This document shows positions 1 through 64,000 of a stretch of 64,000 nucleotides of DNA, in pieces. The stretch lies in NCBI GenBank assembly GCA_030645475.1, contig JAUSMA010000006.1:1-64000 (forward strand). Reading direction: 5' to 3'. Origin of the DNA: Nitrospirota bacterium. GTDB taxonomy: Bacteria; Nitrospirota; Nitrospiria; Nitrospirales; Nitrospiraceae. Under the pieces are notes generated by a model, which saw only the letters and a list, made by a program, of their open reading frames with translations, ran no database searches and had not been told where the DNA came from. The position numbers were made by a program, and so were the translations under genes. Each line of letters opens with the position of its first letter. Position 1 is the stretch's first letter.

Positions 1-86
1 CCGAGGGCCATCTTGACGACCGTATCCAGCGGCTTCTTCGGCTGAGGTCCGGAAGGGGTCGTTGAAGAAGCATCCTGTTCGTGCAT
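1..86 (-). CDS. Partial hypothetical protein (N-terminus only)
   Basis: Only the first 28 codons lie in the window; the gene runs off the left edge. The visible N-terminus begins M-H-E-Q-D and is polar and rich in Ser, Thr, Pro and Lys, with no signal peptide. It starts 28 nt after the gyrA stop on the same strand, so co-transcription with gyrA is plausible. No Shine-Dalgarno is obvious, and the start is chosen because it is the only ATG in this open frame. No function can be given. Confidence 0.45.
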   Translation of the reverse strand, partial: MHEQDASSTTPSGPQPKKPLDTVVKMAL

Positions 87-114
87 AACAAAGAGAATAA
101 CGCCGCGCGACCTT

Positions 115-2577
115 TTACGCGCTACCCTCTTCAGGGAGCACTTCAACCGATTCTGCCAACCGAGCAACAGCCACAACTCGATCACCCTCGCCATCGAGAT
201 CGAGGATTCGTACGCCCTGAGTATTGCGGCCAATCTCGCGAAACTCATCCACCTTGCACCGTAGCACCTTGCCGTGAGCCGCCATCAGCATGATTTCATC
301 GCCGTCCCGAACTTGCAGGAACCCGACGGCCAGTCCGTTGCGCTCATTGGTCTTCACACTGATGATGCCTTTCCCCCCGCGTCCCTGAATGCGATATTCG
401 TTCACCGGCGTGCGCTTCCCGTAACCGCCCTCCGTGACCGTGAGGATTTGAGTCGTGGAGTCCGGCGTGATGGTTTCCATGCCGATGACTTCGTTGCCTT
501 CCTCGAGCGCAATGCCACGCACTCCGTGCGCCGTACGGCCCATCGGACGGGCTTCATCTTCCTTAAAGCGAATCGTGATGCCCTTCTTCGTACCTAACAA
601 AATCTCCCGCTGGCCGTCGGTGACATGCACACTGATGAGCCGATCTCCCTTATCCAACGACAGCGCGATAATGCCACCCAGGCGGGGATTCCCGTAGGCC
701 GACAGTTCCGTCTTCTTGATGATGCCCTGCTTGGTCGCCATGACGACGAACCGGTCGTCGCGGAACTCCTTGACCGGCACGGTCGCCGTCACCTTCTCAT
801 CGCCGGTCAGCGCCAAGAGATTCACGAGGGCTTTGCCTTTGGCGGCCCGCCCTGCATCCGGAATCTCATGCACTTTCAGCCAATAGACCTTCCCGGCATC
901 CGTGAAGAATAGAAGCGACTCATGCGTGGAGGCCGTGAACAGGGTGACGACAAAATCCTCTTCCTTGACCCCCATCCCGATTTTGCCCTTGCCGCCGCGA
1001 CGCTGGGCGCGATAGAGGGTGACCGGATTGCGCTTGATGTAGCCGGCATGCGAGATCGTGACGACCACCTCTTCGTTCGCGATCATGTCTTCCAGGGTGA
1101 TCTCCGCTTCTTCTTTCACGATCTGGGTGCGGCGCTCGTCCTTATAGGCTTCCCGCACTTCGATCAGCTCATCCTTGATGATCGTCCGCACCAGCGCTTC
1201 GCTGCTCAGGATCGACTTGAGCCGCTCGATCTGCTTCAAGACTTCTTTATATTCTTCGATCAGCTTGTTGCGCTCCAATTGCGTGAGACGCTGGAGCCGC
1301 ATTTCTAAGATCGCATTCGACTGGATTTCGGTCAGCGTAAATTCACGCATCAAACCCACGCGGGCTTCATCCGGCGACGACGCCCGTCGGATCAACGCGA
1401 TCACCGCATCCAAGTTGTCGAGGGCAATCTTGAGGCCCTCGAGAATATGGGCCCGCTCTTCCGCCTTGCGCAGCTCGAAGGCCGTCCGACGAACGACAAC
1501 TTCACGCCGGTGCTCGATGAAATGATGCAGGATCTGCTTGAGATTCAAGACCTCAGGCCGGTTGTTGACCAGAGCGAGCATGATGACGCCGAAGGTCGTC
1601 TGAAGCTGCGTGAGCTTATAGAGATTATTCAACGTAATGAGCGGGATCTCACCGCGCTTGAGTTCGATGACCACACGAATGCCGTCCCGGTCGGACTCGT
1701 CGCGCAGATCGGAAATCCCCTTGATCCGTTCGTCGCGGATCAACTCAGCAATTTTTTCGATCAACTTGGATTTATTGACCTGATAGGGCAGCTCCGTGAC
1801 GATCAGCCGTTCACGATCCGTCCGTTCATCCGTCTCCACCTTTACTTTTGCGCGCAGTGTCAGCAGACCCCGACCGCTTTCGTACGCGGACTTGATGCCG
1901 GCCGTGCCGTAGATAAACCCGGCCGTCGGGAAGTCCGGACCAGGAATTTTCTTCATCAACTGGGGAATCGTGATCTCAGGATTCTCCAAGAACAGCAGCA
2001 GCGCTTCGATCACTTCACCGACATTGTGGGTCGGGATGTTGGTGGAATAACCCACCGCAATGCCGCCGGCGCCGTTGACGAGAAGATTCGGAATTTTCGA
2101 AGGAAGGACCAGCGGTTCAACCAGCGACTCGTCGTAGTTCGGTCCAAAATCGACCGTATCCTTGTCGATATCGGCAAGCATGTCCTCAGCCACTTTGGTC
2201 AGGCGGGCTTCGGTATACCGCATGGCCGCCGGCGGATCGCCGTCGACCGACCCGAAGTTGCCTTGCCCGTCCACGAGCATATAACGCATGTTGAAGGGTT
2301 GCGCCATTCGAACGAGGGTATCGTAGATCGCACTGTCCCCGTGGGGATGGTAGTTCCCCATGATTTCGCCGACGATCTTGGCAGACTTACGATAGGCCCG
2401 GTTCGACGCCAGGCCCATTTCGTTCATGCCATGAAGAATGCGGCGATGGACCGGCTTGAGGCCGTCACGCACGTCGGGGAGCGCCCGGCCCACGATGACG
2501 CTCATCGCGTAACTCAGGTACGACGAGCGCATCTCGTCTTCAATGGCGATCTGTCCTAACCGTTCATCAGGTGGCAT
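115..2577 (-). CDS. gyrA: DNA gyrase subunit A
   Basis: Breaking-rejoining subunit of DNA gyrase, which introduces negative supercoils as an A2B2 complex with GyrB in the cytoplasm. The 820 residues match the family. The catalytic tyrosine is Y121 in [10 protein letters not shown]. The quinolone-resistance region [10 protein letters not shown] carries the ordinary Ser82 and Asp86. The GyrA-box QRRGGKG, needed for DNA wrapping and diagnostic of gyrase rather than topoisomerase IV, lies in the C-terminal beta-pinwheel half. It follows gyrB on the same strand after 100 nt containing a long hairpin. Nothing in the sequence looks abnormal. Confidence 0.97.
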
Positions 2578-2594
2578 CTAATTCTCCATGGGAA

Positions 2595-2668
2595 AAGAGC
2601 GAATGGCTGATGGCAAGAAGAAAACTCCGCATCTGCTATTTGTCATACGCTATCAGCCATAAGCTCTT
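2595..2668 (-). repeat. Long inverted repeat between gyrB and gyrA
   Basis: AAGAGC (2595-2600) and ATGGCTGAT (2603-2611) pair with ATCAGCCAT (2652-2660) and GCTCTT (2663-2668). This gives 15 paired positions interrupted by one 2-nt internal mismatch, around a loop of about 40 nt. In the direction of transcription the element lies just after the gyrB stop and just before gyrA. It lacks a clear U-tract, so it is more likely an RNA-stability or processing structure than a terminator. Confidence 0.6.
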
Positions 2669-2677
2669 TGCAGTTTT

Positions 2678-6372
<3,695 letters not shown>

Positions 6373-6397
6373 AATCTCTTCTCCCTCACCCAACCGC

Positions 6398-7762
6398 TCA
6401 TGCTCGTAGAATCTGTTCCTTCAAGCTGTCCAACGTGGCGCTCAATACACTGTCGAGGTCTTTGGCTTTAATGACCTGTTTGCAGGCATGAATGATCGTC
6501 GTATGGTCTTTGCCTCCGAACTGCCGCCCGATCTCGGGATACGAGGAGTCCGTGAGTTCCCGACAGAGATACATGGCGATCTGCCTCGGATGGACCAACG
6601 TTTTACTCCGGCGGCGGGATTTCAGGTCGGAGATCTTCACATGGAAGCGCGCGCCCACCGTTTCCTGAATATCGTCCATCGACACGATCTTTTTCTTGGT
6701 GCCGATCAGATCCCGGAGCACGGTCTTTGCCATCTCCAGCGTGATCGTTTGGCCGGTGAGCGACGCATAGGCGCCGAGGCGCACCAGCGAACCTTCCAGC
6801 TCGCGAATATTGCTCTTCATCGTGGTCGCGAGAAACTGAACGACATCTTCCGGCAACGAAACGCCATCGTCCTCGGACTTTTTCCGCAAGATGGCGATGC
6901 GTGTCTCCACGTCCGGCGGCTGAAGATCTGCGATCAGGCCCCATTCAAAGCGCGACCGCAGCCGTTCTTCGATATCGGGCATATCTTTCGGAAAACGGTC
7001 GCTCGAAAGGACCAGCTGCTTATGCGCTTCGTAGAGGGCATTGAACGTATGGAAAAATTCCTCCTGCGTCCGTTCCTTGCCCGCCAGGAATTGAATGTCG
7101 TCGATCATTAACATATCGATATGACGATACCGCTTCCGCAGATCCATCATCTTGTCGTATCGAATGGAGTTAATGACCTCGTTTGTAAACTGCTCGGTCG
7201 TCAAATAGGCAATGCGAAGATCGGTCCGCTCTGCCACATAGTTTCCAATGGCATTCAAGAGGTGGGTTTTCCCCAACCCGGTCTCGCCATAGATAAACAA
7301 CGGATTGTAGGCTTTGGCCGGCTGTTCGGCGACCGCCATACAAGCGGCATGGGCAAACTGGTTCCCCGCGCCCACGACGAAATTCTTGAATGTGTACTTG
7401 GGATTAAGCTGGATGCCCCGTTTCGGCCTGGTCGCGGTACTTTGACGACTAGACGCCGGCGTAGTCCCGTTTTCAGGCAGTTTTACCACCTGTTTATGAA
7501 AGATGGAGAAGGTGATCGCCGTTTCTTCCCCGCCTCGGGCAGCCGAGAGTGCCTCAGCCAGGAGGGGTCCGTAGTGCTGGCTTAACCAATCGCCAAAAAA
7601 CTTATTGGGAACGCCAAGTTGCGCAGTTGAATCTTCAATGTGCTCGAGGTGAATCGGCGTAAACCAGGTATCGTACACCTGTTTTGGCACTTTCCCTTGA
7701 ATACAAGCCAAGGCGTCTTGCCACACATTCACAAGAGTCATAGTTTCTGTATCATTCTTCAT
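6398..7762 (-). CDS. dnaA: Chromosomal replication initiator DnaA
   Basis: Origin-binding AAA+ ATPase that melts oriC and loads the helicase. The 454 residues contain the N-terminal domain I starting VNVWQDALACIQ, a short linker, the AAA+ domain with Walker A GETGLGKTH at residues 159-167 and Walker B around MLMIDDIQFL near 217-226, and domain IV with the DNA-binding signature GGKDHTTIIHACKQV. The start at 7762 (MKNDTETMT) is reasonable; the internal ATG 21 nt downstream is an alternative. The gene points away from the origin region at 7763-8074 and has DnaA boxes immediately upstream, consistent with autoregulation. Confidence 0.97.
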   Translation of the reverse strand: MKNDTETMTLVNVWQDALACIQGKVPKQVYDTWFTPIHLEHIEDSTAQLGVPNKFFGDWLSQHYGPLLAEALSAARGGEETAITFSIFHKQVVKLPENGTTPASSRQSTATRPKRGIQLNPKYTFKNFVVGAGNQFAHAACMAVAEQPAKAYNPLFIYGETGLGKTHLLNAIGNYVAERTDLRIAYLTTEQFTNEVINSIRYDKMMDLRKRYRHIDMLMIDDIQFLAGKERTQEEFFHTFNALYEAHKQLVLSSDRFPKDMPDIEERLRSRFEWGLIADLQPPDVETRIAILRKKSEDDGVSLPEDVVQFLATTMKSNIRELEGSLVRLGAYASLTGQTITLEMAKTVLRDLIGTKKKIVSMDDIQETVGARFHVKISDLKSRRRSKTLVHPRQIAMYLCRELTDSSYPEIGRQFGGKDHTTIIHACKQVIKAKDLDSVLSATLDSLKEQILRA

Positions 7763-8074
7763 ACACAGACTTATTCACACCTGTGGATAACCTGGTTCTT
7801 CGCAGTGTTTTCTTGCGCGGTTTCTATTTTTTCATCCCGCGGACGATTCCAGCCAAGATCTATCACTCAAGCCGACACAGGTTGCTGACTGTGCATCCAG
7901 GGGTTACTCAGAGTCAATCCCCAAGTCTCTCCACAAAGACCGCATGCGAGAAAATCTAACGAATCAACAACTTGATCGCCGTCCACAATATCCACAGAGC
8001 CTACTCTTACTCCTACTACGACGACGAACTCTTATTACGACACACATAACTTCGGAGAAGAGTGCATAAACAAC
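7763..8074. other. Probable chromosomal replication origin (oriC)
   Basis: The 312-nt gene-free stretch upstream of dnaA holds several DnaA-box-like 9-mers. TTATTCACA is at 7771-7779 and the perfect inverted box TGTGGATAA at 7782-7790, right next to dnaA. Tandem boxes CCGTCCACA and ATATCCACA lie at 7979-7996, and a weaker CTCTCCACA at 7926-7934. Immediately after the tandem boxes comes a DnaA-trio tract. Position next to dnaA, box density and the trio tract together make this the best origin candidate in the window. Confidence 0.8.
7979..8028 (+). other. DnaA-box/DnaA-trio unwinding element
   Basis: Two adjacent 9-mer boxes (7979-7987 and 7988-7996) are followed by the short GC-containing spacer GAGC (7997-8000). 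Then comes a perfect triplet phase CTA CTC TTA CTC CTA CTA CGA CGA CGA (8001-8027). The opposite strand read 3' to 5' gives GAT GAG AAT GAG GAT GAT, the known DnaA-trio pattern. This order of double box, GC spacer and trios is the basal origin-unwinding architecture described for Bacillus subtilis. The function is inferred from that match. Confidence 0.72.
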
Positions 8075-8317
8075 CTAGACCACAATGACATGTTCCGATG
8101 AGAAGATGCGCTCAATAAGATCGTCGTAGGTCATTGTCGGACATGAAGAACCGACAACTTCTTTCTCAACGGCCACAACCACTCCCTTCACCGAAGAAGG
8201 AACTGTCGATATTGCCTGCTCAACGAACACGATATCTATATCTGCATCGCCGGGGTAAAAGAGCGATGCAGGAATACCGGCTGACTGTTGTCGAAGAAGA
8301 TAGAGCGTCATACCCAT
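8075..8317 (-). CDS. DsrH/TusB-like small protein
   Basis: Small protein resembling DsrH/TusB, a subunit of sulfur-relay heterohexamers. After the likely starts (ATG at 8317, or ATG at 8311) the sequence MTLYLLRQQS leads into a compact alpha/beta fold and ends YDDLIERIFSSEHVIVV, the typical DsrH tail. A Cys lies in SSCPTM near the C-terminus. The frame is open upstream to a TTG at 8356, but that would overlap the previous gene. It is last in a three-gene DsrE/DsrF/DsrH-like set. Assignment to tRNA thiolation or to dissimilatory sulfur metabolism cannot be decided from the sequence. Confidence 0.65.
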   Translation of the reverse strand: MGMTLYLLRQQSAGIPASLFYPGDADIDIVFVEQAISTVPSSVKGVVVAVEKEVVGSSCPTMTYDDLIERIFSSEHVIVV

Positions 8318-8333
8318 AGAACACCGAAATTCT

Positions 8334-8675
8334 CTAAAAAATGAGACTTCTATCAACGGTTTGAATCAACTGCCTAATTTCATCTGCTGTACGAGTTGTG
8401 ACCGAGAAACTATCAGACCAGCTATCCATTGCCGTCCCGGGCTCGACGATAAAGGGGACAGAGAGATGTTTAAACGAAGGAAGATACTTTTCAAGGATAT
8501 CGACATCAATGATCTCATCTGTATCCTCCCTCAGAAGCTTGGGAGCCTGCCCAAGGAGCACGACGGTCGTCTCATGATCCCCAGCACAGAGTCCCAACGC
8601 AATACGAAGGGCCTCAACAGGACGAGCGGTCACACAAGGATCTTCTGAAATGACGACAGCGATGCGTTTAGACAT
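8334..8675 (-). CDS. DsrF/TusC-like small protein
   Basis: A 113-residue protein with a DsrE/DsrF-type fold: an initial strand KRIAVVISEDP, a helix containing ALRIALGL, and a second strand TTVVLLGQAPKLL. It is placed between a DsrE-like and a DsrH-like gene, which is the usual DsrEFH or TusDCB order, and that context is most of the evidence for the name. The Cys residues at 14 and 30 are not at a clearly recognised catalytic position. Start is the ATG at 8675; no strong ribosome-binding site is visible. Confidence 0.6.
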   Translation of the reverse strand: MSKRIAVVISEDPCVTARPVEALRIALGLCAGDHETTVVLLGQAPKLLREDTDEIIDVDILEKYLPSFKHLSVPFIVEPGTAMDSWSDSFSVTTRTADEIRQLIQTVDRSLIF

Positions 8676-8705
8676 AAAACATCAAAAGCAGTAAGTAACC
8701 ATCTC

Positions 8706-9026
8706 TTATGTAAACGCGAGAAAGCGATCACACCCATCGATAATTCCAGACAACACGACTAACCCGGATAACGAGACCCTCGAATCGACCGAGGCTGTGG
8801 GTACACCATGTTGCTGACAACCATAGGCGCAGACAGACATCTTCACACCGGCATCGATCAAGCCGATATAACGCTGATCGATCGCGCTCTTCACCCCTTC
8901 ATCGATGAGATAGAGATAAACCTCGACTCCCCGGCGTAAAGCAGCCTGAGCCAGTTGGACGACGGTCTCAACACTAGGATGGGAAGGGGCTGTGGATAAC
9001 AAGAGACCCAGCTTGCGAGCCGCCAT
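8706..9026 (-). CDS. DsrE/TusD-like small protein
   Basis: A 106-residue DsrE-family protein. It starts KLGLLLSTAPSHP, followed by a helix (VQLAQAALRRGVEVYLYL) and then SVCAYGCQQHGV with Cys66 and Cys70. The second of these sits where DsrE/TusD proteins carry the persulfide-bearing cysteine before an (R/H)G motif. It is first of three small genes on the minus strand between the origin and hisS, the expected position of the catalytic subunit in a DsrEFH-like set. A perfect DnaA box overlaps its coding sequence at 8991-8999. Confidence 0.68.
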   Translation of the reverse strand: MAARKLGLLLSTAPSHPSVETVVQLAQAALRRGVEVYLYLIDEGVKSAIDQRYIGLIDAGVKMSVCAYGCQQHGVPTASVDSRVSLSGLVVLSGIIDGCDRFLAFT

Positions 9027-9129
9027 AGTAATCCACTAAAGATATCAATACAATCAATTGCTTACGAATGAACGTCTGGGCGAGACTACGAGTTTTTCCA
9101 CACAAAGTCAAGACTGAAAATGTGGATAT
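8991..9129. other. Second DnaA-box cluster
   Basis: Three DnaA-box-like 9-mers occur within 140 bp: a perfect TGTGGATAA at 8991-8999, TTTTCCACA at 9094-9102 and TGTGGATAT at 9121-9129. The last is the complement of the box next to the DnaA-trios. The 103-nt gap between the DsrE-like gene and hisS contains two of them. Together with 7763-8074 this would give two box clusters flanking the three small genes. Whether DnaA binds here is inference. Confidence 0.5.
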
Positions 9130-10395
9130 CTATCCGGCGAGATTGCGGGACTTGAGGAGAGAGGCGAGACCTGCGAGAGGGAGTTCCTCTTGCGCCTTCG
9201 TCTCGAGGTTACGGAGAATGACCGCACCGCGGCTGGCTTCATCGTCGCCCAGAAGAATGGCATATCGGCACTTCGATCGATCCGCTTGGCGAAGGTGAGC
9301 TTTGAGCGTGGCGGCACGATAGTCACATTGGGCAGACAGTCCGACTCGACGGAGTTCGTCCAGGAGCACCAGGCCAAGTTTGGTCCCAGCCTCTCCGAAG
9401 GCCGCGATATAATAGAGCAACTCATGTAACGAGGACGAGGCAGTTTCTGGAAGCATCAACGACACACGCTCAAGGCCGACCGCAAATCCAATAGCGGGAA
9501 CAGAAGGGCCGCCCAGCGTCTCCACCAATCCGTCGTAGCGGCCTCCGGCACCTACCGCGTTCTGAGCGCCCAAGTGGGTCGAGGTAATTTCAAAACTCGT
9601 CAAACAATAGTAGTCGAGCCCCCGCACCAGACGAGGATTCAACTGATAGGGGACCCCGATGGCTGTGAGACCGGTCAGAACCTGGTCGAAATGGGCTCGG
9701 GCCTCGGGAGAAAGATGTTCGGTAAGCTTGGGCGCCGATTCAGTCGCCGCTCGACAGTCCGGGATCTTGCAATCCAATACGCGTAACGGGTTCGTCTCCA
9801 TGCGGCGCCGGCAGTTGGCACAGAGATTGGCTTCGTGCTGCGAGAGAAAGGCGAGCAAGATCGGTTTGTAGGCGGCGCGGTCGCCGGTACCCCCCAGACT
9901 ATTGATTTCCAAAGTCAGGTCCGGCAGGCCTAGATCCGAGAGCAGGCGCCAGAGTAGGGCAATCGCCTCGACATCGACGCGAGGATCCGCCGTGCCGAAC
10001 GACTCTACCCCGAATTGATGGAACTGCCGGAGACGTCCCGCCTGCGGCCGCTCATGGCGGAACATCGGACCGATATAAAAATACTTTTGCGGAAGCGGCT
10101 CGGCCGCACGATTGTGTTCGATGAAGGCGCGGACCGTTCCGGCTGTGCCTTCAGGGCGCAGCGTTAGCGAAGTCCCGTCCCGGTCAGGAAAGGTATACAT
10201 CTCTTTTTCGACGATGTCCGTAGCCGCGCCGATACTGCGGGCAAAGAGCGCCGTGAGTTCGAAGATGGGGATCCGGATTTCTTGATATCCATAGGCCAGC
10301 GCCCAACGCCGCGCGGCATCTTCAATGAAACGCCACCGGGGAGTTTCCTCGGGAAGGATATCTTTAACGCCCTTAATGCCCTTGATCGTATCCAT
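9130..10395 (-). CDS. hisS: Histidyl-tRNA synthetase
   Basis: Charges tRNA-His. The 421-residue class II synthetase shows motif 2 FRHERPQAGRLRQFHQFG, the histidine-specific signature LVRGLDYYCLTSFEI and a C-terminal anticodon-binding domain (KLGLVLLDELRR through AILLGDDE). The start is the ATG at 10395 giving MDTIKGIKGVKDILPEE; a TTG 9 nt upstream is less likely. A strong promoter-like pair, TTGACT and TATAGT 17 nt apart, precedes it on the minus strand. Its orientation opposes the rightward replication fork if the origin is at about 8000. Confidence 0.96.
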   Translation of the reverse strand: MDTIKGIKGVKDILPEETPRWRFIEDAARRWALAYGYQEIRIPIFELTALFARSIGAATDIVEKEMYTFPDRDGTSLTLRPEGTAGTVRAFIEHNRAAEPLPQKYFYIGPMFRHERPQAGRLRQFHQFGVESFGTADPRVDVEAIALLWRLLSDLGLPDLTLEINSLGGTGDRAAYKPILLAFLSQHEANLCANCRRRMETNPLRVLDCKIPDCRAATESAPKLTEHLSPEARAHFDQVLTGLTAIGVPYQLNPRLVRGLDYYCLTSFEITSTHLGAQNAVGAGGRYDGLVETLGGPSVPAIGFAVGLERVSLMLPETASSSLHELLYYIAAFGEAGTKLGLVLLDELRRVGLSAQCDYRAATLKAHLRQADRSKCRYAILLGDDEASRGAVILRNLETKAQEELPLAGLASLLKSRNLAG

Positions 10396-10423
10396 AGCCA
10401 GCAACTATTGTGAAAGATTCGGG

Positions 10424-10452
10424 ACTATAACGGCGGGTCCTGGGCAAGTCAA
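10424..10452 (-). promoter_or_regulatory. Candidate hisS promoter
   Basis: Read on the minus strand, TTGACT (10447-10452) and TATAGT (10424-10429) are separated by exactly 17 nt, close to the sigma-70 consensus. The -10 lies about 30 nt before the hisS ATG, leaving a short untranslated leader. Confidence 0.65.
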
Positions 10453-10548
10453 CGAGCGGGGCGCGCGTCAAACGGGTCCGAACCGGCGACCATCTACCGC
10501 GTGAACGATTTCCCTCGGATGATGGTTGACGAATGACGTCCGATGTCC

Positions 10549-10577
10549 TTGCACCGACTGCCGCGCGGGCGTATAGT
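10549..10577 (+). promoter_or_regulatory. Candidate thyX promoter
   Basis: TTGCAC (10549-10554) and TATAGT (10572-10577) are separated by 17 nt, and the ATG of the ThyX gene follows 32 nt later. Together with the hisS promoter it makes the 214-nt interval 10396-10609 a divergent promoter region; nothing else is seen there. Confidence 0.6.
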
Positions 10578-10609
10578 TCGCGGCCTATGTCTGTGTCAGG
10601 GAACGTCTC

Positions 10610-12094
10610 ATGAGTATCGATCAACCGACCCGTCGAGTCATCGCGCTGGCGCCTATGCCGCCCGAGAAATCCGCCTATGCGCTGGCCCGTTATAGCCGCT
10701 CGCCCGACTCGATCGAGGACAGCCTCCGCTGGGTGCATGGGCATTCGTCTGAGAAGTTCTGGGATCAGTTTTATTTCGACTATGGCCATGCCTCGATCGC
10801 CGATCTAGGTCATGTCATCATCTGCTTCGAGGACATCTCCGAACTCGCCGCGATCCGGCTCGAAGACGAGCCCCTGTGGGATGGCCAGGCGAAATCCAGC
10901 CGCTATCAGAACTTTGCGTCCGGCGGATGGTACGTGCCTGATTCCATTCGAGGGTCCGAGACCGAGGGCACCTATCATGGCATCCTCCGCAGCCTCGCCG
11001 AGATCTATCGGCTCCTGCATCAACCCTTGACCCAATTTATTTCGGAGCGCGAGCCGCGCCCCGAATCGATGAAGCCAGCCGATTACCAACGGACCATTGC
11101 CGCGCGCGCCTTCGACGTGACCCGGTATCTCCTGCCCCTCGCGGCCAAGACGAACGTCGGGCAAGTCGTCAGCATCAGAACGTTGGAAAAACAAATCATC
11201 AGACTCTTGTCGTCGCAACTCCCGGAATTGCGTTCGATCGGCGACGAACTCAAGGATGCCTGCCAGCGGTCCCCCGTGAATGTATGGGGCGAGTTGTCCG
11301 GCCAGACCGGCGCACAGGAACCGCTGGCGCCGACGCTCGCGCGCCATGCCAAGGCGAACGACTATCAGGCCTCCGTCTACCTCGACCTTGCCCGCTATGC
11401 GAAAGACGCACTTCAAGGAACCGGATTGGATCAACCGGCTACCTGGGGCGCGCAGGAGCCGGTCGAACTCATCGAGTCCCACGATCCCCTGGACGAAATC
11501 GTCACCACCTTGCTCTATCGTGTTTCGCATGCCCCCTATCGGAGCATTCTCGCGGTCGTCCGTAGCTGGACCGAAAAGCAGAAACAGGAAACGATCGACG
11601 TGGCGATGAGTGCACGAGGGCCCTACGACGAACTCATCAAAGAATTCCGCAGCGGCTACGCCTTCACGTTCGACGTACTCATGGACATCGGCGGCTGGCG
11701 CGACATGCACCGGCACCGGCGCTGCCAGCAGATCCAACAGAACTTCACGACCATGCATGGCTATGAAGTCCCGCCGCCGCTCGTGCAGGCAGGGCTGGAC
11801 CAGGAATATCGCCAGGCCATGGATGCGGTCCGTTCGGACATCGAGCAGCTCAAGAAAACCAGCGCGGAGGGATCGCTCTACGCCACCCCGTTCGGCTTCA
11901 AGGTGCGCTGCCTCTTCAAGATGGACTATGCCGAAGCCGAATACATCGCGAAGCTCCGATCCGGCGTGAAGGGTCACTGGTCGTACCGGACCATCGCCTG
12001 GCTGATGAAACAAAAAATCGCGGCTCGTTATCCTGCACTCGGGGATCGCATCCAAGCCACCTCGCCGGATATTGAAGATACCCTCACCAGATAA
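10610..12094 (+). CDS. thyX: FAD-dependent thymidylate synthase family protein, two-domain form
   Basis: ThyX proteins make dTMP from dUMP using FAD and methylenetetrahydrofolate. This protein has 494 residues, about twice the usual length, and looks like two Thy1 units in tandem. The N-terminal half carries DGQAKSSRYQ at 91-100, resembling the end of the ThyX signature (RHR...NE.S.RY). The C-terminal half carries HRHRRCQQIQQNFT from residue 367, resembling its start. Active-site residues may therefore be split between the halves. No classical ThyA lies in the window. The ATG at 10610 follows a near-consensus promoter. A TPR gene starts 18 nt after it. Confidence 0.82.
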   Translation: MSIDQPTRRVIALAPMPPEKSAYALARYSRSPDSIEDSLRWVHGHSSEKFWDQFYFDYGHASIADLGHVIICFEDISELAAIRLEDEPLWDGQAKSSRYQNFASGGWYVPDSIRGSETEGTYHGILRSLAEIYRLLHQPLTQFISEREPRPESMKPADYQRTIAARAFDVTRYLLPLAAKTNVGQVVSIRTLEKQIIRLLSSQLPELRSIGDELKDACQRSPVNVWGELSGQTGAQEPLAPTLARHAKANDYQASVYLDLARYAKDALQGTGLDQPATWGAQEPVELIESHDPLDEIVTTLLYRVSHAPYRSILAVVRSWTEKQKQETIDVAMSARGPYDELIKEFRSGYAFTFDVLMDIGGWRDMHRHRRCQQIQQNFTTMHGYEVPPPLVQAGLDQEYRQAMDAVRSDIEQLKKTSAEGSLYATPFGFKVRCLFKMDYAEAEYIAKLRSGVKGHWSYRTIAWLMKQKIAARYPALGDRIQATSPDIEDTLTR

Positions 12095-12112
12095 CGCAGA
12101 CGATCGACCCCG

Positions 12113-13150
12113 ATGACCGACTACCAAGCATCATGTGAAACGACCCTGCTGGAAGGCCAATGGGATCAGGCCTTGTCCGCCGCATTGGCCTGGGCCCGCC
12201 ATTCCGCCACCGACGCAACGCGGGACCCGCGACCCCATTTCGCCCTGAACGTCATCTATCTATTGCGTGGGGAGTTTGCCGAAGCCTGGAATACCCATTC
12301 GAAGTGTTTACAGGAACCGGAAGACATTGCCCTGGTCAAAGCATGGATCGAAGGATTTGTCGCGCGCCAGTCGGAACAGGCCAATGCCCATCTCGTGATG
12401 GGCCTGTTTCTGGCTCAGTCAGGCCAGTCCGAACAATCGATCGCCTCCTACAAGGAATCGATCAAGCTCGCGCCACAATCCGCCTATCCCCATTATTTTG
12501 TCGCACAGATTCATGAGCGGGCCGACCACCTCGAAATGGCCATCAAGGAATACCGCGAAGCAGTCCGGCTGGATCCCTCCTATGCGCCGGCGCGCACCAA
12601 CCTGGGCGTGGCCTACCAAGAGCAGGGCCGGTTGGAGATGGCGATTCCCCAATATCGCGAAGTGATCAAGCTGCATCCCAACGATTCGGTGGCCCATGCC
12701 AACCTCGCCTGCGCGCTGGCCGAGCAGGGCAAGTTCGAGCCGGCCTTGCAGTCCTACAAAGAAGCCTTGCGCCTGAACCCCAAGGACGCAGCCGTGCATT
12801 TCGCGCTGGGCAACCATTACGAAACGAAGGGCCGTCTGGATCTGGCACTCAAAGAATACGACGCGGCCCTCGTCGCCGATCCGAACTTCGGTCCGGCCCA
12901 TGCGGCGATCGGCTGGATGGCGCTGGGTAGACAGCATATGCAAGCCGCCTACGAAGCCTTCAATCGCGCCCTCAAGGCCAACGATCAAGACCCTCGGGCC
13001 TACCACGGCATCGCCGAATACTATTCCCAAAAGGGAAAGCGCGAGAGCGCGCTGGACAACTTCGCCAAGGCGCTCAAGTTCTACAAAGACCCCGAACGAA
13101 AAAACGCGATTTTGAATCAGCTGTTCCAGGAAGGCCAGATGGCGGATTAG
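12113..13150 (+). CDS. TPR repeat protein
   Basis: A 345-residue soluble protein made of consecutive tetratricopeptide repeats of 34 residues, with the usual W/L-G-Y-A-F-A-P spacing, for example YAPARTNLGVAYQEQGRLEM and DAAVHFALGNHYETKGRLDL. At least six repeats are visible from about residue 80 to the end; the N-terminal 80 residues are a less regular helical region. No signal peptide or transmembrane segment. It probably acts as a protein-protein scaffold. It lies 18 nt after thyX and its stop codon is the start of a dispersed palindromic repeat. Confidence 0.85.
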   Translation: MTDYQASCETTLLEGQWDQALSAALAWARHSATDATRDPRPHFALNVIYLLRGEFAEAWNTHSKCLQEPEDIALVKAWIEGFVARQSEQANAHLVMGLFLAQSGQSEQSIASYKESIKLAPQSAYPHYFVAQIHERADHLEMAIKEYREAVRLDPSYAPARTNLGVAYQEQGRLEMAIPQYREVIKLHPNDSVAHANLACALAEQGKFEPALQSYKEALRLNPKDAAVHFALGNHYETKGRLDLALKEYDAALVADPNFGPAHAAIGWMALGRQHMQAAYEAFNRALKANDQDPRAYHGIAEYYSQKGKRESALDNFAKALKFYKDPERKNAILNQLFQEGQMAD

Positions 13151-13345
13151 CAGGATGCTGAAAAAGCCCGCCAGCAGCGTTCTCGCATCGTTCAGATCCT
13201 CAACGTACCCCTGAGGGTACGCATCCGGTCCTCACTCGCTGCGGCCTTGCTGAACGGCCTTTTTGAGCATCCTGCGGGAATATCCTACTGTCGTGCCACA
13301 CGAACGGACCGTAAAAGTTTCGCATGCGAAAGTAGTTTTCCCTCG
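13148..13345 (-). repeat. Dispersed palindromic repeat, copy 1
   Basis: Begins with the TAG stop of the TPR gene and the end sequence TAGCAGGATGCTGAAAAAG, and its right arm carries the complementary TTTTTGAGCATCCTGC (13260-13275). The centre has a nested palindrome, GTACCC next to GGGTAC. It shares long blocks with copy 4: CGTTCTCGCATCGTTCAG and CCTCACTCGCTGCGGCC. More weakly and in inverted order it resembles copies 2 and 3. The segment from 13283 to about 13345 also aligns loosely with the tail of copy 4. Probably non-coding; it may act as a terminator. Confidence 0.75.
13318..13331. repeat. Perfect 14-bp palindrome
   Basis: TTTCGCATGCGAAA reads the same on both strands. It lies in the 3' part of repeat copy 1, about 137 bp before the unknown gene at 13468. 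The remaining interval to that gene has no supported gene; a frame ending at 13443 is probably repeat-derived. It could be an operator site. Confidence 0.4.
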
Positions 13346-13467
13346 CAATGGCTCGTTGCCGAACCCTATGCCCACCGAGAGAATCATGCAAGTTCTGGAA
13401 GAATTCATGAAACAGGATATGCACGTCGGTTTACTTAACGGTTAGCATTCAATTCAGGACGCGTCGC

Positions 13468-14448
13468 ATGTTTGATCACGATTATTTTGATGTGTACCCA
13501 TTCGAGGATGTTCCACTGAATTGTGACTGCTATCTCATGGGCGACTGCTATATCCATGAATACGAGGCATCGATGTTAGATGTTTTCGCCGACAAGGGAG
13601 GTGCCCCTATCGGCTACATCAGTTACTCGGCCGCGAGAAAGATCAACGAGCACTCTTTAGACCTATCGTGGTATCCGAACATATCTTCTCGCTTTCATGA
13701 AGTAGCCATCTCGCTGCCGCGGAATCAATTCATCACTTGTGTAGGAAGCTGGCGATACAGCGAGAAGCCACATATTTTCGTGAAGTCTGGATGGCTGGAG
13801 GAGTTACATCGGAGATCCTATACGGTCTTCTGCATGGTGGATGCAATAGGAGTAAAAGCGGCTCTCCAGAATGGAACTCTCTCAAGAGAGAAGTTAGTTC
13901 TATTGCGAGAAGCTATAGACCGACTGGCTGAGAGCCATTCAGAGGTGTGTTTCGTATCGTTTGCGGACAGCTTGCTCATTAAGGGCAATTGGACAGTAGG
14001 GCATTTTCGAAGCGGCGTTTCGTACACCTACAACCCCGAAGTATTCGTGCATATCTTCAAGGAACTTCAAGCCGTCTACCGAGAGATACTCGGCTTGGAT
14101 GTGTATGCGATTCTGACCCAAGGAACGAATGAATACTTCGAAGATTCATTGGTCCACATTTCTAGCGGAAAGAACCACGTATCGTTGAATAGCTTGGGGG
14201 TACCCTTTGCTCAGCTGATGGCAATAGATACATCCGTGCGGACAGCCATAAAGGCAAAAGAGCATGGCCGCTTCGAACTCTACTTTGACGAACATTTCTA
14301 CAACTCCCTTCGATTTAGGTTTGAGTTCAATAAGCAAGCTCGGCCCAAATATACCTATTCGGCACCCATGATGGACGTAGGAAGCCACTACTACTGTGCT
14401 CAGCTGCAGGAGGTGCTTGAGAATTTTTCTCCAGATAAGGATGACTGA
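13468..14448 (+). CDS. Hypothetical protein, possible nucleotidyl-cyclase-like fold
   Basis: A 326-residue protein I do not recognise, with visibly more A/T than its neighbours, suggesting transfer. The N-terminal 100 residues are rich in Tyr, Asp and Cys (NCDCYLMGDCYIHEYEA). The middle has a strand FCMVDAIGVKAAL, a helix, then VCFVSFADSLLIKG, a helix with IFKELQAVYREILG, then a strand DVYAILTQGTNEY and LNSLGVPFAQLMAID. This order loosely resembles class III nucleotidyl cyclases, but no full catalytic set was identified, so this is speculation. No signal peptide or membrane segment. It stands alone between repeat copy 1 and a toxin-antitoxin pair. Confidence 0.75.
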   Translation: MFDHDYFDVYPFEDVPLNCDCYLMGDCYIHEYEASMLDVFADKGGAPIGYISYSAARKINEHSLDLSWYPNISSRFHEVAISLPRNQFITCVGSWRYSEKPHIFVKSGWLEELHRRSYTVFCMVDAIGVKAALQNGTLSREKLVLLREAIDRLAESHSEVCFVSFADSLLIKGNWTVGHFRSGVSYTYNPEVFVHIFKELQAVYREILGLDVYAILTQGTNEYFEDSLVHISSGKNHVSLNSLGVPFAQLMAIDTSVRTAIKAKEHGRFELYFDEHFYNSLRFRFEFNKQARPKYTYSAPMMDVGSHYYCAQLQEVLENFSPDKDD

Positions 14449-14494
14449 GGTGTACAGCTTTGCTGCATCGTGGTGGACGCGTATGGGGATTTAA

Positions 14495-14507
14495 GGGGTC
14501 AGACCTC
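14495..14507. repeat. GGTC-A-GACC palindrome
   Basis: The sequence GGGGTCAGACCTC contains the near-palindrome GGTC-A-GACC, a type of motif often found beside REP-associated transposase genes. No transposase is present here. The rest of 14449-14652 shows nothing else recognisable. Confidence 0.3.
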
Positions 14508-14652
14508 TTTGTTTTCACGCTCTTGATGTGAGAGGAGCCTGGGAGGGGCGGGCTCGGAAAGCCGTCGTTGGACGCACGCAGAGGGAGATCCATCAGCCCC
14601 CATCCCTGAAGAGGCAACGGATAAGCTGGGAGGGATCGTTTAGGGGGAGGCG

Positions 14653-14692
14653 TTGACGAGGTAAGGCCCATCAGTATATTGTTGCCATATAC
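14653..14692 (+). promoter_or_regulatory. Promoter and probable operator of the brnTA-like operon
   Basis: TTGACG (14653-14658) and TATATT (14675-14680) are 16 nt apart and look like -35 and -10 boxes. A perfect inverted repeat, GTATAT (14674-14679) and ATATAC (14687-14692), overlaps the -10. A ribbon-helix-helix antitoxin bound there would block transcription, the usual autoregulation of BrnTA-type operons. The first ATG follows about 14 nt after the inverted repeat, with no strong Shine-Dalgarno. Confidence 0.6.
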
Positions 14693-14706
14693 AGACTGGG
14701 GCGCGC

Positions 14707-15027
14707 ATGAAGAGACTGCTCGGGCTTGAAGGATTTGATTGGAATGAGGCCAACCTCACGAAGAATTGGGAAAAGCACCGTGTCACCCCCTGGGAATGCG
14801 AGCAATTGTTCTTCAACCTTCCGCTGGTCGTGGCGGAAGACTCGGTCCATTCCACAGTTGAGGCCCGCTACTATGTCCTGGGGCAAACCGATGCAGGACG
14901 ACGGCTATTTCTAGTCTTTACCGCCCGCAAGCGGAGGATTCGCGTCATATCGGCGAGGGACATGAGTGTGAAGGAACGGAGGACGTACGATGAGCAAGTT
15001 AAAACCAAAACCGACGTTCAAGAGTGA
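14707..15027 (+). CDS. brnT: BrnT-family toxin
   Basis: A 106-residue protein with the BrnT signature GFDWNEANLTKNWEKHRV near the N-terminus and the family core YYVLGQTDAGRRLFLVFT...RIRVISARDMSVKERRTY. BrnT toxins are RelE-like ribonucleases that stop translation and are neutralised by BrnA. It overlaps the following antitoxin-like gene by 38 nt, in toxin-first order, which is normal for this family. A promoter with an overlapping inverted repeat precedes it. Confidence 0.85.
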   Translation: MKRLLGLEGFDWNEANLTKNWEKHRVTPWECEQLFFNLPLVVAEDSVHSTVEARYYVLGQTDAGRRLFLVFTARKRRIRVISARDMSVKERRTYDEQVKTKTDVQE

Positions 15028-15280
15028 AGCGCAGGAAGTCGCCTTCTGGGCCTCGCATGACTCCACGGAGTATATCGACTACTCCAAGAGTCGCCGGATG
15101 ATCTTTCCGAAGCTCAAGCCATCGACGGAGACAATTTCACTCCGGCTGCCAAAATCTCTTCTGGACCAAATCAAGACGTTGGCCAATAAGCGCGATGTTC
15201 CCTATCAGACGCTCCTGAAACTTTTCGTGCTCGAACGAGTGCAAGCGGAGCTGCACCTCAAGACCGCTAAGGCGTCATAG
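14990..15280 (+). CDS. BrnA/CopG-like antitoxin
   Basis: A 96-residue basic protein ending in a ribbon-helix-helix domain, ISLRLPKSLLDQIKTLA followed by a second helix with YQTLLKLFVLERV. The N-terminal half (AFWASHDSTEYIDYSKSR) is the toxin-binding part seen in BrnA/CopG-like antitoxins. It starts inside the end of the BrnT gene, so the two are translationally linked. It is likely to bind the inverted repeat at 14674-14692. Confidence 0.8.
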   Translation: MSKLKPKPTFKSEAQEVAFWASHDSTEYIDYSKSRRMIFPKLKPSTETISLRLPKSLLDQIKTLANKRDVPYQTLLKLFVLERVQAELHLKTAKAS

Positions 15281-15344
15281 GGGGGGCAGTACTGGATAGG
15301 CCGCCTGGTCACCCTCCTACTCGCGGAACACGCGCTTCAGAAGG

Positions 15345-15414
15345 GGAAGGAGTCTGTACGTCGAGGTGGACGGACGACTGAGAACGCAGCTGGAGGGAAT
15401 TTTCAGCAGCCGAC
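15345..15414 (+). repeat. Dispersed palindromic repeat, copy 2 (partial)
   Basis: About 65 bp align with copy 3: GTACGTCG, then a variable part, GAGAACG, a short spacer, AGCTGG, and ATTTTCAGCAGCCGACT near the end. It lies between the antitoxin gene and the convergent esterase gene, ending at the esterase stop. Only one arm of the palindrome is well preserved. Confidence 0.6.
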
Positions 15415-16364
15415 TACGGGAGGCCGAGCGTGCGCATGAAGTTCTCGATAGTCGTGGTGTATTCGCTTGGAAGACCCAGCTCTTTGTTGAGTTCCCCGTG
15501 CTTCAGATCCACCGGCAGCACGGTGATCTTCCCGCCTAGTTCGGTCGCTTTGGACGCAAACGTTTGTGCTGGCGGACAGGCAGCGTTGCGCCTGGTCGAG
15601 CAGACCAGAAACATCGGCGCAGGGGCCCCAGTCAGCCGACGGTAGGGCGACGCCTCGGTCCAGAACGCAGGGTCTTTCCCAAACGCACGATCATAGATAC
15701 GGGGATGTTTCCGCTGCATGATCTCGACGAGGTCGTAGGCGGCGCTGTCGAGTACGATGGTGCCAAGCCATGCTGTCCCGCCTTTGCTGGTCACGATGCG
15801 AGGATCGGCTGCCAGCAGGGAGACCAGATGGGCTCCGGCCGAATGTCCCAGCAATAACACGCGAGTCGGGTCGCCTCCCCAGGATGGGGCCTTGGCCTGC
15901 ACGAAGGCCAGGGCTCGTGCGATGTCGTCTGCCTGGTCAAGGGGGTTGGGCCGTCGAGACATGCGATAGTTCGACGACACGAGGATGTAGCCCTTGGGCA
16001 GCCAATGCGAGACCTTATTCGAGACGAAGCCTGACGCAGCCTTGTCCCCGATCATCCAGGCACCCCCATGCACCATGAAGATGATCGGCGCCCCCTTGGC
16101 TTGAGCGGGGAGATAGACATCCAGACGTTGCTGGGGGTCGGTGCCATAGGCGAGGTCCCGTTCGAGTCGCGCGTCAGTCGGGAGGCGCACGCCGGTCGCC
16201 GATTGCTCGCCAAGGTCTAGCTCGCCGGTATCCTCGGCCTGTGCAGCCGCGCGCCGGTTTTCGAGCCGCTCTTCGATCCGGTCACGAAGCGGGCCGCCGA
16301 ATGCCGAGGTGAACTGCCCCAGCAATTCCACCAGCAACATAGCCAAAAATAGAGAATGTTTCAT
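15414..16364 (-). CDS. Secreted alpha/beta hydrolase (esterase)
   Basis: Esterase of the HSL/BD-FAE-like alpha/beta hydrolase group, about 316 residues. A signal peptide (KHSLFLAMLLVELLGQFTSA) points to export. The oxyanion-hole motif is HGGAW, the nucleophile is the Ser of GHSAG, and the catalytic Asp and His are expected near VLDSAAYD or FLVCSTRR and DLKHGELN. The ATG at 16364 is chosen because GGGAG lies six bases upstream; an adjacent ATG at 16367 and a GTG at 16382 are alternatives. Substrate unknown. It is convergent with the toxin-antitoxin operon. Confidence 0.85.
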   Translation of the reverse strand: MKHSLFLAMLLVELLGQFTSAFGGPLRDRIEERLENRRAAAQAEDTGELDLGEQSATGVRLPTDARLERDLAYGTDPQQRLDVYLPAQAKGAPIIFMVHGGAWMIGDKAASGFVSNKVSHWLPKGYILVSSNYRMSRRPNPLDQADDIARALAFVQAKAPSWGGDPTRVLLLGHSAGAHLVSLLAADPRIVTSKGGTAWLGTIVLDSAAYDLVEIMQRKHPRIYDRAFGKDPAFWTEASPYRRLTGAPAPMFLVCSTRRNAACPPAQTFASKATELGGKITVLPVDLKHGELNKELGLPSEYTTTIENFMRTLGLP

Positions 16365-16531
16365 CATCAGCTCCCGGTTCACTCACCGACGCGCATCATG
16401 CCCTGTTAGCATCCGGTCATCAAGGTATGCAGGTGCCTGGAGTTGCGCCATCTCCGTAGTGGGGATAGAGTAGTGCGCATGATTCACCAGGGGCTCCCAT
16501 TGGTCGCAATAACGCAACAAGAGGAGGCATC

Positions 16532-16774
16532 ATGAAGACAGTGTATGTCGCGCTGCTGATCGGAATGTTATCGGGCTGTGCGACGACCCCTTCTGGGCGT
16601 TGGGAGCAGACTGGGCGAACGGAGCTAGAAACCCAGGACGATTTTGCCCATTGCGAGAAAACCGCCTATTTGGACTCGCAGCGCAACAAAACCGACGAGC
16701 CCTTCAAGGGACCGATCATCGAAAAGAACTGCATGCAACGGCTGGGCTACACGTACATCAATAATCCGAAGTAA
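16532..16774 (+). CDS. Small lipoprotein
   Basis: An 80-residue protein with an N-terminal signal and lipobox (ALLIGMLSGCATTP) and Cys at residue 16, so it should be lipid-anchored. The mature part is short, polar, and has two further Cys residues (HCEKTAY and NCMQRLGY) that could form a disulfide. It is preceded by AAGAGGAGG. No named domain; a stand-alone envelope protein. Confidence 0.75.
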   Translation: MKTVYVALLIGMLSGCATTPSGRWEQTGRTELETQDDFAHCEKTAYLDSQRNKTDEPFKGPIIEKNCMQRLGYTYINNPK

Positions 16775-16867
16775 GTCTAGTTGGCCTGCCTGCCCCCTAC
16801 TCTCAGGACGTCCATGTGGACGCATATAGGCCTGCATGGTAGGATTTAGCCCGTAAGAGGTGTGACC

Positions 16868-17107
16868 ATGGCAACAGCGGCGAAACGACAACTGGCCCTT
16901 CCTGCAGCGCTCTCCAAAGAACTGGATGAGCTCGCTCGGCGTGAGGGGAAGAGTACGGTCGCGGTCTTGCAAGATCTCGTTTCAGAGAACAAACACAAAC
17001 GGCTCGAACAGGAGTTCCGGGCCATCCAAGGCTATTGGAGTAAAAAGGCGAAAGCCAAAGGCATTCTTACGTCCCGTGATCTCCTGAGGTATCTCGCGAA
17101 ACCGTGA
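16868..17107 (+). CDS. Antitoxin of a PIN-type toxin-antitoxin pair
   Basis: A 79-residue protein with a ribbon-helix-helix-like start (KRQLALPAALSKELDELARREGKSTVAVLQDLV) and a basic C-terminal tail for toxin contact. The ATG at 16868 is preferred over a GTG at 16862 because AAGAGG lies at the right distance. Its stop overlaps the GTG start of the PIN gene by four bases, so the two are translationally coupled. The role as antitoxin is inferred from that arrangement. Confidence 0.75.
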   Translation: MATAAKRQLALPAALSKELDELARREGKSTVAVLQDLVSENKHKRLEQEFRAIQGYWSKKAKAKGILTSRDLLRYLAKP

Positions 17108-17496
17108 GAGTCGTTTTTGATACCAATATTTACGTCTCAGCGTTCGTCCTGCCTGGTTCTTCTGCCGATCGAGCGATGCAGCGCATCTTTGACGGCCACG
17201 ATACGTTACTGATCTCCAAACCCATCCTCGACGAACTACTCATCACTCTTGCTCGTAAGTTCAGCCGCGATGCCGATGCCTTAAGCCGTACAGCTCTGTT
17301 ACTGACAGAGCTCGCCGAACTCATTCAACCGAGGGAACGGGTCAACGTGTTCGAAGACGACCCGGACAATCGGATTCTCGAATGTGCGATTGCCGGACAG
17401 GCCAAGATCATTGTGACCGGAGACAAGGCCATGCTGGCGGTTGAAATATCTCATGGAGTCCGGCTTCTTTCCTTGAGCGCGTATCTGCGCCGATAA
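17104..17496 (+). CDS. PIN-domain toxin (putative ribonuclease)
   Basis: A 130-residue PIN-domain protein of the COG1569 type. Acidic metal ligands are visible: Asp6 in VFDTNIYVSA, the Glu in PILDELLITL, the Asp pair in DDPDNRILECA and the Asp in IVTGDKAML. Such toxins cleave RNA unless bound by the partner antitoxin. The GTG start is supported by the four-base overlap with the preceding gene. A copy of the palindromic repeat lies downstream. Confidence 0.85.
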   Translation: MRVVFDTNIYVSAFVLPGSSADRAMQRIFDGHDTLLISKPILDELLITLARKFSRDADALSRTALLLTELAELIQPRERVNVFEDDPDNRILECAIAGQAKIIVTGDKAMLAVEISHGVRLLSLSAYLRR

Positions 17497-17576
17497 GAAG
17501 CAGGTTCACGACATGAATTGATCTGAATACGTTGAGGATTTTCGAGCTGAGAATGAAGCGTAGTGCTTTCAGGACT

Positions 17577-17704
17577 CCAGAGGCAGCTCAAAATTTTCGC
17601 CAGCAAGGCCGCAGGAAGCGTGACGACTGAGGCGTACCCTTGCGGTACGTCGCAGGGAGGCACGCGCACGAGAACGAAGCTGGGGGAAATTTTCAGCTGC
17701 CGAC
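17577..17704 (+). repeat. Dispersed palindromic repeat, copy 3
   Basis: Left arm AGAGGCAGCTCAAAATTTTC and right arm GAAATTTTCAGCTGCCGAC are imperfect inverted repeats about 100 bp apart. Inside are CCAGCAAGGCCGCAG, the nested palindrome GCGTACCC-TTGC-GGTACG, and GAGAACGAAGCTGGGGG. Copy 1 has the same inner order on the opposite strand. The element separates the convergent PIN toxin gene and the small gene at 17705. Positions 17497-17576 show nothing recognisable. Confidence 0.7.
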
Positions 17705-17974
17705 TTAGAGTTCGCGGATGGCGCCTTGAAGAACCGTGATCTGCGTCACCGGATCGCCGGAGGATTTGAGCTCTGTGCGGATTTGATGTTTGAGGTAGGA
17801 GGAGTAGCCTACGCGGTCGACCAAGAGGTCGAGGAACCGCTCGACCGGAAGGAGGCTCTGGGCCTTGAGTTCTTCCACGGTCTCGTCACTGACGGGGATG
17901 TAGCTGCTCCCCATGTGGAACACCACATTATAGTAACGATTTGTCCCGATACGCTCGAACCGTAAACCCTTCAT
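17705..17974 (-). CDS. Hypothetical protein
   Basis: An 89-residue protein of unknown function. It has a short beta-rich N-terminal part (GLRFERIGTNRYYNVVFHMG) followed by helices. No signal peptide, membrane segment or metal motif. GAGGAG precedes the ATG at 17974, which supports translation. It could belong downstream of the carbon-uptake operon, since it lies after the PII-like gene on the same strand, but 138 nt separate them. Confidence 0.65.
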   Translation of the reverse strand: MKGLRFERIGTNRYYNVVFHMGSSYIPVSDETVEELKAQSLLPVERFLDLLVDRVGYSSYLKHQIRTELKSSGDPVTQITVLQGAIREL

Positions 17975-18112
17975 CCCATACTCCTCTTCACCGGCGTGAG
18001 GGGGCTCATTTTAGACAAACAGGTTCCGGAAGACAAGGGCGGCGCTGACCGGCCGAGTGTGCTTTTCAGCCTGTATTCGGAGCCTAGTCCGGCCTGTTCC
18101 TGGCCCGGTGCG

Positions 18113-18451
18113 CTACTTTTTCTGGGCCTTCCCGAAATACTCCTGCCGGCTGACCGCTACGTCGGTGACGAACATGACCCCGGAATGCCGATCGAACAGC
18201 GGCCGCAGTCCTGCCAGGATGGGCTCCACTTTTTCTTCCGGGACGACCGTCATGATCATCTCGAGGCTTTCCTGCTCGCTGAACATGAAGTGGGCTTCGC
18301 GCACACCATGATGTCCTTTGCCCGACACATTGCCGATGATCGTGTAGCCGGTTGCGTTGACCCGGTCCAGCAATTCCGTCACAAACGGCCGGTGTTCTCC
18401 CGCCACGATCACTCGGATTTCCTTCATCGGATGCAATGTCAACGCGCCCAT
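18113..18451 (-). CDS. PII-like signalling protein of the dab cluster
   Basis: A 112-residue protein with a PII-like ferredoxin fold: strand EIRVIVAGE, helix FVTELLDRVNATG, YTIIGNVSGKGHHG at the T-loop position, and VTVVP/EEKVEPILAGLRPLF. PII-like proteins beside bicarbonate transporters sense nucleotides or bicarbonate and bind the transporter. It lies 45 nt after DabA on the same strand with GGAAGGAG before the ATG. A role as regulator of the DabA/DabB complex is inferred from this position. The classical PII uridylylation tyrosine is not evident. Confidence 0.8.
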   Translation of the reverse strand: MGALTLHPMKEIRVIVAGEHRPFVTELLDRVNATGYTIIGNVSGKGHHGVREAHFMFSEQESLEMIMTVVPEEKVEPILAGLRPLFDRHSGVMFVTDVAVSRQEYFGKAQKK

Positions 18452-18496
18452 CTATGCACTCCTTCCTTCTGTGTGCCCACGTGAGAATGTTCGTCG

Positions 18497-21400
18497 TTAC
18501 AGAGTCCCGTCGATTCGAACCCATTCGCCCGTAGGGCGATAGCGATACCATTCCTGGTCATCCGGGTCGAGGGCGACGAGGTGTACCCACTCGTTGTGAT
18601 AAAAATGCCGCAAGACTTCGTGTCGCTCGACCAGCTTGTCGATGCGCCCGCGTGGCGCCTCCACGATCGTGAGCAACCGCATCGGTTCGTGGTAGGGCAC
18701 ATCCCCGTTCATCACGGTCTGTCTGGCCAAACCCAATCGGAGGTCGCTCCAGGGGCCCGACATGATTCCGATCCGCCCCACGACGTTATGGTAGATCTTG
18801 CTGCCGCTGCCGTACACGTCGTTGTCCACGGCAGAAAAATAATGCTCCATGTTGATCCATTGCGCCACGACTTGCGGGCCGGTCATCAACACTTCGAGAA
18901 GACGACTGCTCGGATCCTGGCGCGCGTCGTAGGATTGCAGAAATACCCGTCCTTCGAGGTTGAGTCCCTTGGTCAGTTCCCGTCGTCCGATGACAAACGC
19001 CGTATTGCTCGAGAGGCCCCACTCCGGCCGGACCTGACTCCAGTCCACACTCCGTTTCCGCACGTGCGATTCCGCCGCACGCTCGTCTAACGGCTGCTGA
19101 TTCTCGGGGAAGCGCGTACACCGTTCCTGACTCGTCAGGGTGGAGGCCTCCTTGAGATCTTCCTGCAGCCGCGCCAGGTCGGCGCGATGGGTGGGCGGCA
19201 CATCTTCCAGGTCGAAGAGCTGGACCTCGTCGGTCGTCGTATCCATCTGACCGGCCAGAAAGTGGGTGTCGGGCGGAATCACCAGTTTATTCTTGGCCAG
19301 CCGCTCCCGTACTTTTTGGTTGTTCGCCATCATCGCCAGGACGCGGGCATTCGGCTTTCCTTCGTTGCCGCCGCAGGCGCCGCAATCCAGGGCCGACTCA
19401 TAGGGATTGTTCTCTGACGTACTGCCGTGGGCGCAGAACAAGACCAGCCGGGCCAGGTTCTTCGTGAGCCCCATCATCCGGAGCGCCGTGTCGACTGTGA
19501 GGGTCTGTTCATCGAGGGTGAATCCGGTCCGGGTGATCCGTTCTTTCTGGCGAGAGGCTGCGCGTGCGGTGAGGTCGTATTGGCGCCGCAAGATGTCGAG
19601 GAGGGGACGCAGAGATTCGGGCGTAAGCCCGGCCAGTTGCGCCAATTCGACCAGGGACGGGTCGAGTTCCGCCTGGCCGTTCAGCGCTTGTTGACGCAGG
19701 GCTTCGACAAGGGCCGGGGTGATGCGCGAGCTGCGCAATCCTGCATGCTCGTGCAGCACTTTTCTGACGATGGCATGGTGTTCGGCCGCCAGCATCTCAG
19801 CGGTTTCGGCCGGGGCCATCTTGTCGACGGTCAGTGTCGTCGCGATGGCCGGCACAAACAGGCGCCGCAACCACGAAGTCCAGCGTTGATAGAGCGATGG
19901 CAGGAGGGTCTTACCGAAGATCGGGAGGCCGTAGAACCAGCCCAGTGATTCCACCATGACATAGGGGGTCACGACGTTTTCCTTCAAATCGTGCAGCAGC
20001 GTATGGCCGGCATGGACCCACTTGGTGCGGGCTTCGTGTTTCGACACTTTGTGATCGAGATAGCTCCGGGGAATTTCGCGTACTTCGTTCTTCGCGCGCA
20101 TGATCACAGGGAACTGTTCGGTGTCGTGTTCCTTCCCCCAGGCGCGATAGCGAATAAAGGCCGCGAAGAATCCGGCAAATCCATAGGTCTCGTGCGGACC
20201 GGTGGACTCCAGGTGCCGGCGGAAGGGTTCGGAGCGCACATCGATACAATAGACGGATTGCGAATAGGGCCGGTTCGTGCCTGGCTGATCCGCCGGCACG
20301 ATTCGATGCTGTGCCGGTGTCCGTAACTGGGCGAGCAGGCGCTGCTGGTAGGCGTTTTCCAAGGCCTTGAGCCAGACCGGGCCATGGTTAGATTCGGGAA
20401 AGGCCTCCATCCAATCGAAGAGTTGTTTCAGCGTGGCGTGCGGCGTCTCGGCCAATATTGCCGGATCCAGTTCCAAGGAGCGAGCCAGCGCCACGAGCCG
20501 CTTGGCGGCGCCGCGGCGTGCGGCAATTTCCTGCCGTGGGACTACGTCCGTCCCGTAGCGCTCGATCACGCGTCCCCACCCGTTTCCCTTGTGATGCCGG
20601 AGCCGATCCACTTCTTCCGCATACAGCGCGGGTAATCGTCCGGCGACCCGCTGTCTCCTCAAATAGTATTCGTCGGGATGTTCGCGCATATAGGCGACGA
20701 CGGCGTCGTAGCGCCCTTCGATGCCGAGCTCTTCGCGGCAGGTTTTCTGAACCAGCTCGCTGGCGTACCAGAGGCGGATGGCGAGAAATTTCACGAGGCC
20801 GACCGGATAGGCCTTCTGCCAGGGATAATCGCGTTCTTCCGCGCGCCACTTGATGAAGCCGGCCCAGCCGGGCAGCGCGGTCAACTGCAGCGACAAGTAA
20901 TCCTGGCGCAGGTCCGAGGGAATGCCGAGCGCGTCCAGGCTCTGCAGTAGGGCATCCTCTGGATAGTCGGGCAGGCGGGAGATCTTTCCTCTGCTATCGG
21001 GGATGCCGACGGGAGACCATTCCTGTGCCGCCAGGTCTTTCCAGGCATGGTACAGCCCCTTCTTCCGTTCCGGCATAGACCAGGTCGCATGGCCTTCGTC
21101 CAGGAAGGCCTCGCACCACTTGATCAACTGATCGTTGATCTGTCGGACGATCTGTGTCCCGAAGGTGTCGTCGCACCAATGTGACAGCGTCAGCCATCGG
21201 CCCAGCGCGGCCTGGTCGCCTTCTACGATGAGCTGAATCCGCTTGCGGAGATCGGGGAACGCCCACTCGGTAGACAGACTTGCCGCGACAACGTCGATCA
21301 CGTTTTTTGCGGGGTCGTGCAGTTGATCATCGAGCGGTTCTGCGACCGGCGCACAGAGTCCCTCCGTGAGACAGGCCCGCAACACGTCGCCGTGCGCGAT

Positions 21401-21718
21401 CCGGCGCGGGCCGATCGTGACCGACTGATCCAGGACGAGGGGCTGTAAGGTGGCGTCGAGATGGGCCGCCTCAATCCGGCCCGTCTTTAGATACTCGCGA
21501 TAGAGCGCGCCGGGGAGGTAACTGTTCCCTCCCATGAATTGTTTGCCGCGCCGGGCGGTCTCTTCAAACGGGAGATACTCGAGGCTATGAAGCGGATTGT
21601 GGTGGACGAAGGTCCGCATCGGCCAGTACCGTGCAATCACTTCGCCGGCGAGTTGGACCACGCCGCGTAGCTCCATCCGTTTGGATTCGATGTCGATCGA
21701 CGGGTTTATCTGTTCCAT
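18497..21718 (-). CDS. dabA: Inorganic carbon transporter subunit DabA (DUF2309)
   Basis: DabA is the cytoplasmic carbonic-anhydrase-like subunit of the DAB complex, which with the membrane subunit DabB converts CO2 to bicarbonate using an ion gradient. Of 1073 residues, the presumed zinc ligands are all present: Cys491 and Asp493 in YCIDVRSE, His764 in CAHGSTSEN and Cys779 in LDCGACGG. The spacings of 2 and 15 match those of the characterised Halothiobacillus DabA2 (C351/D353, H524/C539). The start at ATG 21718 gives MEQINPSID; the open frame further upstream is a shadow of the NuoN-like gene, with which it overlaps by 13 nt. Confidence 0.93.
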   Translation of the reverse strand: MEQINPSIDIESKRMELRGVVQLAGEVIARYWPMRTFVHHNPLHSLEYLPFEETARRGKQFMGGNSYLPGALYREYLKTGRIEAAHLDATLQPLVLDQSVTIGPRRIAHGDVLRACLTEGLCAPVAEPLDDQLHDPAKNVIDVVAASLSTEWAFPDLRKRIQLIVEGDQAALGRWLTLSHWCDDTFGTQIVRQINDQLIKWCEAFLDEGHATWSMPERKKGLYHAWKDLAAQEWSPVGIPDSRGKISRLPDYPEDALLQSLDALGIPSDLRQDYLSLQLTALPGWAGFIKWRAEERDYPWQKAYPVGLVKFLAIRLWYASELVQKTCREELGIEGRYDAVVAYMREHPDEYYLRRQRVAGRLPALYAEEVDRLRHHKGNGWGRVIERYGTDVVPRQEIAARRGAAKRLVALARSLELDPAILAETPHATLKQLFDWMEAFPESNHGPVWLKALENAYQQRLLAQLRTPAQHRIVPADQPGTNRPYSQSVYCIDVRSEPFRRHLESTGPHETYGFAGFFAAFIRYRAWGKEHDTEQFPVIMRAKNEVREIPRSYLDHKVSKHEARTKWVHAGHTLLHDLKENVVTPYVMVESLGWFYGLPIFGKTLLPSLYQRWTSWLRRLFVPAIATTLTVDKMAPAETAEMLAAEHHAIVRKVLHEHAGLRSSRITPALVEALRQQALNGQAELDPSLVELAQLAGLTPESLRPLLDILRRQYDLTARAASRQKERITRTGFTLDEQTLTVDTALRMMGLTKNLARLVLFCAHGSTSENNPYESALDCGACGGNEGKPNARVLAMMANNQKVRERLAKNKLVIPPDTHFLAGQMDTTTDEVQLFDLEDVPPTHRADLARLQEDLKEASTLTSQERCTRFPENQQPLDERAAESHVRKRSVDWSQVRPEWGLSSNTAFVIGRRELTKGLNLEGRVFLQSYDARQDPSSRLLEVLMTGPQVVAQWINMEHYFSAVDNDVYGSGSKIYHNVVGRIGIMSGPWSDLRLGLARQTVMNGDVPYHEPMRLLTIVEAPRGRIDKLVERHEVLRHFYHNEWVHLVALDPDDQEWYRYRPTGEWVRIDGTL

Positions 21719-23016
21719 GCGTACGATCCTGAGTTGGCGCCGGTTGTGGCGGTCGTCCGGTCCGGTCCGAAGAGGCTGATCGGGGCCACGCCCAGTGCGA
21801 GCAGGGTTAAGACGACGATCACCAGGGATACCAGCTCGGTGTGAAGGAGATCGGCATACCGCAAGTCCGAGCGGCGAGTGCCGAACAGGAGTCTCTGTAC
21901 CAGATCCAGAATGTACCAGGATGATGCGAGCCAGGCAGAGACCAGCACAATGATGCCGGTCGAAAAAGCGGCGGTCGACGACAGCAGCAGACCCATGAAG
22001 CCCGCGAAGACGCCGAACGGCGGCAGACCCATGGCCGCCAGAGCCAGCAGAGAGAGCAGCACGGCATACTGGGGCATGGTGGAGGCCAACCCACTGATGG
22101 CCTGCGGGTCCACGTCGTCTCCGTATCGAGTGCGGATCATTTGCCAGGCCAACAAGAGCCCGCACATCACGAGACCGACGGCGCCGACGAAGAGCGCGGC
22201 GCGTGGCGTGGCCGATCGTGTGGTCACCACACACCACCAGAGCATCGAAAAGAACGACAGGCTGCTGTAGGCCAGCAGGAGCCGTACGCGCGATTGTGCC
22301 AGCGCCTTGATCGCGCCATAGGCGGTGCCGGCCAAGGCGAGGATGCTCATGACCCACACGACGGAATCCGGCAAGGTTGCTGCGAGCGGGGCCAGACTAT
22401 GCAGGCCGAGCGCCGGAAAGAGCAGCACCATGAACGACGGCAAATTTCCGGGTAACCGGGTCAACGCAGTGAGATGTCCATCGTGAAACGGCACGACGGG
22501 TAAGAGAATCGTACAGGCGAGCAACGCCGCCATCGAAGACAGCGGCGGGGCGGCTACCAGCGTCAGCAACAGGCAGAGGGCGCCGAGTGTGTAGGCCCCG
22601 AGGCCCCACCAGGAGATGGGCCAGAGGGGCGTGTGATGTCGATAGAGCAACACGATGACGAAGCCATGGATGGCCATCAGGAACAGTTTGTCGACGACGG
22701 GCTGACTGGTCAGCGCGCCGAGTCCCAGGCCCAGAAATATCAGGGTCAGGACCCAGGATGCGCGATGGTCCCTATGATGCGGTTGGCCCAAGAGCGACAC
22801 CCCGGCGGCGAGCGGCAGCAGCAGGAGCAGGAGCAGGCCTTCGGGCGGAGCCGTCAGATATCCGGCGAATCCCACGACGCAAGCCAGACTGACGGCGCAG
22901 ACGCCGACCGACCAGGCCATGAGCCGGTGGGGGTGGGTCCAGAACGCCGGGCTCAAGGCTGCGCCCAGCAAGGGAACTCCTGCGACAACCCAGGGGATGA
23001 CGGTGGCGTCGATCAT
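21706..23016 (-). CDS. NuoN/NuoM-like membrane subunit of the dab cluster
   Basis: A 436-residue membrane protein of the complex-I antiporter-like family (NADH:quinone oxidoreductase subunits M/N), with about a dozen hydrophobic helices. Recognisable parts are the loop around PVVPFHDGHLTALTRLP, YGAIKALAQSRVRLLLAYSS and MGLPPFGVFAGFMGLLL. It lacks the rest of complex I around it, so it is likely an ion-translocating partner in the DAB complex. The ATG at 23016 overlaps the preceding DabB-like stop (ATGA). Two-gene DAB systems do not contain this extra subunit. Confidence 0.82.
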   Translation of the reverse strand: MIDATVIPWVVAGVPLLGAALSPAFWTHPHRLMAWSVGVCAVSLACVVGFAGYLTAPPEGLLLLLLLPLAAGVSLLGQPHHRDHRASWVLTLIFLGLGLGALTSQPVVDKLFLMAIHGFVIVLLYRHHTPLWPISWWGLGAYTLGALCLLLTLVAAPPLSSMAALLACTILLPVVPFHDGHLTALTRLPGNLPSFMVLLFPALGLHSLAPLAATLPDSVVWVMSILALAGTAYGAIKALAQSRVRLLLAYSSLSFFSMLWWCVVTTRSATPRAALFVGAVGLVMCGLLLAWQMIRTRYGDDVDPQAISGLASTMPQYAVLLSLLALAAMGLPPFGVFAGFMGLLLSSTAAFSTGIIVLVSAWLASSWYILDLVQRLLFGTRRSDLRYADLLHTELVSLVIVVLTLLALGVAPISLFGPDRTTATTGANSGSYAWNR

Positions 23017-24731
23017 CGCGACCACCCGCGTTCGCGCTTGTCGAAACGATGGACGACGCGCATGACCGTCCGTCCAAGCAGTTGATAGAGTTCGTCGGCA
23101 TGCAAGCGGTTCATGAACAAGACATACAACCCGTTTCGTCCACCCTCGATCAGGCGTGAGGCCCATTTCGGCAGCCAGATCGTCCGGCCGTGAGCCTGCA
23201 TGTAGAGATAGCACCAGCTGAGGACGGTCATGACCGTGGCCATGAGGACGATGCCATCGAACATCCAGTTGGGAAGATCCGCAGCTTGAAAATACGAGGC
23301 CACTTCTACGGGATTCGGATAGAGGAAGGCTGTGAACGATTCGACGGCGAACAGGTAGACGAAGACGACGAAAAGCAGCGTGACGAGCATGGCCGAGGAC
23401 ACTTTCCAAGAGGCGATCGCGCGCAGGCGGGTGAGCGTCAAAATCGCCTGAGACGACGTGAGCCAGATAAAGAAGAGAAAAATGACCGTGCCCTGCGATT
23501 CGAGCAGCGGGATACGCAGGACTCCGTGAGTGACCAGCAGGATGACCAGGGGAATCACGAGCGTCGTCACGAATCCGGTCGACCAGGTGAGCGGGGAGAA
23601 GTTTTCTTCCTTTTCCTGAGGGTCAGCATGGGGCGATTCCGGTTCCTGTCGGGCTTTATGAATGACGTTCCCGCAATTCAAGAAGACGGTGCCTTTGAAG
23701 AGTCCGTGGGCGATCAGATGAAACACGGCCAGCGAAAATGCGCCCAGGCCGCATTCCATGATCATGTAGCCCATCTGCCCGATGGTCGAGAAACCGAGCG
23801 TCTTCTTGATGTCGTTCTGCGCCAGCATCATGGAGGCGCCCAGCACGGCGGTCAGCGTCCCCACCACGAAGGCCACATGCAACGTCGTCGAGCTGAGGCC
23901 AAACAACGGAGCCAGGCGGTTGATCAGGAAGCCGCCGGCATTGATGATCCCGGCGTGGAGGAGGGCATGCACGGGCGTCGGCGCATAGAGCGACCGGGGC
24001 AACCAGAAATGGAGCGGAAACTGCGCGGACTTGCTCATCCCGCCGATGAACAGGAGCAGCGTCACGGCCGTCGGACCACTGATTTCCCATCCCGGCAGGA
24101 GCGACAATGTCACGGACGATTCGGCCGCCCTGGTGAAGAGGTCCTGGAACTCCAGCGTGCCGTAGAGGGAATGGGCCAGGACGACTCCCGCAAGAAATGC
24201 GACATCCCCGATCCGCAACACCGTAAACGTTCTGAATGCGCCGTGCAGCGTCGCGGCATGGCTGTGATTATGAGCCAGGAGGTAGAGGAGATAACTCAGG
24301 AGTTGCCAGAAGAGAAACAGCATCATGAGGTTCGCGCTGGAGACCATGCAGAGCAGCACAAACGTCGTCACGCCGATGAGGGCCAGGTACCGGGGTTCGT
24401 GAGGGTCCTGGTACATGTACCCGATGGAATAGGCATAGATGACTGTCCCGACGCCCGAGATGAGGACCATCATGACGGCGCTGAGCCGGTCGATATAGAA
24501 GCCGATCGGAAAGGTGAGTGAAATAATGGAGGCGGGATCGTAGAAACGAATACTGATCGGTCCTTGCGTCGCGACGACGTAGAGGGTGGCGATGGCGCCA
24601 CAGAACGCCGCGCCGATCGGGAGGGTGGCAAGCTGCGTGCGCGCCCGGCGCGACGCGTCGTCACCCACGGAGACCATGAGGGCCGTGAGAAGGGGGAGGA
24701 GCGGGACTAACAAGGCAAAGGACACAAGCAC
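23013..24731 (-). CDS. dabB: DabB/NuoL-like membrane subunit, copy 1
   Basis: A 572-residue NuoL-like protein, the expected ion-translocating DabB subunit. Many transmembrane helices; family motifs include FWLPRSLYAPTPVHALLHAG, QNDIKKTLGFSTIGQMGYM and FHLIAHGLFKGTVFLNCG. The GTG start at 24731 is chosen because GGAG lies seven bases upstream. It is closely similar throughout to the gene at 24943-26631, clearly a tandem duplicate. It is followed by the NuoN-like gene with a four-base overlap. The 211 nt separating the two copies hold no gene. Confidence 0.88.
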   Translation of the reverse strand: MLVSFALLVPLLPLLTALMVSVGDDASRRARTQLATLPIGAAFCGAIATLYVVATQGPISIRFYDPASIISLTFPIGFYIDRLSAVMMVLISGVGTVIYAYSIGYMYQDPHEPRYLALIGVTTFVLLCMVSSANLMMLFLFWQLLSYLLYLLAHNHSHAATLHGAFRTFTVLRIGDVAFLAGVVLAHSLYGTLEFQDLFTRAAESSVTLSLLPGWEISGPTAVTLLLFIGGMSKSAQFPLHFWLPRSLYAPTPVHALLHAGIINAGGFLINRLAPLFGLSSTTLHVAFVVGTLTAVLGASMMLAQNDIKKTLGFSTIGQMGYMIMECGLGAFSLAVFHLIAHGLFKGTVFLNCGNVIHKARQEPESPHADPQEKEENFSPLTWSTGFVTTLVIPLVILLVTHGVLRIPLLESQGTVIFLFFIWLTSSQAILTLTRLRAIASWKVSSAMLVTLLFVVFVYLFAVESFTAFLYPNPVEVASYFQAADLPNWMFDGIVLMATVMTVLSWCYLYMQAHGRTIWLPKWASRLIEGGRNGLYVLFMNRLHADELYQLLGRTVMRVVHRFDKRERGWSR

Positions 24732-24942
24732 CTGATCACTCCGGAATGGTGTGAAACCGTTTCAGGCCCTGTACGGACAGGGCATCTGACGAGCGCCGAT
24801 CACTACAAATATCTTCGCAGGGTCCATCATTAGTACGTTGTCTAGCCCATCGTCAAGCACCGAGCCGGTCCGAATATTCTCAGCAGATCTGTGGGAGTTC
24901 AAAAGTGTCCGCTCCAGAAATCCGTCTCAGGAATCGAGGACA

Positions 24943-26631
24943 TCATCGCTCCGAGGATTTATCGAGACGATGGGCCATACGCATGACGGCCCGGCCGATT
25001 CGATCGCAGAGTTCGTCCACATAGAGCCGGTTCATGAACAGGACATAGAGTTGGATCCGCAGGCCTTCGACCCAGGGCGGCATCCAAAGGGTCCGTCCAT
25101 GGGCACGCATGTAGAGATAACACCAGCTGAGGACGGTCATGACCGTGGATAACAAGATTATGAGGTCAAAGAGCCAGATGGGAAGAGCGGCGGCCTTGAA
25201 ATACGACGCGACCTCGATCGGGTCAGGATACAAGAAGGCCGTGAAGGACTCGACGGCGAAGAGATACATGAACACCACAAACAGGAGTGTACACAACATC
25301 GCGGCCGACACTTCCCAGGAGGGCACCGCGCGCAGGCGGGTGAGCGTCAGAATGGCTTGTGACGACGTGATCCAAATGAAAAATAGAAAGATCACGGTGC
25401 CTTGGGATTCCAGTAAGGGGATGTGCAGCACGCCGTGGGTGAGGAGCAAGATCAGCAGGGGAATCATCAAGGTGGTGACGAACCCGGTCGACCAGGTGAG
25501 GGGGGAAAACGTCTGTTCTTCTTCCTCCTGGCCGGTATGCGGGAGGTGCGCTTCCTGTCTGGCCTTATGAATTTCGTTGCCGCTGTTCAGGAAGACCGTG
25601 GCTTTGAAGAGCCCGTGCGCGATCAGATGAAACACGGCTAGCGAAAATGCGCCGAGGCCGCACTCCATGATCATGTAGCCCATCTGACCGACCGTCGAGA
25701 AGCCGAGGGTCTTTTTGATGTCGTTCTGCGCCAGCATCATGCTGGCGCCCAGCACGGCGGTCAGCGTCCCCACCACGAAGGCCACATGCAACGTCGTCGA
25801 GCTGAGGCCGAAGAGCGGCGCCAGCCGGTTGATCAGGAAGCCGCCGGCATTGATGATGCCGGCATGGAGCAACGCCGTCGCGGGCGTCGGGGCATAGAGA
25901 TAGTGGGGGAGCCAGATGTGGAACGGGAACTGCGCGGACTTGCTCATCCCGCCGATGAACAAGAGGAGTGTCACCGCCGTGGCGCCGCTGATCTCGAGTC
26001 CCGGCAGCGGGGAGAACGTCACAGACGATTCGGCTGCCTTGGCAAACAACGCCGGAAACTCCAGGGTTCCGTAGAGCGCATAGGCGAGGACGATTCCGGC
26101 AAGAAACGTCACGTCGCCGACTCGAAGCAGCGTGAATGTCTTGAACGCGCCCTCCAGCGTTCCCGCATGGGTATGGTTATGGGCCAGGAGGTAGAGCAGA
26201 AAACTCAGGAGTTGCCAGAACAGAAACAGCATCATGAGATTGGCGCTGGAGACCAGGCAGAGCAGGACGAAGAGCGCCAGGCCGATGAGGGCCAGGTACC
26301 GCGGTTCGTGAGGATCCTGGTACATGTATCCGATGGAATAGGCGTAGATGACCGTGCCGATGCCCGAGATCAGCACCATCATGACAGCGCTGAGCCGGTC
26401 GATGTAGAAGCCGATCGGAAAGGTGAGTGAGGCCGCGGACGCTGCGTCGTAGAATCGAATGCTGATAGGTCCCTGCGTGGTGACGAGATAGAGGGTGGCG
26501 ATGGCGCCACAGAATGCCGCGCCGATCGGGAGGACGGCAAGCTGCGAGCGTGCCCGCCGAGAGCGGTCGTCACCGACGGCGACGATGAGCGCCGTCAAGA
26601 GCGGGAGCAGCGGAAGCAGGATGGCGTACAT
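24943..26631 (-). CDS. DabB/NuoL-like membrane subunit, copy 2
   Basis: A 562-residue NuoL-like paralogue and the first gene of the operon. It keeps the same motifs as copy 1 with some replacements: HIWLPHYLYAPTPATALL, FSTVGQMGYMIMECG, and LFKATVFLNSG in place of LFKGTVFLNCG. The middle part is almost identical to copy 1 even at DNA level, while both ends differ more. ATG start with GTGAGGGG upstream. A strong intrinsic terminator lies only 22 nt before the start codon, so expression probably depends on read-through. Confidence 0.87.
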   Translation of the reverse strand: MYAILLPLLPLLTALIVAVGDDRSRRARSQLAVLPIGAAFCGAIATLYLVTTQGPISIRFYDAASAASLTFPIGFYIDRLSAVMMVLISGIGTVIYAYSIGYMYQDPHEPRYLALIGLALFVLLCLVSSANLMMLFLFWQLLSFLLYLLAHNHTHAGTLEGAFKTFTLLRVGDVTFLAGIVLAYALYGTLEFPALFAKAAESSVTFSPLPGLEISGATAVTLLLFIGGMSKSAQFPFHIWLPHYLYAPTPATALLHAGIINAGGFLINRLAPLFGLSSTTLHVAFVVGTLTAVLGASMMLAQNDIKKTLGFSTVGQMGYMIMECGLGAFSLAVFHLIAHGLFKATVFLNSGNEIHKARQEAHLPHTGQEEEEQTFSPLTWSTGFVTTLMIPLLILLLTHGVLHIPLLESQGTVIFLFFIWITSSQAILTLTRLRAVPSWEVSAAMLCTLLFVVFMYLFAVESFTAFLYPDPIEVASYFKAAALPIWLFDLIILLSTVMTVLSWCYLYMRAHGRTLWMPPWVEGLRIQLYVLFMNRLYVDELCDRIGRAVMRMAHRLDKSSER

Positions 26632-26827
26632 GGGCCCCTCACGGTTTCAGAAAACAAAAAAGCCAACGGGGTTACGTGACGACATGTCCACGTACCATCG
26701 TTGGCTTGTACTGCAACCGGCCCGAAACGTGCCGGTCACCCTACCGCCGCTGTCTTTTCATCCTAATGGTTCCGCCTATCCCCCGTGCGAGCGTGGCGGA
26801 CCGCATAGGTCATCAGATGAAGTCTGC
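26632..26827 (-). promoter_or_regulatory. Structured 5' leader of the dab operon
   Basis: On the minus strand a candidate promoter, TTGACT (26857-26862) and TGATAA (26834-26839) 17 nt apart, would start transcription near 26827. The leader then contains three stems. Hairpin 1 is GGTCCGCC with GGCGGAACC (26768-26802), hairpin 2 ACCGGC with GCCGGT (26716-26736), and hairpin 3 an intrinsic terminator ending 22 nt before the start codon. This is the layout of a transcription attenuator or riboswitch. I could not match it to a known riboswitch class. Confidence 0.55.
26652..26707 (-). terminator. Intrinsic terminator just before the dab operon
   Basis: AAGCCAACG (26699-26707 on the minus strand) pairs perfectly with CGTTGGCTT (26660-26668). 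Nested inside is ACGTG paired with CACGT. The stem is followed on the minus strand by TTTTTTGTTTT. It points into the first gene of the operon and ends 22 nt before the ATG. Confidence 0.8.
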
Positions 26828-26946
26828 GTCTCCTTATCAAGGATCTGTCTCGGAGGAGTCAAGCTGTCGGGTACATTGCCCTGAGTGGCCTAGGCCTTCG
26901 GGCCCAGGTATCATGCCTTTTGGCCCAACGAGGTGCAGATTTGTCC

Positions 26947-26976
26947 TTGTGACCTCCACCGGGGGACTTCTATACT
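26947..26976 (+). promoter_or_regulatory. Candidate promoter of the DUF2294-carbonic anhydrase operon
   Basis: TTGTGA (26947-26952) and TATACT (26971-26976) are 18 nt apart on the plus strand, about 30 nt before the first DUF2294 start. It is divergent from the dab leader, so both halves of the carbon island are driven from 26632-27006. The match is moderate. Confidence 0.4.
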
Positions 26977-27006
26977 TGGCTGTTACAAACTGATCGGAAG
27001 GGTCGC

Positions 27007-27381
27007 GTGGTGAACAGAGGACTGACCAAAGGTGAAATCGAATCGGCGATTCGTCACGCCATTATTAAGTTCGAACAGGAATTTATGGGACGGGGCCCGG
27101 AGGATGTGCGGGCGTTCGTCGTGCGGGATCTCGTCGTCGTTCGCCTCAAAGGCGTTCTCACGCCGGCCGAGCGACAATTGGCCAAGACCGCCGAAGGTGT
27201 GGAGATGGTCAAGCGAATCCGACAGACCCTCATTGCCCAGGGCCGCGATCAGCTCTTCGAACAGGTGGGCAAAATAGTGGGGGCCAGGGTGCTGGCCATC
27301 TTTACCGATATCAATGCCCAGATCGGCGAGAAAGTCTTCGTGTTCACGGTAGATCGGGATCTGGAAAACCTCGGCCGGTGA
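27007..27381 (+). CDS. DUF2294 protein, copy 1
   Basis: A 124-residue DUF2294-family protein of unknown biochemical function. Conserved parts are IIKFEQEFMGRGPEDVRAFV, VVRLKGVLTPAERQLAKTAEG and FTDINAQIGEKVFVFTVDRD. Small soluble alpha/beta protein. GTG start at 27007, with GGAAGG five bases upstream; a second GTG follows directly and could also be used. It is the first gene of a unit leading to a second DUF2294 gene and a carbonic anhydrase. The context suggests a role connected with inorganic carbon, which is inference. Confidence 0.82.
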   Translation: MVNRGLTKGEIESAIRHAIIKFEQEFMGRGPEDVRAFVVRDLVVVRLKGVLTPAERQLAKTAEGVEMVKRIRQTLIAQGRDQLFEQVGKIVGARVLAIFTDINAQIGEKVFVFTVDRDLENLGR

Positions 27382-27448
27382 ACCTCGCCGAGGGCGAACG
27401 GAAATCCCCATCTGGGCAATCTTGGTTTGAATCAGAAGAGGGTATGAC

Positions 27449-27793
27449 GTGGAAAACGCCATCCGTAACGCCGTCATCAAGTTCGAGCAGGAGTTCATGG
27501 GACGCGGTCCCGATGAGGTGCGCGCGTATGTCGTGCGGGATCTGGTTGTGGTCCGGCTCAAGGGGGTGCTGACGCCGGCCGAACGTCAGTTGGCCAAGAC
27601 GGTGGAAGGTATCGACATGGTGAAGCGATTGCGGCAGAATTTAATCGCGCAGGGCCGCGACAAGCTCTGTGAGCAAGTGAGCGAGATCACCGGCGCTAAA
27701 ACACTCGCGGTTTTTACGGACATCGACGTCCAGCTCAGTGAACGGGTATTTGTGTTCACGCTCGACCGCGAGATCCAGAACGGAAGCCAATAG
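27449..27793 (+). CDS. DUF2294 protein, copy 2
   Basis: A 114-residue paralogue of the preceding gene, differing mainly at the N-terminus and the tail. Long identical stretches include VRDLVVVRLKGVLTPAERQL. GTG start with AGAGG upstream. It ends 15 nt before the carbonic anhydrase start, so the two are almost certainly co-transcribed. The tandem duplication parallels that of the DabB genes on the other side of the divergent promoter region. Confidence 0.82.
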   Translation: MENAIRNAVIKFEQEFMGRGPDEVRAYVVRDLVVVRLKGVLTPAERQLAKTVEGIDMVKRLRQNLIAQGRDKLCEQVSEITGAKTLAVFTDIDVQLSERVFVFTLDREIQNGSQ

Positions 27794-27808
27794 AGAGGCA
27801 CCCGCACG

Positions 27809-28456
27809 ATGGAAAAACTCGTCAGAGGATTCCTGAAGTTTCGGACCGAGGTATTCGGCAAGAGGAAAGAACTCTTCACCAGGCTTTCCGAAAACCAGGC
27901 TCCGCGGGCGCTCTTCATCACCTGCTCCGATTCGCGAGTCGACCCTACCCTCCTGACACAGGCCGATCCCGGCGAGCTTTTCATTCTCAGGAACGCCGGC
28001 AACATGGTGCCGCCATACGGCTCGATGCAAGGCGGCAGCACGGCTACGATCGAATATGCGATGGCGGTCTTGAAGGTTCCCCACATCATCGTCTGTGGCC
28101 ATACCGATTGTGCCGTCATGAAGGCCCTGCTGAATCCGGAAGCGGTCTCCGACCTGCCCGCGTTCAGGGAATGGGTTGGGCAGGCGGAAACGACCCGCCG
28201 CTTGATGCACGAGCACTATACCGATCTGGAGGGCGACGATCGTCTGATCAAGACGACCCAGGAAAACGTCCGATCCCAGCTCGACCATCTGCGCACCCAC
28301 CCGTCCGTCGCCCTGCTTCTGCGCCAGAAGAAGGTGGATCTCCATGGGTGGGTCTATTCCATCTCGACCGGCGAGGTGTGGGTCTACGACTTCGACTCCG
28401 AGCAATTCGCCTCTCTGTTGGATGAGACCTATCCTCGCTTGAAAACATCGAGCTAG
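27809..28456 (+). CDS. Beta-class carbonic anhydrase
   Basis: Zinc enzyme interconverting CO2 and bicarbonate, cytoplasmic. The 215-residue protein has the beta-class ligands Cys39-Ser-Asp41-Ser-Arg43 (CSDSR) and His98-x-x-Cys101 (HTDC). The core helix region is GSTATIEYAMAVLKVPHIIV, and the tail includes HGWVYSISTGEVWVYD. It lies divergent from the DabA/DabB operon. The pairing suggests supply or re-use of bicarbonate for carbon fixation; a free cytoplasmic enzyme could also work against a bicarbonate pool, so its regulation is of interest. Confidence 0.93.
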   Translation: MEKLVRGFLKFRTEVFGKRKELFTRLSENQAPRALFITCSDSRVDPTLLTQADPGELFILRNAGNMVPPYGSMQGGSTATIEYAMAVLKVPHIIVCGHTDCAVMKALLNPEAVSDLPAFREWVGQAETTRRLMHEHYTDLEGDDRLIKTTQENVRSQLDHLRTHPSVALLLRQKKVDLHGWVYSISTGEVWVYDFDSEQFASLLDETYPRLKTSS

Positions 28457-28474
28457 TCCTGCCATGCTCCACCC

Positions 28475-29950
28475 ATGAGCAGACACCAGCTGGAAACACT
28501 GTCGTTCGACAATACCTATGCCCGCCTGCCCGAGGCGCTCTACGCCAAGCTGAATCCCACGCCGTTTTCAGAACCGCCATACCTCATCAGTTTCAATCGG
28601 GCGGCGGCTGAATTGATCGATCTTGACCCGGAGCAAGCGAAGCGGCCGGAATTTGCCGGCGTGTTTGGCGGGAGCATGCTGGTGCCGGGGATGGAACCGT
28701 TGGCGATGCTCTACTCCGGCCATCAATTCGGGGTCTATGTGCCGCAGCTCGGCGACGGGCGCGCCATTCTTCTGGGCGAGGTGCGGAACAGACGAGGGGA
28801 GCGATGGGACTTGCAGCTCAAAGGCGCAGGCCCCACGCCCTTTTCACGCGACGGCGACGGCCGCGCCGTGTTGAGATCCACTATCCGCGAATATCTCTGT
28901 AGCGAAGCGATGCATGGTTTGGGGATTCCCACGACGAGGGCGCTCTGCATCGTGGGCAGCGATCATCAAGTTTATCGTGAACAGGTGGAGACCGGCGCGA
29001 TCGTGCTTCGCATGGCGCCTTCGCATGTGCGGTTCGGCTCGTTCGAGATCCTCTATTATCGAAAGCAACATGAACAGCTCAGAGTGCTGGCCGACTATGT
29101 GATTGCGACGCACTATCCGCATCTCGTGGCGGCGACAGACAAGTATGCCCGTTTCTTTGCCGAGTTGGTGGAGCGCACGGCGAGGCTGATCGCGCAATGG
29201 CAGGCCGTCGGCTGGGCGCATGGAGTCATGAATACGGACAACATGTCGATCCTGGGCCTCACGCTCGACTATGGCCCCTTCGGCTTTCTCGACGACTACG
29301 ACCCAGGTTTCATCTGCAACCATTCCGACCACAACGGCCGCTACGCTTTCAATCAACAGCCCTATATCGGGCTCTGGAATCTGAGTTGTCTGGCACAGGC
29401 GCTCCTCCCGTTGGCGGAGAAGGAAGACCTGAAAGCGTCGCTGGATCGTTATACTCCCCTCTGCGAAGGCCGCTACATGGAGTTGATGCGGGCCAAGTTC
29501 GGACTCATCGAGACGAAGGAAGAGGATGCCTCGTTGATCCAAGACCTCCTGGCCCTCATGCACCTGCACCATGTCGATTACACAAACTTGTTTCGGACGC
29601 TGGGTTCCTTTCAGAGCGGAGTCGCCCCGTTGAACGAGCCGCTTCGTGACTTTTTCGTGGATCGTGCCGCCTTCGACCAATGGGCCAGCCGGTACAAGGA
29701 TCGGTTGCGTGAAGAGGGAAGTCGAGACGAGGATCGCCAAGCAGGTATGCACCGGGTCAATCCCAAGTACGTACTCCGCAACTATCTGGCGCAGACTGCC
29801 ATCGAGAAGGCGCAGCAGAAGGACTTTTCTGAAATCGACCGACTGCTCGTCCTGCTGCAGAATCCCTATCATGATCAGCCCGGCATGGAGGCCTACGCGG
29901 CTGCGCCTCCCAATTGGGGCAAGCATCTCTCCGTGAGTTGTAGTTCGTAG
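28475..29950 (+). CDS. selO: Protein adenylyltransferase SelO (YdiU family)
   Basis: Pseudokinase-fold enzyme that transfers AMP to Ser, Thr or Tyr of proteins and is tied to redox homeostasis. The 491 residues carry GDGRAILLGE, WDLQLKGAGPTPFSRDGDGR, the Mg-binding HGVMNTDNMS and DYGPFGFLDDYDP. The C-terminus ends SCSS, with Cys as the third residue from the end, where eukaryotic SelO has selenocysteine. The ATG at 28475 lies 18 nt after the carbonic anhydrase stop, so it may share that transcript. Confidence 0.93.
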   Translation: MSRHQLETLSFDNTYARLPEALYAKLNPTPFSEPPYLISFNRAAAELIDLDPEQAKRPEFAGVFGGSMLVPGMEPLAMLYSGHQFGVYVPQLGDGRAILLGEVRNRRGERWDLQLKGAGPTPFSRDGDGRAVLRSTIREYLCSEAMHGLGIPTTRALCIVGSDHQVYREQVETGAIVLRMAPSHVRFGSFEILYYRKQHEQLRVLADYVIATHYPHLVAATDKYARFFAELVERTARLIAQWQAVGWAHGVMNTDNMSILGLTLDYGPFGFLDDYDPGFICNHSDHNGRYAFNQQPYIGLWNLSCLAQALLPLAEKEDLKASLDRYTPLCEGRYMELMRAKFGLIETKEEDASLIQDLLALMHLHHVDYTNLFRTLGSFQSGVAPLNEPLRDFFVDRAAFDQWASRYKDRLREEGSRDEDRQAGMHRVNPKYVLRNYLAQTAIEKAQQKDFSEIDRLLVLLQNPYHDQPGMEAYAAAPPNWGKHLSVSCSS

Positions 29951-30015
29951 GACCGTCTCACGAAATTGTAGAGGCTGCTCTTTTACGCAGCGCATCACAG
30001 ACAACGGACTTTTGT

Positions 30016-33000
30016 ATGGCTAAAGGACGCGGCGATTCGAAACTAGCGGTGGCGGGAGCTCTCACACTCGTGCTGGCCATTGCCGGGGTGTTGCTGGTGA
30101 AAGAACCTCTGCGCAGCTCTCGGCCAGTCGGTACAGGGCTGGAGATGAACCCGACGACCGGCGAACAGTTGGTTCGTGCGCGCTTGTGGGAAGATCCGGT
30201 GGCAGCCGTGCAGCGGGGCCTGCGCGGAACGGGACCGACCGGCAAGACTGCCGGAACGGAATCCACCATCTCGCAACGGCTTGGCGCGCTGAGACAGACA
30301 ATTGCCGAGCGGACCAGGAGTGGACAGCGCATCACCGTGCTCCTGGTGACCACGAGCGGGGGGCCTTACGTCGAAGGCGCCGAGTCGCGCATCCGCGATC
30401 GTTATGCCATTGGCACTGCGCTGGGTGTCGGCTGTTATGTGCCGGAGGACGAGGGCCATCTCTCCTTTGTGGAATGGGAGCCGCAAGGGGCCGTGCAGGC
30501 CCTGCCCTATGAATGGTATCGCTTGAGAAAGACACGCGTTTGCGGAGAAGAGGCCTCGCGTGCCTCCGCAGTTCTGGTCGTCTGGCTACCGGAAGAGGCC
30601 CTCAATCGAGGGTTCTTGGCGACCCTGACCTCTCTTTCCCAAGCCCTGGTCTGCCAGGAGGCGAAACAGAAACATGACTGTCTCCTGACCGACGACAAGC
30701 GAAAACTAGTCCGTCTGAATCCGGCGGTACAACAGGCGGTCACGTTCAAAATCATGGGCCCGCGCAGTTCGTCGGAATTTCGCAGTTTCTTGCAGGAAGC
30801 CGGGGATCTGTATGGCGAGCCGCATGAGGGAATCGGCGTCTGGCCGAATGCCGACGGCGCGATCGAGCTCTATTCGCCTTGGACAAGCGCGATGAAGGGC
30901 CTGCTCGCCTACGGACTCAAGACAGAGGGCGGCAAAGGCACCGCTTGCACGACGTATGAGGTGTGCGAGCAGGAGTTTCACCGCCGACTGGCGATGGCAC
31001 AGGTTCGCCTCGTCTACGATGTCGGTTCGGACGATCGGTTATTCGGCGCGCTGGTTGAAGAACTAGAGCGCCGGCAGGTACGGCTCGGCTGGGACGCGGT
31101 GATCCTCATCGGGGAATGGGATTCGTTTTACGGGCGGACTCTGCCGATCGAGTTCCGCGCTGCAGCCTGTGCGAAGGTAGCCACCTTTCCGGAAGCCGAT
31201 TTGAGACAGATTCAGGTTCCGGTGGACATCAAGAAATGGTGTCCGACCATTGAGCGTGCGATCGACTTGCAAATTCAACGTCCTGCCGACTACGAGTCGC
31301 TCACGCTCAATGTCTTTCGCTATAGCTATCTCAGTGGCCTCGATGGGGAAGTGCCTGGCGACGACGCGGCGAGAGCCGCTCGGGCTGCCAAAGCCGTTGC
31401 CGGGAATCAGTCCAGCGACGCAACCCGTGACCGTCCGGAAGGAACGAGCCAGCTCGACTACGTGCGGGCCTTGGTCGCGCGTATTTACGAGGAAGGGGAA
31501 GGCGCGAGGGCTATCGGCATCCTGGGCACGGACCCCTACGACGCGTTGCTCATCATCAAGGCCCTCAGGCCCGCGTTCCCCCATGCGATCTTTTTTACCG
31601 TCGATCTCGATGCGCGCCATCTCCATTCGAGCGAATACAAATCGACACGCAACATGGTGATCGCTTCTCCGTTCGGGCTGCAATTGGAGGGAGGATTCCA
31701 ACGCGACGTCCCGCCGTTCCGGAGCAGCTATCAAACGTCGGCCTACCTGGCCGCCCTGCAAGCGGTGCAGTTTGTCGCTTGTGGACCGGCTGGTCATCAG
31801 CCGTCCATGGCCGGACCCTGCACGACGGGGTACCATGTCGACTTGACGCCGGACGACCGCATCTACGATGCAGGATCTCACCCCAGGATCTTTGAAGTGA
31901 GTCGCGACGGTGCGGTGGACTTGAGCCCGGTGGACAAGGAGGGGCTGCGCACGGTCCATCCACTCAGGCAGGACCTGGCTCATACGGACGAACTGGGAGC
32001 CTTAAAACAGGGAGTCGGATTCGATAACACCGCGGTCGCGGCGGGGCTGGTCATTGCGTTGCTGGTCGCCATGGTCATCGCCTGGAGCAATGAGCGGCTC
32101 TGGCTGTGGGTATTGCGACATCCTCGTCTGTTGACGGTCACGGCTTTCATCGGTGTGGCGTCGTTCGCGGCCTTCGTCGCCTTCGGCGGGGCAGAAGCGC
32201 TGTTAGCCAATCATGACGAAGGGGAGCCCTTCTCCTGGACCGCCGGGGTCAGCGTCTGGCCGAGTGAACTTCTCCGGTTCTTCGTCGTGGTGCTCTGTCT
32301 GGTCATGCTGGGGAAGGGCCTGCGCGATCTGGCCAAGAACAGCGACGCGATCAGCGAGGATTTTTTATTTCAGGATGAGTCGGGCCGCTGCCGATTGTCA
32401 CCCCGGACCTTCTGGACCAACTTGCAGCGGGTTTACCATCCGGCTGCGACCAGGACGGCGACGACGGTGGATCAAGCCTGGTCCTGGTATCGCGAGGCGG
32501 CCATTCCGTCGCAGCGAGTGATGCGGACCATCCTCCTGTTTCTGCTGTATCTCTCGATCATGTGGCCCTTGCAGCATTGGGTCTTGAACGAGGAAATGAT
32601 TCATCCCTGCCGCGGTCGGCTGAGTTGCGGCATCGATTGGATCATGGCGCTGAGCAGCGCCTGTTTCGTGGTGTTGCTCAATCTGGCGGTGTTCGATGCC
32701 GTCATGCTGTGCCGGCGGTGGATCGGCTGGTTGACGGCCTCGACCGGTGGCTGGTCCGATCAGGTTCAAGAAGAATATCTCCGGGAATATGGTCTGGGCC
32801 AGGCCCAGAAAGCCGAGTTTGAAAAGTTAAAGTACTTGGCCGTGGTCGATCTCATTGCGCAACGGACCGAAGTGGTGAATCGCCTGATTCGTTATCCCTT
32901 CATCGCCTTGTTAATCATGATCGCGGCGCGGAACGACTACTTCGATATCTGGAATTATCCCCTCCTGTTGATCCTGTCCTGGTCTTTGAACGTCGTGCTG

Positions 33001-33258
33001 GCGTTGATGGGCGCCTACTTGCTGTACCAGTCGGCCAGCAAAGCGAAGGCGGCCATGCTGGCCGGGCTCAGCCGCCAGATGGTCCAGGCTCTGGGAACCG
33101 GCAAGGATCACGATGTCCGCGTCAAGCAGATCCAGTACGTGATCGACGAAGTGGAAGAGAACGAACAAGGGGCCTTCGTGCCCCTCTATCAACAGCCGGT
33201 GATCGAGTCGTCGCTCTACGGCATCGTCGCCTTGCTGCAATATTTGTATATGAAATAA
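30016..33258 (+). CDS. Large uncharacterised membrane protein
   Basis: A 1080-residue protein I do not recognise. One hydrophobic helix at about residues 9-28 is followed by a roughly 640-residue soluble part, presumably outside the cytoplasm. That part has alternating strands and helices (RITVLLVTTSGG, AVILIGEWDSFYG, AIGILGTDPYDALLIIKALR) somewhat like periplasmic-binding or Rossmann folds. About seven helices follow between residues 670 and 1010, and then a cytoplasmic tail. Several Cys residues lie in the soluble region. The downstream hydrolase gene starts 4 nt after its stop, so they form one unit. No enzymatic motif identified. Confidence 0.85.
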   Translation: MAKGRGDSKLAVAGALTLVLAIAGVLLVKEPLRSSRPVGTGLEMNPTTGEQLVRARLWEDPVAAVQRGLRGTGPTGKTAGTESTISQRLGALRQTIAERTRSGQRITVLLVTTSGGPYVEGAESRIRDRYAIGTALGVGCYVPEDEGHLSFVEWEPQGAVQALPYEWYRLRKTRVCGEEASRASAVLVVWLPEEALNRGFLATLTSLSQALVCQEAKQKHDCLLTDDKRKLVRLNPAVQQAVTFKIMGPRSSSEFRSFLQEAGDLYGEPHEGIGVWPNADGAIELYSPWTSAMKGLLAYGLKTEGGKGTACTTYEVCEQEFHRRLAMAQVRLVYDVGSDDRLFGALVEELERRQVRLGWDAVILIGEWDSFYGRTLPIEFRAAACAKVATFPEADLRQIQVPVDIKKWCPTIERAIDLQIQRPADYESLTLNVFRYSYLSGLDGEVPGDDAARAARAAKAVAGNQSSDATRDRPEGTSQLDYVRALVARIYEEGEGARAIGILGTDPYDALLIIKALRPAFPHAIFFTVDLDARHLHSSEYKSTRNMVIASPFGLQLEGGFQRDVPPFRSSYQTSAYLAALQAVQFVACGPAGHQPSMAGPCTTGYHVDLTPDDRIYDAGSHPRIFEVSRDGAVDLSPVDKEGLRTVHPLRQDLAHTDELGALKQGVGFDNTAVAAGLVIALLVAMVIAWSNERLWLWVLRHPRLLTVTAFIGVASFAAFVAFGGAEALLANHDEGEPFSWTAGVSVWPSELLRFFVVVLCLVMLGKGLRDLAKNSDAISEDFLFQDESGRCRLSPRTFWTNLQRVYHPAATRTATTVDQAWSWYREAAIPSQRVMRTILLFLLYLSIMWPLQHWVLNEEMIHPCRGRLSCGIDWIMALSSACFVVLLNLAVFDAVMLCRRWIGWLTASTGGWSDQVQEEYLREYGLGQAQKAEFEKLKYLAVVDLIAQRTEVVNRLIRYPFIALLIMIAARNDYFDIWNYPLLLILSWSLNVVLALMGAYLLYQSASKAKAAMLAGLSRQMVQALGTGKDHDVRVKQIQYVIDEVEENEQGAFVPLYQQPVIESSLYGIVALLQYLYMK

Positions 33259-33262
33259 CTGG

Positions 33263-33988
33263 ATGCTTATGCGCGAAGAACAGATCGGCGGGTTGCGGAC
33301 ACGTATCACGGGTGGCACAGATGGCAAGGGCGGAGGGCGCGGTCCGCTCGTCCTGCTCCTGCATGGCTTCGGCGCGCCGGGGGACGATCTCGTCTCGCTG
33401 GCCGACGTCTTGAACGTGCCGACGGGCACGAGGTTCGTCTTTCCCGAAGGCCCACTCTCGTTGAGTTTCGGACCGAGCGATGCGCGGGCCTGGTGGCTCA
33501 TCGACATGGCACGCATTGCGCAGGATCGCGCAGCGGGACGGGTGCGCGACCTCTCGCAAGACATTCCCAAAGGCTTGGCTCCAGCGCGCGAGACGATGTT
33601 GACCTTCCTGAAAGAAATCGAACAGAAATTCGGCGCGGAGCCGGGCAAGACCATCCTGGGGGGATTTTCCCAGGGCGCCATGTTGGCCTGCGATCTGATG
33701 CTCAGAACGACGCAGCCCTATGCCGGGTTGATCCAAATGTCCGGCACGCTCCTCGCCGCACAGGAATGGGGTCCGTTACTTCACAAGCGCAAGGGCCTGC
33801 CGGTTTTTCAAAGCCATGGGATGCAGGATGAGATCCTGCCCTACGTGGGGGCAGAAAAGCTGCGAGACGCATTGACTCACGGGGGGCTTGCGGTTGATTG
33901 GCACAGTTTCCGCGGTGGGCATGAGATTCCGAGAGCGGTGCTGCAGCGGCTAGGGACGTTCATTACCAAGGCGGTTCTTCACGCATGA
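33263..33988 (+). CDS. Phospholipase/carboxylesterase-type hydrolase
   Basis: A 241-residue alpha/beta hydrolase of the phospholipase/carboxylesterase (YpfH/EstB-like) group. N-terminal LLLHGFGAPGDD forms the oxyanion region, the nucleophile is the Ser of GGFSQGAML, the acid is the Asp in HGMQDEILPY, and the base is His in RGGHEIP. No signal peptide. It is translationally close to the large membrane protein before it and overlaps the next hydrolase gene by ATGA. Likely a cytoplasmic esterase; substrate unknown. Confidence 0.88.
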   Translation: MLMREEQIGGLRTRITGGTDGKGGGRGPLVLLLHGFGAPGDDLVSLADVLNVPTGTRFVFPEGPLSLSFGPSDARAWWLIDMARIAQDRAAGRVRDLSQDIPKGLAPARETMLTFLKEIEQKFGAEPGKTILGGFSQGAMLACDLMLRTTQPYAGLIQMSGTLLAAQEWGPLLHKRKGLPVFQSHGMQDEILPYVGAEKLRDALTHGGLAVDWHSFRGGHEIPRAVLQRLGTFITKAVLHA

Positions 33989-34740
33989 GTGGCCTGCACT
34001 CGTTCGAACTCGCAGGCGCCGACGGCAAGCTGATCCGCGGGGATCGTGCGATGGGGAAGGATCGCCAGATTCTGTTCATCACCGGCTTTCTCTCCAAACG
34101 GTGGGGCAACAAAAGTAAGGCACTCGCACAATGGTGTGAGGAACAAGGCTGGGGGTTCTGTTGCTACGATGTGCGAGGCTTTGGCGACTCGGAGGGACAG
34201 TTCATCGATTATACGCTCTCGGATTGGATCGCAGACGCGCGGCTCGTTCTGAATAGGCTCAAAGATGGACCGCCTATCACCATCGTCGGCAATTCACTCG
34301 GAGGCTGGATCGCCTGGCTGATGGCGCAGGAATGTGCCGACATCGAGCGGCTGGTGCTCATCGCACCGGCGTTCAACATGATGGGCCTGCGGGCGCAATC
34401 GATTGCGCCCGAGCGATGCCATGACTGGCATACCGCCGGCTGGATGCCCTGGGACGACGAGCCGGCCCATCGGGACTATCCTCTCGCCTGGAAGTGGGTG
34501 GAAGAGAGCAAGGCCTATTGGGGCAGGAGTTTCGATCGGCTGCGGCCGGTCAGCACGGCCATTCTCCATGGCCAGCAAGACCACGTGATTCTGCCGCAAG
34601 GCAGCAGTCAGTTCGTCGAGCAGCTACGAGGCCTCGCTCCCTCGTTTCCAATCGACCTCCATCTCGTTCCGGGCGACCATCGCCTGAGTAGTCCTGAGCA
34701 TCTGGACATGTTTCGACGTCTTGTCGTGGGTGCAACGTAG
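33985..34740 (+). CDS. Alpha/beta hydrolase
   Basis: A 251-residue serine hydrolase. ITGFLSKRWGNKS and YDVRGFGDSEG precede the nucleophile motif GNSLGGW; the Asp is in LHGQQDHVI and the His in VPGDHRLSSPEH. The closest familiar group is the small serine-aminopeptidase-like or thioesterase-like hydrolases. ATGA overlap with the preceding hydrolase shows translational coupling. A 55-residue Cys-rich protein gene starts 15 nt after its stop. Confidence 0.87.
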   Translation: MSGLHSFELAGADGKLIRGDRAMGKDRQILFITGFLSKRWGNKSKALAQWCEEQGWGFCCYDVRGFGDSEGQFIDYTLSDWIADARLVLNRLKDGPPITIVGNSLGGWIAWLMAQECADIERLVLIAPAFNMMGLRAQSIAPERCHDWHTAGWMPWDDEPAHRDYPLAWKWVEESKAYWGRSFDRLRPVSTAILHGQQDHVILPQGSSQFVEQLRGLAPSFPIDLHLVPGDHRLSSPEHLDMFRRLVVGAT

Positions 34741-34755
34741 CGAGAAGGGAGCCAT

Positions 34756-34923
34756 ATGCTTGTCTTAATTCATCGAGAATGCGGTGGACCGGCGATAGAC
34801 GATTCGTCCATCGGCGAATCCTGTGCGATCCCCGTCGACCGGTTTCCCTTTACCTGCTTCAGTTGCCTGGAGGAAATCGACGACGAATCGGAAGTCCGGG
34901 TATCGCAAGAAATTGGAATGTAG
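34756..34923 (+). CDS. Small Cys-rich protein, possible zinc ribbon
   Basis: A 55-residue frame with AAGGGAG close before its ATG. It reads MLVLIHRECGG... and later FPFTCFSCLEEI. Cys9, Cys23, Cys34 and Cys37, plus His6, could form a small zinc site. Similar very short proteins with HRECGG near the start occur elsewhere as orphan zinc-ribbon proteins. It follows the two hydrolase genes on the same strand. The ribosome-binding site and the Cys pattern support a real gene; function unknown. The following 201 nt to 35124 hold no supported gene. Confidence 0.65.
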   Translation: MLVLIHRECGGPAIDDSSIGESCAIPVDRFPFTCFSCLEEIDDESEVRVSQEIGM

Positions 34924-35124
34924 CCGCGCTCAAATTCTGTAAGGCCAGCTCATCGGCGCGAATGGCCTGGCGGATCAGTTCCTTGCCTTCCTCGCCGCCG
35001 GTATCGAGCCTGTCGGACTACGTCCAACTGAACTCTCCGGCACGACCCCGTCCTCAGTGGAAATGTTCGACAGATCCAGGGTAAGGTGTCACCCGGTTCA
35101 TTGCATTAGAGTAAGAGATCAGAC

Positions 35125-35931
35125 ATGTCTTCATCACGACAACATAGCAGCGGGCCGGATTCAGAGGGTCCTGACGTTCCTGAACCGTCACATGCCGAGC
35201 GGGCCAAGACGCTTGTGTATTTACAGTCATCGGGTAGTCTCTCGACGCTCTCGCGCAAGCAGCCAGGCTGGCCCTTTGGATCGGTGATGCCCTACGGGTT
35301 GGACGAGGAGGGGCAACCGGTCTTTCTGATCAGCACGATGGCGATGCATACGCAAAATCTCCTGGGCGATCCACGGGCCAGCTTGCTCGTGACACCGCCT
35401 GAGAGCCGCAGCGATCCGCAGGGTGCGGCCAGGGTGACATTGATGGGGTCTGTGACCAGGGTGCCGAGGGAGGAAGCCGTGCAGGTTCGCGAGCTCTACC
35501 TGGCACGCCATGCCAATGCCTCCTACTGGGTGGACTTCGAGGACTTCAGTTTTTTCCGCATGGCACTGGCGGATATCTATTTTGTCGGAGGGTTTGGGTC
35601 GATGGGTTGGGTGATGCCGGACGACTACGCGGGGGCGGCGGTGGACCCGCTCGCGGATGAGGCCTCGAACCTCATTCGTGAATTTAATACAGAGCGGGCG
35701 GAGACGTTGCTGCTACTTGCCCGTGTATTCGGCAATGCAGAGGCGCAGCAGGCGACAGTGACGGCATTGGACCGGTTGGGCTTTCACCTTCGGCTCACCA
35801 CTCCAGGCCGAATGCAGGGTGGGCGGGTGGCCTTTGCCAACCCCGTACGCAACGCGTCGGAGGTCAGGGCCGGCCTTGCCGGCTTGGCCGTTCAGGCACA
35901 GGCGGGACGCCAGATCCTGCATTCGCTGTAG
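35125..35931 (+). CDS. Pyridoxamine 5'-phosphate oxidase-like protein (HugZ type)
   Basis: A 268-residue protein. The N-terminal split-barrel flavin-binding fold is visible in GSVMPYGLDEEGQPVFLIS, MAMHTQNLLGDPRASLLV and RVTLMGSVTRV, and the C-terminal part is a DUF2470-like helical domain from about residue 180. The layout matches HugZ-like proteins, some of which degrade heme, but the heme-ligand residues cannot be confirmed. The first 25 residues are disordered and hydrophilic. Preceded by a gene-free interval; its stop lies shortly before a partial repeat end. Confidence 0.82.
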   Translation: MSSSRQHSSGPDSEGPDVPEPSHAERAKTLVYLQSSGSLSTLSRKQPGWPFGSVMPYGLDEEGQPVFLISTMAMHTQNLLGDPRASLLVTPPESRSDPQGAARVTLMGSVTRVPREEAVQVRELYLARHANASYWVDFEDFSFFRMALADIYFVGGFGSMGWVMPDDYAGAAVDPLADEASNLIREFNTERAETLLLLARVFGNAEAQQATVTALDRLGFHLRLTTPGRMQGGRVAFANPVRNASEVRAGLAGLAVQAQAGRQILHSL

Positions 35932-35953
35932 TCGGTGCTGGTACAAGTTCCTG

Positions 35954-35967
35954 TGAGCATCCTGCAA
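35954..35967. repeat. Solo end of the dispersed repeat
   Basis: GTGAGCATCCTGCA matches the right end of repeat copy 1. Only this end is visible, between the HugZ-like gene and ettA. No gene is seen in 35932-36013. Confidence 0.4.
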
Positions 35968-36013
35968 GATGGTTCTTTTCAACTCACCAGTTCATCACTA
36001 GGTAGGGGAATGC

Positions 36014-37696
<1,683 letters not shown>

Positions 37697-37710
37697 CAGG
37701 CGCCTTTCAT

Positions 37711-38583
37711 ATGGCACCGCTCGTCCTCATTACCGGTGCGGCAGGGCTTATCGGCCGGTATCTCTTCAGTACGGCGCCACGCTGGGCGCCGCAGTGGGAG
37801 GTGCGGGGACTCACCAGACAGGACGTCGATCTGACCGACGCCGTGGCCCTGCGCCGTCTCTGGCGCGAGCTCCATCCCCAGGTCGTTATCCATTGTGCTG
37901 CGCAGAGCCGGACAGGGCCTTGTCAGCAAGATCCAGCTCTGGCGCGCCGCATCAACGTGGAGGCCACGTCGCTGCTCGCCGAACTCGCAGCCGGGATTCC
38001 TTTTCTCTTCTTCTCCAGCGATCAGGTCTTCGATGGCGCCAAGGGCTGGTACGTCGAGACCGATCCGGTGAATCCGCTCAACGTGTATGGAGAGACCAAA
38101 GCGGAAGCCGAACGCTTCGTGCTGCAGAATCCGAGGCATAGCGTGATTCGTGTGGGGCTGAACGCAGGCACGTCGCTGACCGGCGATCGCAGTTTTGTCG
38201 AAGATATGCGGAACTCGGTGAAGGATGGCAGGTTGCTCACGTTATTTACAGATGAGTTTCGTTGCCCGCTACCGGCTGGTATGACGGCGCGAGCCATCTG
38301 GGAGCTGATCGGCCAGGATCGTCCTGGCCTGTACCACCTTGGAGGAGCGGAACGGCTGTCGCGCTGGGAGATCGGGCAAGCGCTCACTCCCTGGTATCCG
38401 GAGCTGGCTGGTCTGATCAGGCCTGGCTCCGTGAGGGACTATGTTGGCGCGCCTAGGCCTCCCGATTTGTCGATGAACTGTGACAAGCTTCAAGGGCTTC
38501 TTTCGTTCCCCTTGTCCGGCTTTCGCGCATGGCTGGCGGGACGGACAAGTACCGGTATGGATTTGTGGGATTATCCCGAGTGA
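37711..38583 (+). CDS. RmlD-like sugar nucleotide reductase (SDR family)
   Basis: A 290-residue extended short-chain dehydrogenase resembling dTDP-4-dehydrorhamnose reductase. The nucleotide-binding GAAGLIGRYL starts at residue 8. Further motifs are HCAAQSR, FFSSDQVFDG and the catalytic NVYGETKAEAERF with Tyr and Lys. The C-terminal half matches the RmlD substrate-binding part. There are no other rhamnose genes nearby, so the true substrate is uncertain. It lies just after ettA, with 14 nt between the genes. Confidence 0.85.
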   Translation: MAPLVLITGAAGLIGRYLFSTAPRWAPQWEVRGLTRQDVDLTDAVALRRLWRELHPQVVIHCAAQSRTGPCQQDPALARRINVEATSLLAELAAGIPFLFFSSDQVFDGAKGWYVETDPVNPLNVYGETKAEAERFVLQNPRHSVIRVGLNAGTSLTGDRSFVEDMRNSVKDGRLLTLFTDEFRCPLPAGMTARAIWELIGQDRPGLYHLGGAERLSRWEIGQALTPWYPELAGLIRPGSVRDYVGAPRPPDLSMNCDKLQGLLSFPLSGFRAWLAGRTSTGMDLWDYPE

Positions 38584-38629
38584 AGTCTGTGAGGCGTGAA
38601 GTGAAGAAATCGAGACATCGGAGTATGCA

Positions 38630-39439
38630 ATGAACGCATCGGATCCTCTATCCCTTGTCCTCACCGCTTATCTGGCCATGGCTGTTGTTATGGCGGGACT
38701 CTGGCTGTTGCAGCTTCGAGTACGCAATGCCTCGATTGCGGATGTGGGATTTTGTGCAGGCCTCATTGCTACCGTTCTCTGGTACGCGACCCAGGCCACT
38801 GGCGAGATTGAGCGGAAAGTTCTCGTGGCGATGTTGGTCCTGCTCTACGCGGGACGGCTTGGATTCTACATCCTCCTCAATCGTGTGGTCGGCAAGCAGG
38901 AGGATGCTCGTTATCGTCGCTTGCGCGAGCAGTGGGGCCGGTCTGAGCGGCTCAAGATGTTCGGCTATTTTCACCTGCAGGCACTGGCCGTGGCGGGCCT
39001 TTCTCTCCCCTTTCTGGTGCTGATCCAAAATCCCAGACCCCCGTTCGCGCTGATCGAACTTGCCGGATTGCTGATCTGGATTGTCGCAATCGCCGGTGAA
39101 GCCACAGCCGATTGGCAACTTGCGCAGTTTCGTTCCAAATCATGGAATCGTGATCGGGTTTGCCGAGATGGACTCTGGTATTTCTCGCGCCATCCAAATT
39201 ATTTTTTCGAATGGCTGCACTGGTGGGCCTATGTCGCCATGGCCATCGGGACACCGGGCTGGCTGCTCACATGGATTGGCCCGATCGCGATGGGATGGGC
39301 GTTAGTCAAAGTGACGGGAATTCCTCTGGCAGAAGCGCAGGCGTTGGCAAGCCGTGGCGAGGACTATCGCATCTATCAGCAAACGACGAACGCGTTCTTG
39401 CCCTGGTGGCCGAAACGCCAGCCTATTGAGCGGGGGTAA
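38630..39439 (+). CDS. DUF1295 membrane protein (steroid 5-alpha-reductase-like)
   Basis: A 269-residue membrane protein with about seven hydrophobic helices. The C-terminal region FRSKSWNRDRVCRDGLWYFS followed by RHPNYFFEWLHWWAYV is the DUF1295 signature, related to the NADPH-binding part of steroid reductases and isoprenylcysteine methyltransferases. Likely a lipid-modifying oxidoreductase. Its last 17 nt overlap the 3' end of the convergent lipoprotein gene. Confidence 0.88.
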   Translation: MNASDPLSLVLTAYLAMAVVMAGLWLLQLRVRNASIADVGFCAGLIATVLWYATQATGEIERKVLVAMLVLLYAGRLGFYILLNRVVGKQEDARYRRLREQWGRSERLKMFGYFHLQALAVAGLSLPFLVLIQNPRPPFALIELAGLLIWIVAIAGEATADWQLAQFRSKSWNRDRVCRDGLWYFSRHPNYFFEWLHWWAYVAMAIGTPGWLLTWIGPIAMGWALVKVTGIPLAEAQALASRGEDYRIYQQTTNAFLPWWPKRQPIERG

Positions 39440-39647
39440 GCGAAGTGAGCCGTGCGCGGGCCTGTTCGGCTTGTTTGCTGGTCGGGTAGAGACGAATCAC
39501 ATCTTCGTAGAGTTGCTTCGCGTGGGGCAGGTTCATCTGCCGCTCTTCAAACTCTGCGGTCTCGAGCAGCTCCTTGGGCTTGTCTCCGTTACAGGCGGAG
39601 ACGGCCAGCAAGCAGGCGAACAGTATCAGGGCGAGGGATCGTGTCAT
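39423..39647 (-). CDS. Small lipoprotein with a TPR-like segment
   Basis: A 74-residue protein: N-terminal signal with lipobox LLAVSACNGD, then a charged segment and one helical hairpin, NLPHAKQLYEDVIRLYPTSK, resembling a single TPR of BamD/YbgF type. The ATG at 39647 is chosen because GGAGG lies just upstream and the signal peptide begins there. It starts 11 nt after the SulP transporter stop on the same strand, so it belongs to that operon. Its 3' end overlaps the convergent DUF1295 gene. Confidence 0.78.
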   Translation of the reverse strand: MTRSLALILFACLLAVSACNGDKPKELLETAEFEERQMNLPHAKQLYEDVIRLYPTSKQAEQARARLTSLTPAQ

Positions 39648-39658
39648 AGGGCCTCCGG

Positions 39659-41230
39659 TTACTCTAACCATTTCTGCCACCAGGTGGCGCTCCGCGGTCC
39701 TTTTCTCACATGATACGAGATCCCGTGCAGCTTGTTCCAATCCAGATGCACCTGTCCACCTGTCGCCTCGTGGAGTTTTTGCCAGGACTCGAGGAGATTC
39801 AGACAGGCATGGTCGATATGACGGAGAGACGTGAATTGAATCTGCAGATCCGCGAGGGGAGGAACCCCTTCCAGAGCTGTGGCCAAACGGGGAAGGCTGA
39901 CAAAGGTGCCGATCCCCATCAAGTTCAACGTCAGTTTGCCGTTTTCCGGGTCATGCTCAAAATGGGTTTCGAGGTTCTGGGTGGTATAGAGCAGCTTCGC
40001 CATGGCCAGCCCGATGCCGATTAACACGCCGGTGAGCAGGTTCGTCGCCACGATGGTACAGAGCGTGGCTCCGTAGATGAGCACCTCGCTCCTCCCGTAC
40101 CGTTTCAACTCCTTCACGATACCCACATTCATAAGTTTGTATCCGGTAAAGACGAGCACGGCGCCAAGTGCAGCCGTGGGGATCATTCGCAAGATGGCTG
40201 GAAGGAAGAAGACAAAGAGCAGCAGCCACCCACCATGTAGGAGGGTCGCGGCGCGAGACCGCGCGCCGGCCTCCACATTGGCAGCGCTACGCACGATGAC
40301 GCCGGTCACAGGCAGGGCGCCAAGCAATCCGCAGAGCACATTGCCCGCTCCCTGCGCAAAGAGTTCCTTGTTATAACGCGTGCGGGGACCGGTGTGGAGT
40401 TGATCCACTGCGGTGGCAGAGAGCAGGGTTTCGACGCTCGCGATCAATGCGAGTGCCAGCGCTTCGCCGATGATGGCCGGATCCATGAGGTATTGCAGTG
40501 AGTGGAGAGATGGCAACTGTACGATCGTGAGTAAGTTGTCACGCACCTTCACATGGGCAATATCGAGATTCAAAGACATGGCCGCCACTGTGGCGAGCGC
40601 GACGCCGATGAGGACCGAGGGAATGGCCTTGAGCATCCGGGGGGCATAGAGATTCCACAACACGATGGCCACGATCGTGAGCAGGCCGATTCTCCCGGCC
40701 AGGTGATGATTCAGTGGCGTGGCGTCGTCGGCAACTAAGCCTTTCCAGAACGCAGAGGGAAGGGTGATGAGATTGGCGAGCCCGGATCCTCGGGGCGTAT
40801 CGTCGATCATGATATGGAACTGGCTGGCGAAAATGAGGACGCCGATCCCGGCTAGCATGCCATGCACCACGGCGGGTGAGACGGCGCGGAACCATTGTCC
40901 CAGCTGGAGCCAGGCCCACTTCATCTGGATGATCCCGGCCAGCATGACCACGATGGCCAGCTTTTCCACACCATGCTCTTGAATGATCTCGTAGACGATG
41001 ACGGTCAAGCCTGCGGCTGGCCCGCTGACTTGGAGCGGTGACCCGGCCAGCGCGCCGACGATCAGTCCCCCGATAATGCCCGTGATGATGCCGGCGGCAG
41101 GTGGCGCACCGGAGGCGACGGCGATACCCATGCAGAGGGGGAGCGCGACCAGGAAGACCACGACCGAGGCAAAGGCGTCGTGGCGGAGGTCAACCCAGCG
41201 GCTGGAAGATGGTGATGTGTCAGGTCCCAT
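39659..41230 (-). CDS. SulP-family anion transporter with STAS domain
   Basis: A 523-residue inner-membrane transporter. The SulP core runs from about residue 15 to 400, with the early LVALPLCMGIAVASGAPP and the conserved ALIASVETLLSATAVDQ, followed by a STAS-like cytoplasmic domain (LQIQFTSLRHIDHACLNLLE). SulP proteins carry sulfate, bicarbonate and other anions. BicA-type bicarbonate uptake is possible in an autotroph, but the substrate cannot be told from sequence. It is followed 11 nt later by a small lipoprotein gene. TCTAGATGA occurs twice 19 bp apart upstream (41241 and 41260). Confidence 0.87.
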   Translation of the reverse strand: MGPDTSPSSSRWVDLRHDAFASVVVFLVALPLCMGIAVASGAPPAAGIITGIIGGLIVGALAGSPLQVSGPAAGLTVIVYEIIQEHGVEKLAIVVMLAGIIQMKWAWLQLGQWFRAVSPAVVHGMLAGIGVLIFASQFHIMIDDTPRGSGLANLITLPSAFWKGLVADDATPLNHHLAGRIGLLTIVAIVLWNLYAPRMLKAIPSVLIGVALATVAAMSLNLDIAHVKVRDNLLTIVQLPSLHSLQYLMDPAIIGEALALALIASVETLLSATAVDQLHTGPRTRYNKELFAQGAGNVLCGLLGALPVTGVIVRSAANVEAGARSRAATLLHGGWLLLFVFFLPAILRMIPTAALGAVLVFTGYKLMNVGIVKELKRYGRSEVLIYGATLCTIVATNLLTGVLIGIGLAMAKLLYTTQNLETHFEHDPENGKLTLNLMGIGTFVSLPRLATALEGVPPLADLQIQFTSLRHIDHACLNLLESWQKLHEATGGQVHLDWNKLHGISYHVRKGPRSATWWQKWLE

Positions 41231-41322
41231 GGTAGTGGGCTCTAGATGAATACGACTACTCTAGATGAGGAGGGCGAGGCGCCCAAGAGAAATATGAGAA
41301 GCGACAGGGTTGCGCGGACAGC

Positions 41323-41625
41323 CTAGATCGGCTCAATGCCGTACCGAGGAGCGGTGATACCTTCGCTGCGGCATGTGGGGCAACGGCTCGGCCTGTTCAG
41401 TTTTCGTCGATCGCGAAAGATAAACCCGCAATCTTGGCAGACGGAGGGTTCGAGGATGAATCGGCGCGATGGGTCCCGAGCCACCGTTTTCACGACGTGA
41501 GGGAGATGGTCCTCGACCTGACGCTCCGGGATGCCCAGCATCTGGGCCAGCTGGTATGATGACAGTCTGGTACCGGTGATCAGTTCGATGATGCGTTGTC
41601 GTGGCGTCTGCCCTGAAGAGATCAT
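41323..41625 (-). CDS. Predicted transcriptional regulator, HTH plus zinc ribbon
   Basis: A 100-residue protein of the COG3357 type. The N-terminal helix-turn-helix is LSSYQLAQMLGIPERQVEDH, and the C-terminal zinc ribbon has CQDCGF and CPTC separated by about 18 residues. The ATG at 41625 is chosen because the open frame further upstream is antisense to tldD. It lies between the SulP transporter and tldD on the opposite strand to tldD. Targets unknown; the neighbouring SulP gene is an obvious candidate. Confidence 0.82.
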   Translation of the reverse strand: MISSGQTPRQRIIELITGTRLSSYQLAQMLGIPERQVEDHLPHVVKTVARDPSRRFILEPSVCQDCGFIFRDRRKLNRPSRCPTCRSEGITAPRYGIEPI

Positions 41626-41718
41626 GCGGCGACATCGTAGGGGATGACATCGGGAAAGCCAAGCCCGATGGCGGCCTGAGTTGAACGGCTCCGGTGCCTC
41701 TGTCAGGATACAGGTGCC

Positions 41719-43176
41719 ATGCCCATTCTTCATCAAGACGAACTCGCCGAACTGGTACTCAAACGCGTGGTGGCTTCCGGAGCCGAGTACGGCGATATCC
41801 GCATCCTCGACAGCACAACCCAGATCATCAGCGGTGAAGATCGCCGCATCGACTCCATTCGGGATATGCAGGACAGCGGGTTCGGCATCCGCGTCCTCTA
41901 TCACGGGGCCTGGGGCTTTGCGGCCAGTTCGGTCCTGTCGCTGGAAGAAGCCCCTCGTGTGGCCGATCTGGCCATCGAAATCGCCAAAGGCTCTGCGTCG
42001 CTGGCGATCGACAAGGTGAAGCTTGCCGATGAGCCGGTCCATCGAGACCGTATTGTGACGGCCCGGCGGATCGATCCCTTTGCCGTCTCGCTTGAACAGA
42101 AAACCGCGCTGCTGCTTGAGACGATGGAGTATGTCCATCGGCAGGCCGGTATCGTACGGAGCAGCGCGAGTCTGTGGGCCCGCCGGGACCGCAAGCTCTT
42201 TGTCTCGACCGAAGGCTCGCGTCTGGAGTTCGACCTCCTGGCCGTGAGCGGCGATTTTGATGCCACGGCGATTCATGACGGACGGTTCGCCTCACGGACA
42301 TTCAATACGCCGCATCTTCGGATGGGTTATGAATTGATCGAGGACGCCAATTTCCTCGCCGAGGCTCCGCGCATCGCGTCTCAGGCCGTCGAAAAAGTGA
42401 AGGCGCCTACCACCGCGCGAGGCCTCTACGATCTCGTCCTCGATCCTGAACACCTCTCGCTCACCATGCACGAATCTTGTGGCCATCCGAGCGAACTCGA
42501 CCGTGCGCTCGGGTACGAGGCCAACTATGCCGGCACCAGCTTCCTCACGACCGAGAAACGAGGAACCTTTCGATACGGTTCTCCGCACGTGAATCTTGTG
42601 GCCGACAACTGCGAACCGGAAACCCTTGCCGCGACCGGGTACGACGACGACGGTGTGGCCTGCCAACGATGGGACATTGTGCGAGACGGTCTCTTCGTCG
42701 GGTATTGTACGAACCGAGAAGTGGCGCCGATCATCGGTGAGACGCGCTCGCGCGGGTCTAATCGGGCGGACAGTTGGGGCAGCGTGCCCATCGTCCGTAT
42801 TGCCAACGTCGGCTTAGAGCCAGGCACTGCCACCCTCGATGAGCTGCTCGCCGGTATCAAGCGGGGCATCTACATCGAAGGCCACGGGTCCTACAGCATC
42901 GATCAACGGCGCTATAACTTCCAATTCGGCGGCGATGCCTTTTGGCTGATTGAAAACGGGAAGCGAACCCATATGGTTCGCGATGTCATTTACCATGGGA
43001 TCACGCCGGAGTTCTGGGGCAGTTGCGACGGGGTCGCCGATCGGTCGCACCGGAGGCGGTATGGGTTCATTACCTGCGGCAAGGGTCAGCCAGGCCAGTC
43101 GGGCTGGATGAGCCATCCGGCCTCTCACGCGCGATTCCGCAACGTCCAGGTTATCGGAGGGCAGGCGGGATCATGA
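41719..43176 (+). CDS. tldD: Metalloprotease TldD
   Basis: Catalytic subunit of the TldD/TldE protease, which processes small peptides and the CcdA antitoxin in E. coli. The 485 residues contain the zinc-binding HESCGH at residues 251-256 and, further on, GTSFLTTEKRGTFRYGSP and TNREVAPIIGETRSRGSNRA. The C-terminal region holds the characteristic ITCGKGQPGQ. The stop overlaps the tldE start (ATGA), so the two subunits are translationally coupled. Confidence 0.94.
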   Translation: MPILHQDELAELVLKRVVASGAEYGDIRILDSTTQIISGEDRRIDSIRDMQDSGFGIRVLYHGAWGFAASSVLSLEEAPRVADLAIEIAKGSASLAIDKVKLADEPVHRDRIVTARRIDPFAVSLEQKTALLLETMEYVHRQAGIVRSSASLWARRDRKLFVSTEGSRLEFDLLAVSGDFDATAIHDGRFASRTFNTPHLRMGYELIEDANFLAEAPRIASQAVEKVKAPTTARGLYDLVLDPEHLSLTMHESCGHPSELDRALGYEANYAGTSFLTTEKRGTFRYGSPHVNLVADNCEPETLAATGYDDDGVACQRWDIVRDGLFVGYCTNREVAPIIGETRSRGSNRADSWGSVPIVRIANVGLEPGTATLDELLAGIKRGIYIEGHGSYSIDQRRYNFQFGGDAFWLIENGKRTHMVRDVIYHGITPEFWGSCDGVADRSHRRRYGFITCGKGQPGQSGWMSHPASHARFRNVQVIGGQAGS

Positions 43177-44516
43177 GTACGACAGGCCACAAAACCTGGC
43201 CGAAGCTGACGAGCCGGAACGAGTTTCGGTTCCTCGCCGAACTGGTCATGAAACGTTCGACCGGCGACCATACATTGGTGGCGTTGCAGGATCAGCAGAG
43301 CGGGACGACGCGGTTCGCGAACAATCAGATCGTCCAGAACGTCGATATGAGGCGTGGGTCGTTGAGCGTGACGGTGGCATTCGGGCGGCGGCATGGCACT
43401 GCGAGCACGACGGACTTTACCGCGGGATCGGTGCAAGAGACCGTGACCAAGGCCACAGAGATCGCGCAATTGTCGCCGGAGGATCCGGAATACCTCCCGC
43501 CGGTGGGGCCACAACAATATTCGACGCCTCCGACGACGCGAGTCGAAACAGTATTGGCAGGACCGGCACGGCGGCTGGAATATGCGAACGAGGCAATCGG
43601 GCAATGCCGGATGGAAAATCTCGGCGCAGCCGGGATCCTGTCTTCGTCGATTGCGACGGTCGGCGTGGCCGCCAGTACGGGGCTCTTCGCTCACGAAGAA
43701 CGGACCGACGCACGGTTCAGCCTCACGGTTCAGGCTGGCGAGGCCACCGGCTGGGGCGCCGCGGCCCATCGATCCATCGATCACCTAAAAGTACAGGAGC
43801 GGACCCTCACCGCGATCAACAAAGCGAAGCGGGGCCTGGAGGTGCGCGAGTTGCCGCCAGGGCACTACTCCGTGATTCTGGAGCCGTCTGCCGTTGCGGG
43901 GCTCTGGTCCGCGCTTCTCTGGACGCTCGATGCGAAGGCCTACGAAAAAGGCACGAGCGCCTTGTCTGGTAAGCTGGGCCAACCGATCGTCGACCGGCGA
44001 CTGTCGCTCCGTAATGTGCCGTCGCATGAGGATCTCCTGGGCATCGGGTTCACCTCGGACGGGTTGCCGACATTGGCCTCAGACTGGATGACGGAGGGGG
44101 TGCTGACAGAGTTGTCGTACGATCGCTTCACGGCGAAGGTGCGAGGCATCGATCCAATCCCGACGCTCGATGCTCCCTGCCTTTCTGGAGCAGGATCGTC
44201 CCTGCCGACGTTGCAAGAATTGATCAAACATACGGAGCGTGCCATCCTCGTGACGAACTTCTGGTACATCCGGACGGTCAATCCGACCGATCTCACCCTC
44301 ACCGGTATGACGAGGGACGGCACGTTCCTTGTCGAAAATGGCCAGATTGTGTCGGCCGTGAAGAACTTTCGGTTTCACGAGAGCCCGCTGCAGATCTTCA
44401 ATCGAGTTGAGGTCTTTACTAACCCGGCGGAAGCGATCACGTCAGAAACCGGCAAGCTCCTGGTGCCGTCGATGAGGCTTCGAGATTTCAATTTTTCCAG
44501 CGTCACTCGATTCTGA
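43173..44516 (+). CDS. tldE: TldE/PmbA subunit
   Basis: Non-catalytic partner of TldD (also called PmbA), 447 residues. Seen are TRFANNQIVQNVDMRRGSLS near the N-terminus, the internal helix PSAVAGLWSALLWTLDAKAY, and the C-terminal GMTRDGTFLVENGQIVSAVK. The metal-binding His motif of TldD is absent, as expected for TldE. The ATG at 43173 is fixed by the four-base overlap with tldD; the longer open frame begins inside tldD and is not used. Confidence 0.93.
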   Translation: MSTTGHKTWPKLTSRNEFRFLAELVMKRSTGDHTLVALQDQQSGTTRFANNQIVQNVDMRRGSLSVTVAFGRRHGTASTTDFTAGSVQETVTKATEIAQLSPEDPEYLPPVGPQQYSTPPTTRVETVLAGPARRLEYANEAIGQCRMENLGAAGILSSSIATVGVAASTGLFAHEERTDARFSLTVQAGEATGWGAAAHRSIDHLKVQERTLTAINKAKRGLEVRELPPGHYSVILEPSAVAGLWSALLWTLDAKAYEKGTSALSGKLGQPIVDRRLSLRNVPSHEDLLGIGFTSDGLPTLASDWMTEGVLTELSYDRFTAKVRGIDPIPTLDAPCLSGAGSSLPTLQELIKHTERAILVTNFWYIRTVNPTDLTLTGMTRDGTFLVENGQIVSAVKNFRFHESPLQIFNRVEVFTNPAEAITSETGKLLVPSMRLRDFNFSSVTRF

Positions 44517-44578
44517 CGTTTGCTCGTCATGAGCCGACAGCCGGATAACAGTTCGTGATACCGCGGAAAGGAATAGAG

Positions 44579-44950
44579 ATGTACATGACGAGGTGGTGCT
44601 TCATGATCCTGCTGGGAGCCAGCCTGTTTGGTGCCGGTTGCGATAGCGCGGGACCGTCGAAGCAAGAGGATCTCGGGCGAGGGATTGTGCAGGGCACATT
44701 GGGCGCCCGACCGGACAGCGATGCGCGACTTGCAGCTCCGGCCCATGCCTCCATGCTCGAAGGGCAGGTGACGGCGGTTGAGGGCGGGGCCTATCTTGTT
44801 CGGGAAATCGGCGGTATCGACCGTCGCCTGGCGCACGACGAGAATACGCGCATCGATCGACCGGCCCATGTCGGGGATCGGATCGAAGCCTTTGTCGATG
44901 AGGGAGGACGTGCGGTCCTCATTCGAAACAGGGATCACGATGAACGATGA
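44579..44950 (+). CDS. Hypothetical lipoprotein
   Basis: A 123-residue protein with a lipoprotein signal (FMILLGASLFGAGCDS) and a mature part containing a beta-rich segment, MLEGQVTAVEGGAYLVREIGG, and a run of charged residues at the C-terminus. AAAGGA precedes the ATG at 44579; a GTG at 44555 is also in frame but gives a less typical leader. It is followed by a TPR protein gene. Function unknown; the segment resembles small OB-like periplasmic domains. Confidence 0.72.
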   Translation: MYMTRWCFMILLGASLFGAGCDSAGPSKQEDLGRGIVQGTLGARPDSDARLAAPAHASMLEGQVTAVEGGAYLVREIGGIDRRLAHDENTRIDRPAHVGDRIEAFVDEGGRAVLIRNRDHDER

Positions 44951-45017
44951 CAGTAGACCAAGCCGACGAGGGATGTGGATTGAACAACGGGCGATCATAC
45001 GTCTAGTGGGAGGTTGG

Positions 45018-46655
45018 ATGGTTGCGACACGCGTGATAGTAGGAATGACATTGTGGTGGGCTTTGTGTGTGCCAGTGGAAGAAGTTCTTGCCGGCCAGAC
45101 CACCGCGATGCCGCTCTTCGAGAATCTTGGTTCCCTCCACCATCCCATCACCACCACATCGGAACAGGCTCAACGCTATTTCGATCAGGGGCTCAGACTC
45201 GTCTATGCCTTCAATCACGAAGAAGCGATCAGATCGTTTGAAGCAGCCGCTGAACTCGATCCGCAGACGGCGATGGCCTATTGGGGCATCGCGCTGGCAC
45301 TAGGGCCCAACATTAATGGAGCGATGGAGAAGAAGGACGAGCATCGGGCAATCGAGATGATTCAGAAGGCTCAACGGCTGGCAGATCGCGCCACTCCCGG
45401 GGAGCGGGCCTACATCGAGGCCTTGGTTGTAAGATATGTCGGCCGAAAAGGGGTCAAGCGTAAGGGCCTCGACGAAGCCTATGCAAAGGCGATGCGATCG
45501 ATGGCGCTGCGGTTCCCCGAAGATGCCGATGCGGCGACGTTGTTCGCCGAAGCCTTGATGGATTTGCGGCCCTGGGACTTGTGGAAGCAGGATGGGCGAC
45601 CGCAGCCTGGCACCGAGGAGATCGTCTCGACACTCGAGTCCGTACTGGCACGGAGCCCCGAGCATCCGGGGGCCTGCCACTATTACTTGCATGCGGTTGA
45701 GGCCTCACTGCAACCGGAACGGGCCTTGCCTTGTGCGGAGCGGTTGCCCGATCTGATGCCCGGTGCCGGCCACCTCGTGCATATGCCGGCGCATATTTAC
45801 ATGCGGGTTGGGAAATATCACGAAGCGGCGGAACGAAATCAGCAGGCAGCCCATATCGATCAACAGTATTTGGCCACCCGACACCAGACCGGCGAATATG
45901 CCAATGGGTATTACACCCACAATCTCCATTTTCTCTGGGCCTCCTTGGCGATGGAGGGACGGAGTGTCGATGCCATGAAAGCGGCTCGCGACTTGACGGC
46001 CACCATTACCGCTGAAGAAGCCGTCAAAGATCGCTGGAAGGAACTCTATCTCCCGACGCCGATCTTCTCGATGATTCGGTTCGGCCGGTGGGAGGAGTTA
46101 CTCAGGGAACCGGCGCCGCCCAAGGGGTTGCGTCTGATGGAAGGCATGTGGCGATTGGGGCGGGGGCTCGCCCTTGTGGCGACTGGCCGGATTCCAGGAG
46201 CGGAGGGTGAACATGTTGTGCTGGCCGGCCTGACGAAGCAGTTCCGGCGGAATCGTACGGCGGAAGACAAGACCGAGGGAGCCGTCCTCAAAATTGCCGA
46301 GAGGATCCTGGCAGGGGAACTCGCCGTTCGGCGTCAACGTTACGATGAAGCGATCCGCTTGTTCGAGGATGCGATCAAGATGGAGGAGGCGCTCCCATAC
46401 TCCGAGCCGCCGATATGGCCTCTGTCCGTGCGGCATTACCTTGGAACGGTGCTCTTGCTGGCCGGCCGTCCCTCCGACGCGGAAGGGACCTATCGCGCAG
46501 ACCTGCTGCGACATCCGGACAACGGGTGGGCGCTGATCGGATTGATCCAGAGTCTCAAGGCCCAACATAAAGGCGATCAGGCGGCTGAGACTGAAGACCG
46601 CTTCAAGAAGTCTTGGGTCCATGCCGACTTCATGCCGGCTGCTTCTCGGATGTGA
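45018..46655 (+). CDS. Exported TPR repeat protein
   Basis: A 545-residue protein with a signal peptide (MVATRVIVGMTLWWALCVPVEEVLAG) and tetratricopeptide-type repeats. Visible are SEQAQRYFDQGLRLVYAFNH, AMAYWGIALALGPN, HLVHMPAHIYMRVGKYHEAA and PSDAEGTYRADLLRHPDNG. The ATG at 45018 is chosen because GGGAGG precedes it and the signal peptide begins there. The open frame reaches back to 44778, with an alternative ATG at 44940. Similar proteins with MPAHIYMR are widespread and uncharacterised. Confidence 0.85.
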   Translation: MVATRVIVGMTLWWALCVPVEEVLAGQTTAMPLFENLGSLHHPITTTSEQAQRYFDQGLRLVYAFNHEEAIRSFEAAAELDPQTAMAYWGIALALGPNINGAMEKKDEHRAIEMIQKAQRLADRATPGERAYIEALVVRYVGRKGVKRKGLDEAYAKAMRSMALRFPEDADAATLFAEALMDLRPWDLWKQDGRPQPGTEEIVSTLESVLARSPEHPGACHYYLHAVEASLQPERALPCAERLPDLMPGAGHLVHMPAHIYMRVGKYHEAAERNQQAAHIDQQYLATRHQTGEYANGYYTHNLHFLWASLAMEGRSVDAMKAARDLTATITAEEAVKDRWKELYLPTPIFSMIRFGRWEELLREPAPPKGLRLMEGMWRLGRGLALVATGRIPGAEGEHVVLAGLTKQFRRNRTAEDKTEGAVLKIAERILAGELAVRRQRYDEAIRLFEDAIKMEEALPYSEPPIWPLSVRHYLGTVLLLAGRPSDAEGTYRADLLRHPDNGWALIGLIQSLKAQHKGDQAAETEDRFKKSWVHADFMPAASRM

Positions 46656-46660
46656 GGAGG

Positions 46661-47143
46661 TTAGCGAGTCGGTAGGTCCGAGAGCTGGCCCTTGTCGAGA
46701 AGGATGCCGGAATTGTCGAAGGGGAGACGACCGTCCTTGAGATGGAGCAGTCCTGTGATCTCGTACGAGAGGTCCTGCGTCCGTGAGAAGTTCAGGAGCT
46801 GGCGGACCAGATCGAAGGTCGACGTGCTGGTCTGAACCGAGACGACAGCATCGCTGAGTCGGGGAACGGTGATGCCGGTATTGCCCAATCCACGTGCCAG
46901 CCTCTTTCCGTTGAGCGTGAGCGTAAAGTCGATGCCCGTGACGAGCAGATCGAAATCATTCGGGTTGCGGATGCGGAGATCCACTTGCAATCGTTGCTCG
47001 AAGGCAGTGGATTCCAAGGGCGTCACGTTTGTGACCAGCACCTCCGCCGGCTCGCCTTTCATGAACCAGGAGGCACAGCCGGTAGCGGCGATAAGCAGGA
47101 TCGATGCGAGGAAACGGGTAACAGTCCACATGGGCTCGATCAT
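46661..47143 (-). CDS. LEA14/WHy-domain lipoprotein
   Basis: A 160-residue lipoprotein: N-terminal signal with lipobox LLIAATGCAS and one WHy (LEA type 2) domain, seen as VDLRIRNPNDFDLLVTGIDF then TLTLNGKRLARG. WHy proteins are linked to desiccation or stress tolerance. Start at the ATG 47143 (MIEPMW), with a second ATG at 47131 also possible; neither has a strong ribosome-binding site. It converges with the TPR gene. Confidence 0.82.
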   Translation of the reverse strand: MIEPMWTVTRFLASILLIAATGCASWFMKGEPAEVLVTNVTPLESTAFEQRLQVDLRIRNPNDFDLLVTGIDFTLTLNGKRLARGLGNTGITVPRLSDAVVSVQTSTSTFDLVRQLLNFSRTQDLSYEITGLLHLKDGRLPFDNSGILLDKGQLSDLPTR

Positions 47144-47230
47144 ATAGGAACATCCGAAGCGAATCCATAACCGTAGGGATCTGTAAGGTTGTAGGAATCG
47201 GTTCGACTGATTTTGTGAGAGGACTGTCTC

Positions 47231-47851
47231 ATGAACAAACACACTGCGGTATTGTTTCTGACGGTCGTCATGTTTCTCATCGGAGCCTGGACTCTGCAGC
47301 AGACCGGCCAGGCTACAGCGGATGCGCCACTCGGCAAGGCCTACTTTGCGGGCGGCTGTTTCTGGTGTATGGAAGAAGCCTTCGAGAAGGTTGACGGCGT
47401 GCTGTCTGCGACGTCTGGTTATATGGGAGGGACCGTCGCCAATCCGAGTTATGAAGACGTGTCCGCTGGTCGGACGGGGCATGCGGAATCGGTTGAAGTG
47501 GTCTATGACCCGGCGAAGGTGAGCTACCAGAAGCTGCTGGATGCATTCTGGCGCAACGTCGACCCCCTCGCAGCAAACGCGCAGTTCTGTGACCACGGCT
47601 CACAATATCGTGCGGCCATTTTCTATCAGACGGAGGAGGAAAAACGTCTGTCGGAGACTTCCACGCAAGCCATTGAGCAATCGAAACGGTTCAAAGAAGC
47701 GATCGTCACCCAAATCGTGCCTGCCGCTCCATTTTATTCAGCTGAGGAATATCATCAGGACTTCTACAAGAAAAACCCCGTTCGCTACAAATTCTATAAA
47801 TACAATTGCGGTCGCGCCCAGCGGCTCGAGGAATTGTGGGGGAAACCATAA
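47231..47851 (+). CDS. msrA: Peptide methionine sulfoxide reductase MsrA, exported
   Basis: Repairs Met-S-sulfoxide in proteins. The 206 residues have the family active site AGGCFWCMEEAF with the catalytic Cys at 43, TSGYMGGTVANPSYEDV and the C-terminal KYNCGRAQRLEELWG. An N-terminal hydrophobic segment (TAVLFLTVVMFLIGAWTL) suggests export or a membrane anchor, unlike cytoplasmic MsrA. Resolving Cys residues may be those at FCDHGSQ and YNCG. Confidence 0.93.
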   Translation: MNKHTAVLFLTVVMFLIGAWTLQQTGQATADAPLGKAYFAGGCFWCMEEAFEKVDGVLSATSGYMGGTVANPSYEDVSAGRTGHAESVEVVYDPAKVSYQKLLDAFWRNVDPLAANAQFCDHGSQYRAAIFYQTEEEKRLSETSTQAIEQSKRFKEAIVTQIVPAAPFYSAEEYHQDFYKKNPVRYKFYKYNCGRAQRLEELWGKP

Positions 47852-47996
47852 CGCGAATCGAGGTGAAGAGCCTCACATCCGGTTCATCGCATCATCCTGA
47901 CCTGCCACGACGGTTGCGCGACAAATCCTCCTCCTCCAGTGTATATTTCTGACCCCGGCAATCTTTGCCATTACTCTTACCCGTGAGGTGCGGTTC

Positions 47997-48506
47997 GTGA
48001 AACGTCCGATTCGACGATCGACGAGAAAGCCAGTGGTCGGTGTGATGGGTCCGGCCAAGGCCGGTATCAGAGCGCTAGCCGATGCGAAAAGTTTGGGTGA
48101 GCTGATCGCCCGTCAAGGATGGGTGGTGCTCACCGGAGGGCGCGCGAGCGGTGTGATGGACGCGGCGAGCGAGGGGGCCAAGTCGGTGCCCGGCAGTTTG
48201 ACGATCGGAATTCTTCCGGACAACAAGGCGTCGGTATCCCGATATGTGGACGTGGCCATCGTCACGGATCTGGGCCAGGCGCGCAACAATGTAAACGTGA
48301 TGTCCAGCGACATCATCGTGGCCTGCGGACTCGGTGGGACCGGTACGGTTTCGGAAGTGGCATTGGCGCTGAAGGCTAAGAAGATGGTGATTCTGTTAGG
48401 TGCGGATAAGGCTGGCGTGAGCCTGTTCAAGAGTCTCTCGCCCGATCTCGTCCATGCTGCTGCCTCGCCGGAAGAGGCGGTGAAGCTGATCGGCGAGCTC
48501 CTCTAG
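47997..48506 (+). CDS. TIGR00725-type nucleotide-binding (LOG-like) protein
   Basis: A 169-residue Rossmann-fold protein of the TIGR00725 group related to lysine-decarboxylase-like LOG proteins. Seen are VVGVMGPAKAG, LTGGRASGVMDAASEGAKS and the later ACGLGGTGTVSEVALALKAK, in place of the canonical LOG motif PGGxGTxxE. The GTG at 47997 is preferred because GTGAGGTG lies just before it; another GTG at 47988 is in frame. Its TAG stop is the start of repeat copy 4. Confidence 0.82.
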   Translation: MKRPIRRSTRKPVVGVMGPAKAGIRALADAKSLGELIARQGWVVLTGGRASGVMDAASEGAKSVPGSLTIGILPDNKASVSRYVDVAIVTDLGQARNNVNVMSSDIIVACGLGGTGTVSEVALALKAKKMVILLGADKAGVSLFKSLSPDLVHAAASPEEAVKLIGELL

Positions 48507-48780
48507 CTGGGCGCTGAAACAGGCCACCAGCTTCGTTCTCGCATCGTTCAGATCCTCACGGAGACCCGGCCGCCTCACTCACTCGGCGGCGCGCACAGAC
48601 TTGGTGCTCCTTATTCGTCGCACCGTGCGCCCCAGAGGGTACGCCTCCGGTCCTCACTCGCTGCGGCCTTGCTGGATGGCCTGTTTGAGCACACAGCAGG
48701 AGTTTTTCTTATCTCGCATGTGCAGACCTTCGAAGCTCTCACGTGCCAAAGTAATCTTTCCGTAGACTGCCGACGATCCC
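48504..48780 (-). repeat. Dispersed palindromic repeat, copy 4
   Basis: Starts at the stop TAG of the preceding gene with a variant end, TAGCTGGGCGCTGAAACAGG. It shares CGTTCTCGCATCGTTCAG and GGTCCTCACTCGCTGCGG with copy 1, and also the TTTGAGCA arm. An 80-nt insertion between these blocks (roughly 48560-48630) is absent in copy 1. The outer part to about 48780 also aligns with copy 1. No gene is convincing on either strand. Confidence 0.7.
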
Positions 48781-48786
48781 GCACAA

Positions 48787-48942
48787 TTACTCCAAAGTTT
48801 TCTTTTTTAAAGTTTTCGAGAACTCCTCGTTTGCGAAGAACTGTGCCAGCTCGGGGCTGAGCCAACAGTTCTCAAACGTCCACTCTGTGCACTTCACGGC
48901 ATCGATCATATAGCGGCCTGTTGTTTCCCCTGTGCGATCCAT
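48787..48942 (-). CDS. Possible small protein, 51 residues
   Basis: A 51-codon frame on the minus strand starting MDRTGETTGRYMIDAVKC and ending in a Lys-rich tail. The middle segment, TEWTFENCWLSPELAQFF, has protein-like composition, with aromatic residues and two Cys in the first 26 positions. No Shine-Dalgarno is seen and it abuts repeat copy 4, so it may be a remnant. Nothing else is recognised in 48943-49032. Confidence 0.3.
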   Translation of the reverse strand: MDRTGETTGRYMIDAVKCTEWTFENCWLSPELAQFFANEEFSKTLKKKTLE

Positions 48943-49032
48943 AGGTTAGTGAAGGGCTGTTGGGGCACGGATCTTGAGACCTTCCAGACCATGATGCAGG
49001 TTATTTCGTGCATAGGAATGTAATCCCACACG

Positions 49033-49593
49033 ATGGCGATCAATCCAACCAGGAGCGGGCTGCTCTGTTCACACCTGCTACGTGCTTTCTGCGCGCTGAC
49101 GCTGTTGTGTCTGCTGATCGTTGCGATTCCCGCCCCGACGCGACCGGATTACGACAGTGCTCACCAGCGATACTCAAAGCAGGAAATCGGCCGGGCCATC
49201 GCCTGGTACGCCAAGAAATATCGTCTCGATCCGGCTCTGCTGCGTGCGGTGATCAAGACCGAATCCGATTTTAATCAGCATGCCGTGTCTCGCAAAGGCG
49301 CGGTCGGCTTGATGCAGCTGACTCCGGATACCGCGGCGACCCTGCGAGTGAGCGATCGCTACGATTCGTTGCAGAACATCCGCGGAGGCGCTAAACAATT
49401 GCGGCATTTGCTGAATCTCTACCAGGGTGATTTTCCACTGGCCTTGGCGGCCTATAACGCCGGGGTCCATCGAGTGAAGGAACGCAAAGTGCCCCGTATT
49501 CGGGAAACCCGCACCTACGTGAAGAAAGTGCTGCGGTACTACGAGCGGTTCAGGTCTCACCCATCGCCTTCTCCCAAGAATGATAAAAAGTAA
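49033..49593 (+). CDS. Lytic transglycosylase (SLT domain)
   Basis: Cleaves peptidoglycan between MurNAc and GlcNAc. A 186-residue protein with an N-terminal hydrophobic export signal (FCALTLLCLLIVAI) and a single SLT domain. The catalytic Glu77 is in IKTESDFNQHA, followed by SRKGAVGLMQLTPDTA and later LALAAYNAGVHRV and RETRTYVKKVLRYY. The small size and lone SLT domain resemble accessory transglycosylases rather than Slt70. No secretion-system genes adjoin. Confidence 0.9.
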   Translation: MAINPTRSGLLCSHLLRAFCALTLLCLLIVAIPAPTRPDYDSAHQRYSKQEIGRAIAWYAKKYRLDPALLRAVIKTESDFNQHAVSRKGAVGLMQLTPDTAATLRVSDRYDSLQNIRGGAKQLRHLLNLYQGDFPLALAAYNAGVHRVKERKVPRIRETRTYVKKVLRYYERFRSHPSPSPKNDKK

Positions 49594-49816
49594 GGGAGAA
49601 CTCGAATCCGGTCGAATGCGCATTCTCTCACGGGTACGATAGGCCACTCGTTACATCAAGTATTTCCTCACGAGCTGTTCTGTGTGACCGGCGATTCAGG
49701 ATTCATGGATATAGAGGTCGTCACGAAGAGTGATAGTGTGAGGGGGAGGCATCCTGATCACGGCGAGGAAAGAAGGGGGTCGCTACTGTAGATGGATGAC
49801 TTGGGCTAGCAGCCTG

Positions 49817-50185
49817 TTAGAGCTTGGCTTTCATGATCAAGGCACGGATGCGCTCTCGTTGGGCCGATCGGATTTCTGTAAATTCGAGACCGAAGGCTGA
49901 GCTCTTTACCCACCGGACCAGGGCTTCGTCGATGCGTACAGGCCATTCCTGATCTTGCAGGAACAGGGACAGGCGGAGCGTCGTGCCAACCTGTACTTCG
50001 GTCAGTGAGGTCGCCTGACAGCCTCCTGTGGAGAGATCGAGGATCGTCGCTTCCCCTTCAAAGTCATCTTCTCCAAAAAAGAACAGCCGGCAACTCAGAT
50101 TAAGACGGCGGCCTCGGCGTTCCGCCATCGCGGCTTCGTGATCAGAGCTTGAAGCTCGTCCTGATCTGGGGTCCTGCGTGGCCAC
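49817..50185 (-). CDS. PilZ-domain protein
   Basis: A 122-residue protein with one PilZ domain, which typically binds cyclic di-GMP. The basic RRGRRLNLSC and the downstream DLSTGGCQ correspond to the RxxxR and DxSxxG motifs. The GTG at 50185 is preferred because AAAGGA lies eight bases upstream; a TTG at 50206 and an ATG at 50128 are alternatives. A second PilZ gene lies at 52237 and a GspE-like ATPase beyond it. Confidence 0.8.
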   Translation of the reverse strand: MATQDPRSGRASSSDHEAAMAERRGRRLNLSCRLFFFGEDDFEGEATILDLSTGGCQATSLTEVQVGTTLRLSLFLQDQEWPVRIDEALVRWVKSSAFGLEFTEIRSAQRERIRALIMKAKL

Positions 50186-50304
50186 GGAACACGTCCTTTC
50201 TCTCAAGCACTAGGAAAATGTTGTTTCGACCATGAAACAACTCTACCGGATTCGTTGTCGGCTAGCCTTCCTCAAGTGGAGTAACTCGGAAGAGGGGCCG
50301 CACC

Positions 50305-50436
50305 ATGAACGTAGTATATCCAATTAGTGTCACGAGTACCCGATACATTCGACTTTCTGTCGTATCTCCATTGGCTATTTTGTATGCTGCAAAGAAAATG
50401 CTCTTGACCTGCCTGGAACCGCTCTGCGACAAGTGA
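50305..50436 (+). CDS. Possible small protein, 43 residues
   Basis: Frame MNVVYPISVTSTRYIRLS to a TGA at 50434, with GAGGGG before the ATG. It is hydrophobic in the middle (VVSPLAILYAA) and ends with two Cys. The surrounding 276-nt interval has lower GC than its neighbours. Only the ribosome-binding site and position support it, so it may not be a gene. Confidence 0.25.
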   Translation: MNVVYPISVTSTRYIRLSVVSPLAILYAAKKMLLTCLEPLCDK

Positions 50437-50461
50437 GATTCTTTGACCGAGGAGCAATGCC

Positions 50462-51622
50462 ATGATGAGACGGCAAATCAACCAACGAATGGCCATATTA
50501 GCCCATTCAGAAATTCGAGCGATGACCCAAGCCTGCGTGCAGGCGAACGGTCTGAATATGGCACAGGGGGTCTGCGACACGCCGGCTCCACCGGTGGTGA
50601 TTCGAGCTGCAGCGCAGGCCATGGAACGCGGGAAGAATGTCTACTCGCGATTCGACGGATTGCCTGAATTGCGACAGGCGATCGCCAAGAAGTTGGCGCA
50701 GTACAACGGGATCGTAGCTGATCCGGAAACGGACATTACGGTCAGCGCGGGAGCCACAGGGGCCTTTCATTCTGCCTGCTTGGCGTTGCTCAACCCAGGC
50801 GACGAAGTCATCCTGTTCGAGCCCTACTATCAGTATCACATCAGCGCGCTGCTGGCGGTTGAGGCCGTTCCAGTGATGGTGAAGATGCAGGCGCCCGATT
50901 GGACATATTTCCCAGCTGAGGTCGAGCGCGCGGTGACACCACGGACCAAGGCGATCATCGTGAACTCGCCCGGCAATCCTTCAGGGAAAGTATTTAGCAG
51001 GCAAGAAATGGAGAGTCTTTCGGCGATGGCACAAGAACACGATCTGTTCGTGTTCACCGACGAAATCTACGAGTACTTTTTGTATGACGGTCGTACACAT
51101 GTGAGCCTCGCCACATTACCAGACATGGCCGACCGGACGATTACCATTGGCGGATACTCCAAAACATTCAGCATCACCGGCTGGCGCATTGGGTACAGCG
51201 TCGCGGCTGCGCGGTGGGCTCAGGCCATCGGAGCCATGAACGATTTGTTATACGTCTGCGCCCCGACACCGTTGCAGGCGGGAGTGGCAGTCGGCATCCA
51301 GGAACTTCCGGACTCGTTCTATCGCGACCAGGCACGCGACTATCAACGAAAACGAGATCGTTTCTGCCAGGCCCTGGCCAAGGCTGGTCTGACGCCCTCG
51401 ATTCCGCAGGGCGCCTACTATGTGCTGGCCGATGCGTCTCGCCTGCCAGGTATCACCGGTAAGGACCGGGCGATGCATCTGTTGGACAGGATCGGCTTGG
51501 CTGGTGTCCCTGGAGAAGCCTTCTTTTCCGGGGCTGAGGGAAAGCAGTTTCTTCGCTTCAGCTATGCCAAGACCGATGCGGACATTGACGAGGCCTGCAG
51601 CCGGATCGCGAAGCTTGGGTAG
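50462..51622 (+). CDS. PLP-dependent class I aminotransferase
   Basis: A 386-residue aspartate-aminotransferase fold enzyme. The Schiff-base Lys234 lies in GGYSKTFSITGWRIGY, and NSPGNPSGKVFS and the C-terminal FLRFSYAK are also visible. It is of the AspC/kynurenine-aminotransferase type; the amino-acid substrate is not decidable. GAGGAG precedes the ATG. No biosynthetic operon partner is adjacent. Confidence 0.88.
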   Translation: MMRRQINQRMAILAHSEIRAMTQACVQANGLNMAQGVCDTPAPPVVIRAAAQAMERGKNVYSRFDGLPELRQAIAKKLAQYNGIVADPETDITVSAGATGAFHSACLALLNPGDEVILFEPYYQYHISALLAVEAVPVMVKMQAPDWTYFPAEVERAVTPRTKAIIVNSPGNPSGKVFSRQEMESLSAMAQEHDLFVFTDEIYEYFLYDGRTHVSLATLPDMADRTITIGGYSKTFSITGWRIGYSVAAARWAQAIGAMNDLLYVCAPTPLQAGVAVGIQELPDSFYRDQARDYQRKRDRFCQALAKAGLTPSIPQGAYYVLADASRLPGITGKDRAMHLLDRIGLAGVPGEAFFSGAEGKQFLRFSYAKTDADIDEACSRIAKLG

Positions 51623-51726
51623 GAACTGGCTTCCTGATTCTTATCCTGTACCCATTTCGCTCGATCGCTTGTCCGCCTCTTTGCCACATGGTAAGTAGGA
51701 ATACGCGATTCGAGGAAAGCGACAAC

Positions 51727-52197
51727 ATGCGTTCACAATACATCATTGCTCCGCTCTTTCTTGCCAGTATGGTATTCACCGCAGCGTGTGATACACCGGC
51801 TATGCATCGGGCTGTGTCCGTCGATGCCCTGCCGTCATCGACGGCTGCTCAGTCCGAAAACCGCCATGTCCTCGCCGGTGAATGGGAATATGTCGACGGA
51901 GCGGTTGTCCGGTTGATATTAGATGAGCAGGGCAATGGTCGCTATGACTGGAAGGACGGGCGATTCGAGACCCAGACGCTCGTCGGTCATACCTGGCACG
52001 GCATGTGGTCGCAGAAGGAAAATGACCGGGATGGTGGGTTTACAGTGGAGTTCTCTCCTGGTTTTTCAGAAGGCGAGGGCAACTGGTGGTATAGCCGGAT
52101 CGGCACCGACCATGCGCCGACTCAAAAGGGTGGGACGTTCCATCTCAGCAAGAAGACCGATCTTATGAGCCACAGTGATACTCCACCGGCACCGTGA
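51727..52197 (+). CDS. Hypothetical lipoprotein
   Basis: A 156-residue protein with signal and lipobox (LFLASMVFTAACDT). The mature part has LAGEWEYVDGAVVRLILDEQ, DWKDGRFETQTL and WHGMWSQKEND, a lipocalin-like series of short strands with Trp and Gly. The ATG at 51727 is chosen because the signal peptide starts there and GAGGAA lies upstream. Function unknown. Confidence 0.75.
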   Translation: MRSQYIIAPLFLASMVFTAACDTPAMHRAVSVDALPSSTAAQSENRHVLAGEWEYVDGAVVRLILDEQGNGRYDWKDGRFETQTLVGHTWHGMWSQKENDRDGGFTVEFSPGFSEGEGNWWYSRIGTDHAPTQKGGTFHLSKKTDLMSHSDTPPAP

Positions 52198-52236
52198 AAC
52201 GTTTCTCACGGAATACGATGATCGGCAGGGAGCCTC

Positions 52237-52542
52237 ATGCAAGGACGTAAGCATACCCGTTTCGCGGTGCAGCTTCCTGTGTCGTTCAATGGAGATCAGC
52301 TTTCCGACAGAGGCACTATCTTGAATTTGTCTGCGGAGGGCTGCGCCATCACTTCGGAAACCATCGTCGGCGTAGCCGTATATCTACAGTTGATGATGCA
52401 ACTTTGTGAGCGAGAGGAGTCGATCCAGGTCGATCTAGCCGCGGTCCGGTGGGTTTCCGCGACGAGGTTCGGCGTTGAGTTTATTAAGATTCGCCCTTCA
52501 GAGGGGGAGAGGCTGAAGAAGTTCGTCAAGGCGCTGGAATGA
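52237..52542 (+). CDS. PilZ-domain protein
   Basis: A 101-residue single-domain PilZ protein. GRKHTRFAVQLPVSF gives an RxxxR-like start (RKHTR), and LNLSAEGCAI replaces the strict DxSxxG with NxSxxG. This may weaken cyclic di-GMP binding. It lies between a lipoprotein gene and the convergent GspE/PilB-like ATPase. Confidence 0.82.
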   Translation: MQGRKHTRFAVQLPVSFNGDQLSDRGTILNLSAEGCAITSETIVGVAVYLQLMMQLCEREESIQVDLAAVRWVSATRFGVEFIKIRPSEGERLKKFVKALE

Positions 52543-52581
52543 ACGATGTGAGCGCAGGCGATCGCAACGAAAGTCGAACAG

Positions 52582-54333
52582 TTATTTCATGGCAACGGCC
52601 CGGACTTGTTCAAAGGTGGTCAGGCCGGCGAGCACTTTCAGGATTCCGTCTTGCACGAGTGTGATCATCCCTTCCTTTGCGGCCAGGCTCTGCATCTCCG
52701 TCGTTTTGGCGCGGTTCTGGATCAGGTTTCGCAGTTCATCTGATCCGCTTAGGAGTTCGTGTAAAGCGACTCGGCCTTTGAGGCCAGTCTGGTTGCAGGC
52801 GTCACATCCCCGCCCTCGATAGAGCTGAAAATCCTCGCGATAGTTCACTCCGAGCGCCTCCCACGCGTACTTACCGTACCCACGCACCAGTTTATCGTAC
52901 TCTTGCGCCGTTGGATGGTACGGTTCTTTACAATTGACGCAGATCCGTTTGCAGAGGCGTTTCGCGAGTACCCCTTGCATGGCATCGGCGAAGTTGAAGG
53001 AATCACATCCCATGTCGAGAAGGCGGACCACCGTCTCGACCGCTCCGTTCGTGTGCAACGTGCTCAGGACCAGGTGGCCGGTCAGCGAGGCCTCGATGGC
53101 GACATCGGCAGTTTCCTTGTCCCGCATCTCACCGATCATGATGACATCCGGGTCGGCTCGTAAGAACGATCGCATGGCGGCAGCAAAGGTAAATCCAATT
53201 TTTGGCTGGACCTGCACCTGCCGGAGCCCTTCCTGGGTGATCTCAATGGGGTCTTCTGCCGTCCAGATTTTCCGTTCGTCGGTGTTGAGATGGCGAAGGA
53301 GGGCGTGCAGAGTTGTTGTTTTTCCAGATCCGGTAGGGCCCACGCACAATATGATGCCGTGTGGTTTTTCGACGATGTCCAGGAGCGTCGTGAGCGTGGC
53401 TGGAGCAAACTCCATGGCATCGAGAGGCAGGGGGGCCTTCGCCGTGAGCAACCGCATGACGATGTCTTCATTGTTGCCGGCGGTCGGCAATGTTGCTACG
53501 CGTAGCTCGATTTCTCTGTCCTGGTTCAGTTTGAATCGGATCTTCCCGTCCTGCGGTCTCCGGCGTTCAGAAATATCCAGATTGGACATGATCTTGATAC
53601 GGGACACCAATGCGCGGCGATAGAGCGCGGGAATCCGCATATAGGTGGAGCAGGTACCGTCCACCCGAAAGCGAATGGCCGTTTCCTTGCGATCCGAGTA
53701 GGGCTCGATATGGATGTCAGACGCGTCGTGACGGTACGCCTCGACAATGATCTGATTCGCGAGCCGTACGATCGCGGAATCGTTTTCGTCAATGCCGTCG
53801 GAGTCGCTATCGAGTGACTGTTCCTGGTGAGCGTCGTTGACCAACTCGCCCAGCGTGTCCGCAATGGATCCACTGTCAGTATCTCCGATCGTAGCGTTGA
53901 GGAACCGTTCGATGTCACATCGCAGGCCCAGGGCATACCGTATTGTCAGGCCGGGGAAGGAGCGCTGGATGTCATGACCTCTATCGAGATCATAGGGGTT
54001 GTCGATCAGGACATCCAAGATGTCATCCTGCCGCTTCAGCGGGAGCCAGTGGTGTTTGCGAAGATAATCAAGACTGAGATTATTGAGGAGTTGGGGATCA
54101 GCCAGGGTCCGGTCGTTGAATGGAATATAGGGGCAATCGAAGAACTCGCTCAGTATCTTGCCGAGCGCCGGTTTCGGGATCCGATACCTCTCAATCAGCA
54201 GGCCTTCCAGGTCGGTCGATCCCTGCAGGGCTTCTTGAAAGGCTTTCACGAGATCCGCCTGGCGAATGAAGCCCTCGTGGATCAAGGGATCGTAGGCACG
54301 TGGTTCAATAGTTCTGTGAGCCGACTTCTGCAT
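52582..54333 (-). CDS. GspE/PilB-type secretion or pilus ATPase
   Basis: A 583-residue ATPase of the type II secretion/type IV pilus assembly family. In order: an N-terminal GspE-N domain (ALGKILSEFFDCPYIPFN), the central DIHIEPYSDRKETAIRFRVDG, Walker A GPTGSGKTTTL at 332-342, Walker B IMIGEMRDKETADVA near 397, and the zinc tetracysteine CKRICVNCKEP...CDACNQTG. The ATG at 54333 has AGGA upstream; a TTG at 54384 is also in frame. No other pilus genes adjoin, so it is an orphan here. Confidence 0.9.
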   Translation of the reverse strand: MQKSAHRTIEPRAYDPLIHEGFIRQADLVKAFQEALQGSTDLEGLLIERYRIPKPALGKILSEFFDCPYIPFNDRTLADPQLLNNLSLDYLRKHHWLPLKRQDDILDVLIDNPYDLDRGHDIQRSFPGLTIRYALGLRCDIERFLNATIGDTDSGSIADTLGELVNDAHQEQSLDSDSDGIDENDSAIVRLANQIIVEAYRHDASDIHIEPYSDRKETAIRFRVDGTCSTYMRIPALYRRALVSRIKIMSNLDISERRRPQDGKIRFKLNQDREIELRVATLPTAGNNEDIVMRLLTAKAPLPLDAMEFAPATLTTLLDIVEKPHGIILCVGPTGSGKTTTLHALLRHLNTDERKIWTAEDPIEITQEGLRQVQVQPKIGFTFAAAMRSFLRADPDVIMIGEMRDKETADVAIEASLTGHLVLSTLHTNGAVETVVRLLDMGCDSFNFADAMQGVLAKRLCKRICVNCKEPYHPTAQEYDKLVRGYGKYAWEALGVNYREDFQLYRGRGCDACNQTGLKGRVALHELLSGSDELRNLIQNRAKTTEMQSLAAKEGMITLVQDGILKVLAGLTTFEQVRAVAMK

Positions 54334-54503
54334 GGTTCCTATTTCGTAGGTCCTGGAGGGTGCACAATGTCCGTTCCAGTGCAACGTTGGCCAGTCGTTA
54401 CAAATTCAGTATAGATCAATAATAATGGTTCACAACGAATATCAAAAAGAAGCGCGATCCTATCCGATGCGGGGGCTGGCAATAATCTTGGGAGGAGGTG
54501 AGG

Positions 54504-55367
54504 CTATGGAGTTGGGTTGACGACTTCGAAGATGGCCGAATAATCGGCCCCGCCAAGTCCCTGTGCAATAGTTCGCTCCAGCACTGGCCTGATCCCTTCC
54601 ACACTACTCGTGATTAAGCCGTAACCGGCGGCTTCCTTCAGGAAGAGTTCCACATCCTTCATGAGATGGCGGGTGGAAAAGTTTGGATGCTGATAGTCTC
54701 GCGACAGGAGTCGTGGAAGCTTTTTCTCGAACGTCGGAGCGAACAAGGCGCTCTCCCGCAAGATCGCCATGAAGGTGTCCACGGGGATACCAGCCCGTTG
54801 GACGAGTCCAAGGCTCAGGGCGAAGGCCGATATTTCGGCCGCAATCAACTGATTGAGTGCGAGCTTTAGGGTTGCGGCCTTCCCGACAGGGCCGACCAAG
54901 CGAGGCTCTCGGCTCAGAGCACGAAACAGCGGAAGCCATTGGGCAAACTGATCTCCGGTTCCGCCGACCATCACGAAGAGTGTTCCGGCTTTCGCCTCGG
55001 TAAGACTTCCCAGCACCGGCGCTTCGCAATACAATCCGCCGACTTGTTCGATCTCGGCCTGCAAGACTAGGCTTTCTTCCTGCGCGATGGTTCCCATCTG
55101 GATGACGGTTTTGCCGCGGAGGGCTGCCAATGAGGCTGGTGTCAGTAGGACGGCACGGATCGCCGCCATATCGGCCAGCATGAGAATGACACCGTCGGCT
55201 TGGGAGATGGCCTGTTCCGGTCTCGTAACTACGGTGATGCCGCAGTCCTGAAGAGGGCGTGCTTTGCTCGTGGTTCGATTGTAGGCTGTGACGGAATGGC
55301 CGACGGACTGGAGTCGTTCGGCGATGGCTCGGCCCAAGAGTCCGGTTCCCAGCAGGGCGATGGTCAT
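54504..55367 (-). CDS. 3-hydroxyisobutyrate dehydrogenase-family oxidoreductase
   Basis: A 287-residue beta-hydroxyacid dehydrogenase. The NAD(P)-binding motif GTGLLGRAIAERL is at the N-terminus, then AYNRTTSKA, APVLGSLTEAKAGTLFVMVG and the catalytic-Lys region GKAATLKLALNQLIAAEISA. The C-terminal helical domain is complete. Its start overlaps the end of the phosphatase-like gene upstream by ATGA, so they are translationally coupled. It may be a succinate-semialdehyde or glyoxylate reductase type; substrate unknown. Confidence 0.87.
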   Translation of the reverse strand: MTIALLGTGLLGRAIAERLQSVGHSVTAYNRTTSKARPLQDCGITVVTRPEQAISQADGVILMLADMAAIRAVLLTPASLAALRGKTVIQMGTIAQEESLVLQAEIEQVGGLYCEAPVLGSLTEAKAGTLFVMVGGTGDQFAQWLPLFRALSREPRLVGPVGKAATLKLALNQLIAAEISAFALSLGLVQRAGIPVDTFMAILRESALFAPTFEKKLPRLLSRDYQHPNFSTRHLMKDVELFLKEAAGYGLITSSVEGIRPVLERTIAQGLGGADYSAIFEVVNPTP

Positions 55368-56179
55368 GGAGCGGTTCGCTTCCTCTCAGGTTGAGACCGG
55401 GCCTGGTCAGCCTGGGTCTGGAGCGTGGCGCGCAGGTCCTTGTCGGCCGTGGCCGTTACAGCGATGACACCACGAAGGGTTGGTTTTGGCTGATTGAACA
55501 TCAAGGGATTCCCCATCGAATCGCTGACGGAGCCGCCGCTTTCTTCAATCAGCAGGACTCCGGCCGCGAGGTCCCATTCGTTCATGGGCTCGACCGTAAA
55601 CGCGGCCCGCACGCGACCGACCGCCACCAGGGCCATGGCATTGGCGATGGAGTAGATGGGACGGCATCGAGTCGTGTTGCCGAGCGTCGACCATCGGTCG
55701 GTCCCGAAATCTTTCCCACTGATCATGATGACCGCATTGAAATCACGAGGAGGCGAGAGGGTGACGCGTGAGCCGTTCAGATACAGACCGCCCCCGCGCA
55801 CCGCGGTGAAGAGCTCGTCGGTCGAGGGATTCAAGATCGCGCCGACGATCGGGATGCCTCGTTCGATCAGCGCGGCAGAAATGGTAAACTCCGGCAGTCG
55901 ATTGATCAACGCCTTGGTGCCGTCGATGGGGTCCACAATCCAGACTCGTTGATGCGTGAGTCGTGCCGGATCGTCGGGGGATTCTTCCGAGAGCCATCCA
56001 TCCTGTGGAAACTCCCGGCGTTGCATCTCATACAGGATGCGGTTGACCTCATGGTCCACCGTCGTGACCGGCGAACGGTCCAGCTTCGTCTGCACCTCGA
56101 ATCCATCCCTGACTAATTCACGGACTTTCGCGCCGGCTTTCCGGACCGCTTCGACCAACAGGGCTAGTTCTTGTTCCAT
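55364..56179 (-). CDS. Inositol monophosphatase-family protein (CysQ-like)
   Basis: A 271-residue metal-dependent phosphatase of the FIG superfamily. EESPDD and VDPIDGTKALINRLPEF carry the metal-binding acids, and the C-terminal NEWDLAAGVLLIEESGG the third. The type is 3'(2'),5'-bisphosphate nucleotidase (CysQ) or inositol monophosphatase. Start at ATG 56179 (MEQELALLVEAV), with GAGG upstream; the longer frame to 56422 is not protein-like. It shares its upstream region with the divergent corA gene. Confidence 0.88.
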   Translation of the reverse strand: MEQELALLVEAVRKAGAKVRELVRDGFEVQTKLDRSPVTTVDHEVNRILYEMQRREFPQDGWLSEESPDDPARLTHQRVWIVDPIDGTKALINRLPEFTISAALIERGIPIVGAILNPSTDELFTAVRGGGLYLNGSRVTLSPPRDFNAVIMISGKDFGTDRWSTLGNTTRCRPIYSIANAMALVAVGRVRAAFTVEPMNEWDLAAGVLLIEESGGSVSDSMGNPLMFNQPKPTLRGVIAVTATADKDLRATLQTQADQARSQPERKRTAP

Positions 56180-56318
56180 GTTCCAGGCCTCGCATCGTTG
56201 AACGGAAAGAGTAACAGGTCTTGCGGCATCGGAAAAGCGGAAAGACGGTGTCGGGGTGCCCCCTTGACCCTCGGGGAGAACCTGCGTACAAGCAGAGGGT
56301 CTTGGGAGGTCTCTCTCG

Positions 56319-57374
56319 ATGAAGTTAGTGACAAAACGATCCAGAAAGACGGGGCTTCCCCCAGGCACCCTTGTCCATATCGGCGAGAACAAGACCGACA
56401 AGGTCACGATTGCGACCTTCAATTACGCCGGTACTCGCTGTGACGAACGCCAAGACCCGCCGCTCGACGGACTTGCGCCGCCGATCGATGCGTCCGTCAC
56501 CTGGGTGGATGTCGGGGGCGTCCACAAGATGGAGATTCTGGAATCGTTCGGGAAACAGTTCCAGCTCCATTCCTTGCTCCTCGAAGACATTGCCAACACC
56601 GATCAACGGCCGAAACTCGATGACTATGAAACCTGCTTGTTTCTCGTGATGAAGATGCTCTCAGTCACCGATCGACAGGATATCATCGTCGAACAGGTGA
56701 GTCTGGTCCTCGGACGGAACTTTGTGCTGTCCTTCCAGGAAAACGGCACCGATGTCTTTAAACCGGTGCGGGATCGTCTTCGTGGGGGGAAGGGACGCCT
56801 GCGGCAATCCGGGGCCGATTATTTGTTGTATGCACTGGTCGACGCGATTGTCGATCAATACTTTGCGGTATTGGAGGCGTTAGGCGAGAAGATTGAAGCG
56901 CTGCAAGATCTGGTGGTCAGCGATCCGAAGCCGGAGACGTTGCAACAAATTCACGCCCTCAAACGGCAATTGCTATTTTTACGGCGGGCGGTGTGGCCGC
57001 TCCGTGAAGCGATGAATGGTCTCTCCAGATCGGAATGTCCCCTCTTACAGGAGCCGACGAAGGTATTCTTCCGCGACGTGTACGATCACGTGGTTCAGAT
57101 CGTGGACACCATCGAGACCCTTCGAGAAATGGTCTCAGCCTGCCTGGATATCTATCTGTCGAGCATCAGCTATCGGTTGAACGCCGTGATGAAGGTGCTT
57201 ACGATTATTACGACGATCTTTATGCCGCTGACCTTCATCGTTGGGGTCTACGGGATGAATTTCGAGCACATGCCGGAATTACAATGGAAATGGGGCTATC
57301 CCGCCGTGTTGGGCGTCATGGCTGTAGTAGGGGTGGGCATGCTGGTGGCCTTCAGAAAGAAGCGATGGATATGA
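56319..57374 (+). CDS. corA: CorA-type magnesium/cobalt transporter
   Basis: A 351-residue pentameric divalent-cation channel. The long N-terminal cytoplasmic funnel domain runs to about residue 285, followed by two transmembrane helices, TIITTIFMPLTFIVGVYGMN and a second near the C-terminus (GVMAVVGVGMLVAF). The selectivity motif Gly-Met-Asn is at residues 312-314. GGGAGG lies nine bases before the ATG. Transcribed divergently from the phosphatase-like gene. Confidence 0.95.
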   Translation: MKLVTKRSRKTGLPPGTLVHIGENKTDKVTIATFNYAGTRCDERQDPPLDGLAPPIDASVTWVDVGGVHKMEILESFGKQFQLHSLLLEDIANTDQRPKLDDYETCLFLVMKMLSVTDRQDIIVEQVSLVLGRNFVLSFQENGTDVFKPVRDRLRGGKGRLRQSGADYLLYALVDAIVDQYFAVLEALGEKIEALQDLVVSDPKPETLQQIHALKRQLLFLRRAVWPLREAMNGLSRSECPLLQEPTKVFFRDVYDHVVQIVDTIETLREMVSACLDIYLSSISYRLNAVMKVLTIITTIFMPLTFIVGVYGMNFEHMPELQWKWGYPAVLGVMAVVGVGMLVAFRKKRWI

Positions 57375-57390
57375 GGCGCGTGAACAAACG

Positions 57391-57747
57391 TTACTCTTGT
57401 AGTTCCACGCGATCGACGAAATAGGCGGTCTCTCCGAAGCAGGTCGTAGGAAGGTAGCGATATTCTTTGTAGTGCAGGACCAATCGTTTGCCCATCACCT
57501 GCGCGAGTTGTGCCGCCACTTTCTCGTCCCAGACTGAAAAGTCCCACAATACCGGAGCCACACCAGGCACCGTGGTCATGGCCAGCTCCCCTTCATGGGT
57601 CTTGCAGACCCATCCCTTGTGGGAAAATTTCTGAATGTAGCCGGCTCGATTCCCGTCGGAATAGCTGTAGTTGAAGGCCACGAGCAGATAGGCCGCCCCC
57701 AGAAACAGGAACATCATCAGCATAAGTTTCGGGTGCCAGAGCTTCAT
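57391..57747 (-). CDS. Small membrane-anchored protein, function unknown
   Basis: A 118-residue protein. One N-terminal transmembrane helix (LMLMMFLFLGAAYLLVAFNY) is followed by a soluble domain with GYIQKFSHKGWVCKTHEGEL, WDFSVWDEKVAAQLAQVMG and CFGETAYFVDRV. Similar small proteins are sometimes misnamed as 6-phosphogluconate dehydrogenase-like. The ATG at 57747 is chosen because GAGGAG precedes it. Just downstream of leuD on the same strand; any link to leucine synthesis is only positional. Confidence 0.78.
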   Translation of the reverse strand: MKLWHPKLMLMMFLFLGAAYLLVAFNYSYSDGNRAGYIQKFSHKGWVCKTHEGELAMTTVPGVAPVLWDFSVWDEKVAAQLAQVMGKRLVLHYKEYRYLPTTCFGETAYFVDRVELQE

Positions 57748-57763
57748 AGGCAATCTCCTCAGT

Positions 57764-58387
57764 TCACGAACGAAGGTCGGAGAATAACCAGGGCGCCTCG
57801 GCCTTCCGTCGAGTCTCGTAGGCCGCGATGGCGGCCTCATGCTGCAATGTCAACCCGATGGCGTCGAGACCCCGATACAAACAGTCTTTTCGGAAGGGGT
57901 CGATGTCGAAGCGGCAAGTGGTACCGTTCGGGGTCGTGACCGTCTGATTTCCCAGGTCCACCGTCAGTTGGTACCCCGGTGTCGAGAGGACGTCCTTCAT
58001 CATGGCGAGGATCTCGTCGGCTTTCAACTCGATGGGCAGAATGCCGTTTTGGAAGCAGTTATTGTAGAAGATGTCGGCAAAGCTGGAGGCGATGACGCAA
58101 CGGAATCCCTGATCGAGGAGCGCCCAGGGCGCATGTTCGCGCGACGATCCGCAGCCGAAGTTATCGCGCGTCAGGAGAATCGTGGCCCCCTGGAAGCGCG
58201 GCTGATTCAAAAAGAATGCAGGATCCTGCGCCCCGTCCTTCTGTTTGCGCCAATCGTAGAAGAGGCCTTCGCGGAGCCCGGTCCGCTTGATGGTCTTTAG
58301 AAACTGTTTCGGGATGATTTGATCGGTATCGACATTGACGCGGTCCAGCGGTGCGACCAGACCTGTCATGGTGGTAAAGGCTTGCAT
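57764..58387 (-). CDS. leuD: 3-isopropylmalate dehydratase small subunit
   Basis: With LeuC isomerises 2- to 3-isopropylmalate in leucine synthesis. The 207 residues show [19 protein letters not shown] at the start of the swivel domain, the conserved [15 protein letters not shown] and ILPIEL. Start at ATG 58387 (MQAFTTMTG), 8 nt after the leuC stop; the open frame further upstream overlaps leuC in another phase and is not used. Confidence 0.95.
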
Positions 58388-58394
58388 AGGTCCT

Positions 58395-59798
58395 CTATTT
58401 CCAGGTTCGGATATCGACGAAATGTCCCTCGACGGCGGCCGCGACGGCCATGGCCGGAGAGACGAGATGGGTGCGGCCGCCAGCCCCCTGGCGTCCTTCG
58501 AAATTTCGATTGCTGGTTGAGGCGCAGCGCTCTCCCGGCTGAAGCACATCGGCGTTCATCGCCAGGCACATACTGCAACCGGCTTCCCGCCACTCGAAGC
58601 CCGCGTCCTTGAACAGGCGGTCGAGCCCTTCCTGTTCGGCCTGCTGTTTTACGAGGCCTGAGCCAGGCACCACCATCGCCCGGACTCCCGTGGCGACGCT
58701 TTTGCCCCTAGCCAATTGGGCTGCAAGGCGGAGGTCTTCGATGCGCGAGTTGGTGCAGGATCCGATGAAGACCGTATCGATCTTGATGTCGGTGATGGGC
58801 ATGTTCGGGATGAGGCCCATGTATTCCAACGCCCGCTCAGTCGACTGACGCTGGTTCACGTCGGTGATCGTTCGTGGGTCTGGTACCCGTTGATCGATGC
58901 CGGTAACCATCCCGGGGCTGGTGCCCCAGCTGACTTGCGGCGCGATGTCCTCGGCTTTCATCGTGACGGTCACATCGTATGCGGCGCCCGCGTCGGTCTT
59001 GAAGTGCTGCCAGGCTTGTACTGCCCGGTCGAACAGCATGTCCTTCGGAGCCAATGGACGGTCTTTGATATAAGCGACGGTCTTCTCGTCCGGCGCGACC
59101 ATCCCGGCCCGTGCCCCGGCCTCGATCGACATGTTGCAGAGCGTCATGCGCCCTTCCATGCTGAGGGCTCGGATTGCTGAGCCGGTGTATTCGATGACAT
59201 AGCCGGTTCCGCCGGCTGTGCCAATCTTGCCGATGATGGCGAGAATGACATCCTTGGCCGAACAGAGTTCCGATAACGTGCCGTCGACGCGGACTTCCAT
59301 GGTCTTGGGTCGTTTTTGTACTAGACATTGGGTGGCCAGCACATGTTCCACTTCGCTGGTGCCGATGCCGAAGGCCAAGGCGCCGAACGCGCCATGCGTC
59401 GAGGTATGGGAGTCACCGCAGACGATGGTCGTCCCTGGCAGGGTAAAACCCTGTTCAGGCCCGATCACATGCACCACGCCCTGGCGGATGTCGTTCATGC
59501 CGAAGAGGGTGATGCCAAAATCGCGGCAATTTTCCTCCAGCGTCCGGATCTGTATCGCGCTGAGGGGATCGGCAATCCCCACGCTCCGATCCGTCGTCGG
59601 AACGTTATGATCCGGCACGGCCAACGTGGCGCCTGAACGCCGCGGCCGGCGGCCAGACAGCTTGAGCCCTTCAAACGCCTGTGGCGATGTGACTTCGTGA
59701 ACCAGCTGGCGATCGATGTAGAGCAGGGTGGTGCCATCCAGTTCTGCCCGGACGACGTGGGATTCCCATATTTTTTCGAATAGCGTCTGAGCGGCCAT
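58395..59798 (-). CDS. leuC: 3-isopropylmalate dehydratase large subunit
   Basis: Aconitase-family [4Fe-4S] dehydratase, 467 residues. Iron-sulfur ligands are the Cys of FIGSCTNSR and the two Cys of [11 protein letters not shown]. Substrate-binding regions include [20 protein letters not shown]. The fold is complete. Transcribed with leuD immediately downstream. The ATG at 59798 has GAGGAGTAATC upstream on the minus strand. Confidence 0.96.
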
Positions 59799-59957
59799 GA
59801 TTACTCCTCAATGATCGGTCTCTCTCGACGGGTACCGTCAAGGATCCACATTATACAGAGTCCTACTAGGCTCTGTGCAAGAGCGTCCGCCATATTCTTG
59901 TGTTGGGGCGCGGGACGTGGTACCAACGCCCGATCGGAGGGAAAGAAGGCCCTCCCA

Positions 59958-60476
59958 ATGGCACGACCAGAGGATGTTGCCGTCATGACTCAGATGTGGA
60001 CCAATCCCGTCGTGATCGAATGGACTCAACGGCTGCTGGACAGCTATCGGCATTGGACCAGCCGAGACTTGATCGATCGTATCGGCGAGGCGGACGCCCA
60101 GGCCTATCAGCTGTTTCACAGCCCGTTTGCCGTTGTCTCGCATGGAGCAGAAGCGGATCCCCTCCTCAACTACGGCAACCAGGTGGCATTGGACCTATGG
60201 GAGATGACGTGGGACCAGCTCGTCCAGACGCCTTCGCGGCTCACTGCCGAACCAGTCAATCGGGCCGAACGCGAAGGGATGCTAGCGCAAGCCAAGGCTC
60301 AAGGCTATTTCGATAGCTATCGAGGGGTGAGGGTGACGTCAACCGGCCGCCGTTTTCTTGTCGAGAACGCCCTCATCTGGAATGTCGTGGATGTAGAGGG
60401 CAAGCCAGTCGGGCAGGCGGCGACCTTCTCGCAATGGACCTGGCTGACCGAGCAGGATGCTGAAACAGGCCCGTAG
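59958..60476 (+). CDS. MEKHLA-domain protein
   Basis: A 172-residue protein with a PAS-like MEKHLA domain: WTQRLLDSYRHWTSRDLI, LLNYGNQVALDLWEMTWDQL, QGYFDSYRGVRVTSTGRRFL and the end VGQAATFSQW. MEKHLA domains are probable sensory modules. The ATG at 59958 is a choice; ATG 59985 is possible. The last eight residues (EQDAETGP) are encoded by the end of a repeat element (AGCAGGATGCTGAA), so the normal C-terminus may have been altered. Confidence 0.8.
   Translation: MARPEDVAVMTQMWTNPVVIEWTQRLLDSYRHWTSRDLIDRIGEADAQAYQLFHSPFAVVSHGAEADPLLNYGNQVALDLWEMTWDQLVQTPSRLTAEPVNRAEREGMLAQAKAQGYFDSYRGVRVTSTGRRFLVENALIWNVVDVEGKPVGQAATFSQWTWLTEQDAETGP
60451..60475. repeat. Repeat end overlapping the MEKHLA gene stop
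   Basis: AGCAGGATGCTGAAACAGGC is the same end sequence as in repeat copies 1 and 4. Here it forms the 3' end of a coding sequence. Its perfect 14-bp inverse lies at 61239-61252. Confidence 0.6.
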
Positions 60477-60510
60477 TGTTCAGGAAGACTCAGGCAGGGA
60501 TCAAGGCTGG

Positions 60511-61134
60511 TTAGGTCCAGAGTTCGATCGGGCTTCGATGGACGATGGCCCGGAGAATGTCGCTGGTGGTCAGGATACCGACCGGGTGACGCGAGTTGTC
60601 GACGATGGGAATTGCGCCCACATGTTCACTGAGCATGAGACGGGCAATCTCTTGGAGCTCTGTGGTGGGGGTGGCGGACAGCACCTGATTGCTCATGACC
60701 TGTGCGAGTGTCTGTCCTGCAGAGGACCCCGGTGAGCCGGACGATTCCAACTCATGTGCGTAGGGCAACAGATCGCGGTCCGATACCAATCCGACCAGGG
60801 TGCCATGGATTGACGTCACGGGAAGGTGGTGGATGCCTTTGCGCTTCATGACCGTCCATGCCTCCAGCAGGGCACTGTCGGACGGTAACCATGTAACGGG
60901 CGAGGTCATCAAGTCCTGAGCCTGGAGTGCCGGCTTAGGGAGAGAATGTTGATGGGCCTGTTGCTGATAGGCTTGCTGAGCCAGGCGTGCCGAAGGGTCG
61001 GCGTTCTGGCCCTCCTGCTCCGTTGAGCGATGCTCGCGATCAGCCGTGCTAGCCTGAGTGGCCGGTGGGCGTGAGGCTACCGGTAGCGCAGGATGTATGC
61101 TGGCGATGCCACTGACCGCAGGGATGATAGCCAT
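60511..61134 (-). CDS. CBS-domain pair protein
   Basis: A 207-residue protein. The first 70 residues are low-complexity and Ala/Gln/Ser-rich, followed by two CBS domains: DLMTSPVTWLPSDSALLEAW to LVGLVSDRDLLPYA, then VMSNQVLSATPTTELQEIA to VGILTTSDILRAI. CBS pairs bind adenine nucleotides. No effector domain is attached. The gene sits between inverted repeat ends at 60451 and 61239. Confidence 0.86.
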   Translation of the reverse strand: MAIIPAVSGIASIHPALPVASRPPATQASTADREHRSTEQEGQNADPSARLAQQAYQQQAHQHSLPKPALQAQDLMTSPVTWLPSDSALLEAWTVMKRKGIHHLPVTSIHGTLVGLVSDRDLLPYAHELESSGSPGSSAGQTLAQVMSNQVLSATPTTELQEIARLMLSEHVGAIPIVDNSRHPVGILTTSDILRAIVHRSPIELWT

Positions 61135-61238
61135 AGCTGTCCTCGTAACGTCTTTATCGGAGGCTAGCGGTAAGTACTTAAGCTCGGAGGGTTCAGCTGG
61201 CGATCTGTCGGGGGCAAGAGGGGGGGTATTCTATCAGG

Positions 61239-61252
61239 TTCAGCATCCTGCT
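61239..61252. repeat. Inverted repeat end after the DUF1653 gene
   Basis: TTCAGCATCCTGCT is the exact reverse complement of 60451-60464. It includes bases of the stop codon of the DUF1653 gene, which reads TAG within the repeat. Confidence 0.6.
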
Positions 61253-61463
61253 AGGTGGGAGGAAGGAGCTGGAATCGCAGACAAGGTTGACCGTCAACGG
61301 TCACCGTTTCCAGGAACATGGTTGCCGGTCTAATCCAGAGGCCGCCTTCGCCGTAGAGTGCACGATAGACGACAAACTCCTCTTCCGTTTCAGAATGTCG
61401 TGCGACCCCCAGCACTTCATATTCGTGGCCCTTATAGTGTCGATAGCGACCAGGCTGTACCAT
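61251..61463 (-). CDS. DUF1653 protein
   Basis: A 70-residue DUF1653 protein: GRYRHYKGHEYEVLGVARHS at the N-terminus, VYRALYGEGGLWIRPATMF in the middle. Small beta-rich domain of unknown function, widespread in bacteria. Complete length for the family. Its TAG stop is the first triplet of a repeat end. GGAAGG lies a few bases before the ATG. Confidence 0.85.
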   Translation of the reverse strand: MVQPGRYRHYKGHEYEVLGVARHSETEEEFVVYRALYGEGGLWIRPATMFLETVTVDGQPCLRFQLLPPT

Positions 61464-61508
61464 CGTGTATCCTTCCTTCCTGACGTCCTACTATAGCGGG
61501 AACATACA

Positions 61509-62915
61509 ATGAGTTCACAGAGTCCGGTTTCCATGCGTAAGGCACATGATGTCATCGTCATTGGCGGCGGATCGGCTGGTTATGCCGCGGCCCGAACGGC
61601 ACGCGATGCCGGCGTCGACGTGGCGATTGTCGATCAGGGTCCGCTCGGAGGGCTCTGTATTCTGCGTGGCTGCATGCCGACCAAGGCCATTCTTCGGTCT
61701 GCCGACGTGGCAGCCCTGTTGAGGAGGGCGAAGGAGTTCGGGCTTTCTCCGGTTTCGGTTCGGGCCGATCTCTCGGCGATCGTGGATCGGAAGGATCGTC
61801 TGGTCCGGGAGTTTGCCGACTATCGCATTGAGCAGCTTCACGATCCGAAGTTCACACTCTATCAATCGCGGGCGGTCTTTCAGTCGCCCCACGAGATTGG
61901 CATCGGTAGTAGGGTCTTGTCGGCCGGTTCGGTGATCCTGGCCACCGGGTCGAAGCCCAGTGAGGTGCCGATTCCCGGCTTGGCCCAAGCCGGCTATTTC
62001 ACGAGCGATACGATTCTGGATCTCCGGACCCAACCGGAGTCGTTGATCGTCCTGGGCGGTGGGGCCGTCGCTCTTGAACTCGGTCAGTTCTTTGCTCGAC
62101 TGGGGACCAAGGTCACGATCATTCAGCGGGGACGCACGCTGCTTTCGGGGATGGACGAGGATGTGGGCCGCGCGCTGGAAGCCGCATTGATCGATGAAGG
62201 CATCGACGTTGTCACGGGCGCGCAGTTGCTGCGGGTGACTCACGACGAAGCAGGGAAAAGGGTGTGGGTGATGAAGGACGGACGGGAACAATCTTACCTT
62301 GGTGCAGAGATTCTCCAGGCCTTGGGCCGAAAGCCCAACATCGAAGGGCTTCGACTCGATCTGGCGGACGTGAAGGTGGATGGCGGGCTGGTCGTTGTCG
62401 ATGCCGCCATGCGGACGTCGCAACAGCATATCTATGCTGTGGGCGATGTGAACGACCTGACGCCGATCGTGCATCTCGCCATTCAGCAAGGAGAGATTGC
62501 GGCGTACAACGCGACACATGCGGATCAACCGGCAAAGACGATCGATCATCGTCTGGATACGGAAGTGGTCTTTACCGATCCGCAGATCGCAGTGTTGGGA
62601 CTCCATGAAACGCGTGCGGCGGCCGAAGGGATCCCCTATCTCACCGCTTCCTATCCTTTTGCCGATCATGGGAAGGCGCTCTGTCTTGGCGCGAAGCATG
62701 GCTTCGTGAAACTTCTCTGTGCGCCACAGACGGGTGAGATTCTTGGCGCGCAGATCGTCGGTCCGGAGGCGGGTGAACTGATCCACGAACTGATTGCGGT
62801 GATGTATTACCGTGGGACCGCAGCCGACCTCCTGCGCATGCCGCATTACCATCCCACGTTGGCGGAAATTATGACCTATCCGGCGGAAGCCATTGTCGAA
62901 CGGTTGGGCGCATGA
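61509..62915 (+). CDS. Pyridine nucleotide-disulfide oxidoreductase (Lpd/MerA-like)
   Basis: A 468-residue FAD flavoprotein. FAD binding is by VIGGGSAGYAAAR (residues 17-29), the redox-active disulfide by Cys50 and Cys55 in GGLCILRGCMPTKA. NAD(P) binding is by LGGGAVALELGQFF, then the second FAD motif IYAVGDVN and the C-terminal catalytic HYHPTLAEI with YPAEA. Mercuric-reductase metal-binding Cys residues at the extreme C-terminus are absent, so it is closer to a dihydrolipoamide dehydrogenase or soluble transhydrogenase. No lipoate enzyme genes are adjacent. Coupled to the next gene by ATGA. Confidence 0.88.
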   Translation: MSSQSPVSMRKAHDVIVIGGGSAGYAAARTARDAGVDVAIVDQGPLGGLCILRGCMPTKAILRSADVAALLRRAKEFGLSPVSVRADLSAIVDRKDRLVREFADYRIEQLHDPKFTLYQSRAVFQSPHEIGIGSRVLSAGSVILATGSKPSEVPIPGLAQAGYFTSDTILDLRTQPESLIVLGGGAVALELGQFFARLGTKVTIIQRGRTLLSGMDEDVGRALEAALIDEGIDVVTGAQLLRVTHDEAGKRVWVMKDGREQSYLGAEILQALGRKPNIEGLRLDLADVKVDGGLVVVDAAMRTSQQHIYAVGDVNDLTPIVHLAIQQGEIAAYNATHADQPAKTIDHRLDTEVVFTDPQIAVLGLHETRAAAEGIPYLTASYPFADHGKALCLGAKHGFVKLLCAPQTGEILGAQIVGPEAGELIHELIAVMYYRGTAADLLRMPHYHPTLAEIMTYPAEAIVERLGA

Positions 62916-63592
62916 TGAAGACCTTATGCCAGCTCACGCTCAGCCTCTTCTTCGTATCCTGGTTGGGGTGCCAGCAACAGACCTGGGAGTCGGCGATGGC
63001 GGCAGGTCAGCTGGCCATACAGCAGGGCAATTATGCCGAAGCGGAACGGCTGCTTCTCCTGGCGGTGGGTAAAGCAGAAGAGTTCGGTCTGGAAGATCGA
63101 CGAGTGGCAGTGAGCCTGTCGCAATTGGCGCAGATCTATGCCGGTCAAGGGAAGTATGTGGAGGCGGAGCCGGTCTATCTGCAGGCGTTGAAGATCTATC
63201 AAGCCGTGCATGGCGAATTTCACGCCGATGTCGCTGCAACGCTCAACAACCTGGGAGTCCTCCATCGGATGTATGGCCAATATGCCCAGGCTGAGCCCCT
63301 GCTGACGCGGGCATTGGCGATCAAAGAACGCCTCTTTGGTCTCAGCCATCCCGACGTGGCCTTGAGTGTGGTGAACCTCGCGCAGTTACATGTGGTCCAG
63401 GGGCAGCCCGAGAAAGCGGAACCGCTCTATCGTCGAGCCCTGACGATTCGAGAGCAGGTGCTCGGGCCGTCCCATCCGGAAGTCGCCAAAACGCTGGAGG
63501 ACCTGGCGAATGCTTTGCGGAAATTAGGGCGTGTCGACGAGGCGGCCTTGCTGGAAGTCCGTGCCAGAACCATTCGCGCAACACGGAGTTGA
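62912..63592 (+). CDS. TPR repeat lipoprotein
   Basis: A 226-residue protein. N-terminal signal with a lipobox-like LFFVSWLGCQQ, then 42-residue TPR_10/12-like repeats: YAEAERLLLLAVGKAEEFG, VAATLNNLGVLHRMYGQYAQ, VALSVVNLAQLHVVQGQPEK and VAKTLEDLANALRKLGRVDE. Long-spaced kinesin-light-chain-type repeats suggest protein binding at the membrane. ATG overlaps the stop of the oxidoreductase by four bases. Confidence 0.86.
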   Translation: MMKTLCQLTLSLFFVSWLGCQQQTWESAMAAGQLAIQQGNYAEAERLLLLAVGKAEEFGLEDRRVAVSLSQLAQIYAGQGKYVEAEPVYLQALKIYQAVHGEFHADVAATLNNLGVLHRMYGQYAQAEPLLTRALAIKERLFGLSHPDVALSVVNLAQLHVVQGQPEKAEPLYRRALTIREQVLGPSHPEVAKTLEDLANALRKLGRVDEAALLEVRARTIRATRS

Positions 63593-63623
63593 ACCGGTTG
63601 CGTCATCCAGTGTAGCGTACCCT

Positions 63624-63866
63624 ATGGATATGCAGAGCGAGCCGGCTCCTATCAACTGGCGCATGAACGGAATGATCGCGCGATTCGTGGGGATCGTGGC
63701 GATTGCACTGGGATTCGTCATCGGGATCTATGGGCTGGAAGAGACGGGCGCACAGTGGTTGCAGACCGCGTTGGGCTTGCTCGCCACCGGTATGTTGGCT
63801 CAGAGTTACGCGCTCTATTGCTCGCTGAAGCGGATGCAAGAACTCAAGGATCAGCCTAAGTCATGA
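63624..63866 (+). CDS. Small two-helix membrane protein
   Basis: An 80-residue protein with two hydrophobic helices (IARFVGIVAIALGFVIGIYG and a second, LQTALGLLATGMLAQSYAL) and a charged tail. Start at the ATG 63624 (MDMQSEPAP), or 63630. It follows the TPR lipoprotein by 31 nt and overlaps the next gene (ATGA). Function unknown. Confidence 0.72.
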   Translation: MDMQSEPAPINWRMNGMIARFVGIVAIALGFVIGIYGLEETGAQWLQTALGLLATGMLAQSYALYCSLKRMQELKDQPKS

Positions 63867-64000
63867 CACGAGTGCGGCGGCATCTGCTCACAGCCGGGAT
63901 GTTTCTTCTCGCAGGAACGATATTGGCCTGTGGCGGTCCTTGGCGCGACGGCTATTTCAAGAAGGGCGTGGATCGACTTACCCAAGACGAAGTCTCCGAG
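63863..64000 (+). CDS. Partial lipoprotein
   Basis: Starts MTRVRRHLLTAG and carries a lipobox, GTILACGGPW; 46 codons are present before the window ends. ATGA overlap with the preceding gene places it in the same operon. The visible mature part (YFKKGVDRLTQDEVSE) resembles small outer-membrane lipoproteins, but too little is present to name it. Confidence 0.75.
   Translation, partial: MTRVRRHLLTAGMFLLAGTILACGGPWRDGYFKKGVDRLTQDEVSE

Follow-up and report, generated by a model that had tools for sequence, protein, structure and literature searches.

A candidate cis-acting RNA attenuator class upstream of inorganic-carbon uptake genes in Nitrospirales

In cyanobacteria, carbon-uptake and sodium-gradient genes are co-regulated by carbon status through the LysR-type regulators CmpR and NdhR (PMC4390856). 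These are proteins acting on DNA, whereas the element described here, with similar targets, is an RNA. The Na+ riboswitch (DUF1646 motif, RF03071) resembles it in having two hairpins, transporter genes downstream and ON logic (PMC9337991), but the RF03071 covariance model found no match at the present loci (seven genomes, E up to 5-10), the genes differ, and a carbonic anhydrase is among the present targets. Terminator-overlapping ON riboswitches are alike in that the 3' strand of the conserved hairpin is also the 5' strand of the terminator and in controlling a coherent regulon; the present RNA differs in matching no Rfam 15 family in sequence or fold, in being seen so far in Nitrospirales only and in that its ligand binding is putative. 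The RAT hairpins of LicT/BglG share the imperfect hairpin, the small internal loops and the terminator overlap, but the present targets are not sugar-uptake genes and the RNA-binding domain of these proteins (CAT_RBD, PF03123) is absent from the genome analysed here, while control genomes were positive. The open-access literature searched (subscription papers being outside its scope) contained no description of Nitrospira, DAB or bicarbonate RNAs, and no case of RNA control of CO2 or bicarbonate uptake.

The window, a 64,000-nucleotide stretch of contig JAUSMA010000006.1 from a Nitrospirota bacterium (GCA_030645475.1), contains a dab operon comprising dabB, a second dabB-like gene and dabA, whose true start lies downstream of the listed start of its frame (Table 1). 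The leader sits in the 375 bases separating dabB from a divergent gene and is flanked on both sides by an inorganic-carbon cluster, with the dab operon in one direction and the mpsC-like and beta-carbonic anhydrase genes in the other, indicating that the entire neighbourhood is concerned with inorganic carbon. A 1080-residue protein without a Pfam match (30016-33258, plus strand) adjoins this cluster.

Table 1. Positions of the leader elements and neighbouring genes in the window.
Feature	Position	Strand	Evidence
Promoter-like box, TTGACT (26862-26857), N18, GATAAG (26838-26833)	26833..26862	-	sequence; spacing in relatives
P0, 5' hairpin domain of leader	26762..26812	-	covariation in 41 relatives; window fold
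P1/P2 hairpin	26703..26748	-	covariation; minimum-energy fold of leader ended before complete terminator
Intrinsic terminator	26651..26707	-	z = -4.6; covariation in 98 and 46 relatives
Covariance-model match	26650..26756	-	89.9 bits, model R1
dabB, first operon gene	24943..26631	-	PF00361, PF00662
Second dabB-like gene	23013..24731	-	PF00361, PF00662
Frame containing dabA	18497..22357	-	PF10070 DabA, E 1.2e-264
Divergent neighbours of dab operon	27007..28456	+	two mpsC-like genes, beta-carbonic anhydrase
mpsC-like gene, first	27007-27381	+	PF10057
mpsC-like gene, second	27449-27793	+	close duplicate of first, judged by eye
Beta-carbonic anhydrase	27809-28456	+	PF00484

The sequence-only reading had described a leader of about 195 nt with two hairpins and a strong terminator before dabB, its U-tract ending about 20 nt ahead of the first start codon, and all of these elements were recovered on the minus strand, with a U-rich tail at 26661-26651 and the dabB ATG at 26631. 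The promoter-like box would place the start of transcription near 26826, which fits the length of the leader. In most of the Nitrospiraceae relatives examined, this box takes the form TTGACG-N15-TATTAT or TTGACT-N18-GATAAR and precedes the RNA core by a near-constant distance of about 106 nt. Beyond the -35 box (about 26930-26880 in the window), many Nitrospira relatives also share a conserved upstream sequence resembling CCTAGGGCTTTCGGACCATTGCRTGA, possibly a protein-binding site that adds a second layer of control.

The core of the leader is the P1/P2 hairpin, presumed to be the antiterminator or aptamer core. Its P1a helix pairs GGC (26748-26746) with GCC (26705-26703) and P1b pairs GUA (26744-26742) with UAC (26710-26708), one free base facing AA between the two; a GG/AG internal loop then leads to the P2 stem of about nine pairs (26739-26731 with 26721-26713). 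P1a comprises three base pairs only, and a few members have no clear GGY (L092, L128). The terminator arm AAGCCAACC starts immediately after the UAC of P1b and uses the same GCC, which the terminator 5' arm, AAGCCAACG (26707-26699), paired with the 3' arm CGUUGGCUU (26668-26660), thus has in common with P1a. The 63-nt terminator fold (-23.6 kcal/mol, z = -4.6) was equalled by none of 200 shuffled sequences, while the whole 231-nt leader was moderately above chance (z = -2.1; 2/200 shuffles as good), so that folding energy alone was insufficient and comparison with relatives settled the case. The dabB-leader terminator was not listed by a simple terminator scan, presumably owing to the length of its hairpin and the interruptions in it. 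In three relatives (L010, L011 and L014), an additional hairpin of high GC content (GCTCCAGCAGCC...GGCTGCTGGAGC) is inserted between the terminator and dabB; it may be a small mobile repeat.

No Rfam 15 family reached its gathering score in the window, in agreement with the earlier failure to recognise a riboswitch class here, and at lax thresholds the window and nine relatives returned far sub-threshold chance matches alone. A DNA search found the leader in 14 of 32 same-genus genomes, nearly always before dabB, with the common core GGC-N-GUAGGGYGACCGGC ... GCYGGUYGYAGUACAAGCCAAC ... GUUGGCUUUUGUG. A strict pattern scan of 84,980 species yielded 46 exact matches; the 45 records containing them all carry the label Nitrospira or Nitrospirae/Nitrospirota, and nearly all matches with downstream sequence precede dabB. 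Genomes beyond the phylum were covered by this strict pattern, which also misses the second family (f2), so that absence there is tentative. Because the pattern prescribes certain letters, the invariance of those letters in the resulting alignment (A3) is partly selection, a bias mostly removed by the later covariance matches. The covariance model R1, built from 45 pattern-scan sequences and run on 396 genomes of the phylum, matched strongly in three families of Nitrospirales and gave no convincing match beyond that order. A second model, R2, matched 187 of 236 Nitrospirales genomes and, beyond the order, gave weak, terminator-only matches alone; E-value calibration of the covariance models is rough. 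Two terminator-only matches were set aside: L110, outside the order, which lacks the GUAGGG core and precedes an isocitrate-dehydrogenase-like frame (an unscanned reading), and L120, whose high R2 score is circular because it was included in alignment A4. Judging from its Mrp loci and PMC12342949, the second family would correspond to marine lineage IV (UBA8639). In some genomes that carry DAB genes, no copy of the RNA could be detected (e.g. G028, G004, G178, G235 and G329). As far as seen, the class appears restricted to Nitrospirales.

The earlier proposal would have been refuted had relatives shown no conserved stems ahead of their dab genes; the comparison found the stems conserved, with compensatory changes, across three families of the order. 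Across 98 sequences, 16 of 22 pairs have changed on both sides, with 155 compensatory cells compared to 33 in shuffles and every sliding control far below 155, and in a later batch of 46 relatives, scored with R1 and containing none of the sequences used to build it, 17 of 22 pairs have changed on both sides (113 cells; 37.5 in shuffles); both alignments were made by fitting to the model, and counts of this kind are raised by relatedness among the sequences. The size of the effect and the sliding control nevertheless leave little doubt that the covariation of P1/P2 and the terminator is genuine. Non-canonical positions also shift jointly, the change of AG to AA being accompanied by that of GG to AG or CG in several members, and in L122, where P1a is GGU/ACC, the terminator arm has changed from GGC to GGU, keeping both pairings. 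For P0, 12 of 13 pairs have changed on both sides in 41 relatives (68 cells; 20.9 in shuffles), the pairs having been picked by eye and tested on the same sequences; RNAalifold predicted no pairs in this poorly aligned region.

The suggested link to CO2 or bicarbonate was strengthened by the genes downstream of other copies, which include SulP transporters, Mrp operons and an LCIB-type carbonic anhydrase. In two sets combined, the first downstream gene is related to inorganic carbon in 156 of 162 matches, a few loci being entered twice by way of two collections. The first set (n = 122) comprises 76 DabB, 13 DabA, 13 MrpE (the start of the Mrp antiporter operon) and 14 SulP (BicA-like) targets, or 116 carbon-related genes, and the second is carbon-related throughout (40/40: 16 DabB, 10 MrpE, 9 SulP, 4 DabA and 1 LCIB-type carbonic anhydrase). 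The other six matches of the first set are L047 and L125, which have no downstream sequence, one copy in L046 (4012) before an unassigned frame, and three weak look-alikes that appear false (L120, L109 and L110). The L046 copy (4012-4119) is a second intact RNA in a genome whose dabB copy lies 3.3 kb further downstream; it precedes a 797-residue frame without a Pfam match and may be a relic or an extra target. In some second-family genomes, SulP, DabA and Mrp are each preceded by a copy of their own (L119, at 510, 3467 and 6764). In L034, a Nitrospira relative (CG24C), only a dabB remnant lies behind the RNA (5547 onward) and a SulP gene now takes its place, so the RNA persisted through a change of target. 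The copy before the LCIB-type carbonic anhydrase (PF18599) is at L209 (1814-2741), and a relative of that gene lies upstream of the DabA copy of L107. The bicA and mrp genes of 'Ca. N. alkalitolerans' occur together and have been proposed to co-operate in bicarbonate uptake (PMC7784846); the RNA precedes the same kinds of gene.

The attenuator design originally proposed gains from the prediction of a second structure, P1, that would exclude the terminator, P1a and the terminator being mutually exclusive in the folding models through their common GCC. When 111 cores were ended 12 bases past the GCC, imitating nascent RNA, P1b formed in 106 and the GCC paired upstream in 101 (91%), compared to 45% with the 5' flank shuffled; in folds of the complete cores, the GCC was within the terminator in 110 of 111. 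The shortened window leader folded exactly into P1/P2 and the complete one into the terminator. Mutually exclusive expression-platform structures, as expected of a riboswitch, are thus predicted, and they accompany a conserved, covarying, structured leader and a coherent set of downstream genes. In its predicted working the element resembles a transcription-terminating riboswitch, membership of that class hinging on ligand binding.

These folds suggest a mechanism in which the polymerase would make P0 and then the P1/P2 hairpin. With no signal, P1a would open, the GCC would join the terminator and transcription would end before the genes. With the signal present, P1 (GGC-N-GUA ... UAC-AA-GCC, with the conserved GG/AG loop) would be held, the foot of the terminator blocked and the genes read through. 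From this geometry, a ligand that holds P1 would give read-through and hence an ON switch, in which the RNA would bind a small molecule or ion directly and the signal would report scarce inorganic carbon. Termination by default, the ON direction, direct ligand binding and a carbon-limitation signal are all four what we infer. It is likely that the leader belongs to an undescribed class of cis-acting transcription attenuators in Nitrospirales that jointly controls inorganic-carbon uptake genes, an ON riboswitch being its most likely form. The chances appear about even for the fuller proposal, in which it would be a new class of riboswitch, and the first RNA found to sense inorganic-carbon status, that binds a reporter of carbon limitation (possibly bicarbonate) and co-ordinates the DAB, SulP, Mrp and carbonic-anhydrase genes of Nitrospirales that oxidise nitrite or ammonia. 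For an ON switch, a compound that accumulates under carbon shortage is a better candidate signal than bicarbonate, although bicarbonate could also act as an inducing substrate.

The same attenuator could instead be read by an RNA-binding antitermination protein on the P1/P2 hairpin and its internal loops, in the manner of LicT/BglG. An imperfect hairpin with small internal loops and an overlapping terminator is the geometry of such protein targets as well, and the conserved P1/P2 loops fit protein contacts, but the usual candidate proteins are absent or ill-fitting, making this reading unlikely. Antitermination by ANTAR was also considered, since the genome encodes one ANTAR protein, and was rejected: ANTAR targets are two hairpins with six-base loops (A1, G4), but the P2 loops vary in both length and sequence.

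A switch responding to Na+ (or pH) and activating sodium-handling transporters, namely Mrp, SulP as a Na+/HCO3- symporter and a Na+-coupled DAB, is rather improbable. It would agree with the Na+ linkage of Mrp and BicA-type SulP (PMC7784846), with the proposed Na+ coupling of MpsAB (PMC13144422) and with the known Na+ riboswitches, which are ON switches whose terminator overlaps the second hairpin (PMC9337991). The solved DAB2 complex, however, has been argued to be proton-driven rather than sodium-driven (PMC13144422), and the Sodium family RF03071 is unmatched at these loci. What all the targets share is inorganic carbon; a sodium signal would account for Mrp, SulP and possibly DAB and would leave out the carbonic anhydrase. 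One RNA copy precedes the LCIB-type carbonic anhydrase, for which we know of no sodium role, and this target favours a carbon-limitation signal over Na+.

That the leader works mainly as a free small RNA, ended by its own terminator, with the genes read from another promoter or by leakage, is very improbable: a promoter-driven leader directly before a terminator could yield a short RNA, but the same gene families follow at short distance in the 156 of 162 matches, L119 has its separate SulP, DabA and Mrp copies, and P1a is conserved though relevant to a switch alone. Ribosome-mediated attenuation through a leader peptide, which typically uses terminator/antiterminator pairs, is scarcely credible and was rejected, as short frames with a preceding ribosome site are rarer in the leaders (17%) than in shuffled ones (25%), none occurs in the window leader and none is conserved in the leaders of relatives.

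The preferred reading, an attenuator that is most likely an ON riboswitch, implies that RNA is probably the means by which these nitrifiers detect a shortage of carbon or a condition linked to it. Inorganic-carbon sensing is little known in chemoautotrophs other than cyanobacteria, and the element offers a short RNA for direct trials of candidate signals. A conserved RNA marking DAB, SulP, Mrp and LCIB-type carbonic anhydrase genes would define a carbon-uptake regulon in a globally important order of nitrifiers, and speaks for a role of the SulP and Mrp genes of these organisms in carbon uptake.
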